The translations under genes were made by a program, and so were the position numbers. Under the pieces are notes generated by a model that saw only the letters and a list, made by a program, of their open reading frames with translations, was not told where the DNA came from and made no database searches. Of a stretch of 39,626 nt of DNA, positions 1 through 39,626 are shown piece after piece; position 1 is the first letter of the stretch; each line of letters begins with the position of its first letter. The DNA is from an uncultured Synechococcales cyanobacterium (GTDB lineage Bacteria > Cyanobacteriota > Cyanobacteriia > CAIUCS01). The stretch is from positions 1 to 39,626 of the forward strand of contig CAIUCS010000017.1 in NCBI GenBank assembly GCA_903897715.1, in the 5' to 3' direction.

Positions 1-1
1 C

Positions 2-91
2 CTTCATTTAACTATAAACCTGATTTTGGGTCTTGGGTTTGCTAGTGTTTCCTTAACGGGGTGGCAAGTTGTCCAAAAATATTTACCTTAG
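2..91 (+). CDS. C-terminal fragment of an unidentified membrane protein (cut by window start)
   Basis: An open frame enters from the left edge and ends at TAG 89-91, giving 29 residues. It reads as one hydrophobic stretch (LTINLILGLGFASVSLTGWQ) followed by a short polar tail ending QKYLP. That is what the last membrane segment of a small membrane protein would look like. I do not recognise the family. It could also be a chance open frame, since nothing upstream is visible. Confidence 0.3.
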   Translation, partial: LHLTINLILGLGFASVSLTGWQVVQKYLP

Positions 92-189
92 ACTTTAAGT
101 CATCAGATCGAATGAAACGAACAGAAATAAAATAGTTGATTTTAGTTTAAATTTACCTTAGAACATTTATTTTTTGGTTCAACAACCAA

Positions 190-217
190 TCCCTCCATGG
201 TTATATCCATAGAGGGA
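190..217 (-). terminator. Hairpin downstream of psb30
   Basis: Arms 190-200 and 207-217 form an 11-bp stem with one mismatch and a 6-nt loop, lying 22 nt past the psb30 stop. The following bases on the minus strand are only moderately T-rich, so this is a likely but not classical terminator. Confidence 0.4.
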
Positions 218-238
218 TGTGAAAACAAGGAGTTGAAG

Positions 239-379
239 TTAAAGGTTGCCACCCCGTGCCGAGAGCAAAAATATAATGACCGGTCCAGACAGCATGATTA
301 GGGCAATAGCTGTTAATTGAAGTAGTGGTTCTATATTTAGGCTGTCAAGTCCACCCAATAGATTGCTCAAAAAGTCCAT
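239..379 (-). CDS. psb30: Photosystem II reaction centre protein Psb30 (Ycf12)
   Basis: This 46-aa ORF has one transmembrane helix and is too short for most ORF callers. It begins MDFLSNLLGGLDSLNIEPLL, continues with the hydrophobic segment LTAIALIMLSGPVIIFLLSA and ends RGGNL. The pattern N-(I/L)-x-QLT-x-(I/L)-A followed by GP-(V/M)-IIFLL-x-x-R-x-GNL matches Psb30/Ycf12, a peripheral single-helix subunit of photosystem II in the thylakoid membrane. A Shine-Dalgarno-like GGGAG lies a few bases upstream of the ATG. It is monocistronic as seen here, with a hairpin downstream. The assignment rests on recalled family sequences; the length and conserved C-terminus fit well. Confidence 0.8.
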   Translation of the reverse strand: MDFLSNLLGGLDSLNIEPLLQLTAIALIMLSGPVIIFLLSARGGNL

Positions 380-774
380 ATTTGCTCCCAACTAGGTAAA
401 AAATTTTTTATCAATCTATCACTTCAAATGGGCTCCTCTTGAATATTGAGAAAGACCATTGGATTAACACTCCGGCTAATTCAATTCAGTGAATAGAACC
501 TTACATTACTATCCTAACGATGAAGGGAGCACTCAATTTAAGTAAGTTTACAAAAATCCAAATTTATTTTATCCCTTCAGTTGAGGCATACTACCAGTTT
601 CATATTCTTCCATACTTCCTACACTAATGACGGCAGATGCTATGGATAGAGTCTTAATTGAAATGAATCCCCGTATACTACTCTAAATCTAGAGGCGCTG
701 GTATAATCAGGTAAAGTTTGAAATATCAAAAGCTTAGCTTTAAGGACTCCGAATCGTTCAAGGTTGGCTAAGAG
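380..774. other. Intergenic region between psb30 and dnaA
   Basis: About 0.4 kb, AT-rich and without a credible ORF. It must hold the divergent promoters of psb30 (minus) and dnaA (plus). I looked for clusters of DnaA boxes (TTATCCACA-like) and saw none, so I do not call an origin here. Confidence 0.5.
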
Positions 775-783
775 TGATATACT
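775..783 (+). promoter_or_regulatory. Candidate extended -10 element for dnaA
   Basis: TG-A-TATACT reads as an extended -10 hexamer about 40 nt before the dnaA ATG. No good -35 hexamer is visible at the right distance, which is tolerable for an extended -10 promoter. This is pattern matching only. Confidence 0.3.
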
Positions 784-822
784 TTGACACTCTAGGGTTT
801 CTCCGTAAAGGTTTTTAAGGGT

Positions 823-2220
823 ATGGCTACAGCAGCTAGTATTTCTCCAGAAGAGTTTTGGCAACAGGTATTAGAACGCTTGCAACTTCAACTGGGGCAG
901 CCAACATTTGAAACCTGGATCAAAACTGCCATGGTAGAGCAGATGGATGAAAATCATCTGGTAATTTGTACCCCAAATCCCTTCGCCCGCAGTTGGTTGC
1001 AAAAATACTATTTTCAAACCATTGCAGATGTAGTCAAGGGTATTTTGGGGAGAGAAATTGAAATTGAAATAAAAATTGCTGCTGGTGATGATTCTACCGT
1101 AATGAATCAACCCCCGCGTATTTCTTGGGCGCCTCAGTTAGCCACGGCAACTCCAGAGTTTATCCCTAGTACTTTGCCAATGCGTAACTACAAACCTGCT
1201 GAACTGAATACCAAATATTTATTTTCACGGTTTGTGGTGGGGTCAAACAACCGAATGGCTCATGCAGCCGCTTTAGCTGTAGCAGAGTCCCCTGGTCGTG
1301 AGTTTAATCCCCTTTTTCTATGTGGGGGAGTTGGGTTGGGGAAAACCCACTTGATGCAAGCCGTCGGTCATTATCATTTAGAAATTAGTCCAAACGCTAA
1401 GGTTTATTATGTTTCAACAGAGCAATTTACCAACGACTTGATTTCTGCTATTCGTAAAGATAGTATGCAACGTTTTCGGGAATTGTATCGAGCGGTAGAT
1501 GTTTTATTAGTCGATGATATTCAATTTATTGAAGGCAAGGAGTATACCCAAGAAGAATTCTTTCATACATTTAATACCCTTCATGAAGCAGGCAAGCAGG
1601 TAGTCTTGGCATCTGACCGTCCACCTTCTCAAATTTCCCGGTTACAAGAGCGTCTTTGTTCTCGTTTTTCCATGGGGTTGATTGCAGATATTCAAGCTCC
1701 CAATTTAGAAACACGGATGGCAATCTTGCAAAAAAAAGCTGAGTATGAAAATATCAGACTACCCCGTGATGTGGTTGAATATATTGCTTCTACTTACACT
1801 TCCAATATTCGTGAGTTGGAGGGTGCCTTGATTCGGGCAGTAGCTTATATTTCCATTTCTGGTTTATCCATGACTGTTAATAGTATTGCTCCAGTACTCA
1901 ATCCTCCGGCAGAACAGGTGGAGGCAACTCCTGATGCCGTCATGAAGGTAATTGTGGAAACGTTTAATATCTCCATTGATGACTTAAAAGGTAGTTCCCG
2001 ACGTCGGGAAATTAGTCAAGCTAGACAAGTTGGAATGTACTTGATGCGTCAATATACAGCCCTTAGTTTGCCAAAGATTGGAGAGGAATTCGGAGGAAAG
2101 GATCACACCACAGTGATGTATAGCTGTGAAAAAATTTCACAATTGCGGGAGAGTGACCCAGCTATGGCTCAAATGTTGCGTCAATTGAGCGATCGCCTCC
2201 ATTTGTCTGTTAAAAAGTGA
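823..2220 (+). CDS. dnaA: Chromosomal replication initiator protein DnaA
   Basis: A 465-aa AAA+ ATPase that binds DnaA boxes and opens the replication origin. All four domains are visible. The N-terminal DnaB/partner-binding domain is about residues 5-85 ([29 protein letters not shown]), followed by a short linker. The AAA+ core carries Walker [10 protein letters not shown], Walker [13 protein letters not shown] and sensor elements [11 protein letters not shown] and NIRELEGAL. The C-terminal helix-turn-helix domain carries the signature [20 protein letters not shown]. Length is normal for cyanobacteria. The ATG has AAAGG 11 nt upstream. dnaN and other usual origin neighbours are absent. That is not unusual in cyanobacteria, where dnaA can be dispensable and distant from the origin. 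Confidence 0.98.
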
Positions 2221-2317
2221 ACTATAATTACCTTGGATGCGCAAAGCAAACTCCTGGCAACCATTTGCCTCTGATTTAAGAGTTTGGAAATTTGGATTTA
2301 GCGACACCACTAGGGAA

Positions 2318-2345
2318 AACAAATAATTGTAGACAATTATTTGTT
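2318..2345. terminator. AT-rich inverted repeat between convergent dnaA and holB
   Basis: Two perfect 13-nt arms (AACAAATAATTGT and its complement) are separated by AG, and the repeat overlaps the holB stop codon. It could act as a weak bidirectional terminator for the convergent pair. The stem is AT-rich and lacks a long U tract on either strand. Confidence 0.35.
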
Positions 2346-3339
2346 AATCTGAACCAATCCTAGAATCGTTGGTTAGGGCAATTTCCATCAATATTACTTC
2401 CCAGATTAGACGGGGTTGAACATATTGCAAAAGTAGTTTACGAATTCGTTCAAGCTGCTTTATTAGTGATGCCTGAGGACGGGGGGTTCGCTGCCAGTAC
2501 CACTGTTGAAGATAGTCCACTAACCATAGTTGAGCTTCAGACGTTAGGGCTTGGTCAATTTGTTGGGCGAGGTTAAGGGCTGATTTAAGACTGGTGGGGG
2601 GTTGTTTTAATGAGTCTAAAAGTTCACTGGGAATGCTCTGTAGTTGTCGCCAATGGACAATGGCTTCGCCAGGGCTTCCCTGGGCTAAGGAGAGTACTTG
2701 CGGGTGTTGAATAATTTCATTAAATCCCTGACGACGCAAAACTTCTACCATCACCTCTAAAGGTAAACGGTGAAATGGAATACGCTGGCAACGAGAAACT
2801 AAGGTTGGTAATAAAGCCTCAACGCTAGGGGCGATTAGAATTAAAGTTGCGTATCCAGGTTCTTCCAATGTTTTTAATAGGGCATTGGCGGCGGGCTCTG
2901 CCATTGTTTCTCCATGATTAATCACGATTAGGGAACGTTGGCTCTCTAAGGGTGGACGCATCAAAAACTGAGTTATTTCTCGGATTTGTTCTAACCGGAT
3001 TTGTGGGGGAACCCGTCGTTTTATCCCAGATGCTTCGGCTTCGTGAACGGTTAGCCGTTTGCCTTGATGTAAATAAGTAGGCTCAATCCAAAGTAGGTCT
3101 GGATGATTACGATGGTGTACCCGTTGGGGTAAAGCTTGGAGTGAGTTGGATAGGGCTAAGTCTTTGTGGGGGGCACTAACTATAATTTGGGCTAAACATT
3201 CAGCCGCCAAACTCCTACCAATGCCCTCTGCCCCTGTAAATAAGTAGGCAGGTGCCAGGCGATCGCGGACAATTGCCTGAGTCAATAAATGAATTGCTTG
3301 AGGCTGTCCTAGCAGATTGTGAAAAAATGCCAATGACAT
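2344..3339 (-). CDS. holB: DNA polymerase III delta-prime-type clamp-loader subunit
   Basis: A 331-aa protein of the clamp-loader AAA+ family. It opens with the N-terminal motif FHNLLGQPQAIHLLTQAI. A Walker-A-like loop GAEGIGRS has Arg where an active ATPase has Lys, as expected for a non-hydrolysing delta-prime subunit. ETMAEPAANALLKTLEEPG is the Walker-B/linker region of this family, and LVSRCQRIPF carries the SRC motif that supplies the arginine finger to its neighbour. The C-terminal third is helical collar-like sequence. It works with gamma/tau and delta to load the beta clamp. It is convergent with dnaA and separated from the next minus-strand gene upstream by the omega-RNA-like element. 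Confidence 0.88.
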   Translation of the reverse strand: MSLAFFHNLLGQPQAIHLLTQAIVRDRLAPAYLFTGAEGIGRSLAAECLAQIIVSAPHKDLALSNSLQALPQRVHHRNHPDLLWIEPTYLHQGKRLTVHEAEASGIKRRVPPQIRLEQIREITQFLMRPPLESQRSLIVINHGETMAEPAANALLKTLEEPGYATLILIAPSVEALLPTLVSRCQRIPFHRLPLEVMVEVLRRQGFNEIIQHPQVLSLAQGSPGEAIVHWRQLQSIPSELLDSLKQPPTSLKSALNLAQQIDQALTSEAQLWLVDYLQQWYWQRTPRPQASLIKQLERIRKLLLQYVQPRLIWEVILMEIALTNDSRIGSD

Positions 3340-3375
3340 AGATTAAGTTAGGTACTTAATTCAAAAAGGAGGTTG

Positions 3376-3600
3376 TCTCTACGGGGCTAAAGCCGTCCTT
3401 CGTGACGATTTCTAGTTACTCAGCCCGCTATTACTAGCGATCCGAGGAAATCGAGTACTGCGAACAAGGGCTGGACAGCAAAGTGAAGTTATCCGCGAAT
3501 TCATTCGGGGTCTCAAAAACAAAACCCGAACCAACATGGGAGGCTAAAGCCTTTACCATGGTTTTCACCCTCCGCCTGAAGCACGGAGACTCTCAACTTC
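3376..3600 (+). ncRNA. HEARO / IscB-type omega-RNA-like element without a nuclease ORF
   Basis: About 225 nt of GC-richer, strongly structured sequence lies between holB and the DUF1830 gene. Helices I can pair by eye: CGATTTC 3406-3412 with GAAATCG 3447-3453; CAGCCC 3421-3426 with GGGCTG 3468-3473, which crosses the first helix and so forms a pseudoknot; a tetraloop hairpin CGCTA-TTAC-TAGCG 3426-3439; TTCGGG 3504-3509 with CCCGAA 3525-3530; and GGGAGG 3538-3543 with CCCTCC 3568-3573. GGCTAAAGCC occurs twice (3385-3394 and 3542-3551). Nested helices, a central pseudoknot and a 3' part like the region before iscB genes match HEARO RNAs, the guide scaffolds of IscB. No iscB ORF follows. The family call is from recall, not a covariance search. 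Confidence 0.55.
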
Positions 3601-3635
3601 GACTAGGTAGAGTTACTTCATTTAAGGAATGATTC

Positions 3636-4004
3636 CTAATTGATTTGGGTAAGTACGGGTAACAAGATAGGGTCTAGTGCCCCATCGTTAGCTTGCTCAA
3701 TTTGTTGATCCTGAAGATGATTAAACCTTGAGACTTGTTTTGATGAAACCTCCTGTACTTGAAGACGAAGGCAAGGAATTCGATCGGATAATATAGCGCT
3801 AGCCATCATTCCACTGTGGATTTCTAATACACTATCTAGGGGAGCTTCAAAAATCAACCGTTGACCTGGGAAAACAACACGCTCAAAATACCAACCTGTA
3901 ACATTGGTAATTCTTGCGACTTGCATTTTACCGGCAACATTGACATAGCAACATAAAATACGATCAGTAAACGCAGAGGGGAGGGAATCAAGTACTTGTG
4001 TCAT
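3636..4004 (-). CDS. DUF1830 family protein
   Basis: I place the start at the ATG encoding MTQVLDSLP (122 aa) rather than an upstream TTG that would add 18 residues unlike the family. The sequence carries the conserved stretches of DUF1830, a small family essentially confined to cyanobacteria: DRILCCYVN, ARITNVTGWYFERVVFPG and EIHSGMMASAILSDRIPC. No catalytic motif, signal peptide or membrane segment is visible, and no function is established that I know of. The C-terminal 40 residues are polar and less conserved-looking. The omega-RNA-like element lies just downstream on the other strand. Confidence 0.8.
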   Translation of the reverse strand: MTQVLDSLPSAFTDRILCCYVNVAGKMQVARITNVTGWYFERVVFPGQRLIFEAPLDSVLEIHSGMMASAILSDRIPCLRLQVQEVSSKQVSRFNHLQDQQIEQANDGALDPILLPVLTQIN

Positions 4005-4279
4005 GACTTTTATTAAAATTTTAGAAAATATACTATAGTTCGATTCAATACCAACCAAGGCTAGGCTGACGAAGCATCTATCTGTATCACCTATTGTTAA
4101 TTAGAAACAAATAATTACATCTAATTAATAAAAGTATACTCTCTATAACGTAGCATTGAGCGATTTTAACGTACTGTAAACCTGACTACTATTCTTTGAA
4201 TATTTATTAAAAATCAATTGAGGGTGAAGTTAGGAACGACGAAGTAATCCGTTTACCAAAAAAGTAGTCCTAAATAAAT
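4005..4279. other. AT-rich intergenic region upstream of the DUF1830 gene
   Basis: No credible ORF or structured RNA. It presumably holds the promoter of the minus-strand DUF1830 gene; I could not single out hexamers. Confidence 0.4.
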
Positions 4280-4312
4280 AAGGATGCGCCATACTAGAAA
4301 TGACGCATCCTT
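4280..4312 (-). terminator. Hairpin terminator candidate downstream of the 128-aa orphan gene
   Basis: AAGGATGCG (4280-4288) and its complement (4304-4312) form a perfect 9-bp stem with a 15-nt loop. On the minus strand it is followed by ATTTATTTA. On the plus strand it is followed by an A-rich run. It sits about 160 nt past the stop of the 4474-4860 gene. Confidence 0.5.
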
Positions 4313-4473
4313 ACTAAAAAAAACATGACTTGCTTGCCACTACTGCAAAATCCAGACTATATTGCTAGAGGATAGACAGTTAAGGTAATCCATCAAGGTT
4401 GGGCTTATATGGGATCACGATTTAACCCGAGAATCTTCTAGGCTTTAGCCAAAAGGGCATAGCAAGGGTGGTA

Positions 4474-4860
4474 TCAACGCTTAATATCCTTAGCCATAGT
4501 ACGGAAAATATCCATACTGGTATCATTTTTCCGTCGTTCAGTTGTAATTTGAGGATTATTGGAATTAGTGGGAGTGGGGGAGTTAGTGGGAGCAGAGGGA
4601 GAAACAATGCCATTCCCTTCAGACTGACTCATGGAAGAAACTTTTTTGATTTTTTCTACTTCTTCCTTTTTATCCCCCTCCACCTTGGGGAAGGTACGTC
4701 GAATGGTTTTAACCGACCGCATGTAGTCTAAGTTCCCTAAAGACTTAGCACTATCACTGTCTAAATAATAACTACCTGAGGAATCTGATTGACTAGATTG
4801 AACAGTGGTATCTTCAGACTTAGACTTTGAACCAAACAAACCCTTAAAAAATCCAGTCAC
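4474..4860 (-). CDS. Conserved-looking hypothetical protein, 128 aa
   Basis: I do not recognise a named family. The protein has three parts. A basic, Gly/Phe-rich N-terminus (MTGFFKGLFGSKSKS) leads through a Ser-rich linker to a dense block DSAKSLGNLDYMRSVKTIRR plus TFPKVEG. A lysine/glutamate helix (DKKEEVEKIKKVSSM) is followed by a Pro/Ser/Thr/Asn-rich linker. A short C-terminal helix (SMDIFRTMAKDIKR) closes the protein. The alternation of conserved-looking blocks and low-complexity linkers suggests a soluble, partly disordered protein that docks onto partners. There are no cysteines and no membrane segment. It lies downstream of the rbcLXS terminator, so it is transcribed separately. Confidence 0.65.
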   Translation of the reverse strand: MTGFFKGLFGSKSKSEDTTVQSSQSDSSGSYYLDSDSAKSLGNLDYMRSVKTIRRTFPKVEGDKKEEVEKIKKVSSMSQSEGNGIVSPSAPTNSPTPTNSNNPQITTERRKNDTSMDIFRTMAKDIKR

Positions 4861-5123
4861 AAGGGACTCCTATCTTTAATAATTTTGATTTTAATACTTT
4901 TATATAAATGTTAACATCTCAACCAATATTTGAACCACTAAGTTCACCACTAATCAATCCAAACGCAGTTTTAAAGTAAAGTAGTGGTAAACAGGTAATG
5001 GTTTAAGAGTGGTCTTCGGAGTAACGCCCCTACAGGGACAAAGCCCCCCAACTGAGTACATCCCAGTTTAGCAAATTTGCCCTCATCCCCCAACTAATTC
5101 CTATCCTTACTGGTTTAGGATCA

Positions 5124-5168
5124 CCCAAAATAAAACCAGGGTGGAAATTTAGGGTCTTTCCACCCTGG
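5124..5168 (-). terminator. Rho-independent terminator of rbcLXS
   Basis: Arms 5136-5147 (CCAGGGTGGAAA) and 5157-5168 form a perfect 12-bp GC-rich stem with a 9-nt loop. The minus strand then runs TTTTATTTT. It lies 26 nt past the rbcS stop. Confidence 0.9.
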
Positions 5169-5194
5169 AATAGGAAAAACAAGCTCCAAAAAGA

Positions 5195-5530
5195 CTAGAA
5201 ACGACTAGTGGTGGGTTTATGGACAATAAAACTTAACACTTGGCATTGCTTCACATTATCAAACCCAACAACTCGAATATAATTATTCGGGTATTCAGAT
5301 TTACAAGCCCGTACTTCACTCAATACTTCTTGGGAAGAAGTGGCATTGAATAAAGGTAACTTCCACATGGTCCAATAATGGATTTTAGGGTCTGCGCTCT
5401 CACTGAATTCAATGCAAGGGAAAAATCCGCTCTGTAAAATATAATCAACTTGCTTGATCAATTGGGTATCAGACAAAGGAGGAAGGTAAGAAAGGGTCTC
5501 AAAACGAATTTCTTTTGGTAAAGTCTTCAT
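5195..5530 (-). CDS. rbcS: RuBisCO small subunit
   Basis: A 111-aa small subunit of form IB RuBisCO. It caps the L8S8 enzyme and in beta-cyanobacteria is packaged with it in carboxysomes. Typical blocks are [45 protein letters not shown] and [16 protein letters not shown]. The short loop between strands A and B is the cyanobacterial type rather than the longer plant type. It is the last gene of the operon, 45 nt after rbcX, and is followed directly by a strong terminator. Confidence 0.98.
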
Positions 5531-5575
5531 GGTGTTTACAATGAACGAATAGGGTCAAATGAAATAAAACAGTGG

Positions 5576-5956
5576 TCATAGAGGTGATGGCATATCTGGA
5601 TCAATCCCATCAGGCGTTGAAAGCTGGGTAATGCGCTCTAAATGGCGACAACGATGTTCCAAGTTAGATTGTTGGATTCCAGTTTGTAACATTTCTGGTA
5701 AATAATCAGCAATTTCAGCCGCAATATGTTCTCGCACAGTCATCAATCGAAACCCTAAGTCTTGTCGGGCATTCAACAACTCTTGGATAAAAACATCCCC
5801 GTCTTGAACATTACTATTCGCAGAAAATTGCTGGAGCCAAAAAGCAACTGGTGGGTCGGTTTCACTTAGTTGAGTTAAAATAGTACGCAACGCCTGATAA
5901 GTTACATAACTAGCCAGAACCTTACCAGTGTCCTTGGCAATCCGGTGGAGATCCAT
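5576..5956 (-). CDS. rbcX: RuBisCO assembly chaperone RbcX
   Basis: A 126-aa helical protein that acts as a homodimer. It clamps the C-terminal peptide of newly folded RbcL and helps build the L8 core. Family features include the N-terminal helix DLHRIAKDTGKVLASYVTYQ, the block ALRTILTQLSETDPPVAFWL, and ELLNARQDLGFRLMTVREHI, which precedes a conserved AAEIADYLPEM helix. The last 20 residues (TPDGIDPDMPSPL) are proline-rich and variable. Position between rbcL and rbcS is the standard cyanobacterial arrangement and supports the call. Confidence 0.97.
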   Translation of the reverse strand: MDLHRIAKDTGKVLASYVTYQALRTILTQLSETDPPVAFWLQQFSANSNVQDGDVFIQELLNARQDLGFRLMTVREHIAAEIADYLPEMLQTGIQQSNLEHRCRHLERITQLSTPDGIDPDMPSPL

Positions 5957-5985
5957 AAGCCCAACTCCCTGAAGGAAGGTTTACC

Positions 5986-6021
5986 CTCCCAAACTGAACA
6001 GCGATGGTGTCAGTTTGGGAG
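5986..6021 (-). promoter_or_regulatory. Intercistronic hairpin between rbcL and rbcX
   Basis: CTCCCAAACTGA (5986-5997) and its exact complement (6010-6021) give a 12-bp stem with a 12-nt loop. There is no U tract, and the operon continues past it. It is better read as an mRNA-stabilising, processing or attenuating hairpin that keeps rbcL message in excess than as a full terminator. Confidence 0.6.
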
Positions 6022-6057
6022 TGCCAACGACTTATTAATAGTCGGGGAAACCGAATT

Positions 6058-7488
6058 TTATAAGGTGTCCATGGCTTCGAATTCAAACTTGATTTCTTTC
6101 CATAGTTCGCAGGCGGCAGCTAATTCAGGAGACCATCGGCAAGCCTCACGAATGACATCCCCGCCTTCACGGAATAGATTACGTCCTTCGTTGCGGGCTT
6201 GAATGCACGCTTCTAGGGCAACCCGGTTTGCAGTTGCCCCAGGGGCGTTACCCCAAGGATGTCCCAGGGTGCCACCACCAAACTGGAGGCAGGAGTCATC
6301 TCCAAAGATTTCAACTAAGGCTGGCATGTGCCATACGTGAATACCGCCGGAAGCAACTGGCATCACACCGGGGAGTGATGCCCAATCCTGAGTGAAGAAA
6401 ATCCCGCGGGAACGGTCTTGTTCAACGTGATCTTCCCGCATCAGATCAACAAAGCCCATGGTGATGCCCTTTTCCCCTTCTAGTTTGCCCACAACGGTAC
6501 CAGAATGAAGGTGATCTCCCCCAGACATCCGCAAGCACTTGGTTAATACACGGAAGTGAATACCATGGTTTTTCTGGCGGTCAATGACGGCATGCATGGC
6601 ACGGTGAATATGGAGTAAAACACCGTTATCACGACACCAGCGAGCTAAGGTGGTATTAGCGGTGAAGCCCCCGGTTAAGTAGTCATGCATGATAATGGGA
6701 GTTTTGATTTCTTTGGCAAACTCAGCCCGCTTCATCATGTCTTCTACGGTGGGAGCAGTCACATTGAGGTAGTGACCCTTAATTTCTCCGGTTTCAGCCT
6801 GAGCCTTTTCAATTGCTTCTTGAACAAATAGGAAGCGATCGCGCCAGCGCATAAACGGTTGGGAATTAATATTTTCGTCATCTTTGGTGAAGTCTAACCC
6901 ACCCCGCAAGCATTCATAAACCGCCCGACCATAGTTTTTTGCTGACAGACCCAATTTCGGTTTAATGGTACAACCCAATAATGGACGTCCGTACTTGTTC
7001 AATTTATCACGCTCTAGCTGAATCCCATGGGGAGGTCCTTGGAATGTTTTCAAATAAGCCACTGGAACCCGTAAATCTTCTAATCGAAGAGCCCGCAGTG
7101 CCTTAAACCCAAATACGTTTCCTACAATAGAGGTTAACATATTGGTTACAGAACCCTCTTCAAATAAGTCAAGGGGATAGGCGATATAGACGAAATACTG
7201 GTTATCTTCACCAGGAACCGCTTCAATATCGTAGCAACGTCCCTTGTAGCGGTCCATGTCCGTCAATAAATCAGTCCATACTGTTGTCCAAGTACCCGTA
7301 GAGGATTCAGCGGCAACGGCTGCACCGGCTTCTTCAGGAGGTACTCCTGGTTGGGGGGTTACACGAAAACAAGCCAAGAGGTCGGTATCCTTGGGGGTAT
7401 AATCGGGCATATAATAGGTGAGCCGATAGTCCTTAACCCCAGCCTGATAACCGCTTTTAGAACGAGTTTGCGTTTGTGCGTAAGACAT
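6058..7488 (-). CDS. rbcL: RuBisCO large subunit, form IB
   Basis: A 476-aa catalytic subunit that carboxylates ribulose-1,5-bisphosphate in the Calvin cycle. Active-site elements are intact: TIKPKLGLS (equivalent to Lys175 in spinach numbering), [11 protein letters not shown] (Lys201, carbamylated for Mg binding, with the acidic ligands), HIHRAMHAV, loop 6 with [10 protein letters not shown] (Lys334), and [10 protein letters not shown]. The N-terminus [20 protein letters not shown] and close similarity to plant-type enzymes mark form IB. The ATG is preceded by AGGA about 14 nt upstream. It is the first gene of rbcL-rbcX-rbcS. A tandem 10-bp repeat lies just upstream in the leader. Confidence 0.99.
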
Positions 7489-8171
7489 AGATTTCTATTC
7501 CTAAGAAATTGACCAACTTAATTGACCAATGCTAAAAACTTACTTTTTGCAATCAGTGCGTTGTCAATGCAATCTGAAAGCATCTGATAGGTTCATTCTT
7601 TGAGCATTCCGGTTTATGTTTGATAGACCACAACATCTCCTAGATATTACTTACCAACCCCAGTTTTTCCAATTAAAAAACTAGAAGGATTAATTTCCCC
7701 GAAGTTTGAAAGAGGGCTTTGGGGGAGGGTCGTGTCAGAGCTAAAGGGAGCAGTTGTGATTTACGAATACTGGATGACAAGATGGAACTGGATTCAAGGA
7801 AAGTAACAATAGCAATTTATATAATTAAGCTTTTAAGATGAGCTTTAAAATATTGTGCTTCCATTTTACTCTCCCTAGCACTCTTTTGATGATGGCATTT
7901 GAAACAGATGACTCTGGTTATTGCCACACCTATCAATGGGTTGTCTGCATGGATACTATTAATAAGTTATCAGGAATTGGTTGTAATTCAGTTTAGTTCT
8001 TCTTGATTGTTAAATAAGCTTCATTTATAGTTAACATTCGCAATTCAAGACGGTCTGGAATAAGTGAAAATACTTATAATCCTAAACAAATTAGGATGAG
8101 CAGCACTGAGCACGATCCATCTTTGCCCAAGGATCATTACGTCATTGATACAACCAAAATACGTGTATAAA
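7489..8171. other. Long upstream region of rbcLXS
   Basis: About 0.7 kb with no credible ORF on either strand. On the minus strand a TTGACA hexamer (plus 7562-7567) lies some 75 nt before the rbcL ATG. No convincing -10 follows at 17 nt. I could not identify a clear NtcA site (GTAN8TAC) or a LysR-type (RbcR/CmpR) site by eye, although regulation by such factors is usual for this operon. Confidence 0.4.
7507..7529 (-). repeat. Tandem 10-bp direct repeat in the rbcL leader
   Basis: TTGGTCAATT occurs twice in the same orientation (plus 7507-7516 and 7520-7529), with a 13-bp period, ending about 18 nt before the rbcL ATG. The position fits a leader or operator element. The function is unknown. 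Confidence 0.6.
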
Positions 8172-8226
8172 ATTGAAAAAAATTATAATAACTATTTCCT
8201 CCCAGTTGTTACAGCTTCGGGAGGAA
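8172..8226 (-). terminator. Terminator of hemH-lpxB overlapping the lpxB stop
   Basis: TTCCTCCC (8196-8203) pairs with GGGAGGAA (8219-8226), so the stem includes the last codons of lpxB. On the minus strand an AT-rich stretch with a TTTTTTT run follows. Confidence 0.6.
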
Positions 8227-9393
8227 GTCTAGGATGGTATTAGCAGCCCGATCGCACACTCCTGGTTCCCCAAGGGCAATGCGTAGGGAAGTGTAACCCT
8301 CTAAAATCTGTTGACGTTCCGTTGGTTGCGTTAATAAACTGATTGCCTTAGCTGCAATGGCATCACTGGTAGCTTGTTCCTGAGAAAATTCGGGTACGAT
8401 TGACCGCATTTCCACTAAGTTCACCGGGGACATAAATGGAATTGAGAAGTTTAGTAACCTGCGAACAACCCAGAACGTTAATGAACTAACTTTATAAAAT
8501 ACAACTTGAGGTACATTTAACAAGGCGATTTCTAAATTCACAGTGCCAGATTTAGTAATTGCCAAGTCTGCGGCAGCAATTAATGTTTGGGTATGTCCTT
8601 CAATTAATTGAGCGGAGATGCCAGCATGGAGAAGGGCTTGCTCTATGGGTCTCCGAAATGTAGGCAGGGATAAGGGGATCCAAAATCTGACTTGGGGAAT
8701 TTGCATTTGAATTTGCTTCGCCGCTGCCAGCATGACTGGCAATAAGGAGCGTAATTCTTGGTGACGAGATGCAGGGAACAGGGCAACAGCTACTTCATCG
8801 GGCTCAATATCTAATTGTGCCCGTGCCTGTTTTCGGTTGGGAGCATTACGAAGGGTATCCACCAGTGGATGACCAATCCACTTCACGTTGCCGCCATGAG
8901 CTTTAATGTAATTGAACTCCTCTGGAAATATGGACAGGATTTGATCACTAATGGCTATAATCTGTTTGACAGAGGCTATGGGATCCCAGACCCAGACTTG
9001 GGGAGCAATATAGTAGATGATGGGAATATGGGGAAAGGTGCGCCTCAGATAGCTCCCCAGCTTTAGGTTGGGATTGGCGTAATCAATTAAAATAACGAGG
9101 TCAGGGGGATGATTTGTGATGACTTGCCTAGCTCGCCTTTGAACTTGCCAGGTTGGGAGAATAAAGGGTAAAGCCTCAGTTAAACCCATAGAACCAATAC
9201 CACTGGTATGACCAACTAAGGTGGCTCCAGCGGCAGCCATGCGATCGCCCCCTAAAGCAGAAATTTGGATAGAATACCCTCTTTTCGTTGCTTGACGGAG
9301 AAGGGAGGTAATAAGTAAAGAACCTTGAAGATCCCCCGATACCTCTCCGGTACTAATAAAGATTTGATAGGAAGTAGGGGTGGATGCGTTCAT
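8209..9393 (-). CDS. lpxB: Lipid-A-disaccharide synthase
   Basis: A 394-aa GT-B glycosyltransferase (family 19). It joins UDP-2,3-diacylglucosamine to lipid X, giving the lipid A disaccharide at the inner face of the plasma membrane. The N-terminal signature is FISTGEVSGDLQGSLL. GIGSMGLTEALPFI, PPDLVILIDYANPNLKL and YYIAPQVWVWD are characteristic blocks. The C-terminal half has GHPLVDTL, LFPASRHQELRSLLPVMLAA and the acceptor/donor region AITKSGTVNLEIALLNVPQV. I use the ATG of MNASTPTSYQ. The longest frame starts at a TTG inside hemH and adds 15 unrelated residues. It lies 31 nt after hemH on the same strand, so the two are probably cotranscribed. Confidence 0.94.
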   Translation of the reverse strand: MNASTPTSYQIFISTGEVSGDLQGSLLITSLLRQATKRGYSIQISALGGDRMAAAGATLVGHTSGIGSMGLTEALPFILPTWQVQRRARQVITNHPPDLVILIDYANPNLKLGSYLRRTFPHIPIIYYIAPQVWVWDPIASVKQIIAISDQILSIFPEEFNYIKAHGGNVKWIGHPLVDTLRNAPNRKQARAQLDIEPDEVAVALFPASRHQELRSLLPVMLAAAKQIQMQIPQVRFWIPLSLPTFRRPIEQALLHAGISAQLIEGHTQTLIAAADLAITKSGTVNLEIALLNVPQVVFYKVSSLTFWVVRRLLNFSIPFMSPVNLVEMRSIVPEFSQEQATSDAIAAKAISLLTQPTERQQILEGYTSLRIALGEPGVCDRAANTILDFLPKL

Positions 9394-9424
9394 ACCATGT
9401 ATGGATTCATTCAAAAACAGAGCC

Positions 9425-10588
9425 TTACAGTAAACCAATTATATGAAGCGGACCATTACCAGTAATTAATTCTACCAGTAATGCTAAAAAACCTAGCATT
9501 GCCAAGCGACCATTCCACACCTCTGCAGCAGTGGTCAGCCCCCATTCCCATTTTTCCTGGGGATACATCTTTACTTTCTTCTTCATGGAAGTAACTTGGG
9601 CTAACTTCAACGGAGAGGCATGGAGGGCTTCCTCTGTTAGATTTGCTAACTCATTGATAAAAACCGGGTGGGTGTTAAGAGCCGGAACTCTTTGAAAGCC
9701 AGTAATCCCAGCTTCTTGGGCTAAATGACGGTATTCTATATCAATTTCTTCTAAGGTTTCGATGTGTTCGGAAACAAAACTGATGGGTACCACCGCTAAA
9801 TCCTTAATTCCTTGGCGAGCTAAGTCTAGGATCGCCTCCTCGGTATAAGGTTTTAACCATTCTACCGGACCTACCCGACTTTGATAAGCAAGGGTATGGG
9901 AATTGGGACGATGTAGGGTTTTCATAATTAAGGCAGCACATTCTTCGATTTCTCTTTGATAGGGGTCGCCAGCTTCTTCCACATAACTAACTGGCACACC
10001 ATGGGCACTAAAGAAAATATGAACATTGTCTGGATCATGGAAGTGATCTAGGGTTTTAATTATTAAATCAGTCATGGCGTGCAAGTAACCAGGACGACTA
10101 TACCAAGACGGGATTAGGGTGTAATCAAGGGACTGTAATTCAGGGTCTTCTTGCCACATCTTTTCAAGGAGACGGAAACTGGAACCACTGGTACTGATGG
10201 AAAAATGAGGATACAGTGGTAAAATAACTAACCTTTGGATTCCATCGTATTTAATTTGTGCTATCGCTTCTTCTGTAAATGGGTTCCAGTACCGCATCCC
10301 AATATAAACCAAGGCATCCATGCCCCTCGTCCGGAGACATTTCTGTAGGGCTTGGGCTTGTTCCTCAGTAATTCGTCGGAGAGGAGAACCACCGCCAATT
10401 TTTTTATAATTCTCTTGGGATTTTTCTGTTCGTAATGTAGAAATCAACCAAGCCAGAGGACGCTGTAACCATGGAAAGGGGATACGGATAATTTCTGGAT
10501 CAGAAAATAGGTTGTATAGAAATGGACGGACATCTTCTATCTGATCCGGCCCTCCTAAATTAAGGAGTAAGACGCCAACTCGATCCAT
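9425..10588 (-). CDS. hemH: Ferrochelatase with C-terminal chlorophyll-binding-like (Hlip/CAB) helix
   Basis: A 387-aa enzyme that inserts Fe(II) into protoporphyrin IX, the last step of haem synthesis, at the thylakoid or plasma membrane. The chelatase domain fills about residues 1-325, with [29 protein letters not shown] (metal-site His), [19 protein letters not shown] and [18 protein letters not shown] linker of roughly 25 residues leads to a C-terminal transmembrane helix containing [17 protein letters not shown]. This is the ExxNGRxAM chlorophyll-binding motif of high-light-inducible proteins. The fusion is the known cyanobacterial/plastid type and is thought to link haem synthesis to chlorophyll status. 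It is the first gene of hemH-lpxB. Confidence 0.96.
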
Positions 10589-10734
10589 AACAGTCCAGAT
10601 CCTTTACTGAATTTTTTAATAATCCATATTATTTTAACAATATTGTTTTCATTCGTCACATTCAATCATTAGAAATCCTGACAAACCTACTGGGATCCCC
10701 TACCAACTCCGTTGACCAAAAAATTAATGGGGTT

Positions 10735-10922
10735 TAAGCCCTGTCCTTTAGGGTACTAGAATGATACAATCCAACTGGCAGATGGGCAAGCCGTCTTTCA
10801 TGGGGGTGGGAGCCAGTGTAAGACCCCAACCGGGGCAGTGGGAGATGATCCATCCTCCCATCAGGAGTCCGTTTAGTGCGGGCAGATTGGGAATCCTCGT
10901 CCTTTAAGTCAATGAGGATGTC
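10735..10922 (+). mobile_element. Right-end relic of an IS200/IS605-type TnpB element (reRNA-like)
   Basis: No intact ORF fits this block, but its layout resembles the non-coding 3' ends of cyanobacterial tnpB elements. A G-rich stretch with stem-forming segments (around 10800-10865) leads to GGGAATCCTCGTCC. A terminal hairpin TCCTCGT / ATGAGGA follows, with a loop containing CTTTAAGTC, and the block ends GATGTCAA. In live elements this part encodes the TnpB guide-RNA scaffold and the sequence to its right is the guide. Here the putative guide would run into the start of the recombinase gene. No tnpB frame remains to the left. Family call by pattern recall. Confidence 0.42.
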
Positions 10923-10935
10923 AAAGGATATAGTT

Positions 10936-12129
10936 ATGGCTAAAGCAATTGAATCCCTGTCTCCATTAGATGAACAAATCACCAAAGTTAATCACCGCCT
11001 GAAACTAGCACAACTGGGATTGCAGATTGAACGGCGTGGTAAACGATTGGGATTAAGGGGAAATTTCCCACCTAAGCCCAGTCATTTTGGTTCAACCCCT
11101 CATCAGCAACGATTAAGTTTAGGGTTACCAGCTGACAGGATTGGGTTAAAACAGGCTGAACGACAGATTAAAATTATAGCGGGTCAGTTGTTACAGGGGA
11201 CGTTTAATTGGGAAGATTATGTCGATTTTTCCAAGGAAGAACGGTTGTCTGTGGTTGAATTAACCCGAAAAATTGAAGCATTTGAACGCCATTACTTAAC
11301 CACGGGTATTGAAAGGGGAGACCGCCATCCAGCATCAGTACATACTACCTGGAGTGGTGCCTACGCTCCTTATTTTCGTAAACTGATGGCGATCGCCCAA
11401 GCACAACCCAACCTGAGTATAGTAGAACTAATCTATGAGGCGCTGGAAACCACTCGTGCCCATTCTCGCAGTCGCCAAGTTTGTTGTACCGCCCTTTCAG
11501 CCTTAGCGGAGTTTATGGATTTAAACTTACCCCACAACTTAAAAGAATTTTGGGGATTGTACAATCCTAGTCGTGCCAAAGAACGCCGACTCCCGTCTGA
11601 TGAAGTCATTGTAAGCGGGTTTGGAACCATCCCCAACCCGGAATGGAGATTTGTTTATGGGGTCATGGCAACCTATGGATTACGCAACCATGAAGTATTT
11701 TTTTGTCAGTATGCCAATCTCATTCAATCCGATAGAGATGACTATATCGAAGTTCTCGGGTCTACTAAAACGGGATGCCATGGAGTTTGGCCATTTTACC
11801 CTGAGTGGGTTGATACCTTTAATTTACGCGAGATCCAACTACCCAAAATCCAGACAGACCTTACCCAAACGAGTCTTCAACGTATTGGGCAGTTGGTTAC
11901 ATGTCAGTTCCGTCGCTATGGTTTACCCTTTTCACCCTATGATTTACGCCATGCCTGGGCAGTACGCACTATCCACTTTGGTCTTCCTGATACAGTTGCG
12001 GCACGGATGATGGGACATTCAGTGGCAGTCCATCATCGTACCTATCACCAATGGTTGACCCATCGGGATCAATCCCAGGCAGTTCAGGTGGCGTTGAGCC
12101 ATTATCGCCCTATTTCTCAATCTCAGTAA
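10936..12129 (+). CDS. Cyanobacterial tyrosine recombinase / site-specific integrase
   Basis: A 397-aa tyrosine recombinase. The start is the ATG of MAKAIESLSP because AAAGGA lies 8 nt upstream; a longer frame would run back into the IS right end. The C-terminal catalytic domain shows box I Arg in TYGLRNHEVFF, a beta-hairpin Lys in STKTGCHGVWPF, box II YDLRHAWAVR, MMGHSVAVH, and the nucleophile Tyr in HRTYHQW. The first His of the HxxR box is Tyr. The N-terminal half (helical, with TFNWEDYVDFS and PASVHTTWSGAYAPYF) resembles a stand-alone integrase common on cyanobacterial chromosomes. No att site or phage gene is nearby. Its 3' end overlaps the convergent kinase gene by 20 bp. Confidence 0.85.
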   Translation: MAKAIESLSPLDEQITKVNHRLKLAQLGLQIERRGKRLGLRGNFPPKPSHFGSTPHQQRLSLGLPADRIGLKQAERQIKIIAGQLLQGTFNWEDYVDFSKEERLSVVELTRKIEAFERHYLTTGIERGDRHPASVHTTWSGAYAPYFRKLMAIAQAQPNLSIVELIYEALETTRAHSRSRQVCCTALSALAEFMDLNLPHNLKEFWGLYNPSRAKERRLPSDEVIVSGFGTIPNPEWRFVYGVMATYGLRNHEVFFCQYANLIQSDRDDYIEVLGSTKTGCHGVWPFYPEWVDTFNLREIQLPKIQTDLTQTSLQRIGQLVTCQFRRYGLPFSPYDLRHAWAVRTIHFGLPDTVAARMMGHSVAVHHRTYHQWLTHRDQSQAVQVALSHYRPISQSQ

Positions 12130-13417
12130 CACTGTAATCTCCTCCGTCCCAGCTAATGTAAGGCACTGTAAATGTTACAGTTGAACCAAATCCTTCCCCC
12201 TTACTAAAAAAATTAATGCTTCCCCCCATCAACTTTAATAAATTTTGAGAAATTAACAATCCTAATCCCGTCCCTCTAGAATGACTTGAATCAATACAGT
12301 TAATCTGGCTATAGGGTTGAAACAAATGAACTTGTTTTTCCAATGGAACCCCTAGTCCTGTATCAGCAACCCGAATTTTGACCAACCCTGGCAATTTTTG
12401 ATTACTTAAATACAGTGGAGTATCAATTTTTTCGATTTCAATGGTAATTCCCCCATTATTGGTAAACTTAATGGCATTACCAGTAATGTTCAATAAAACT
12501 TGGAGCAGTCGTTGATAATTTCCCCAAATAATAACTGTATCTATCCTGTCTGGACAAATAAAGGAATAGCTCAGCTTTTTCTGTTGTGTTTGAATTCGGA
12601 TAAAACTTTCAACAGCCGTTAGAACTTGAACTAACGAAACCGGGCTTAATTCAATGTCCATTTTCCCAGATTCGATTTTGGCAATATCCAATACGTCATT
12701 GACAATGTTTAAGAGATGTATCCCAGAGTCATAACTCTCTTGGATCAATTCATACTGTTCTTCAGTATCAGTAATGGCACCTTCAAGAATTAATTTAAGA
12801 AAGCCAATCACGCCGTTGAGGGGAGTCCGCATTTCATGGGAGATCATCGCTAGATAATCACCCTTAAGGCGGGATTTGGTCTCTACCTGCGCAAAAGTAT
12901 TCTGAAGCAGGGCGTAGTCCAACGCTTCCTTCTCCCTCACCTGCTGGAGTTGTTGACTAGCTTGATAACTATCAGTCCAATGTAGGGCATATCCAATCGA
13001 TATACCTACCTGCTCAATCAATCCCTGGAAAAAATGCCGGAGGTTGGATGTTATTATCCAATGAAAATCAGTATCTTTGTGGAATTGAAGTAATAATAAA
13101 CTATTGGGCTGGTCATTAAAAAAAGTTCCTACAGCCACCTGAAACTCTACACCATCCCCTTGATGAAAAATAATCGGGGTAGATGTTGGCAATACTCTTG
13201 CCAAAGAAGGGATTGATGCCAACTCAAATGCTGCTTGTGGATAGGGGTCAAGTCCAGGATGGTATTCAGCTGCAACTGTGATAATTCTTGCTCCTAGAGA
13301 ATAGGGGCATACTGCACAGCGTTTCGCCTGAAGAGTATTGCCCAAATTACCCACAACTTGGTGCCAGATTGCATCCCCAACGAAACTCCGATGACTATTT
13401 TCAGGCATTGCTTTCAA
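12110..13417 (-). CDS. Soluble GAF-type hybrid-less sensor histidine kinase
   Basis: A 435-aa sensor kinase without transmembrane segments. Residues about 10-145 look like a GAF-type sensor domain, but too divergent to predict a ligand. A coiled-coil-like linker (QQLQQVREKEALDYALL) leads to the dimerisation/phosphoacceptor domain with MISHEMRTPLNGVIGF, phospho-His near residue 194. The ATPase domain shows the N box NITGNAIKFTN, G1 VADTGLGVP, an F box and G2 SRGTGLGLLIS. There is no receiver domain and no response-regulator gene beside it, so it is an orphan kinase. The sensor has several Cys residues (RCAVCPYS), which could bind a metal or cofactor; that is inference. It converges on the recombinase gene with a 20-bp overlap. 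Confidence 0.88.
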   Translation of the reverse strand: MKAMPENSHRSFVGDAIWHQVVGNLGNTLQAKRCAVCPYSLGARIITVAAEYHPGLDPYPQAAFELASIPSLARVLPTSTPIIFHQGDGVEFQVAVGTFFNDQPNSLLLLQFHKDTDFHWIITSNLRHFFQGLIEQVGISIGYALHWTDSYQASQQLQQVREKEALDYALLQNTFAQVETKSRLKGDYLAMISHEMRTPLNGVIGFLKLILEGAITDTEEQYELIQESYDSGIHLLNIVNDVLDIAKIESGKMDIELSPVSLVQVLTAVESFIRIQTQQKKLSYSFICPDRIDTVIIWGNYQRLLQVLLNITGNAIKFTNNGGITIEIEKIDTPLYLSNQKLPGLVKIRVADTGLGVPLEKQVHLFQPYSQINCIDSSHSRGTGLGLLISQNLLKLMGGSINFFSKGEGFGSTVTFTVPYISWDGGDYSVTEIEK

Positions 13418-13730
13418 GCATTAGCAATAAATATTAAAGGTAATCCCAGTGATTTTCCCTTAATTAATATACCCAAACTATTCAACAATACTAAAATTAA
13501 CGTGAGTTCGGGTTAAGAAGCGGAAGGCAAAGCCCACTCCATCATCAAAGAAGGCTTCTTTGGTTGGTGACAATCAGTCATAAGCCCACAAATGATATTA
13601 ATCAGTACCTTTCTCCTTGACTCTACCTCTTTATTTTACATCTCACTGCTTAACTGTCCAGTACCCTAGATTGCATTTGCACAGTGCCCCTCAACGGAAA
13701 GATTTTCAGTATTCTGTAGCTCATTATTGA
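13418..13730. other. Intergenic region left of the tnpB relic
   Basis: No credible ORF. A short palindrome AAAGAAG-G-CTTCTTT lies near 13546-13561. This is probably eroded insertion-sequence DNA plus the kinase promoter, but I cannot show that. Confidence 0.3.
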
Positions 13731-14096
13731 TGTACAGACTACGATCGGATTGGATTCGAGAAACTGAATATCAAGGGACTAGCTAGAACCAGACTAGCTC
13801 AATCCATACTCCATGTTCCATGGCAGACATTCTTGACCATAGTGCCAGCAGTAACGGTAAAACGCGGCAGGCACCCTCAAGAAGTTGGTGCCAGAAGCAG
13901 GAGCATCCAGTGTTGTGAGGAAAGAGTGGTTAAAGACTTGTCGATTCCAGTTCAGGATTGCCCTAATGGTGGAGTCAGTGTAGACAGGGATTTAAATGCA
14001 CGTTTGAACCTACTTAAACGGACGGTAGGACAACCGTTTGCTGCTGGTGGAGGCTTAGTGGATGCACAGCCTGTAAGACAGAACTCTCATTGGTGA
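13731..14096 (+). pseudogene. Truncated TnpB (IS200/IS605 RNA-guided nuclease) relic
   Basis: An open frame of 121 codons runs from just after an in-frame TGA to a stop, with no proper start. IGFEKLNIKGLARTRLAQSI matches the TnpB segment holding the RuvC-II glutamate (V-x-x-E-x-L-N-x-x-G). VVKDLSIPVQDCPNGGVSVD and DRDLNARLNLL match the zinc-finger and RuvC-III region with its catalytic Asp. The RuvC-I half is missing. The zinc finger is damaged: the first CxxC appears as QCC and the second as CPNGG. About 40 residues around VPAVTVKRGRHPQEVG look out of register, suggesting an internal indel. It is not functional as a nuclease. Confidence 0.75.
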
Positions 14097-14106
14097 ATTT
14101 GAGCAG

Positions 14107-14150
14107 CCCCCGTCAGACCGCTCTTAGCAGTTGACGGTGGGAGTTGTCAC
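14107..14150 (+). mobile_element. Right-end hairpin of the tnpB relic
   Basis: CCGTCA (14110-14115) pairs with TGACGG (14132-14137), extended by CCC/GGG across a one-base bulge. The block ends GGGAGTTGTCAC. A terminal hairpin then a TGTCA(A/C) end is the usual right end of IS200/IS605 elements, and the similar hairpin and GATGTCAA at 10922 support the reading. It begins 10 nt after the relic ORF stops. Confidence 0.5.
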
Positions 14151-14219
14151 TAATTGCACAAAAAATAGTCACTTTCAGTTATTAAAAGTGACTAAGGACA
14201 TTAAACTGTGGGAATTGAT

Positions 14220-15224
14220 CTATACGGCACCGGTTAACACAACATTTTTTTGAGTTAAATACTCATAACTAGCTCGCATTTTTAATCCTGTCAAAACTTG
14301 GAATAAGCCTGTACCATTACTCGATCCAGGATAGTTGCGATGCTGGAGTAACAGTTCAGTCATTTCCCCGTAGTAGCGAGTGGATGTATTACTCAGGTGG
14401 CTTTCAATGTAAATCATTTCTTCTAGGTTATCAAACTGTCCGTCCACTTCTAGAATTGAAACTTCATTACCATAAAAGCTATCGGGTCCATAGGACATCT
14501 TTATACCCGGGTAGGAACAGGTAAGTTTACGACCGCAAGGCGTCCAATAGATGGTTGAACCTTGATCAAATAAGTAAGTGGTGGCAAAGCCATCAATGCC
14601 TTCCCGTTGAATCATCTGTACCCGTAAGATTTTACGTTCTGTATCATCTTTAATGAGTTGAGTGGGTAATACTCGAATGACCACGTCAGCAAATTCTTTT
14701 TGAGGATCAATATAAGCAGAAAAGTCGGGCTTGCGGGCATTGATGGCAATAATTACATCATCATATCCATGTCCTCGTTCTGCCATATCCCGCTGGATTT
14801 TCCATGCCACCTTCACTTCGTCACTAATGTCAAGATAAACACTAAAATCTATCAGCGATCGCACCCGTGGATCATAAAGGGGGTGTAACCCTTCAATAAC
14901 GACAATGGGAGTGGGTTCAATCCATTCGGGTGGGTCAATCAAACCGGTTTCATGGTTATAAATAGGCTTATTAATTCCCTTACCCGCCTTCAAATCTTTA
15001 ACCTGTTCATACATCAGATCAAAATTATTAGCCTTTGGGTTTAGTGCAGTAACGCCCACTTCCTTGCGTTGCTTCCGATCCAGAGAATGATAATCATCTA
15101 AACAAATGACAGTCATCAAGTGTGCACCAAAGAGATCTGTCAAACGACGTAAAAAAGTAGATTTACCGCAACCGGAGTCTCCGGCGACGCCAATGAGAAC
15201 CACTTGGTTCGGCTTATTGGTCAT
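14220..15224 (-). CDS. prk: Phosphoribulokinase
   Basis: A 334-aa kinase that phosphorylates ribulose-5-phosphate to the RuBisCO substrate. The P-loop is GDSGCGKSTFL. VICLDDYHSLDRKQRK holds catalytic and substrate-binding residues, and WIEPTPIVVIEGLHPLYDPR is the Walker-B-like block. Both regulatory cysteine pairs are present: one in the P-loop and in VICLDDY, the other in PCGRKLTCSYPG. This allows thioredoxin control and dark inactivation in the GAPDH-CP12-PRK complex, as known for cyanobacteria. It is divergent from petH across about 0.6 kb and sits next to the tnpB relic on its 3' side. Confidence 0.98.
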   Translation of the reverse strand: MTNKPNQVVLIGVAGDSGCGKSTFLRRLTDLFGAHLMTVICLDDYHSLDRKQRKEVGVTALNPKANNFDLMYEQVKDLKAGKGINKPIYNHETGLIDPPEWIEPTPIVVIEGLHPLYDPRVRSLIDFSVYLDISDEVKVAWKIQRDMAERGHGYDDVIIAINARKPDFSAYIDPQKEFADVVIRVLPTQLIKDDTERKILRVQMIQREGIDGFATTYLFDQGSTIYWTPCGRKLTCSYPGIKMSYGPDSFYGNEVSILEVDGQFDNLEEMIYIESHLSNTSTRYYGEMTELLLQHRNYPGSSNGTGLFQVLTGLKMRASYEYLTQKNVVLTGAV

Positions 15225-17087
<1,863 letters not shown>

Positions 17088-17112
17088 CGAACAGTTGTAA
17101 ATTTAGTTCCCC

Positions 17113-17160
17113 AAAAATCCAATGATTCTTCTCCTTAACGAATCATTGGATTTTTTGTTG
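17113..17160 (+). terminator. Rho-independent terminator of petH
   Basis: Arms 17113-17128 and 17140-17155 form a perfect 16-bp stem with an 11-nt loop and a T6 run, starting 25 nt after the petH stop. The base of the stem is itself A/T so it also reads on the other strand. Confidence 0.92.
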
Positions 17161-17230
17161 GGTTAGAATTCCATGGGACAGTATAACCCAGCGATTGACT
17201 GGTATATCGTTCTTACTCAAGGTGATTCTT

Positions 17231-19597
17231 ATGGTGACTACACCACCCCCATGGCAACTGCCATCGGATTCCATGCCCCCTCCCTGGTTTATGATTAGAG
17301 TTCAGGAATTAACCAATGGCAGCGGGGATTACATAGCTCAATTGTTATGGCAGCGGGGCATTACTGAACCGGATACATTAGCAGGTTTTCTAAAGCCCCA
17401 ACTTTATCAGCCCAGTAGTCCCTTTGCATTTGGGACAGAAATGACCCGGGCGGTACACCGTTTACAGCGGGCATGGGAACAAGGGGAAAAAGTGACAATA
17501 TGGGGAGATTTTGATTGTGATGGCATCACTGCCACAGCCGTGCTATGGGAAGGTTTAAAACACTGGTTATCGGGACCAGAACAACTTACCTATTTTATCC
17601 CGAATCGGTTGACCGATTCCCATGGCTTATCCAATTCTGGATTGGATCGGTTGGCAGCTTTGGGATGTTCCCTAGTCTTAACCTGTGATACTGGAAGTAC
17701 CAATCACCCCGAAATTGTCTATGCCCGCCAATTGGGGATTGATGTAATTGTCACTGATCATCATACCTTACCCGATGAACGACCCGAGGTAGTAGCAATT
17801 ATAAATCCTCGATACTTATCCAACGACCATCCCCTATATCATTTGTCTGGGGTTGCAGTTGCTTATAAACTGGTGGAGGCACTTTACCAAACATTCCCGG
17901 AACAATTCCATCAGCCTGTGGATTCTCTATTGGGGTTGGTGGCTATAGGGTTAATTGCAGATTTGGTTCAGTTGTCTGGGGATTGTCGTTATCTGGCACA
18001 ACTGGGTTTACAACAATTACAAAGGGGTTTTGAACGGAAAAAGCAAGGGAATAGCCCACCGGGCATCACTCAACTAATGAAGTTGTGCCAAAAGACTGGC
18101 GATCGCCCCAGTGACATTTCCTTTGGACTTGCGCCCCGGATGAATGCTGTCAGCCGGATCAAGGGAAATGCCCATTTCTGTGTTGAACTTCTGACCACCC
18201 AGGATGAACAGCGTGCCCATCAGTTGGCAAATGAAACAGAAACACTCAATTTCAGACGACAGATCCTGCAAAAGGAATTACGTCAACAAATGAATCCCCA
18301 CTTGAACCAACTGGATCTCTCGACTACGGGGATTATTATTCTGGCAGATGTGGGCTGGAATCCAGGTATTTTAGGATTGGTTGCGGGACAAATCGCTGAA
18401 GAGTATAGTCGTCCAGTAATTTTATTGGGCATGGAAGAGACGGGTGAATCTTCCCCCCATCCAACCATTGCCCGAGGTTCGGCACGTTCCTATGGTGGTA
18501 TTGACCTTTATCAATTACTGAAGCACGAAAGTCATTTACTTTGTAAATTTGGGGGTCATCCCCTAGCAGCAGGTCTCAGTTTGCCCGTGGACAATTTACC
18601 GATATTTAAGGAGTCAATGAATATCCGGATCCGTCAACTAACCAGTGGAACAGGGGAGGGGAACATTAGGGTTACAATGAAAGCCGACTTGGTAGTGACT
18701 GTTGCAGATTTAGGGAGTGCCCTTTTTCAAGCACTGAAGTGGTTAGAACCTTGTGGAATGGGAAACCCGCCACCACGGCTACTGATTCGGAATTGTTGGT
18801 TTACCTCTACAGAACAGAATTGGACTCCTGATAAACACTTCCCTAAAATTAGGTACCCAAAAACTGAGTTTCAATTGTGGGATGAATCGGTAACAGCTAG
18901 GGGGTTTTCAGGCATCTGGTGGGGGCACACCCCCCAGGACATCCCCAAAGAACGCTGTGATGCTATATTAGAACTGTACCCTGATCTTAGAAATAGTGCT
19001 TATCAAGTTCGGTTAATCGCCGTTCGACCCACTGTCAATCTGGTGAAACCACCATTTACGTCTGATTGGTTAGTAGATCTTCGGGGTGAAGCCGGTTATA
19101 GATCCACTGATAACCATCCATCCAATGGTAGAGAGGAAGACCAGTCCATCTATGTGAATCAATGCCCAACGAGTTGGAGTGAATTGAATGGCTTATTTCG
19201 TCAGGCAGTAGACGCACAAAAGAGGGTTTTACTCGCATATCACCTACCCCATCCATCCCCACCCATTGAAATATGGCGACAGTTAGTGGGAATTGCAAAA
19301 TATTTAGACCGAACAGGTGAAGGAACTACGGTTGAAACGTTACAATCTTACCTTAGCTTAAGTAAGCCAACGATCCAAGCTGGATTAGATGCATTAAAAG
19401 CATTTGGATTCAAGATGGAAATCACTCCCCAAGGACAGATCCAAATCTTAGGGTATGATGTAATGACTCAAGTTCAGAAGGCGGAGTGGTCAGTCATCAC
19501 GCAAAGACTGACTGACATTATCCAAGAGGAACAATTCCGCCGACAATACTTTAGCCAAGTTCCCTTGGCTACCATTCAGTCAATGGGCTTTGGGTAA
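17231..19597 (+). CDS. recJ: Single-stranded-DNA-specific exonuclease RecJ
   Basis: A 788-aa DHH-family 5'-3' exonuclease for recombination and mismatch or excision repair. The start is the ATG of [12 protein letters not shown] with AAGGTGAT immediately upstream; an earlier TTG adds 12 residues. Metal-site motifs: [23 protein letters not shown] (normally a glycine-rich D-x-G loop), [12 protein letters not shown], and [15 protein letters not shown]. The DHHA1 domain shows [12 protein letters not shown] near residue 455, followed by an OB-fold-like region. A C-terminal extension of roughly 180 residues, including a helical segment [20 protein letters not shown], is common in cyanobacterial RecJ. 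The 3' end overlaps convergent rplT by 18 bp. Confidence 0.95.
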
Positions 19598-19936
19598 GGA
19601 AGCTGCAATAACTTTAGCAAAACTATCTGGATCAATCACTGCAAGCTGAGCTAACATTTTGCGATTGAGTTGAATGTCAGCTTTTTTCAGATTGCCAATT
19701 AATTGACTGTAACTAATACCGTGATGACGAGCAGCGGCATTGATACGGGTAATCCATAGACTGCGAAAATCCCGCTTCCGTTTACGGCGATCGCGATAGG
19801 CGTTCCGTAACGCTTTCATTACTTGCTGGTTAGCGGTACGAAAGAGTTTGGAGTGAGATCCTCTAAATCCTTTTGCTAATTTCAAAATTTTATTACGGCG
19901 TTTGCGGGCTACGTTACCCCTTTTTACTCTGGTCAT
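19580..19936 (-). CDS. rplT: 50S ribosomal protein L20
   Basis: A 118-aa basic protein needed for early assembly of the large ribosomal subunit. The start [20 protein letters not shown], the block [20 protein letters not shown], and [20 protein letters not shown] are diagnostic. It follows rpmI by 56 nt on the same strand. infC, usually in front of these two, is not here. Translation of this pair is autoregulated by L20 in bacteria; I see only a short hairpin at the rpmI end. Confidence 0.98.
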
Positions 19937-19988
19937 AATTTTGATGAATTGATTTACTGTAATGTCACTGAATTCAGAGTTGGATTAC

Positions 19989-20006
19989 TGCCCTACAAGT
20001 AGGGCA
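19989..20006 (-). promoter_or_regulatory. Small inverted repeat at the rpmI stop
   Basis: TGCCCTAC-AA-GTAGGGCA is a perfect 8-bp inverted repeat with a 2-nt spacer spanning the rpmI stop codon, between rpmI and rplT. It may tune rplT translation or message stability. No U tract follows. Confidence 0.35.
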
Positions 20007-20190
20007 ACATTAATTTAACGTTTTCCACATCCCGATCATCAACAACTGCCGACTGGGCAAGGTTCCGTTTACGGGCAGATGATTTTTTTTGTAACAGGTG
20101 GTTTCTGTAAGCTTTGCGCCTCATGACTTTACCTGTACCGGTGACCCTGAAACGTTTTGCTGCCGCCTTGCGTGTTTTAAGTTTAGGCAT
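19993..20190 (-). CDS. rpmI: 50S ribosomal protein L35
   Basis: A 65-aa basic ribosomal protein. [37 protein letters not shown] and a basic C-terminal part match L35 throughout. It is the first gene of rpmI-rplT. The leader upstream (20191-20327) is AT-rich without an evident L20-leader structure. Confidence 0.97.
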
Positions 20191-20327
20191 ACCTTTTCCA
20201 AAATCTACAAGATTTATAACTTTATCATCTTTTTAAGCTTGTCGCAATCTATCCATTGATTTTACACCAATTGCCAAATGATAGACCGGGCTATCTCCTG
20301 ACCATGTCCTCTCGGGAATAGAAGAAC

Positions 20328-21872
20328 TTACCTATGAGAGTAAGGATTTTGATAAGCACTGACTAGGGACGGCAGTAGGTAACGACTCAGAGTTAATGGA
20401 TCAACCCCCATCACGGAGCATTCCTGTGCTGCTAAAATTGCTGCCTGAGCATGCCACCATACCGCCCCACTAGCCAGTTGCTCCAAGGTATTGGGTAGGT
20501 GCGGGGTTGATGCCCCTGCCACCAAGCCTCCCAAAATCCCAGTTAAAACATCTCCCGACCCTCCTCGGGCTAAGGCAGGGGTACTACGAGGGTTAATGGC
20601 AATCCTGCCATCCGGTCGGGCAATTAGGGTGCGGGGTCCCTTGAGTATGACGATGGCATTGGTTTGGGCTGCCGCCCTACTAGCGGCATTGACCCGGTCG
20701 GTAAGTTCAATTTTAGGGAACAGACGCTTAAATTCTCCACTGTGGGGGGTAAGGAGGGTAGGGGCTGAACGCCGACTCAAGGACTGAATGGGATCCAATT
20801 CACTCAAACTATTCAACCCATCTGCATCTAACACCAAGGGACAATTCTGTTGGACTGCCCATTGAACTACTTCTAGCGCTGCTGTGGTTAAACCTGGACC
20901 ACAGGCAATGGCATCGTAGGAACGACTGGAGAGTTGATCAATGCTCACAGGGGCGATCGCCCCTGTTGTGGATTCATGACAGCCAATAACAACTGCTTCA
21001 GGTAATTGGGATAACACTAAAGATTGTAATGAACTGGGTACAGCCAAGGATAACATTCCCACCCCACTTGCCCGTGCTCCCAAACCTGCCAGAATTGCCG
21101 CTCCCCCATAGGAACGGGAACCAGCGATGAGTAGTAATCGACCTTGTTGATATTTATGGGTCACAGGGGGACGATGGTAAGGCAGGGCTGCAATGGCATC
21201 ATCCCTGGTTATTCCAGTCAGCAGTGGGGTATGTCCTAGGACAGCATCAATATCAGCCTTTGGGATGTCAAGTTCAATTAAAACCCCATCTCCCCCATAG
21301 TCTAGAGCCTGATCCTGAAACAAACCTAACTTCCATAACCCCAAGCATAGGGTATGGGTAGCCCGTACTGCGATACCCAACACTGCTCCTGTGTCTGTAT
21401 GGATGCCGGAGGGAAGATCAATACTTATAACAGGGGGCAGCCAACTGTTGAGTAATGCAATAGCGCCCAGCACAGGCTCAGGAATGGGACGCTCTAATCC
21501 ATATCCAAATAACCCATCCACAAACAAGTCACAATCATGGAGAGGTTCAAGTTGGGTATCCCAGGAAACCCCTAACCCATTCACATATCGGGCATGGGTG
21601 GCAGTCAAATCTTTCAGATGTTCAAAAGGAGCATAAACCCTCACTTCATAGCCCTGAAAATGGAGTTCCCGTGCCACCACCAAAGCATCCCCTCCATTAT
21701 GTCCCGGTCCAACTAGCACCCCCACCCGTCTCGGTTGTGGATAGTGACCCTGAATCCAGTCTGCCAGACGACCTGCTGCTTTTTCCATCAATGCCGCAAC
21801 CGGCATGCCATTGGCAAAAACACGTTCTTCGATTTGTCCCATTTGGGCGGCGGTAACAATCAAGGAGGACAT
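20328..21872 (-). CDS. nnr: Bifunctional NAD(P)H-hydrate repair enzyme (epimerase + ADP/ATP-dependent dehydratase)
   Basis: A 514-aa fusion that repairs hydrated NAD(P)H. Residues about 1-215 are the YjeF-N epimerase domain: GMPVAALMEKAAGRLADWI, VLVGPGHNGGDALVVARELH, DLFVDGLFGYGLERPI and VISIDLPSGIHTDTGA. Residues about 225-510 are the ribokinase-like dehydratase: HKYQQGRLLLIAGSRSYGGA, AIACGPGLTT, LDADGLNSL, LTPHSGEFKRLF, VILKGPRTLIARPDG and ARGGSGDVLTGILGGL, which holds the phosphate-binding and catalytic residues. Length and domain order match bacterial Nnr. It is divergent from ftsW, and both promoters must lie in the 100 bp between them. Confidence 0.96.
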   Translation of the reverse strand: MSSLIVTAAQMGQIEERVFANGMPVAALMEKAAGRLADWIQGHYPQPRRVGVLVGPGHNGGDALVVARELHFQGYEVRVYAPFEHLKDLTATHARYVNGLGVSWDTQLEPLHDCDLFVDGLFGYGLERPIPEPVLGAIALLNSWLPPVISIDLPSGIHTDTGAVLGIAVRATHTLCLGLWKLGLFQDQALDYGGDGVLIELDIPKADIDAVLGHTPLLTGITRDDAIAALPYHRPPVTHKYQQGRLLLIAGSRSYGGAAILAGLGARASGVGMLSLAVPSSLQSLVLSQLPEAVVIGCHESTTGAIAPVSIDQLSSRSYDAIACGPGLTTAALEVVQWAVQQNCPLVLDADGLNSLSELDPIQSLSRRSAPTLLTPHSGEFKRLFPKIELTDRVNAASRAAAQTNAIVILKGPRTLIARPDGRIAINPRSTPALARGGSGDVLTGILGGLVAGASTPHLPNTLEQLASGAVWWHAQAAILAAQECSVMGVDPLTLSRYLLPSLVSAYQNPYSHR

Positions 21873-21973
21873 CAGAAATCAATGACAACGCTATCCCTAA
21901 TGGTATCATGGCACTATTCCCCATCAGGGCTATAATAAAACCCTTTCTCCCGTTCACCATCTACTCTCCACTG

Positions 21974-23158
21974 ATGCCATCCTATCGACAACTTATTCCT
22001 TTTTTTGATACCACAACCTTAAACTGGGCAGTGGAAGCACGATTATTACGGTGGCTCACGTTTCTCTGGTTGGGAGTTGGACTAGTGTTAATGTTCTCTG
22101 CCTCCTACCCGGTAGCATTGGAGGAGAGGGGAGATGGGTTTTATTACATTGGTCGGCAGCTATTATGGATGGTCATTGGTATGGTGGGGTTTAATATCAT
22201 GGTTCATACCCCTATGGGCACCATTATTCGTGCCTCCCATGGGATCTGCTTCCTACTGATGGTCATGTTAATCGCAACGTTATTGCCGGGGGTGGGAATA
22301 ACAGCGCAAGGATCTGCCCGTTGGTTAGCCCTAGGCTCATTTCCCTTACAACCGTCTGAACTGCTCAAACCTTTCCTCGTGATCCAAGGTGCCTGTGTTT
22401 TTGCCCGGTGGTCTGAGCTTTCGGTTCTTACCCGACTGAATTGGTGCGGAATTTTTTGCCTGGTATTGGGAGTGATTTTACTACAACCAAACCTCAGTAC
22501 CACTGCTGTTTGCGGCATTACTATTTGGTTGATGGCAATGGCGGCGGGTTTGCCCCTTAAGCATTTATTAATAACGGCTGGAACTGGGATCGGTTTAGGT
22601 ATCTTAAGTATTAGTCTTCGTAGTTATCAGCAGGATCGGCTCTGTTTCCTCAATCCCTGGTCTGACCCTGTAAATAGATGCTATCAACTGGTACAGAGTT
22701 TAATTGCAGTTGGTTCAGGACAATTGTTTGGTAAGGGATTTGGGCTTTCTCAACAAAAGTTGTTTTATTTACCCATTGCCGATACGGACTTTATTTTTGC
22801 AGTGTTCGCTGAAGAATTTGGGTTCTTTGGTTGTCTATTACTATTGACAATGCTACTTTTTTATAGCACTTTAGCATTGAGGGTGGCTATTCAGGCTCAG
22901 CGACCGGTGTACCGGTTGATTGCCATTGGATCAATTATTTTATTGATTGGACAGTCCCTAACCCATATTGGGGTGGTCATTGGTGTGCTTCCCACCACTG
23001 GTCTGCCCTTCCCTTTAATCAGCTATGGCGGTAGTTCATTAATTGCTAATTTAACTACTGCGGGGTTGCTGATTCGAGTAGCTCGGGAGAATAGGGGAGC
23101 AGTGGTTATCCCCTTTACTTCGGGTGGGCGATCGCCCACGGTATCTTCCATTGACTAA
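21974..23158 (+). CDS. ftsW: Peptidoglycan polymerase FtsW (SEDS family)
   Basis: A polytopic SEDS glycosyltransferase that polymerises lipid II at the division septum with its partner class B PBP. About ten hydrophobic segments are visible. Key blocks are LMFSASYPVA, GSARWLALGSFPLQPSELLK, LLQPNLSTTAV, FGKGFGLSQQKLFYLPIADT followed by DFIFAVFAEEFGFFG (with the catalytic Asp), and TGLPFPLISYGGSSLI near the C-terminus. I chose MPSYRQLIPF as start because family members begin shortly before the first helix. An ATG 66 nt upstream at 21908 is possible, and neither has a strong ribosome binding site. FtsW fits better than RodA, judging by the ISYGGSS region. Confidence 0.9.
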   Translation: MPSYRQLIPFFDTTTLNWAVEARLLRWLTFLWLGVGLVLMFSASYPVALEERGDGFYYIGRQLLWMVIGMVGFNIMVHTPMGTIIRASHGICFLLMVMLIATLLPGVGITAQGSARWLALGSFPLQPSELLKPFLVIQGACVFARWSELSVLTRLNWCGIFCLVLGVILLQPNLSTTAVCGITIWLMAMAAGLPLKHLLITAGTGIGLGILSISLRSYQQDRLCFLNPWSDPVNRCYQLVQSLIAVGSGQLFGKGFGLSQQKLFYLPIADTDFIFAVFAEEFGFFGCLLLLTMLLFYSTLALRVAIQAQRPVYRLIAIGSIILLIGQSLTHIGVVIGVLPTTGLPFPLISYGGSSLIANLTTAGLLIRVARENRGAVVIPFTSGGRSPTVSSID

Positions 23159-23222
23159 TGGGAACCGACCCTATAGTACCCGATAGTTGCGGGTATGGTA
23201 ATCCTAATTAAGGTTTTGATAA

Positions 23223-24782
23223 ATGCCTCAATTGATTAAACCAGTTCAACTTGGCTCTTGGCTACCGATTGGATTATTCGGTATTTTTATCTTTTCGTTT
23301 TGTATTCGGTTTTGGGGACTGGGTCGATTTAATACCCTCGTCTTTGATGAGGTTTACTATGTTAAGTTTGCCAATAACTATCTGACCCAAACCCCTTTTT
23401 TTGATGGTCATCCCCCCCTGAGTAAGTACTTAATTGCCATAGGGATTTGGCTGGGGCAACGGTTTCCCTTTGGACAGATGCCCACCAATGAACTGGCGGG
23501 GTCACCCCTGTCCCCATTGAGTTATCGGTGGTTAAATGCTTTAGTGGGCTCATTCTTACCGGTATTGGTGGCGGCGATCGCCCATCAGATCAGCCATCGC
23601 CTTTCTTTTACTTTAATTGCCGGTAGTTTTGCTGCCCTAGATGGCATGTTACTAGTGGAATCCCGCTATGGACTCAATAACGTTTATTTATTACTATTCG
23701 GCTTATTGGGACAGTGGTTTTTTTTAATTACCATGGGACGACGGCATCAACAATGGCTATGGTTAACCCTGTCAGGCATTAGTTTTGGGGCAGCCATTGC
23801 CATTAAATGGAACGGGCTTTGGTTTTTATTAGGAACCTATGGTTTATGGGGAGTAGCATGGGTGATCCGCTGGCTATTACCCCCTCAACTAGGTTCAGAC
23901 CGCTCTATGATTAGGGACGGGTACAACCAAAAGACCAACCTTCAATCTGCTCAAAAGGTCAAACCAACTCCTGCTTCACTCTTTAACCGCCTTACCGATT
24001 TACGACCCGCTGCAATATTAATCTATTTAACTATCTTGCCAGTTACAGTGTACAGTTTACTTTGGATACCTCACCTACACCTTAATCCGACGCCAGATTT
24101 TTGGAAAGTTCAGACTGATATTTATAATTACCATCAACGGGTGGGTGGGAATGATCCGAAAGTTCATCCCTATTGCTCCCCTTGGTATACGTGGCCCTTG
24201 ATGGTGCGACCAGTTTCTTATTTCTATGAAACAGGCTTATCACCCCAGGACGAAGTACCCCTAACACCAAAACCCTCAGGAGGATCAGTCATTTTTGATG
24301 TTCATTCCATGGGTAATCCCATCCTTTGGTGGTCTTCTACGGCGGCAATTGGTTTGTTAACCTTACTAACCTTCCACGACCTGCGACGGTTGATTTCAAT
24401 CCGTTGGCAAAAGGGTGTGAGTGCCTTACAAGAGCAAGGGTATCGGTTGGCGGTTGAACGATTCTGGGTGCCAGCTTACCTCCTATTAAACTATGGCATC
24501 AATTGGCTACCTTGGATGAGAGTCAGTCGATGTACGTTCCTTTATCATCATCTGGGGGCTGCTATGTTTGGCACCCTTGCCATTGCCTGGTTAGTTGATC
24601 GATGGTTGCAGTTGGACGTGACAGTTCTTTCCCCCAATTACCGTCCCCAATTGCGTAGCCTGGGAATTTCCATCAGTTGCTTGGTGATATTAGCCTTTGC
24701 CTTCTGGTTGCCTGTTTATCTAGGTTTACCCCTTTCACCGTTGGGCTTCAGACTGCGGATGTGGTTTCCCAGTTGGGTATAA
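23223..24782 (+). CDS. PMT-family (GT39-like) dolichyl-phosphate-mannose-type glycosyltransferase
   Basis: A 519-aa integral membrane GT-C glycosyltransferase. The first periplasmic loop carries the Asp-Glu signature LVFDEVYYVKFANNYL, then the conserved HPPLSKYLIAIGIWLG, and later DGMLLVESRYGLNNVYLLLF and ISFGAAIAIKWNGLWFLL, all typical of protein O-mannosyltransferases. Near the C-terminus NWLPWMRVSRCTFLYHHLGA matches the PMT carboxy-terminal four-helix region (R-x-x-F-x-Y-H). In actinobacteria such enzymes mannosylate secreted proteins using polyprenyl-phosphate-mannose. The cyanobacterial substrate is not established to my knowledge. It starts 64 bp after ftsW on the same strand, so co-transcription is possible. 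Confidence 0.88.
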   Translation: MPQLIKPVQLGSWLPIGLFGIFIFSFCIRFWGLGRFNTLVFDEVYYVKFANNYLTQTPFFDGHPPLSKYLIAIGIWLGQRFPFGQMPTNELAGSPLSPLSYRWLNALVGSFLPVLVAAIAHQISHRLSFTLIAGSFAALDGMLLVESRYGLNNVYLLLFGLLGQWFFLITMGRRHQQWLWLTLSGISFGAAIAIKWNGLWFLLGTYGLWGVAWVIRWLLPPQLGSDRSMIRDGYNQKTNLQSAQKVKPTPASLFNRLTDLRPAAILIYLTILPVTVYSLLWIPHLHLNPTPDFWKVQTDIYNYHQRVGGNDPKVHPYCSPWYTWPLMVRPVSYFYETGLSPQDEVPLTPKPSGGSVIFDVHSMGNPILWWSSTAAIGLLTLLTFHDLRRLISIRWQKGVSALQEQGYRLAVERFWVPAYLLLNYGINWLPWMRVSRCTFLYHHLGAAMFGTLAIAWLVDRWLQLDVTVLSPNYRPQLRSLGISISCLVILAFAFWLPVYLGLPLSPLGFRLRMWFPSWV

Positions 24783-24799
24783 TTGCATCATTGAAAACG

Positions 24800-26050
24800 T
24801 TAACCTTCTTTCTCTGATGAAAGGCTGGGGGTAATGAGGGGTTCCGGGGATGATTCAATTTCCCAAAAACTGAGTACAATGGCAGTTGTGCCGTTACCAA
24901 CTACATTTAATACGGTTTTAAAGCCGTCGGTAATTCGATCAATTCCCGCAACAATTGCAATTCCTTCTAATGGTAAGCCGGAGGCGGCTAATACTGTGGT
25001 CATGGTAATCAATGCAGAACCGGGAACACCTGGGGTGCTAAAGGAGATTAGAAAGCTGCTTAGGGCGATGGCAGTTAATAGGGAATTTGTGATGGGAATG
25101 TGGTAGATTTGGGCAATAAATAAAGCATTGAAACCCTGTAAAATCGCTGCTCCATCCCGTTTAATAGCAGTACCTAGGGGAATGGCAAAACTAGCGATAT
25201 CTGGTCTTAATCCATAATTTTCTTGAATATTATTCAGAAGCACTGGTAAAACGGCGTTGGAACTAGCCGTGCCAAACCCAAGGGATAAGGATTCAGCCAG
25301 CCCACGGAAAAACTGTCGGGGTCTGGCACCTAAAATCCACAAAACCATGATGTAAAAGCCAACCATCCCTAAACTAGATAGGAATAGACCGAGGACATAT
25401 AGAAATAATCGTCCAATTAATCCTAACCCCTGGGTGGCAAATACTGAACTGGTTAAGGCAAAGACTCCAATGGGAGCAACGTATAAAATGACTGATAGGG
25501 TCTTCTCAGTTATTAGGTAGACACTGTGGAGAAAATCTAAAAATGGCTGTACTTCGGAACGACACTGCTGTATTCCCATGCCAAGTAATGCTGCGGAAAA
25601 AATAATTTGCAGCAAATTGGCAGTACTCAGGGCTTCCACCGGATTGGTGGGAATCAGACTGATTAACCAATCTAGCAGGGATGGTGCCTGGTTAGGACTA
25701 TGGTTGATGGGCAGGGCGATCGCCTCCATCCCCACTCCGGGTTGGAGCAACAGGGCAACTGTCATTCCCAAGGTCAAGGAAATGGCAGTTGTGACGATAT
25801 AAATTGTTAACAGCTTAATCACATACCGCCCCACCTGGGCTGCATTTTGGATCCGAGTAACACCTAAGATCAGGGAAGAAAATACAATGGGGACGACTAC
25901 AAACTGAACTAACCGCAAAAAAGCCTGCCCTAAGGGATGGAGCCCATAAGTATCCAGTAGGGGAACACTTTCTGGGAAGAAACTGTTTAAGAGAGACCCA
26001 AAACTAATGCCAACCCCCAGTGCGACTAAAATTAATGTGGATAAATTCAT
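24800..26050 (-). CDS. Dicarboxylate/amino acid:cation symporter family (DAACS) transporter with altered cation-site residues
   Basis: A 416-aa membrane transporter of the GltP/GltPh fold. The start is the ATG of MNLSTLILVA with GAGG 6 nt upstream. Family marks: PLGQAFLRLVQFVVVPIVFS, the serine-rich hairpin GFGTASSNAVLPVLL, the second hairpin STPGVPGSALITM and GLPLEGIAIVAGIDRITDGF. Two core motifs deviate. TM7 NMDGT is KRDGA (AIKRDGAAI). In TM8 the usual MGRTxxNVxGD reads FKTVLNVVGNG, so the arginine that binds an acidic side chain is Lys and a cation-site Asp is Asn. It could use a different substrate or coupling ion, or be cation-independent; the fold itself is clear. Confidence 0.88.
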   Translation of the reverse strand: MNLSTLILVALGVGISFGSLLNSFFPESVPLLDTYGLHPLGQAFLRLVQFVVVPIVFSSLILGVTRIQNAAQVGRYVIKLLTIYIVTTAISLTLGMTVALLLQPGVGMEAIALPINHSPNQAPSLLDWLISLIPTNPVEALSTANLLQIIFSAALLGMGIQQCRSEVQPFLDFLHSVYLITEKTLSVILYVAPIGVFALTSSVFATQGLGLIGRLFLYVLGLFLSSLGMVGFYIMVLWILGARPRQFFRGLAESLSLGFGTASSNAVLPVLLNNIQENYGLRPDIASFAIPLGTAIKRDGAAILQGFNALFIAQIYHIPITNSLLTAIALSSFLISFSTPGVPGSALITMTTVLAASGLPLEGIAIVAGIDRITDGFKTVLNVVGNGTTAIVLSFWEIESSPEPLITPSLSSEKEG

Positions 26051-26402
26051 GGAAACCTCAAAAAAATACCGCATCCCTATCAAATCCCAGCGAATAGGAA
26101 TTAACAATTGAATCTTAGCCCGACTTCACGAAATGGGAAAGTGTGTTACTTAATTTTAATGGTGAAATTGATTCAAGCCATGGCTTTATTGAACCAAATC
26201 GCTAACCTTAACCCAGTGAGTCGTCCTTTATTAGAAAACAATTTCCGCCCTTATGGGCAACGTATTTCGCCCATCAACCCAATTTTGGATGGGAGCTTAT
26301 GTTGTGGTCAGTTGTGGCGGCATTACCATCCAGCAACAAAAATAATTTGTCGAGAATCAAAACTCCCCAATAGACATGAACTGTTCAAGGTTTTACAACG
26401 GC
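26051..26402. other. Intergenic region between the symporter and the glycosyltransferase gene
   Basis: About 0.35 kb. A plus-strand open frame here starts with TTG, lacks a ribosome binding site and shows no domain, so I do not call it. It should hold the symporter promoter and the end of the asnB operon transcript. I see no clear terminator. Confidence 0.4.
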
Positions 26403-27596
26403 TTAATCTTGCAAACTCTTCCCACCCTTGGTTGAAATAACATCTTGATAAAGTTCACCCATTTCTGATGCCACCCGTTCAACAGTAAACTTGTCCATAA
26501 TCCAAGGACGAGTCTTAGCTGCACTATTTTGGACTGCAATAGGGTTTTGCATGAGTGTTTCCAAAATACTGACCCATTTCCCGGGGTGAAGGGGCAGCAC
26601 CCAGCCAAGACCTGATTGTAAAATTTCGTGGTGAAGCCCAACCTTATCTGAAATTAACACAGGACAACTACATGCCATAGATTCAATCAATACATTACCG
26701 AAATTTTCATGACGACTGGGTAAGATAAACAAATTCGCTGCAGTATAAACTGCTGGTAATTCATTAGGTTCACACGCATCCAGAAAAAAAACATTTCCTA
26801 AAAGGTGTCTCTTAAGAAATTGTTTTTGTAACTGATCCCTAGTTCCATCATCATCTCCCCCCAGAAAAATAAGTTTCCATTGATAATTCTTCAAAGTATC
26901 TAAAACTTTTGGCAGCAAATCTAGCCCTTTTTTATGATGTAACCGTCCAACATTCAATAAAATGAAATCATTCTCACTAAAACCATGGGATTGACGCCAT
27001 TGCTTAGCGCCGTGAATATCTGGACTAAAAATACTACTATTTAAACCATTTGGAATAATAAAAGGCTTTCCAGGTAAATTTAGCCATTTACATTCTTCCA
27101 ATTCTTGCAGAGTTGTATAGTGAATTGCGGCAGCGCCCCTAATGTTCCAACGTTCCCGCCAAACATAATAAATTATTTTTTTCAGGGTCTTTTGTCCCCA
27201 AGAGTAAGGACTAAGTGCTCCTCTCGGCGAAATAACATAGGGAATATGTTTTTGTTGGGCAGCCTGGCAAGCTGCAAAGCTACTGCGTTGCCAAACTCCA
27301 GTGACATGAATTAAATCAAAGTCCTGTCCTCTTTCCTGCACAGCCCTTTCCATGCCAGGGCAATGAATACCTAGTCCTGGAACTTGTTTGAAGTAATTAA
27401 CAACAACCCCATTGCGGCATATTCTTTGATTACCATAACGGGGTTCCAATCCAGCAGTAGAGGTAAAGACCTCTACTGAATGTCCAAGTTTAACTAATCC
27501 CTCACAAAGTTGACTAACGCTCAAAACTGGTCCACCAAATTTCCATGCTGGTGCATAGGTAGGAATATAGTGTAATATTTTGAGTGGTTTAAACAT
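26403..27596 (-). CDS. GT4-family glycosyltransferase
   Basis: A 397-aa GT-B retaining glycosyltransferase. The N-terminal acceptor domain starts KILHYIPTYAPAWKFGGPVL, a form typical of GT4 enzymes of exopolysaccharide or O-antigen clusters, and contains DLIHVTGVWQ. The C-terminal donor domain shows LLNVGRLHHKKGLDLL, FLGGDDDG and the E-x7-E motif within HENFGNVLIESMACSCPVLI. No signal or membrane segment is visible, so it is probably peripheral on the cytoplasmic membrane face. It lies 5 nt after asnB on the same strand. The pairing suggests a surface-polysaccharide role; donor and acceptor sugars cannot be read from sequence. Confidence 0.9.
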   Translation of the reverse strand: MFKPLKILHYIPTYAPAWKFGGPVLSVSQLCEGLVKLGHSVEVFTSTAGLEPRYGNQRICRNGVVVNYFKQVPGLGIHCPGMERAVQERGQDFDLIHVTGVWQRSSFAACQAAQQKHIPYVISPRGALSPYSWGQKTLKKIIYYVWRERWNIRGAAAIHYTTLQELEECKWLNLPGKPFIIPNGLNSSIFSPDIHGAKQWRQSHGFSENDFILLNVGRLHHKKGLDLLPKVLDTLKNYQWKLIFLGGDDDGTRDQLQKQFLKRHLLGNVFFLDACEPNELPAVYTAANLFILPSRHENFGNVLIESMACSCPVLISDKVGLHHEILQSGLGWVLPLHPGKWVSILETLMQNPIAVQNSAAKTRPWIMDKFTVERVASEMGELYQDVISTKGGKSLQD

Positions 27597-27601
27597 TTTA
27601 T

Positions 27602-29461
27602 TTAACCATGTCGTTCAAGATAAGAACCCAAACTAACTAAAGACCAATAACGTCGGTACAGTTTAGCTGGCAACCCTAATTCCAAGTCTTGTTGGAAACG
27701 AGTTAAATTAATCTGGAATCCATAGTCTTCATTCAAAGACTTAAGAGCGTTTTCGGCAAAGTCTCTCATACTAGTTTTGAGATACCATCCATAGTCAAGG
27801 GTAAAACCAGTTTTTGGTCTTCTTAAAATAAATTGTAATTCCCGGGGTATTTGACAAGTGAGTAGGTTCTTCGGCTTTCTGGCGGGACTTTTCGTAGACC
27901 AAGGAAATCGAAACACTGTTTCTATATATGTTTTGCTTAGGTATGGAACTCGTAATTCTTGGTGATTAGCCATAGTCGCCCAGTCACTATCTTTTAATAA
28001 AGTATTCCTAAGATATCCTGTAATTTCAAGTATTGAAATTTGTGATTTAATATCTAAATCTTCCATTGAAAAATCATTGATGTCTATACCAGATGTACAA
28101 CTATGCCTCGAAAAAGGATATAGGGTATGGATTTGATTTAAAGTAAAGTATCGACGTTTTTCTTGTATTAATTTTCTTGGGGAATCTGCACCTTCTAATA
28201 AATTTTGAAGACGGTCTTTAAACACTTTTTCTTGCCCTGTTAAAATCAACTGAAGAATAGTCTTCAAAATAGGACTGGGTAGAAAAGATAAGAGTCTTTT
28301 CAAATGATAAATTTGGCTGAGTTGTTGAAAATGAGCATATCCCCCATGTAATTCATCCGCTCCACATCCACTAAGTACCACTGTTATCCCTTGTGAAGTA
28401 GAAGCCCTGGAAATTAAATAGGTGTTGAGTCCATCACTGGAGGGTTGATCCATTGCTTTGAATCCATCGATTATCCATTCACCGATCTGTTGAGTCGTAA
28501 CTCGGACAACGTGGTGCTTGATATTTAAAGTTTGTGCAGTAAGTGCTGCTAAAAAACTTTCGTCCTCGGTAGGACTATCAATGGCGAAGGTGAAAGCGGT
28601 GAGACGATGCTTGTCCTTTGCTGCCAAAAGAGCCGCTAGAAGGGTGCTATCTACCCCAGCCGACAGGAACAACCCCACGGGAACGTCGGATATTAACTGC
28701 TGTTCTAGACTGGTTTGCAGTGCTTGGTGGTGAACTATATTTAAGGGTGCGGATGATACTTGGTGAGCAATTGAAGTGATGTCCCAATAGATTTGAGGCG
28801 ATAAAGGTTCAAGTGGTTGGACTGTCAAATTTATCCAAGTGTAATGGGCTGGTGGAAAACAATGGATGAATTTTCTCAGAGTATTTGGTTCCTGAAAGCT
28901 TCCATAATAAAGATAGTCAGTGATTGCATTATGGTTATGGGTTGTTTCTACCAATCCACAGGCAATTAAAGCACGAACCTCTGAACCAAAGACTATCCCT
29001 CTATTTTTGGTGTAGGCATAATATAGTGGTTTTATACCAATATGATCTCGAGCAATTAAGATTTTTTGTTGGTGAGCATCAAATAAAATAAATGCAAACA
29101 TTCCTTCTATTTTATTGATTATTTCACTCCCCCAAACCCGATAACTGAATAGTAAAACCTCTGTATCTGTTAATGATTGAAACTGTATTCCTTGAGATTG
29201 AAGCATCCGCCTCAATTCTTGAAAGTTGTAGATTTCTCCGTTAAAAATTAAAACGTTGCCAGTATCAGGATCAATCATGGGCTGATGTCCGGCAGTACTT
29301 AAGTCTAGAATAGACAGACGGGTATGAATGAGGCAAATTTGATGATGAACGGTATTCCCCCGCCAAACACCATGGGAACTTGGACCACGATGGTGTAAAG
29401 CCTTTAAAATGGGGTTTGGATTGAGTGTTTCATTTCCAAAGTAACCAAAAATACCACACAT
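27602..29461 (-). CDS. asnB: Asparagine synthase (glutamine-hydrolysing), AsnB type
   Basis: A 619-aa class II glutamine amidotransferase. MCGIFGYFG supplies the N-terminal nucleophilic Cys2 after Met removal. LHHRGPSSHG, IFNGEIYNF and FLLFSYRVWG-like segments complete the glutaminase domain (about 1-210). The synthetase domain has the PP-loop SAGVDSTLLAALLAAK (SGGxDS in most paralogues) and VVLSGCGADELHGGYAHF. The C-terminal WATMANHQELRVPYLSKTYI is also typical. It could make asparagine, but AsnB paralogues next to glycosyltransferases often amidate sugars or modify surface glycans. Its 5-nt spacing to the downstream GT4 gene favours the second role. I consider the exact product uncertain. 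Confidence 0.9.
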   Translation of the reverse strand: MCGIFGYFGNETLNPNPILKALHHRGPSSHGVWRGNTVHHQICLIHTRLSILDLSTAGHQPMIDPDTGNVLIFNGEIYNFQELRRMLQSQGIQFQSLTDTEVLLFSYRVWGSEIINKIEGMFAFILFDAHQQKILIARDHIGIKPLYYAYTKNRGIVFGSEVRALIACGLVETTHNHNAITDYLYYGSFQEPNTLRKFIHCFPPAHYTWINLTVQPLEPLSPQIYWDITSIAHQVSSAPLNIVHHQALQTSLEQQLISDVPVGLFLSAGVDSTLLAALLAAKDKHRLTAFTFAIDSPTEDESFLAALTAQTLNIKHHVVRVTTQQIGEWIIDGFKAMDQPSSDGLNTYLISRASTSQGITVVLSGCGADELHGGYAHFQQLSQIYHLKRLLSFLPSPILKTILQLILTGQEKVFKDRLQNLLEGADSPRKLIQEKRRYFTLNQIHTLYPFSRHSCTSGIDINDFSMEDLDIKSQISILEITGYLRNTLLKDSDWATMANHQELRVPYLSKTYIETVFRFPWSTKSPARKPKNLLTCQIPRELQFILRRPKTGFTLDYGWYLKTSMRDFAENALKSLNEDYGFQINLTRFQQDLELGLPAKLYRRYWSLVSLGSYLERHG

Positions 29462-29651
29462 AAAATTAATTAAAATGTCCCATTCAAATTTATAATACTC
29501 CCCATATTTTGGACAGACTAATAAGACAGTCTCGCTACAACCAGTTTACTGAATTCTAGGGAGGATATTGCAAGCCATGCAGCGAAAATGACATAAGCAA
29601 GTAGCGGTGTGTAATTGAATACTAAGATGTGGGGCGGTTGTTCTAGATGTA

Positions 29652-29670
29652 AACAGGCTGGAAGCCTGTT
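29652..29670. repeat. Short dispersed-type inverted repeat
   Basis: AACAGGCT-GGA-AGCCTGTT, flanked by TGTA and CCACA, is a perfect 8-bp hairpin. Closely similar 'acaggct...agcctgt' hairpins are scattered through many cyanobacterial intergenic regions, so this is probably a dispersed repeat unit. Only one copy is in the window. Confidence 0.45.
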
Positions 29671-29800
29671 CCACAATTTAACAGTTGATTACTTGGAGCC
29701 ATGGCAGTTTCCTGTCTTCTGTCGAGTCAAACCGCTAATACCCTACAAGGGGGTGATGTAATGAATGTAACATCAAGGACTAATGTCCTACTCAGCGAGA

Positions 29801-29947
29801 TTACTGCTTAAATGTACTCTTGCTGTCTTGATATTGGGGAGTACCAGAGGGAAAGGAAACAGTTCGGGCAGCGGTAATTTCGAGGTTGGCTTGCTCTTCA
29901 CCATTTTTGTTTTGTTGAATGGTAATTTCTCTGTCGTTGTCCAGCAA
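29801..29947 (-). pseudogene. C-terminal fragment of an unknown protein, fused to the IS256 fossil
   Basis: A frame of 48 codons opens just inside the IS256 fossil, after a TGA, and ends at TAA. It reads REITIQQNKNGEEQANLEIT then AARTVSFPSGTPQYQDSKS and TFKQ. The polar, protein-like composition with a plausible natural C-terminus suggests the end of a host or mobile gene interrupted long ago by the IS. No start, no ribosome binding site. I do not recognise the family. Confidence 0.4.
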
Positions 29948-30038
29948 TCAAAATATCCTTGATTCCACGGTTATGAATTTCGGTGAGTACCGACAACCAG
30001 AATTTGGCTCCCTCATTTGGGGAAATTCACATACCCAT
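29943..30038 (-). pseudogene. IS256-family (Mutator) transposase fossil
   Basis: On the minus strand about 32 codons read GM-stop-ISPNEGAKFWLSVLTE followed by IHNRGIKDILIA. This matches the IS256-family transposase segment MWISPNEGAKFWLxVLTELKNRGVxDILIACVDG. The Trp codon TGG has become TGA. The expected next residues (CVDGLKGF) are replaced by unrelated sequence at about 29943, where the match breaks off. Upstream, a few codons (LGLP) may continue the match weakly. It is a small inactive remnant. Confidence 0.8.
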
Positions 30039-30185
30039 TCACGGTAGTCCTAAACAGGCAAGGGGGGGTCGGAAAACCCCTAGCCAAAATCATTACTTCC
30101 TTAGCACTATCGGAAAATTTCTATCATTGGTGACAAGCCTGTGATACCTTGAAACTACGGAGGATTGTTTTTCTGGAGTAGACCT

Positions 30186-30698
30186 GTGGACTTAAACCGT
30201 ATTCCTGCCCAACCTAAGGCTGGCTTAGTCAATGTTTTGATTGAAATTCCAGCGGGTAGTAAGAATAAATATGAATTTGATAAGGAAATTGGAGCATTCG
30301 CCCTTGATCGGGTACTTTATGCTTCAGTTCAATATCCCTATGATTATGGATTTATACCCAATACCCTTGCCGATGATGGCGATCCGTTGGATGGGATGGT
30401 TATCATGGATCAGCCTACTTTCCCCGGTTGTGTGATTACTGCCCGTCCTATTGGGATGCTGGAAATGGTAGATGGCGGCGATCGCGACGAGAAACTATTA
30501 TGTGTCCCTCATAAAGACCCACGTTATCAGGGCTTCAACACACTGGCTGACGTTGCTCCCCATCGACTTGAAGAAATCGCTGAATTTTTTCGCACCTATA
30601 AAAACCTAGAGAAGAAGCTTACTACTATTATGGGTTGGAAAGATGCTGATCAGGTATTTACCTTAGTTGAAAAGTGCGTTAAAGCCTATCATACTTAA
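30186..30698 (+). CDS. ppa: Inorganic pyrophosphatase (family I)
   Basis: A 170-aa soluble enzyme that hydrolyses pyrophosphate to two phosphates and so drives biosynthesis. The start is GTG ([17 protein letters not shown]) because GGAG lies 7 nt upstream; the longest frame uses a TTG and adds seven residues. Active-site blocks: [34 protein letters not shown] (the Asp-rich Mg site), [20 protein letters not shown] and [12 protein letters not shown]. Length is normal for prokaryotic family I. It converges on the AI-2E family gene with one base between the stop codons and no obvious terminator. Confidence 0.97.
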
Positions 30699-30699
30699 A

Positions 30700-31818
30700 C
30701 TACTGCGGGACAGTGGGGGAGAGGGCTGAACTTGGTTGGGAATGGTTGATCATCTGCTTAATCAAACTTGCTGTTGGAACAGCAATGAGCAGACCTAGTA
30801 ATCCAGCTATTTTAGCCCCCACTAACAATGACACTAAAATCCAAACTGGATTGAGCCCAGTAAAGTCACCCAAGAGTCGTGGGGCGATGGCATTTTCAAT
30901 CAATTGATTAATCAACATGGCGATTATCCAGGTTCGAAAACCTACACCAACGTCGTTCAAAGAGATAATCAGACAAACCAGAAAAATTGTAAAAGGGGCT
31001 CCAAATGGTACGAGTGCCATAACCCCCACCCCCAGACCAAACAATAACCCAAAGGGAACTCCCAAAACCAAGAAACAAATGATCATGGCTGAACCCATCA
31101 AACCAGCAATGGCAGCTTGTCCAACGTAGTAATTATGAAAACTCTGCCGTAAAGATTGCTTAATTCGTTGACTGGGGGTGTCGGGCAACCATTGAAATAC
31201 TCCATGCCACAGGCGATCGCCATGTAATAGTAAATAAAATGTCAAAACGATGGTTAAAACAAAATCTAAAACACTCCCGACAGTATCCAGAGCCAACGTT
31301 AAGAGGCGTTCGGTAAAAAATTGTAGTTGACTAGCAAAACGAGTGACCATTTGATCAGAAATTGCACTCCAATTAATGGGGAATCGTTGTAAGAAAGTAG
31401 GAATATTCAAGTTCTGTAATTGTTCTCTGGCGGTTGCAATCCATGCGGGGAGACGTTGCACCAATTCAGTTAACTGTCCCACCACTAAGGGACCTAACGT
31501 TAACCCCAGTAAAGTAATGAACAGTATCGTTACTATAAAAACCCAAAAAACAGCATACTGACGTTTGACCCGCCCCCGCTGTAACAACCGCACCGGATAA
31601 TCCAAAATAAATGAGAGGAGGGCAGCGGTCACCAGAATGCCAATAATAGATCGAAAGTACTGTAGCACCCCAATTAAAAGGGCTACATTTAATATAATCA
31701 GTGGAAAAACCAGTCCGCCAATTAACCATCGGGGAAGATGGTGTAGGGACCGCCAGGTGAACCGGGAGGAACTCTCCGAAGGAACAGGATTTTGGGTTTG
31801 GCTAGACATGGGAGCCAA
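30700..31818 (-). CDS. AI-2E / PerM-type family membrane transporter
   Basis: A 372-aa polytopic protein of the AI-2E exporter (PerM/YhhQ-like, COG0628) superfamily. After a Ser-rich cytoplasmic N-terminus come pairs of helices (LIGGLVFPLIILNVALLIGV and GILVTAALLSFILDYPVRLL). A long extramembrane helical stretch (about 110-180) follows, and then the family's C-terminal helices with the block LVLGVPFGLLFGLGVGVMAL, VPFGAPFTIF, and LINQLIENAIAPRLLG, where N-x-x-I-E-N-x-I is diagnostic. Members have been tied to AI-2 export, Na+/H+ exchange or osmotic tolerance, so the substrate is open. An alternative start three codons in (MSSQTQNP) is equally plausible. Confidence 0.88.
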   Translation of the reverse strand: MAPMSSQTQNPVPSESSSRFTWRSLHHLPRWLIGGLVFPLIILNVALLIGVLQYFRSIIGILVTAALLSFILDYPVRLLQRGRVKRQYAVFWVFIVTILFITLLGLTLGPLVVGQLTELVQRLPAWIATAREQLQNLNIPTFLQRFPINWSAISDQMVTRFASQLQFFTERLLTLALDTVGSVLDFVLTIVLTFYLLLHGDRLWHGVFQWLPDTPSQRIKQSLRQSFHNYYVGQAAIAGLMGSAMIICFLVLGVPFGLLFGLGVGVMALVPFGAPFTIFLVCLIISLNDVGVGFRTWIIAMLINQLIENAIAPRLLGDFTGLNPVWILVSLLVGAKIAGLLGLLIAVPTASLIKQMINHSQPSSALSPTVPQ

Positions 31819-31840
31819 TGAGCAATTAAATTATTTAACA

Positions 31841-31872
31841 TTGAATAATACCTTGGTTTGATCTGTTATGAT
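31841..31872 (+). promoter_or_regulatory. Candidate ffs promoter
   Basis: An extended -10 TG-T-TATGAT (hexamer 31867-31872) ends about 6 nt before the predicted 5' end of the SRP RNA. TTGAAT at 31841-31846 could serve as -35, though the 20-nt spacing is long. The position relative to the RNA supports it. Confidence 0.5.
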
Positions 31873-31877
31873 CTAAT

Positions 31878-31975
31878 TGATCCGGACTCATGCGATCACA
31901 ACGCCTAAACCTTGTCAGAACCGGAAGGTAGCAGCAACACGGGATGCTTGCGATAGGCGTGAACTCCGGGTCATT
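31878..31975 (+). ncRNA. ffs: Bacterial small signal recognition particle RNA (4.5S)
   Basis: The apical SRP core is unmistakable: TTGTCAGAACCGGAAGGTAGC continued by AGCAACACGGGATGC. It includes the GGAAG tetraloop-type loop with the 5' CAG and 3' GCAGCA asymmetric loop bound by Ffh. The ends pair: TGATCCGGA at 31878-31886 with TCCGGGTCA at 31965-31973, and ACGCCT with AGGCGT close the middle. TTTT follows at once as a short terminator tract. The RNA of about 96 nt acts with Ffh in co-translational membrane targeting, including thylakoid proteins. Confidence 0.93.
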
Positions 31976-32071
31976 TTAATAAACGTCGGCTTAAATCGTG
32001 GTTTTTCCATCACAATTATTCAAGTTCCAGAACCATTTAAGAATAGAATTCACCTTGGGGAAAACACACCT

Positions 32072-32446
32072 GTGAATCCATTAAATTCTTCCAGTAACCA
32101 GAACCTAGAGTTGGAATTAAATCGATTGCGAAAAGAATTGTATGTACGGGATCAACTGGTTCGGGAGCTTTCCCAAGAGCTTTTTCGGTTGGTGAAGGGG
32201 AAACAACCAATGTCCCACCACCCTCTCCCACTGAATACACAAATCCCGGAATTGCTGAATCTATCCAAGTCAAGTCATCAATCAGTGCCGCCGAAGCATT
32301 CCCATGAAGAACAACTGCTGATGAAGGATGAAGAGATTCGAGCCTTAAAGGAACGCAACCAACTTTTAGAAGAACAAGTAAAGAATCGACCCCAACTGAA
32401 TCATTCTACTGCTGGCGGTTCAATTTCCACATTTGGTCGCTCATGA
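32072..32446 (+). CDS. Small coiled-coil protein of unknown function
   Basis: A 124-aa protein if started at GTG 32072; the frame is open further upstream but there it runs through the SRP RNA gene, so a long form is wrong. GGGGA lies about 12 nt before the GTG. Residues about 10-45 (LELELNRLRKELYVRDQLVR then ELSQELFRLVKG) form a strong amphipathic heptad helix. A Pro/Ser/His-rich linker follows, then a second heptad helix (EEQLLMKDEEIRALKERNQL). The C-terminus is polar. No enzyme motif or membrane segment. The LYVRDQLVRELSQELFRLVK block looks conserved in cyanobacteria, but I cannot name the family. Confidence 0.65.
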   Translation: MNPLNSSSNQNLELELNRLRKELYVRDQLVRELSQELFRLVKGKQPMSHHPLPLNTQIPELLNLSKSSHQSVPPKHSHEEQLLMKDEEIRALKERNQLLEEQVKNRPQLNHSTAGGSISTFGRS

Positions 32447-32635
32447 TCATTGGAGCAGGGTTCAATGGACAATTGGCATAACTATTTACACCCCACTGGA
32501 GAAAAAATGTTAGGCTTTAGATTCCTTGGACACCGAAATGGCAGATGTACTTACATTCCAAATTAGGTTGAAATATTCCATATGCTAACAACTTGAAATC
32601 ACTGGTCTTACTTTTGAGTTTACTAATAAACGCCC

Positions 32636-33724
32636 ATGGACCTTCCCACGGCTTTGTCTCCCTCTCATTCCCAAAGCACTGAGCTAGATCAATTAAGGAG
32701 CGACCTGCTTCATCTTTTAGATCGATTGCCATCCCTCCACCATCAACCTTGGATTCAACGCACCCTTGCCACTTTGATTCGGTTGGCTGATGAAGAAATA
32801 GACCGGCTAGACTGGAAAATTGTAGCTGCTTCCATGCAAGATATGGAGCAGGGATTTAAGACCTTCTTCCCCTATCGCCATATCCGTAAAGTTGCCATCT
32901 TTGGCTCTGCCAGAACTACCCCCAAAGAGTTAGAGTATCAAACGGCAGTTACTTTTGCCCGTGATATTGTTCAACAGGGTTTTATGGTGATGACCGGAGC
33001 AGGAGGAGGGATCATGCAGGCGGGGAATGAAGGGGCAACCCCCCAACATTCCTTTGGCTTAAACATCTGGCTTCCTTTTGAACAAGGTGCTAATCCTTTT
33101 ATTCACGATGACCCGAAATTACTGAGGTTTAAATATTTCTTTACACGTAAATTATTTTTTTTGCGAGAAAGTGATGCCATCGCCCTATTTCCAGGTGGAT
33201 TTGGAACCCAGGATGAAGCATTTGAGTGCCTGACGTTAAGCCAAACAGGTAAATTTGGTCCGGCTCCAATGGTATTGGTGGATCGACCGGGGGGAAGTTA
33301 TTGGTATGAATGGCAGGATTATGTGCGAGACCACTTACTAAAGACTGGTTTGATTAGTTCTGATGATTTAAGCTTATATACCATCACCGATCAAGTCCAT
33401 GTTGCCTGTTCAACAATTATTAACTTTTATCGGGTATATCATTCCAGTCGTTATGTAGGCGATCGCCTAGTGATCAGGCTCAAAATTGAATTATCCGATG
33501 AAACAGTTGAAACACTCAATGACCAGTATTCTGACCTTTTACTGAGTGGGAAAATTATTAAAACTCCTCCTTTACCAGAAGAAGTTGGACATGAAACGTG
33601 GGCATTACCCCGATTATTGTTACATTTTAATCAGCGGAATCTAGGGCGATTACATCAATTTATTGGTGAGATCAATCAGATTTCTAGTGCATCCCCTGTC
33701 ATCGAGCATCCCGAAGAAAAGTAA
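32636..33724 (+). CDS. LOG-family (TIGR00730-like, 'lysine decarboxylase fold') protein
   Basis: A 362-aa protein with a Rossmann-like LOG domain at about residues 85-265. KVAIFGSARTTPKE, VMTGAGGGIMQAGNEGA and the signature LFPGGFGTQDEAFECLTLSQ are present. FKYFFTRKLFFLRESDA supplies the conserved Arg-Lys. Small LOG proteins are cytokinin-riboside-monophosphate phosphoribohydrolases, and PpnN-type enzymes cleave nucleoside monophosphates. This protein is longer, with a helical N-terminal domain (LADEEIDRLDWKIVAASMQD) and a C-terminal domain of about 100 residues, as in cyanobacterial homologues. The substrate is unknown. No clear ribosome binding site precedes the ATG. Confidence 0.85.
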   Translation: MDLPTALSPSHSQSTELDQLRSDLLHLLDRLPSLHHQPWIQRTLATLIRLADEEIDRLDWKIVAASMQDMEQGFKTFFPYRHIRKVAIFGSARTTPKELEYQTAVTFARDIVQQGFMVMTGAGGGIMQAGNEGATPQHSFGLNIWLPFEQGANPFIHDDPKLLRFKYFFTRKLFFLRESDAIALFPGGFGTQDEAFECLTLSQTGKFGPAPMVLVDRPGGSYWYEWQDYVRDHLLKTGLISSDDLSLYTITDQVHVACSTIINFYRVYHSSRYVGDRLVIRLKIELSDETVETLNDQYSDLLLSGKIIKTPPLPEEVGHETWALPRLLLHFNQRNLGRLHQFIGEINQISSASPVIEHPEEK

Positions 33725-33923
33725 GATGTCCTTTTTTATATTCCCAGGGAAGATAGCCATAGACAGGGCAATCAGTTACTATAAAGATAAGAATATCCTT
33801 CACTAGTTGTCATCAGGCAGGCATAGGGATGGTCTTTTGTGCGGCAGAATATACACCTAAGGCACTTCGTGGTTCCCTTTTGAATCATCATCGTAAGAAT
33901 TGATAACCTTTGAGGCTAAACTG

Positions 33924-34148
33924 ATGTTTTTTGATGAATTATTTCCTGTAGTACAAGAGTTGACCGGTCAACCGGTTGCATTTCTCGGTGGATTTGTAGC
34001 TGGGGTATTACGTCTAGGACTTGGGGACGAACCCGTGAAAAGCTGGTTGGATCAACACATTGGTTCTGACACTTTTTCTGTGTCAGATGCGCCAGCATCG
34101 AAACAAAACGTTAGCAGTAAAGGACCTCAGTCCATTTCAATTGACTAA
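33924..34148 (+). CDS. Conserved-looking small protein, 74 aa, upstream of aroE
   Basis: I start it at the ATG of MFFDELFPVVQELTGQPVAF, with TGAGG about 9 nt upstream. A TTG start would add eight residues. It continues LGGFVAGVLRLGLGDEPVKS then WLDQHIG, and ends in a Ser-rich tail. The body has an amphipathic helix, a Gly-rich turn (FLGGFVAGVLRL) and the block EPVKSWLDQ, which I believe recurs in small cyanobacterial proteins. The GGF-x-x-G segment is only mildly hydrophobic, so membrane association is uncertain. It ends 24 nt before aroE and is likely cotranscribed. Confidence 0.6.
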   Translation: MFFDELFPVVQELTGQPVAFLGGFVAGVLRLGLGDEPVKSWLDQHIGSDTFSVSDAPASKQNVSSKGPQSISID

Positions 34149-34172
34149 TTTTGATTGCTAAAGGATAACATC

Positions 34173-35060
34173 TTGATTAAGGGGACAACCCAACTGCTAG
34201 GGGTGATCGGAGATCCCATCACCCATTCCCTATCTCCAATTATCCACAATACGGCGATTCGCCATTTAGGACTAGACTACGCCTATGTTCCCTTCCGGGT
34301 GGGTGGTGAGGATTTGTCAACGGCGGTGGCTGGGTTAGCTGCCATTGGGGTTGTGGGATTTAACGTAACGATTCCCCATAAACAAGCAATTATGCCACTG
34401 CTAAGGGATATTTCCCCTTTCGCTGAAGGTATTGGGGCAGTGAATACGGTTTGGCGACAGAAGGATGGTTGGAGTGGCACCAATACGGATGTGGAGGGTT
34501 TTTTAGCTCCCCTGATTGATTTCATCCCCACTGATACCTGGAGACAACGCAGGGTTTTAGTGTTGGGGTGTGGCGGAGCAGCCCGTTCCGTTGTGGTTGG
34601 ATGTAGTCAGTTGGGATGCAGCTCCCTAGTTGTCTTTGGGCGGAATAAGAGCAAGTTGGAAGCCTTTTATGGGAGCTGGCTCAATTCTCCCTTGAAGAAT
34701 ACTCTTTCCCAAGTGTTATCTATCCATCCTTGGCAGCAACTTATGAATTACCTGCCCACTGTAGACTTAATTGTAAATACCACTCCCATCGGGATGCACC
34801 CCATCTCCGATACATCTCCCCTAGGGGAACAGGAAATGGATTTAATTGCTTCCCATGCAGTAGTCTATGACCTCATCTACACCCCAAGCCCTACAAAACT
34901 TTTACGTCAGGCACAATTAAGAGGATTGGTGATCATCGATGGTCAAGAGATGTTAATTCATCAGGGAGCCGCAGCTTTTAAGATATGGACCAGACAATCT
35001 CCTCCCATTGAAGTGATGCGAATGGCATTAAAAACCACAATTACTCCACAACCAGTTTAG
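34173..35060 (+). CDS. aroE: Shikimate 5-dehydrogenase
   Basis: A 295-aa NADPH-dependent enzyme reducing 3-dehydroshikimate, step 4 of the shikimate pathway to aromatic amino acids and quinones. I take TTG 34173 as the start because AAAGGA lies 7 nt upstream; another TTG six codons earlier is the longest frame. Substrate site: GDPITHSLSPIIHN, FNVTIPHKQ (catalytic Lys), GTNTDVEGF (catalytic Asp). NADP domain: VLGCGGAARSVV, VVFGRNKSKLE, VNTTPIGMHP, VYDLIYTPSPTKLLRQA and EMLIHQGAAAFKIW. The 3' end overlaps the convergent argD gene by 20 bp. Confidence 0.96.
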   Translation: MIKGTTQLLGVIGDPITHSLSPIIHNTAIRHLGLDYAYVPFRVGGEDLSTAVAGLAAIGVVGFNVTIPHKQAIMPLLRDISPFAEGIGAVNTVWRQKDGWSGTNTDVEGFLAPLIDFIPTDTWRQRRVLVLGCGGAARSVVVGCSQLGCSSLVVFGRNKSKLEAFYGSWLNSPLKNTLSQVLSIHPWQQLMNYLPTVDLIVNTTPIGMHPISDTSPLGEQEMDLIASHAVVYDLIYTPSPTKLLRQAQLRGLVIIDGQEMLIHQGAAAFKIWTRQSPPIEVMRMALKTTITPQPV

Positions 35061-36327
35061 CAAGGGTCAGGGATAGTAGTTGTAATGCTCGGTCTATTTC
35101 GTCTGCCGTTACGATCAAAGGAGGCACAAATCTCACCACTTTTGGACCAGCTGGTACTGTGAGAAGCCCTTGATGAATAGCTCCTTTAACAATCTCCATG
35201 GACGTAACGGGACTGTCATCTCTTAACACTAAACCATTCATTAACCCCCAACCACGCACTTCTGAAATCTCCTTTGGGTAACGACTGGCAATTACCTCTA
35301 GCCCAGACCGCAGTTGTTCACCCCGTTGGATTACATTCACTAAAAAATTGGGTTCCTCTAAACATTGACAGACAGATAGTGCCACTCCACACGCAAATGG
35401 ATTACCCCCAAAGGTACTGGCATGATCCCCTGGCTGAAAAATATCACAGAATTCTTTACATAGTAGGGCACCGATGGGAATCCCACCGCCGAGTCCCTTA
35501 GCTGAGGTAAAAATATCAGGCTCAATGTTTAAATGTTCATATCCCCATAACTGACCCGTCCGGCCGATTCCAACTTGAACTTCATCCATAATGAGCAGAA
35601 TGCCATAGTGATCACACAACTGCCGAACTCGTTGAAAATAGTTTATATTGCCAGGACGTACTCCCCCCTCTCCCTGTAATGCTTCCAGCATGATGGCTGC
35701 CACCTGCCGTTCATCGTGATCCAGAAGAGCGATCGCCTGTTCTAATGCATCTATATCATTATAGGGAACGTAGTAAAATCCAGGGACAAGGGGCTGAAAG
35801 TGCTGATGGTACTTAGGTTGTCCCGTAGCAGTTACGGTTGCCAATGTACGTCCATGGAAACTGGACTGGGCAGTAATGATAATTGGATGGGAAATATTGA
35901 GGACAGTGTGGGCGTATTTCCGGGCTAACTTAATTGCACCTTCGTTGGCTTCAGCCCCGGAGTTACAAAAAAATACCCGGTCAGCACAGGAATGACCTAC
36001 CAACCATTTGGCTAATTCCCCTTGTTGGGGGATGTAATAAAGGTTGGATACATGATGGAGGGTAGAAATTTGATGGGTAACGGCTGCCACCAATTTGGGA
36101 TGGGCATGACCCAAGGTACATGTAGCAATTCCAGCGACAAAGTCTAAATATTCAGTGCCTTCTGCATCCCATAGCCGACAACCATCCCCTCGGACAATTG
36201 CCAAGGGAAACCGTCCATAGGTTGACATCACATGGGCATCAAAATCGGAATAACTGAAAACGAGTTCTAAACCTGAATGATTTGGTACTGTTAACGATGA
36301 ATTGGGTACAGTGGCGACTGGGTTCAC
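35041..36327 (-). CDS. argD: Acetylornithine aminotransferase
   Basis: A 428-aa PLP enzyme (class III aminotransferase) that makes N-acetylornithine in arginine synthesis. The start is the GTG of MNPVATVPNSS with AAAGGAA about 7 nt upstream; an earlier GTG adds seven residues. Family marks: GRFPLAIVRGDGCRLWDAEG, YLDFVAGIATCTLGHAHPKL, FFCNSGAEANEGAIKLARKY, SFHGRTLATVTATGQPKYH, LIMDEVQVGIGRTGQLWGYE, and SAKGLGGGIPIGALL with the PLP lysine. STFGGNPFACGVAL binds the cofactor phosphate. The ArgD assignment is favoured over GABA or ornithine aminotransferase by overall pattern. It is convergent with aroE. Confidence 0.93.
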   Translation of the reverse strand: MNPVATVPNSSLTVPNHSGLELVFSYSDFDAHVMSTYGRFPLAIVRGDGCRLWDAEGTEYLDFVAGIATCTLGHAHPKLVAAVTHQISTLHHVSNLYYIPQQGELAKWLVGHSCADRVFFCNSGAEANEGAIKLARKYAHTVLNISHPIIITAQSSFHGRTLATVTATGQPKYHQHFQPLVPGFYYVPYNDIDALEQAIALLDHDERQVAAIMLEALQGEGGVRPGNINYFQRVRQLCDHYGILLIMDEVQVGIGRTGQLWGYEHLNIEPDIFTSAKGLGGGIPIGALLCKEFCDIFQPGDHASTFGGNPFACGVALSVCQCLEEPNFLVNVIQRGEQLRSGLEVIASRYPKEISEVRGWGLMNGLVLRDDSPVTSMEIVKGAIHQGLLTVPAGPKVVRFVPPLIVTADEIDRALQLLSLTLAKLVVE

Positions 36328-36395
36328 AAGCTTATTCCTTTCAAGCACGTTAATATAGCTAGGGATTCCTGTAAGGGATACAAGTTAAGAGAACG

Positions 36396-36462
36396 AACGT
36401 TCCCCTTCCAGAGGGAGGAACCAGCAGGCTTAGCCCTTTCAACCAGGGGGAGGGGAACCGTT
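36396..36462. repeat. Inverted repeat upstream of argD
   Basis: GTTCCCCT (36399-36406) pairs with AGGGGAAC (36451-36458). The stem is extended by AACG/CGTT past a one-base bulge, with a 44-nt partly structured interior. It lies 70-135 nt upstream of the argD start and 150 nt upstream of the divergent glycosyltransferase gene. It may be a leader structure or a decayed repeat. Confidence 0.35.
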
Positions 36463-36609
36463 AGTATGGATCAGTATATGATCATTATCAATTATTTGGT
36501 AATATCCTGGGGTTCAAATTAAATTATGTGAATGGTGGATACCATCCTAATCAAGGTGCAAACCCCATTGGGGTTGAGCAACAACTAACCCTATCTAGAA
36601 CTAATTTTT

Positions 36610-37707
36610 ATGCCATTGACTCGACCTACCCTTTATCTTGCCATTACAAATCATGGATTTGGTCATGCCACCAGGGCAGCGTCCATTGGGGCAGCAATTC
36701 AAAGATTAAATCCAGATATACTGCTTATTTTGGTCACAACCGCTCCCCGATGGTTGTTGGATGCCTATATCCCTGGAGACTTTATCCATCGTCCGCGGAT
36801 GCTGGATGTAGGAGTAATTCAAACGGATAGTTTAAAGATGGATAAACGGGCAACCCTTGAAAAATTACAGCATTTGCAGCAACGGGCAAAGACTATTATT
36901 GCTGGGGAGGTGAGCTTTATTGAACAAAATCGGGTAGGTTTGGTTCTGGGCGATATTCCTCCCCTGGCAGCACCAATCGCTCGGGCTGCTGGAATTCCAG
37001 GGTGGATGAGTAGTAATTTTGGTTGGGACTTTATTTACCGGTCTTGGGGAGAAGACTTTCATCCCATTGCAGATTGGATGGCGGAATGTTTTAATCAATG
37101 CCATCGCTTGTTCCGTCTACCATTTCATGAACCCATGTCAGCCTTTCCTGTCATGGAAGAGGTGGGTTTAACGGGGGGAACCCCACGCCATAGCCCTGAG
37201 CAATTACATCAACTCTTTGCTGGTTGGGGGTATCACCGGTGTGTACCCAAGGAGAAAACTGTTTTAATCACGTTTGGTGGTCTTAGCTTACAGCAAATTC
37301 CCTATACTAATTTGTTAGCTTTTCCAGACTGGCAATTTATCAGCTTTGATACCAACGCCCCAGATTTACCTAATTTAATTAAGTTATCTGGACACGCCAT
37401 TCGTCCAGTGGATGTGATGCCTATATGCGGTAGACTCATTTCCAAGCCTGGGTATGGTACCTTTGCCGAAGCTTGCCGGAATAAACTGCCCGTAGTAACA
37501 CTAACCCGTGAAGACTTTGCCGAATCTCAATTTTTATTAGAAGGAATACAACAATATGGATTCCATCAAATCCTATCCCCCGCCGATTTCTTCAATTCCC
37601 ATTGGGACTTTTTGCGTCAACCCTTATCCCATCCCCAATCAACAACCCAACTCCCCGACCATGGTGAACTTACAATTGCGGAGGCAGTAGTTAACTTTTT
37701 TGCCTAA
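36610..37707 (+). CDS. GT-B-fold glycosyltransferase-like protein
   Basis: A 365-aa protein of the MurG/UDP-glycosyltransferase-like superfamily. The N-terminal domain has LAITNHGFGHATRAASIGAA, a motif shared with UGT-like domains such as the N-terminal part of arabinokinase-type proteins, and LVTTAPRWLLDAYIPGD. The C-terminal domain has KTVLITFGGLSLQQIPY, then GRLISKPGYGTFAEACRNKL, which is the nucleotide-sugar binding element (SKPGxGT...E), and PVVTLTREDFAESQFL. It is soluble and probably cytoplasmic; the donor and acceptor are unknown. Its stop is one base from that of the convergent phosphoesterase gene. A different frame starting upstream is spurious. Confidence 0.8.
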   Translation: MPLTRPTLYLAITNHGFGHATRAASIGAAIQRLNPDILLILVTTAPRWLLDAYIPGDFIHRPRMLDVGVIQTDSLKMDKRATLEKLQHLQQRAKTIIAGEVSFIEQNRVGLVLGDIPPLAAPIARAAGIPGWMSSNFGWDFIYRSWGEDFHPIADWMAECFNQCHRLFRLPFHEPMSAFPVMEEVGLTGGTPRHSPEQLHQLFAGWGYHRCVPKEKTVLITFGGLSLQQIPYTNLLAFPDWQFISFDTNAPDLPNLIKLSGHAIRPVDVMPICGRLISKPGYGTFAEACRNKLPVVTLTREDFAESQFLLEGIQQYGFHQILSPADFFNSHWDFLRQPLSHPQSTTQLPDHGELTIAEAVVNFFA

Positions 37708-37708
37708 T

Positions 37709-38812
37709 TTAACGGAGGGTGAGGGTGGTTTGATTATCAATGAATGCTTCATTACCGTGGGCATCTACCGCACCAAAGCTTTCAAAATAAACTTGAGCAA
37801 CTTTGGGAAAATGAGGAAACGAAAATTGGCTATCCCCTTGGGCAATCTCTGCCCAGAAGTTTCGTAAGTCAGGGGCAAGGGCTTCAGCTTCCGGAATGGA
37901 TAAATGGAGAGGTGCATCGGTTAATAAACGCATGATAAAGGGATGAGAGCGATCGCCCATCCAGTTTCGGGAAAATGTTTGAAGTTCAGGACAATTTGGC
38001 AGAGACATAACCCGTTTGGAATTAATTTGTAATAATTGCCTACCCAGGGAATCCCGTTGAAATTTTATAATCCGGTAAGGATGGGGATAGGTGACCAGGG
38101 ATCCGGTGGTAATATCAAAAATTCCATCACAGGATGCCACATCCTGAACATGTAAATGCCCGGTAAAAACCAGTTGTACCCCATAAGACCGTAAAATATC
38201 CAGTAATTCCCTAGCATTTTCCAGCATATAACGCCGTCCAAGGGGATGATTGGTTTGCCCTGGCAAATGCTCACAAACATTATGATGGATCATGACCAGT
38301 ACCAGTTCTTGTTCGACAGAAGACAAAACTTCCTGTAGCCACAGTAACTGGTCTGTGGTTAGTCGTCCCAACTGTTGCCCAGATTGATCAAAGTGATTGG
38401 AGTTGAGAGCTATCAGTTTTACCCCAGGTAGTATTTCATGGCTATAATCCATTTGCTTGGGGTTGGAATAACCTAACGTTTCATAATAGTATGGAAAATC
38501 AGCAAACCCAATATGAGTACCATGGCGATGTGGGTAGGGAACATCATGATTTCCTGGAATCACATAGACCGGATAGGGAAGTTGGGCTAAGCGATTGGAT
38601 AACCATTGATGATTTTCTGTTTCCCCATGTTGGGTTAAATCCCCAGGAAGTAGTAAAAAGTCTATCTTTTCATGACTCAGTTGATGGAGGACAACCTCTA
38701 ACGCCGGGATACTATGTTCAACAAGATGAAAGCGAAGGGGATTATCCCATATAGTATTGGGTAAGGCAATATGGGGATCACTAATAACGGCAAACCGGAA
38801 GTCTAAGTTCAT
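37709..38812 (-). CDS. Calcineurin-like metallophosphoesterase
   Basis: A 367-aa protein with all five metal-binding blocks of the calcineurin-like fold in order: FAVISDPHIAL, LLLPGDLTQHGETEN, VYVIPGNHDVPYP, LVMIHHNVCEHLPG and LVFTGHLHVQD. This resembles the CpdA/3',5'-cAMP phosphodiesterase-like class (D-x-H, GD, GNHD, H, GHxH). After about residue 250 a C-terminal extension of roughly 115 residues, seen in cyanobacterial homologues, has no recognised motif. No signal peptide, so it is cytoplasmic. Cyclic nucleotide, nucleotide or phospholipid substrates are all possible. Confidence 0.88.
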   Translation of the reverse strand: MNLDFRFAVISDPHIALPNTIWDNPLRFHLVEHSIPALEVVLHQLSHEKIDFLLLPGDLTQHGETENHQWLSNRLAQLPYPVYVIPGNHDVPYPHRHGTHIGFADFPYYYETLGYSNPKQMDYSHEILPGVKLIALNSNHFDQSGQQLGRLTTDQLLWLQEVLSSVEQELVLVMIHHNVCEHLPGQTNHPLGRRYMLENARELLDILRSYGVQLVFTGHLHVQDVASCDGIFDITTGSLVTYPHPYRIIKFQRDSLGRQLLQINSKRVMSLPNCPELQTFSRNWMGDRSHPFIMRLLTDAPLHLSIPEAEALAPDLRNFWAEIAQGDSQFSFPHFPKVAQVYFESFGAVDAHGNEAFIDNQTTLTLR

Positions 38813-39091
38813 GAACGGATTGGATAAAGGAACTAAAGCTATCTTGCGCCATTTCAGACATCTATACCTGTAGAGAGAGCCTAGACATTAGAATGACCCA
38901 TGGCAGAACAATTGAACAGACCTGGAACCGAACTGGTAGGATAGCCCTCCATCCTGTTTACATCAAACATCATGGAGTCACCATCATCAACAATAATTTA
39001 GTCGTTATCTTTCTTGTTTTTAATTAGCTTAGGTTTTATGACCCTAGAGTAACTAATTATTCGTCCTATTCATTTTATCAGAGGAATGGGT
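38813..39091. other. Intergenic region upstream of the metallophosphoesterase
   Basis: AT-rich, no credible ORF. The right half may belong to the decayed IS200-type element whose transposase stub follows, but no end structure is clear. Confidence 0.35.
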
Positions 39092-39217
39092 CTAAAACCC
39101 CGCCTTCTTCTGGGACCGCTTCTCTTGCACCTTGATGTACTGCTTCAAGACTTCAATCGGCGCACCTTCAACAGAGCGAACAAAGCAGCTAGGACTAGAG
39201 CATCTTTCCCGTAGGGT
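39092..39217 (-). pseudogene. C-terminal stub of an IS200/IS605 TnpA (Y1 transposase)
   Basis: About 41 codons, bounded upstream by an in-frame TAA, read CSPSCFVRSVEGAPIEVLKQ then YIKVQEKRSQKKAGF. This matches the TnpA tail W-S-x-S-Y-F-V-x-S-x-G-G-A-x-x-E-V-(I/V)-K-x-Y-(I/V)-x-x-Q that follows the catalytic-Tyr region. TRP and TYR of the SPSYFV motif are replaced by Cys, and the HUH half is missing. Inactive remnant. Confidence 0.65.
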
Positions 39218-39478
39218 TTAGGGCATCCAGTTTGACCATATCAACTTCTCAGTCTGCTAACGTTTGTTAAATCGGGATTTTCAATCACGGGTGAATCTGT
39301 TTATGTAGCTAAGATTGGAAACTGAAAGCCTGTATAGTCAAGAGAACTACCATGAATCATTGCTCAGAAAGAAAACCCCAACCCTAACATAAGAAAGGAT
39401 TGAGGAATTAATCACCAGGTCAGGATTTAAATAACTGGAGTTGACTTTATACCATTCATCACCAAAAAGAAGAGGGTA
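39218..39478. other. Intergenic region between the TnpA stub and the sulfurtransferase gene
   Basis: No ORF or clear hairpin. It may include eroded upstream TnpA sequence. Confidence 0.35.
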
Positions 39479-39626
39479 TCAAATTTTTTCTGGACCCGTT
39501 TCCACAGGTAACTTCGTTGTACTGTATTCAGTCCAAGAACCCTCATAAATCCGAACCTTAGGATACCCTAACAGGTGCTTCAAGACTACATATTGTAGAG
39601 TTGCTTCCCTACCAGTACTACAAGTA
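39479..39626 (-). CDS. C-terminal part of a rhodanese-type (thiosulfate/3-mercaptopyruvate) sulfurtransferase, cut by window end
   Basis: The last 48 residues of a protein running off the right edge. CSTGREATLQYVVLKHLLGY followed by PKVRIYEGSWTEYSTTKLPV matches the second rhodanese domain of tandem-domain sulfurtransferases. The Cys of CSTGRE is the persulfide-carrying active-site residue in its loop, and GSWTEY is the usual downstream block. It transfers sulfane sulfur to cyanide or thiol acceptors. The N-terminal domain and the start are outside the window, so the exact class cannot be set. The gene ends ETGPEKI. Confidence 0.85.
   Translation of the reverse strand, partial: TCSTGREATLQYVVLKHLLGYPKVRIYEGSWTEYSTTKLPVETGPEKI

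Follow-up and report, generated by a model that had tools for sequence, protein, structure and literature searches.

A probable decayed IS200/IS605 tnpB element carrying part of a TnpB omega/reRNA scaffold upstream of holB in a cyanobacterial genome

The spacer between a DUF1830-type gene and holB, within the 39,626-nucleotide stretch of DNA analysed here (the window), most probably holds an IS200/IS605 tnpB element on the minus strand that has decayed into a non-autonomous, PATE-like copy, and we put the probability of this reading at about 0.93. It is best read as ordinary transposon decay, in which a dead, nuclease-less element lies inserted 5' of holB. A preliminary description had proposed that the spacer was an ORF-less, non-autonomous copy of a HEARO/IscB omega-RNA. 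The nuclease-less, intergenic mobile-element copy with an OMEGA-type scaffold was confirmed by the present analysis, while the assignment to the HEARO/IscB family was not.

Results

The element belongs to a dispersed repeat family. The spacer between holB (2344-3339, minus strand) and the DUF1830-type ORF (3636-4058, minus strand) contained no ORF of at least 60 aa, as had been described. A look for further copies elsewhere in the genome had been suggested, and about 20 places matching the window sequence were found, degenerate and dispersed. Similarity to these places was confined to the interval from 3369 to about 3610/3611. Searches with the two ends alone returned 16 and 11 places, partly shared, and both ends lay within roughly 0.3-0.4 kb of each other in the copies on contigs C88, C193, C114 and C94. 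The copies differed among themselves by carrying different or shorter middles between the same two ends. When 39 relatives, all related only at class level, were searched with the DNA, one weak partial match was obtained outside the element's own genome; plasmids gave no match when searched at the DNA level with the scaffold of the family, and an exact-pattern scan of genome_contigs for the scaffold core gave 0 matches. Judged from these searches, the close form of the sequence family is found only in this genome.

The features of the copy in the window are collected in Table 1. Positions 3456-3610 aligned to the C28 copy (85%) and positions 3369-3455 to the scaffold of other copies, and since the two halves aligned to separate parts of other copies, 3455/3456 was taken as a deletion junction. 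The tnpB gene expected between the left end (LE) and the right end (RE) was absent from the window copy, and remnants of it were present in the C173 and C115 copies.

Table 1. Features of the tnpB-element copy in the window
Feature	Positions	Strand	Basis
Whole IS200/IS605 tnpB remnant: left end, internal deletion, 3' TnpB omega/reRNA part	3369..3610	-	similarity to ~20 genome places
Left end (LE), outer boundary 3610	3504..3610	-	conserved in C28, C135, C193, C88, C75 and others; ahead of tnpB remnants in C115 and C173
CTACC, probable target/TAM pentanucleotide	3606..3610	-	11/11 copies; TAM role putative
LE sub-terminal hairpin CTCCG/CGGAG	3570..3588	-	sequence; in other copies too
Second GGCTAAAGCC (GGCTTTAGCC on minus strand), in LE	3542..3551	-	conserved in other copies and in the L092 LE
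3' remnant of small unclassified LE ORF (QQSEVIREFIRGLKNKTRTNMGG, stop)	3476..3547	+	similarity to C28 copy
Internal deletion junction; tnpB and 5' omegaRNA part gone	3455..3456	.	each half matches a different part of other copies
3' part of TnpB omega/reRNA scaffold	3369..3455	-	R1 52.1 bits; 95% identical over 88 nt to family sequence
Helix CGATTTC/GAAATCG	3406..3453	-	97.6% of cells paired
Tetraloop hairpin CGCTA-TTAC-TAGCG	3426..3439	-	two pairs changed on both sides
Omega stem GTCTC 3375-3379 / GTGAC 3402-3406, GGC/GCC tip	3375..3406	-	conserved stem in other copies
Site of RE hairpin and TCAA in other copies; here palindrome ATTAAGT-ACCTA-ACTTAAT, then ATGTCA	3340..3368	-	comparison with copies

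The high-coordinate end corresponds to the left end of the element, where the minus strand starts with CTACC-TAGTCGAAGTTGAGAGCC. The pentanucleotide was invariant at this boundary in every one of the copies compared and the base just outside it was random, as expected where elements insert on the 3' side of a fixed pentanucleotide; CTACC is the probable target or TAM. An LE with a sub-terminal hairpin placed after a fixed short target, the arrangement of IS200/IS605 tnpB elements, was thus found, and an LE 72% identical over 71 nt (locus L092) was located ahead of an intact tnpB. On the plus strand, the stretch at 3476-3547 was 73.9% identical to part of a 51-codon ORF-like stretch in the C28 copy. 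This small LE ORF runs opposite to tnpB (as at L010, 4604-4756), and one of its copies reads MADKIQINIKVSV, stop, ENAILDQYCEQETQQQREGIRELIRGLKKKIRTNTGG. It belonged to no Pfam or NCBIfam family, a protein search with it gave no match, and a ribbon-helix-helix reading of it was a guess without support.

At the end of the siblings that corresponds to the low-coordinate end in the window, the minus strand read ...GTCTCGAAGGACGGCTTTAGCCTCCGTAGAGACAACCTCTAGAATCCCTCGTCTTTTAAGCGAGGGA.TGTCAA, and the flanks diverged beyond it; by sequence, the siblings are laid out here like an IS200/IS605 right end that carries a TnpB omega/reRNA. The RE hairpin and TCAA were both kept in eight siblings that lack tnpB (C94, C56, C193, C114, C88, C140, C201 and C13). 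In comparison with the siblings, no intact right-end hairpin, TCAA terminus or flank guide was found in the window copy, and without the hairpin and TCAA no guide is defined. The guide had been placed in the roughly 16 nt to the left of 3376. The 3' side of the minus-strand RNA does lie leftward too, but the logic of that placement was wrong, the guide of TnpB elements being what follows the RNA 3' end (PMC8612924).

The loss of the right end, which we take as the better reading, is not fully certain, because a palindrome followed by ATGTCA, possibly a replacement in situ, stands near the normal right-end spacing. This bears on the possibility that the host has retained the copy, the transposon sequence now forming the holB leader and possibly its start codon, with no RNA-guided role. 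The scaffold ends 30 bases ahead of the annotated holB ATG and on the same strand, the ATGTCA at 3340-3368 is the annotated holB start and matches the terminal ATGTCAA of the element, and the 7-bp palindrome, itself unrelated, places ATGTCA within about one base of the usual position. The joint chance of a 7-bp hairpin and TGTCA at that spacing was about 0.5-1.6e-4, a figure to be read against the coincidence having been noticed post hoc. However, the palindrome occurred only once in the genome, and HolB start and N-terminus positions differ among relatives, so that a native origin of the ATG is possible. The omega stem of the window copy also had one mismatched pair, a sign of decay. Retention by the host is unlikely. 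None of the relatives compared showed a DUF1830 homolog in the neighbourhood of holB, and the holB-DUF1830 junction was not conserved there.

Identification of the RNA as part of a TnpB omega/reRNA came from a covariance model, R1 (85 positions, 18 pairs), which was built from eight siblings with the window copy left out. On the minus strand of the window, R1 scored 52.1 bits (E 5.6e-12) over 3417-3333, and on the plus strand 11.9 bits; it also matched C173 (47.3 bits) and the plasmid pANSO36B (39.5 bits). The homology to RNAs at tnpB ends thus lies on the minus strand, opposite to the strand originally proposed. Among 390 genomes of the class, 25 contained an R1 match, 24 of them besides the source genome. 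A TnpB ORF ended at or just before the RNA at 15 of the 28 loci inspected in other cyanobacterial genomes, six of these ORFs being identified in tblastn comparisons to annotated TnpB proteins and nine through the Pfam TNB domain. Homology to RNA lying 3' of tnpB genes was found. No TnpB was recognised beside the RNA at the rest of the 28 loci, and the upstream ORF at L100 was a peptidase. The R1 matches without a recognised TnpB neighbour (L096, L101, L103, L104, L106, L108, L109, L111, L112, L115 and L117), some of them near contig ends, may possibly represent further stand-alone copies in other cyanobacteria.

The order of the parts could also be followed within the genome. In the C173 copy, a TnpB C-terminal tail lay in sense just 5' of the right end. 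Pfam and NCBIfam gave nothing useful on this 54-aa tail, which was identified by its homology to annotated TnpB proteins and with a 460-aa TnpB query; related proteins on cyanobacterial plasmids carry the annotation RNA-guided endonuclease TnpB. The best match of the tail, 63% identical, was a remnant in pANSO36B of Nostoc cf. commune, where the same RNA and the TCAA terminus come after the TnpB remnant. The tnpB remnants of C173 and C115 were 56% and 52% identical to an intact TnpB. In both copies the LE, the tnpB remnant and the RE hairpin occurred in this order on the same strand as the window element, each copy being closed by the AGAATCCCT... hairpin with TTCAAA, and this genome thereby shows directly the minus-strand order LE, tnpB, omegaRNA, RE. 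No intact tnpB carrying the exact window RNA was found in the draft assembly (207 contigs) or in the exact-pattern contig scan, so the autonomous parent is reconstructed from the remnants and the relatives.

That the window copy works as a stand-alone TnpB guide RNA, in trans with a TnpB or a TnpB-derived repressor, is extremely improbable. Such a role would accord with the eight tnpB-less siblings in which the RE hairpin and terminus are retained and with the several TnpB-like open frames elsewhere in the genome. Against it, the window copy has neither the RE hairpin nor the guide junction and is missing the 5' portion of the scaffold; none of the TnpB frames and loci tested carried an RNA of the window family at its 3' end; and the cognate tnpB copies are broken. 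A weak TnpB TNB-domain match at 13821-14009 (plus strand), in a 121-aa open frame of the window, is possibly another tnpB remnant.

The helices noted earlier in the spacer are present in the sequence, and it is the RNA family and the strand proposed for them that did not hold. CGATTTC (3406-3412) and GAAATCG (3447-3453) are perfect complements, the tetraloop hairpin is present at 3426-3439, and the duplicated GGCTAAAGCC occurs at 3385-3394 as well as at 3542-3551. Single-sequence pairing was weak evidence, since the overall fold was no better than that of dinucleotide shuffles (z = -1.25 for the plus strand and -1.38 for the minus strand). Across the other genomic copies, the first helix was kept with little variation, and the tetraloop hairpin showed changes on both sides of its pairs (C-G/U-A and G-C/C-G), which makes both of them real features, of a minus-strand RNA. 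For the scaffold as a whole, 95.0% of cells were paired across copies versus 45-56% in slid versions, and three pairs were changed on both sides; the support from shuffles for this pairing was only moderate because the copies are closely related.

The crossing helix, which had been taken for the second helix of a central pseudoknot, fared differently. Its arms, CAGCCC (3421-3426) and GGGCTG (3468-3473), are indeed perfect complements, but this was seen in the window copy alone. The arm at 3468-3473 falls beyond the deletion junction, so that the junction separates the two arms and the other copies do not share the pseudoknot. Where other copies had the first arm, the sequence at the position of the second was different, and C28, the only copy sharing the 3468-3473 segment, has GGAGAC there instead of GGGCTG. 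The pseudoknot is specific to the window copy and probably fortuitous.

The HEARO reading itself was examined with the covariance model RF02033. The window gave no match at the gathering score, a search of 3300-3700 (401 bases) with E up to 10 returned no HEARO match and only two irrelevant weak matches, and no HEARO match was obtained for the full-length sibling copies. The whole genome contained one HEARO only, which scored 167.7 bits at C113:1421-1635. After it comes an open frame of 442 aa, in which an RRXRR domain was recognised at 254 bits. This RRXRR match was the only one in the genome and adjoins the C113 HEARO, so the window is without iscB. A complete, intact IscB element was observed at C113:867-1635 of the source genome (G000; loci L009 and L025), and this genuine HEARO with its IscB serves as a positive control that the HEARO test works. 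A stand-alone plus-strand HEARO/IscB omega-RNA mobilised in trans, conceivable in a genome with a genuine IscB/HEARO element and for a structured repeat with no ORF, is refuted by this test together with its in-genome control, by the homology to tnpB right ends on the opposite strand and by the unconserved pseudoknot, and its residual likelihood is negligible.

Two other RNAs were recorded in passing: a bacterial small SRP RNA in the window at 31879-31975 (plus strand, 57 bits) and a Cyano-1 RNA (RF01701) at L055, 1950-2023 (plus strand, 56 bits), downstream of the C94 copy.

Discussion

Our results favour a parent element in which LE, tnpB, omega/reRNA, RE hairpin and TCAA would have followed one another, as related copies and genomes indicate. 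A Y1 TnpA supplied in trans would transpose such an element as single-stranded DNA, and one intact-looking Y1 frame of 152 aa was found in the genome. Insertion would take place after a CTACC target, the boundary of which is seen in the copies. In ISDra2, the TnpB-reRNA complex re-cuts the empty donor site, which favours retention of the element, and the last ~16 nt of the reRNA come from the flank (PMC8612924). By analogy, the complex of the parent would cut the restored joint of the donor site beside the TAM after the element had left, and so promote retention of the element. The window copy is now without tnpB, the 5' portion of its omegaRNA and a recognisable right end with the guide junction, and owing to these losses it is most likely immobile; nor, most likely, can it supply a usable guide RNA.

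The siblings allow a broader conjecture, that nuclease-less copies with intact right ends are transcribed as stand-alone TnpB guides and used in trans by remaining TnpB, with the window copy as a decayed member. We regard this as very unlikely. If true, it would turn the reduced pool of transposons into a multi-guide system. A literature search on stand-alone TnpB omegaRNAs in cyanobacteria found nothing direct.

The reading as a decayed tnpB element corrects a plausible misannotation, in which a core-deleted tnpB element was read on the wrong strand and taken for a HEARO. In this cyanobacterium, core deletion of tnpB elements has left behind many nuclease-less fossils that still bear an omegaRNA, comparable to the PATEs of haloarchaea. 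Genome scans can mistake such fossils for new regulatory RNAs.

Among known systems, HEARO/IscB (RF02033; PMC9755519) likewise has an OMEGA guide RNA tied to IS200/IS605-type elements. However, its guide RNA lies 5' of iscB, whereas the RNA of the window family is found on the 3' side of tnpB and is read from the opposite strand, and the feature in the window has no match to the covariance model. The ISDra2 reRNA (PMC8612924) is closer. Its scaffold is located at the tnpB 3' end and the element right end, on the tnpB strand, and the covariance homologs of the window RNA in other cyanobacteria directly follow TnpB ORFs; the window copy differs in lacking tnpB, the 5' scaffold part, the right-end hairpin and the guide junction. 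The PATEs of Haloquadratum are partly core-deleted IS605-type transposons with fused ends only (PMC3119063), and the window family resembles them in being short, without transposase, with near-terminal palindromes, of core-deletion origin and in many copies. Multiple copies, a length too short for a transposase, terminal palindromes and core deletion were all found in the siblings C88, C193, C114 and C94. Unlike the PATEs, the window family is cyanobacterial and its copies are heterogeneous and degraded, and the copy in the window has lost one terminal palindrome. Judged by its sequence features, the window family fits the PATE kind, with a recognisable omegaRNA scaffold in addition.
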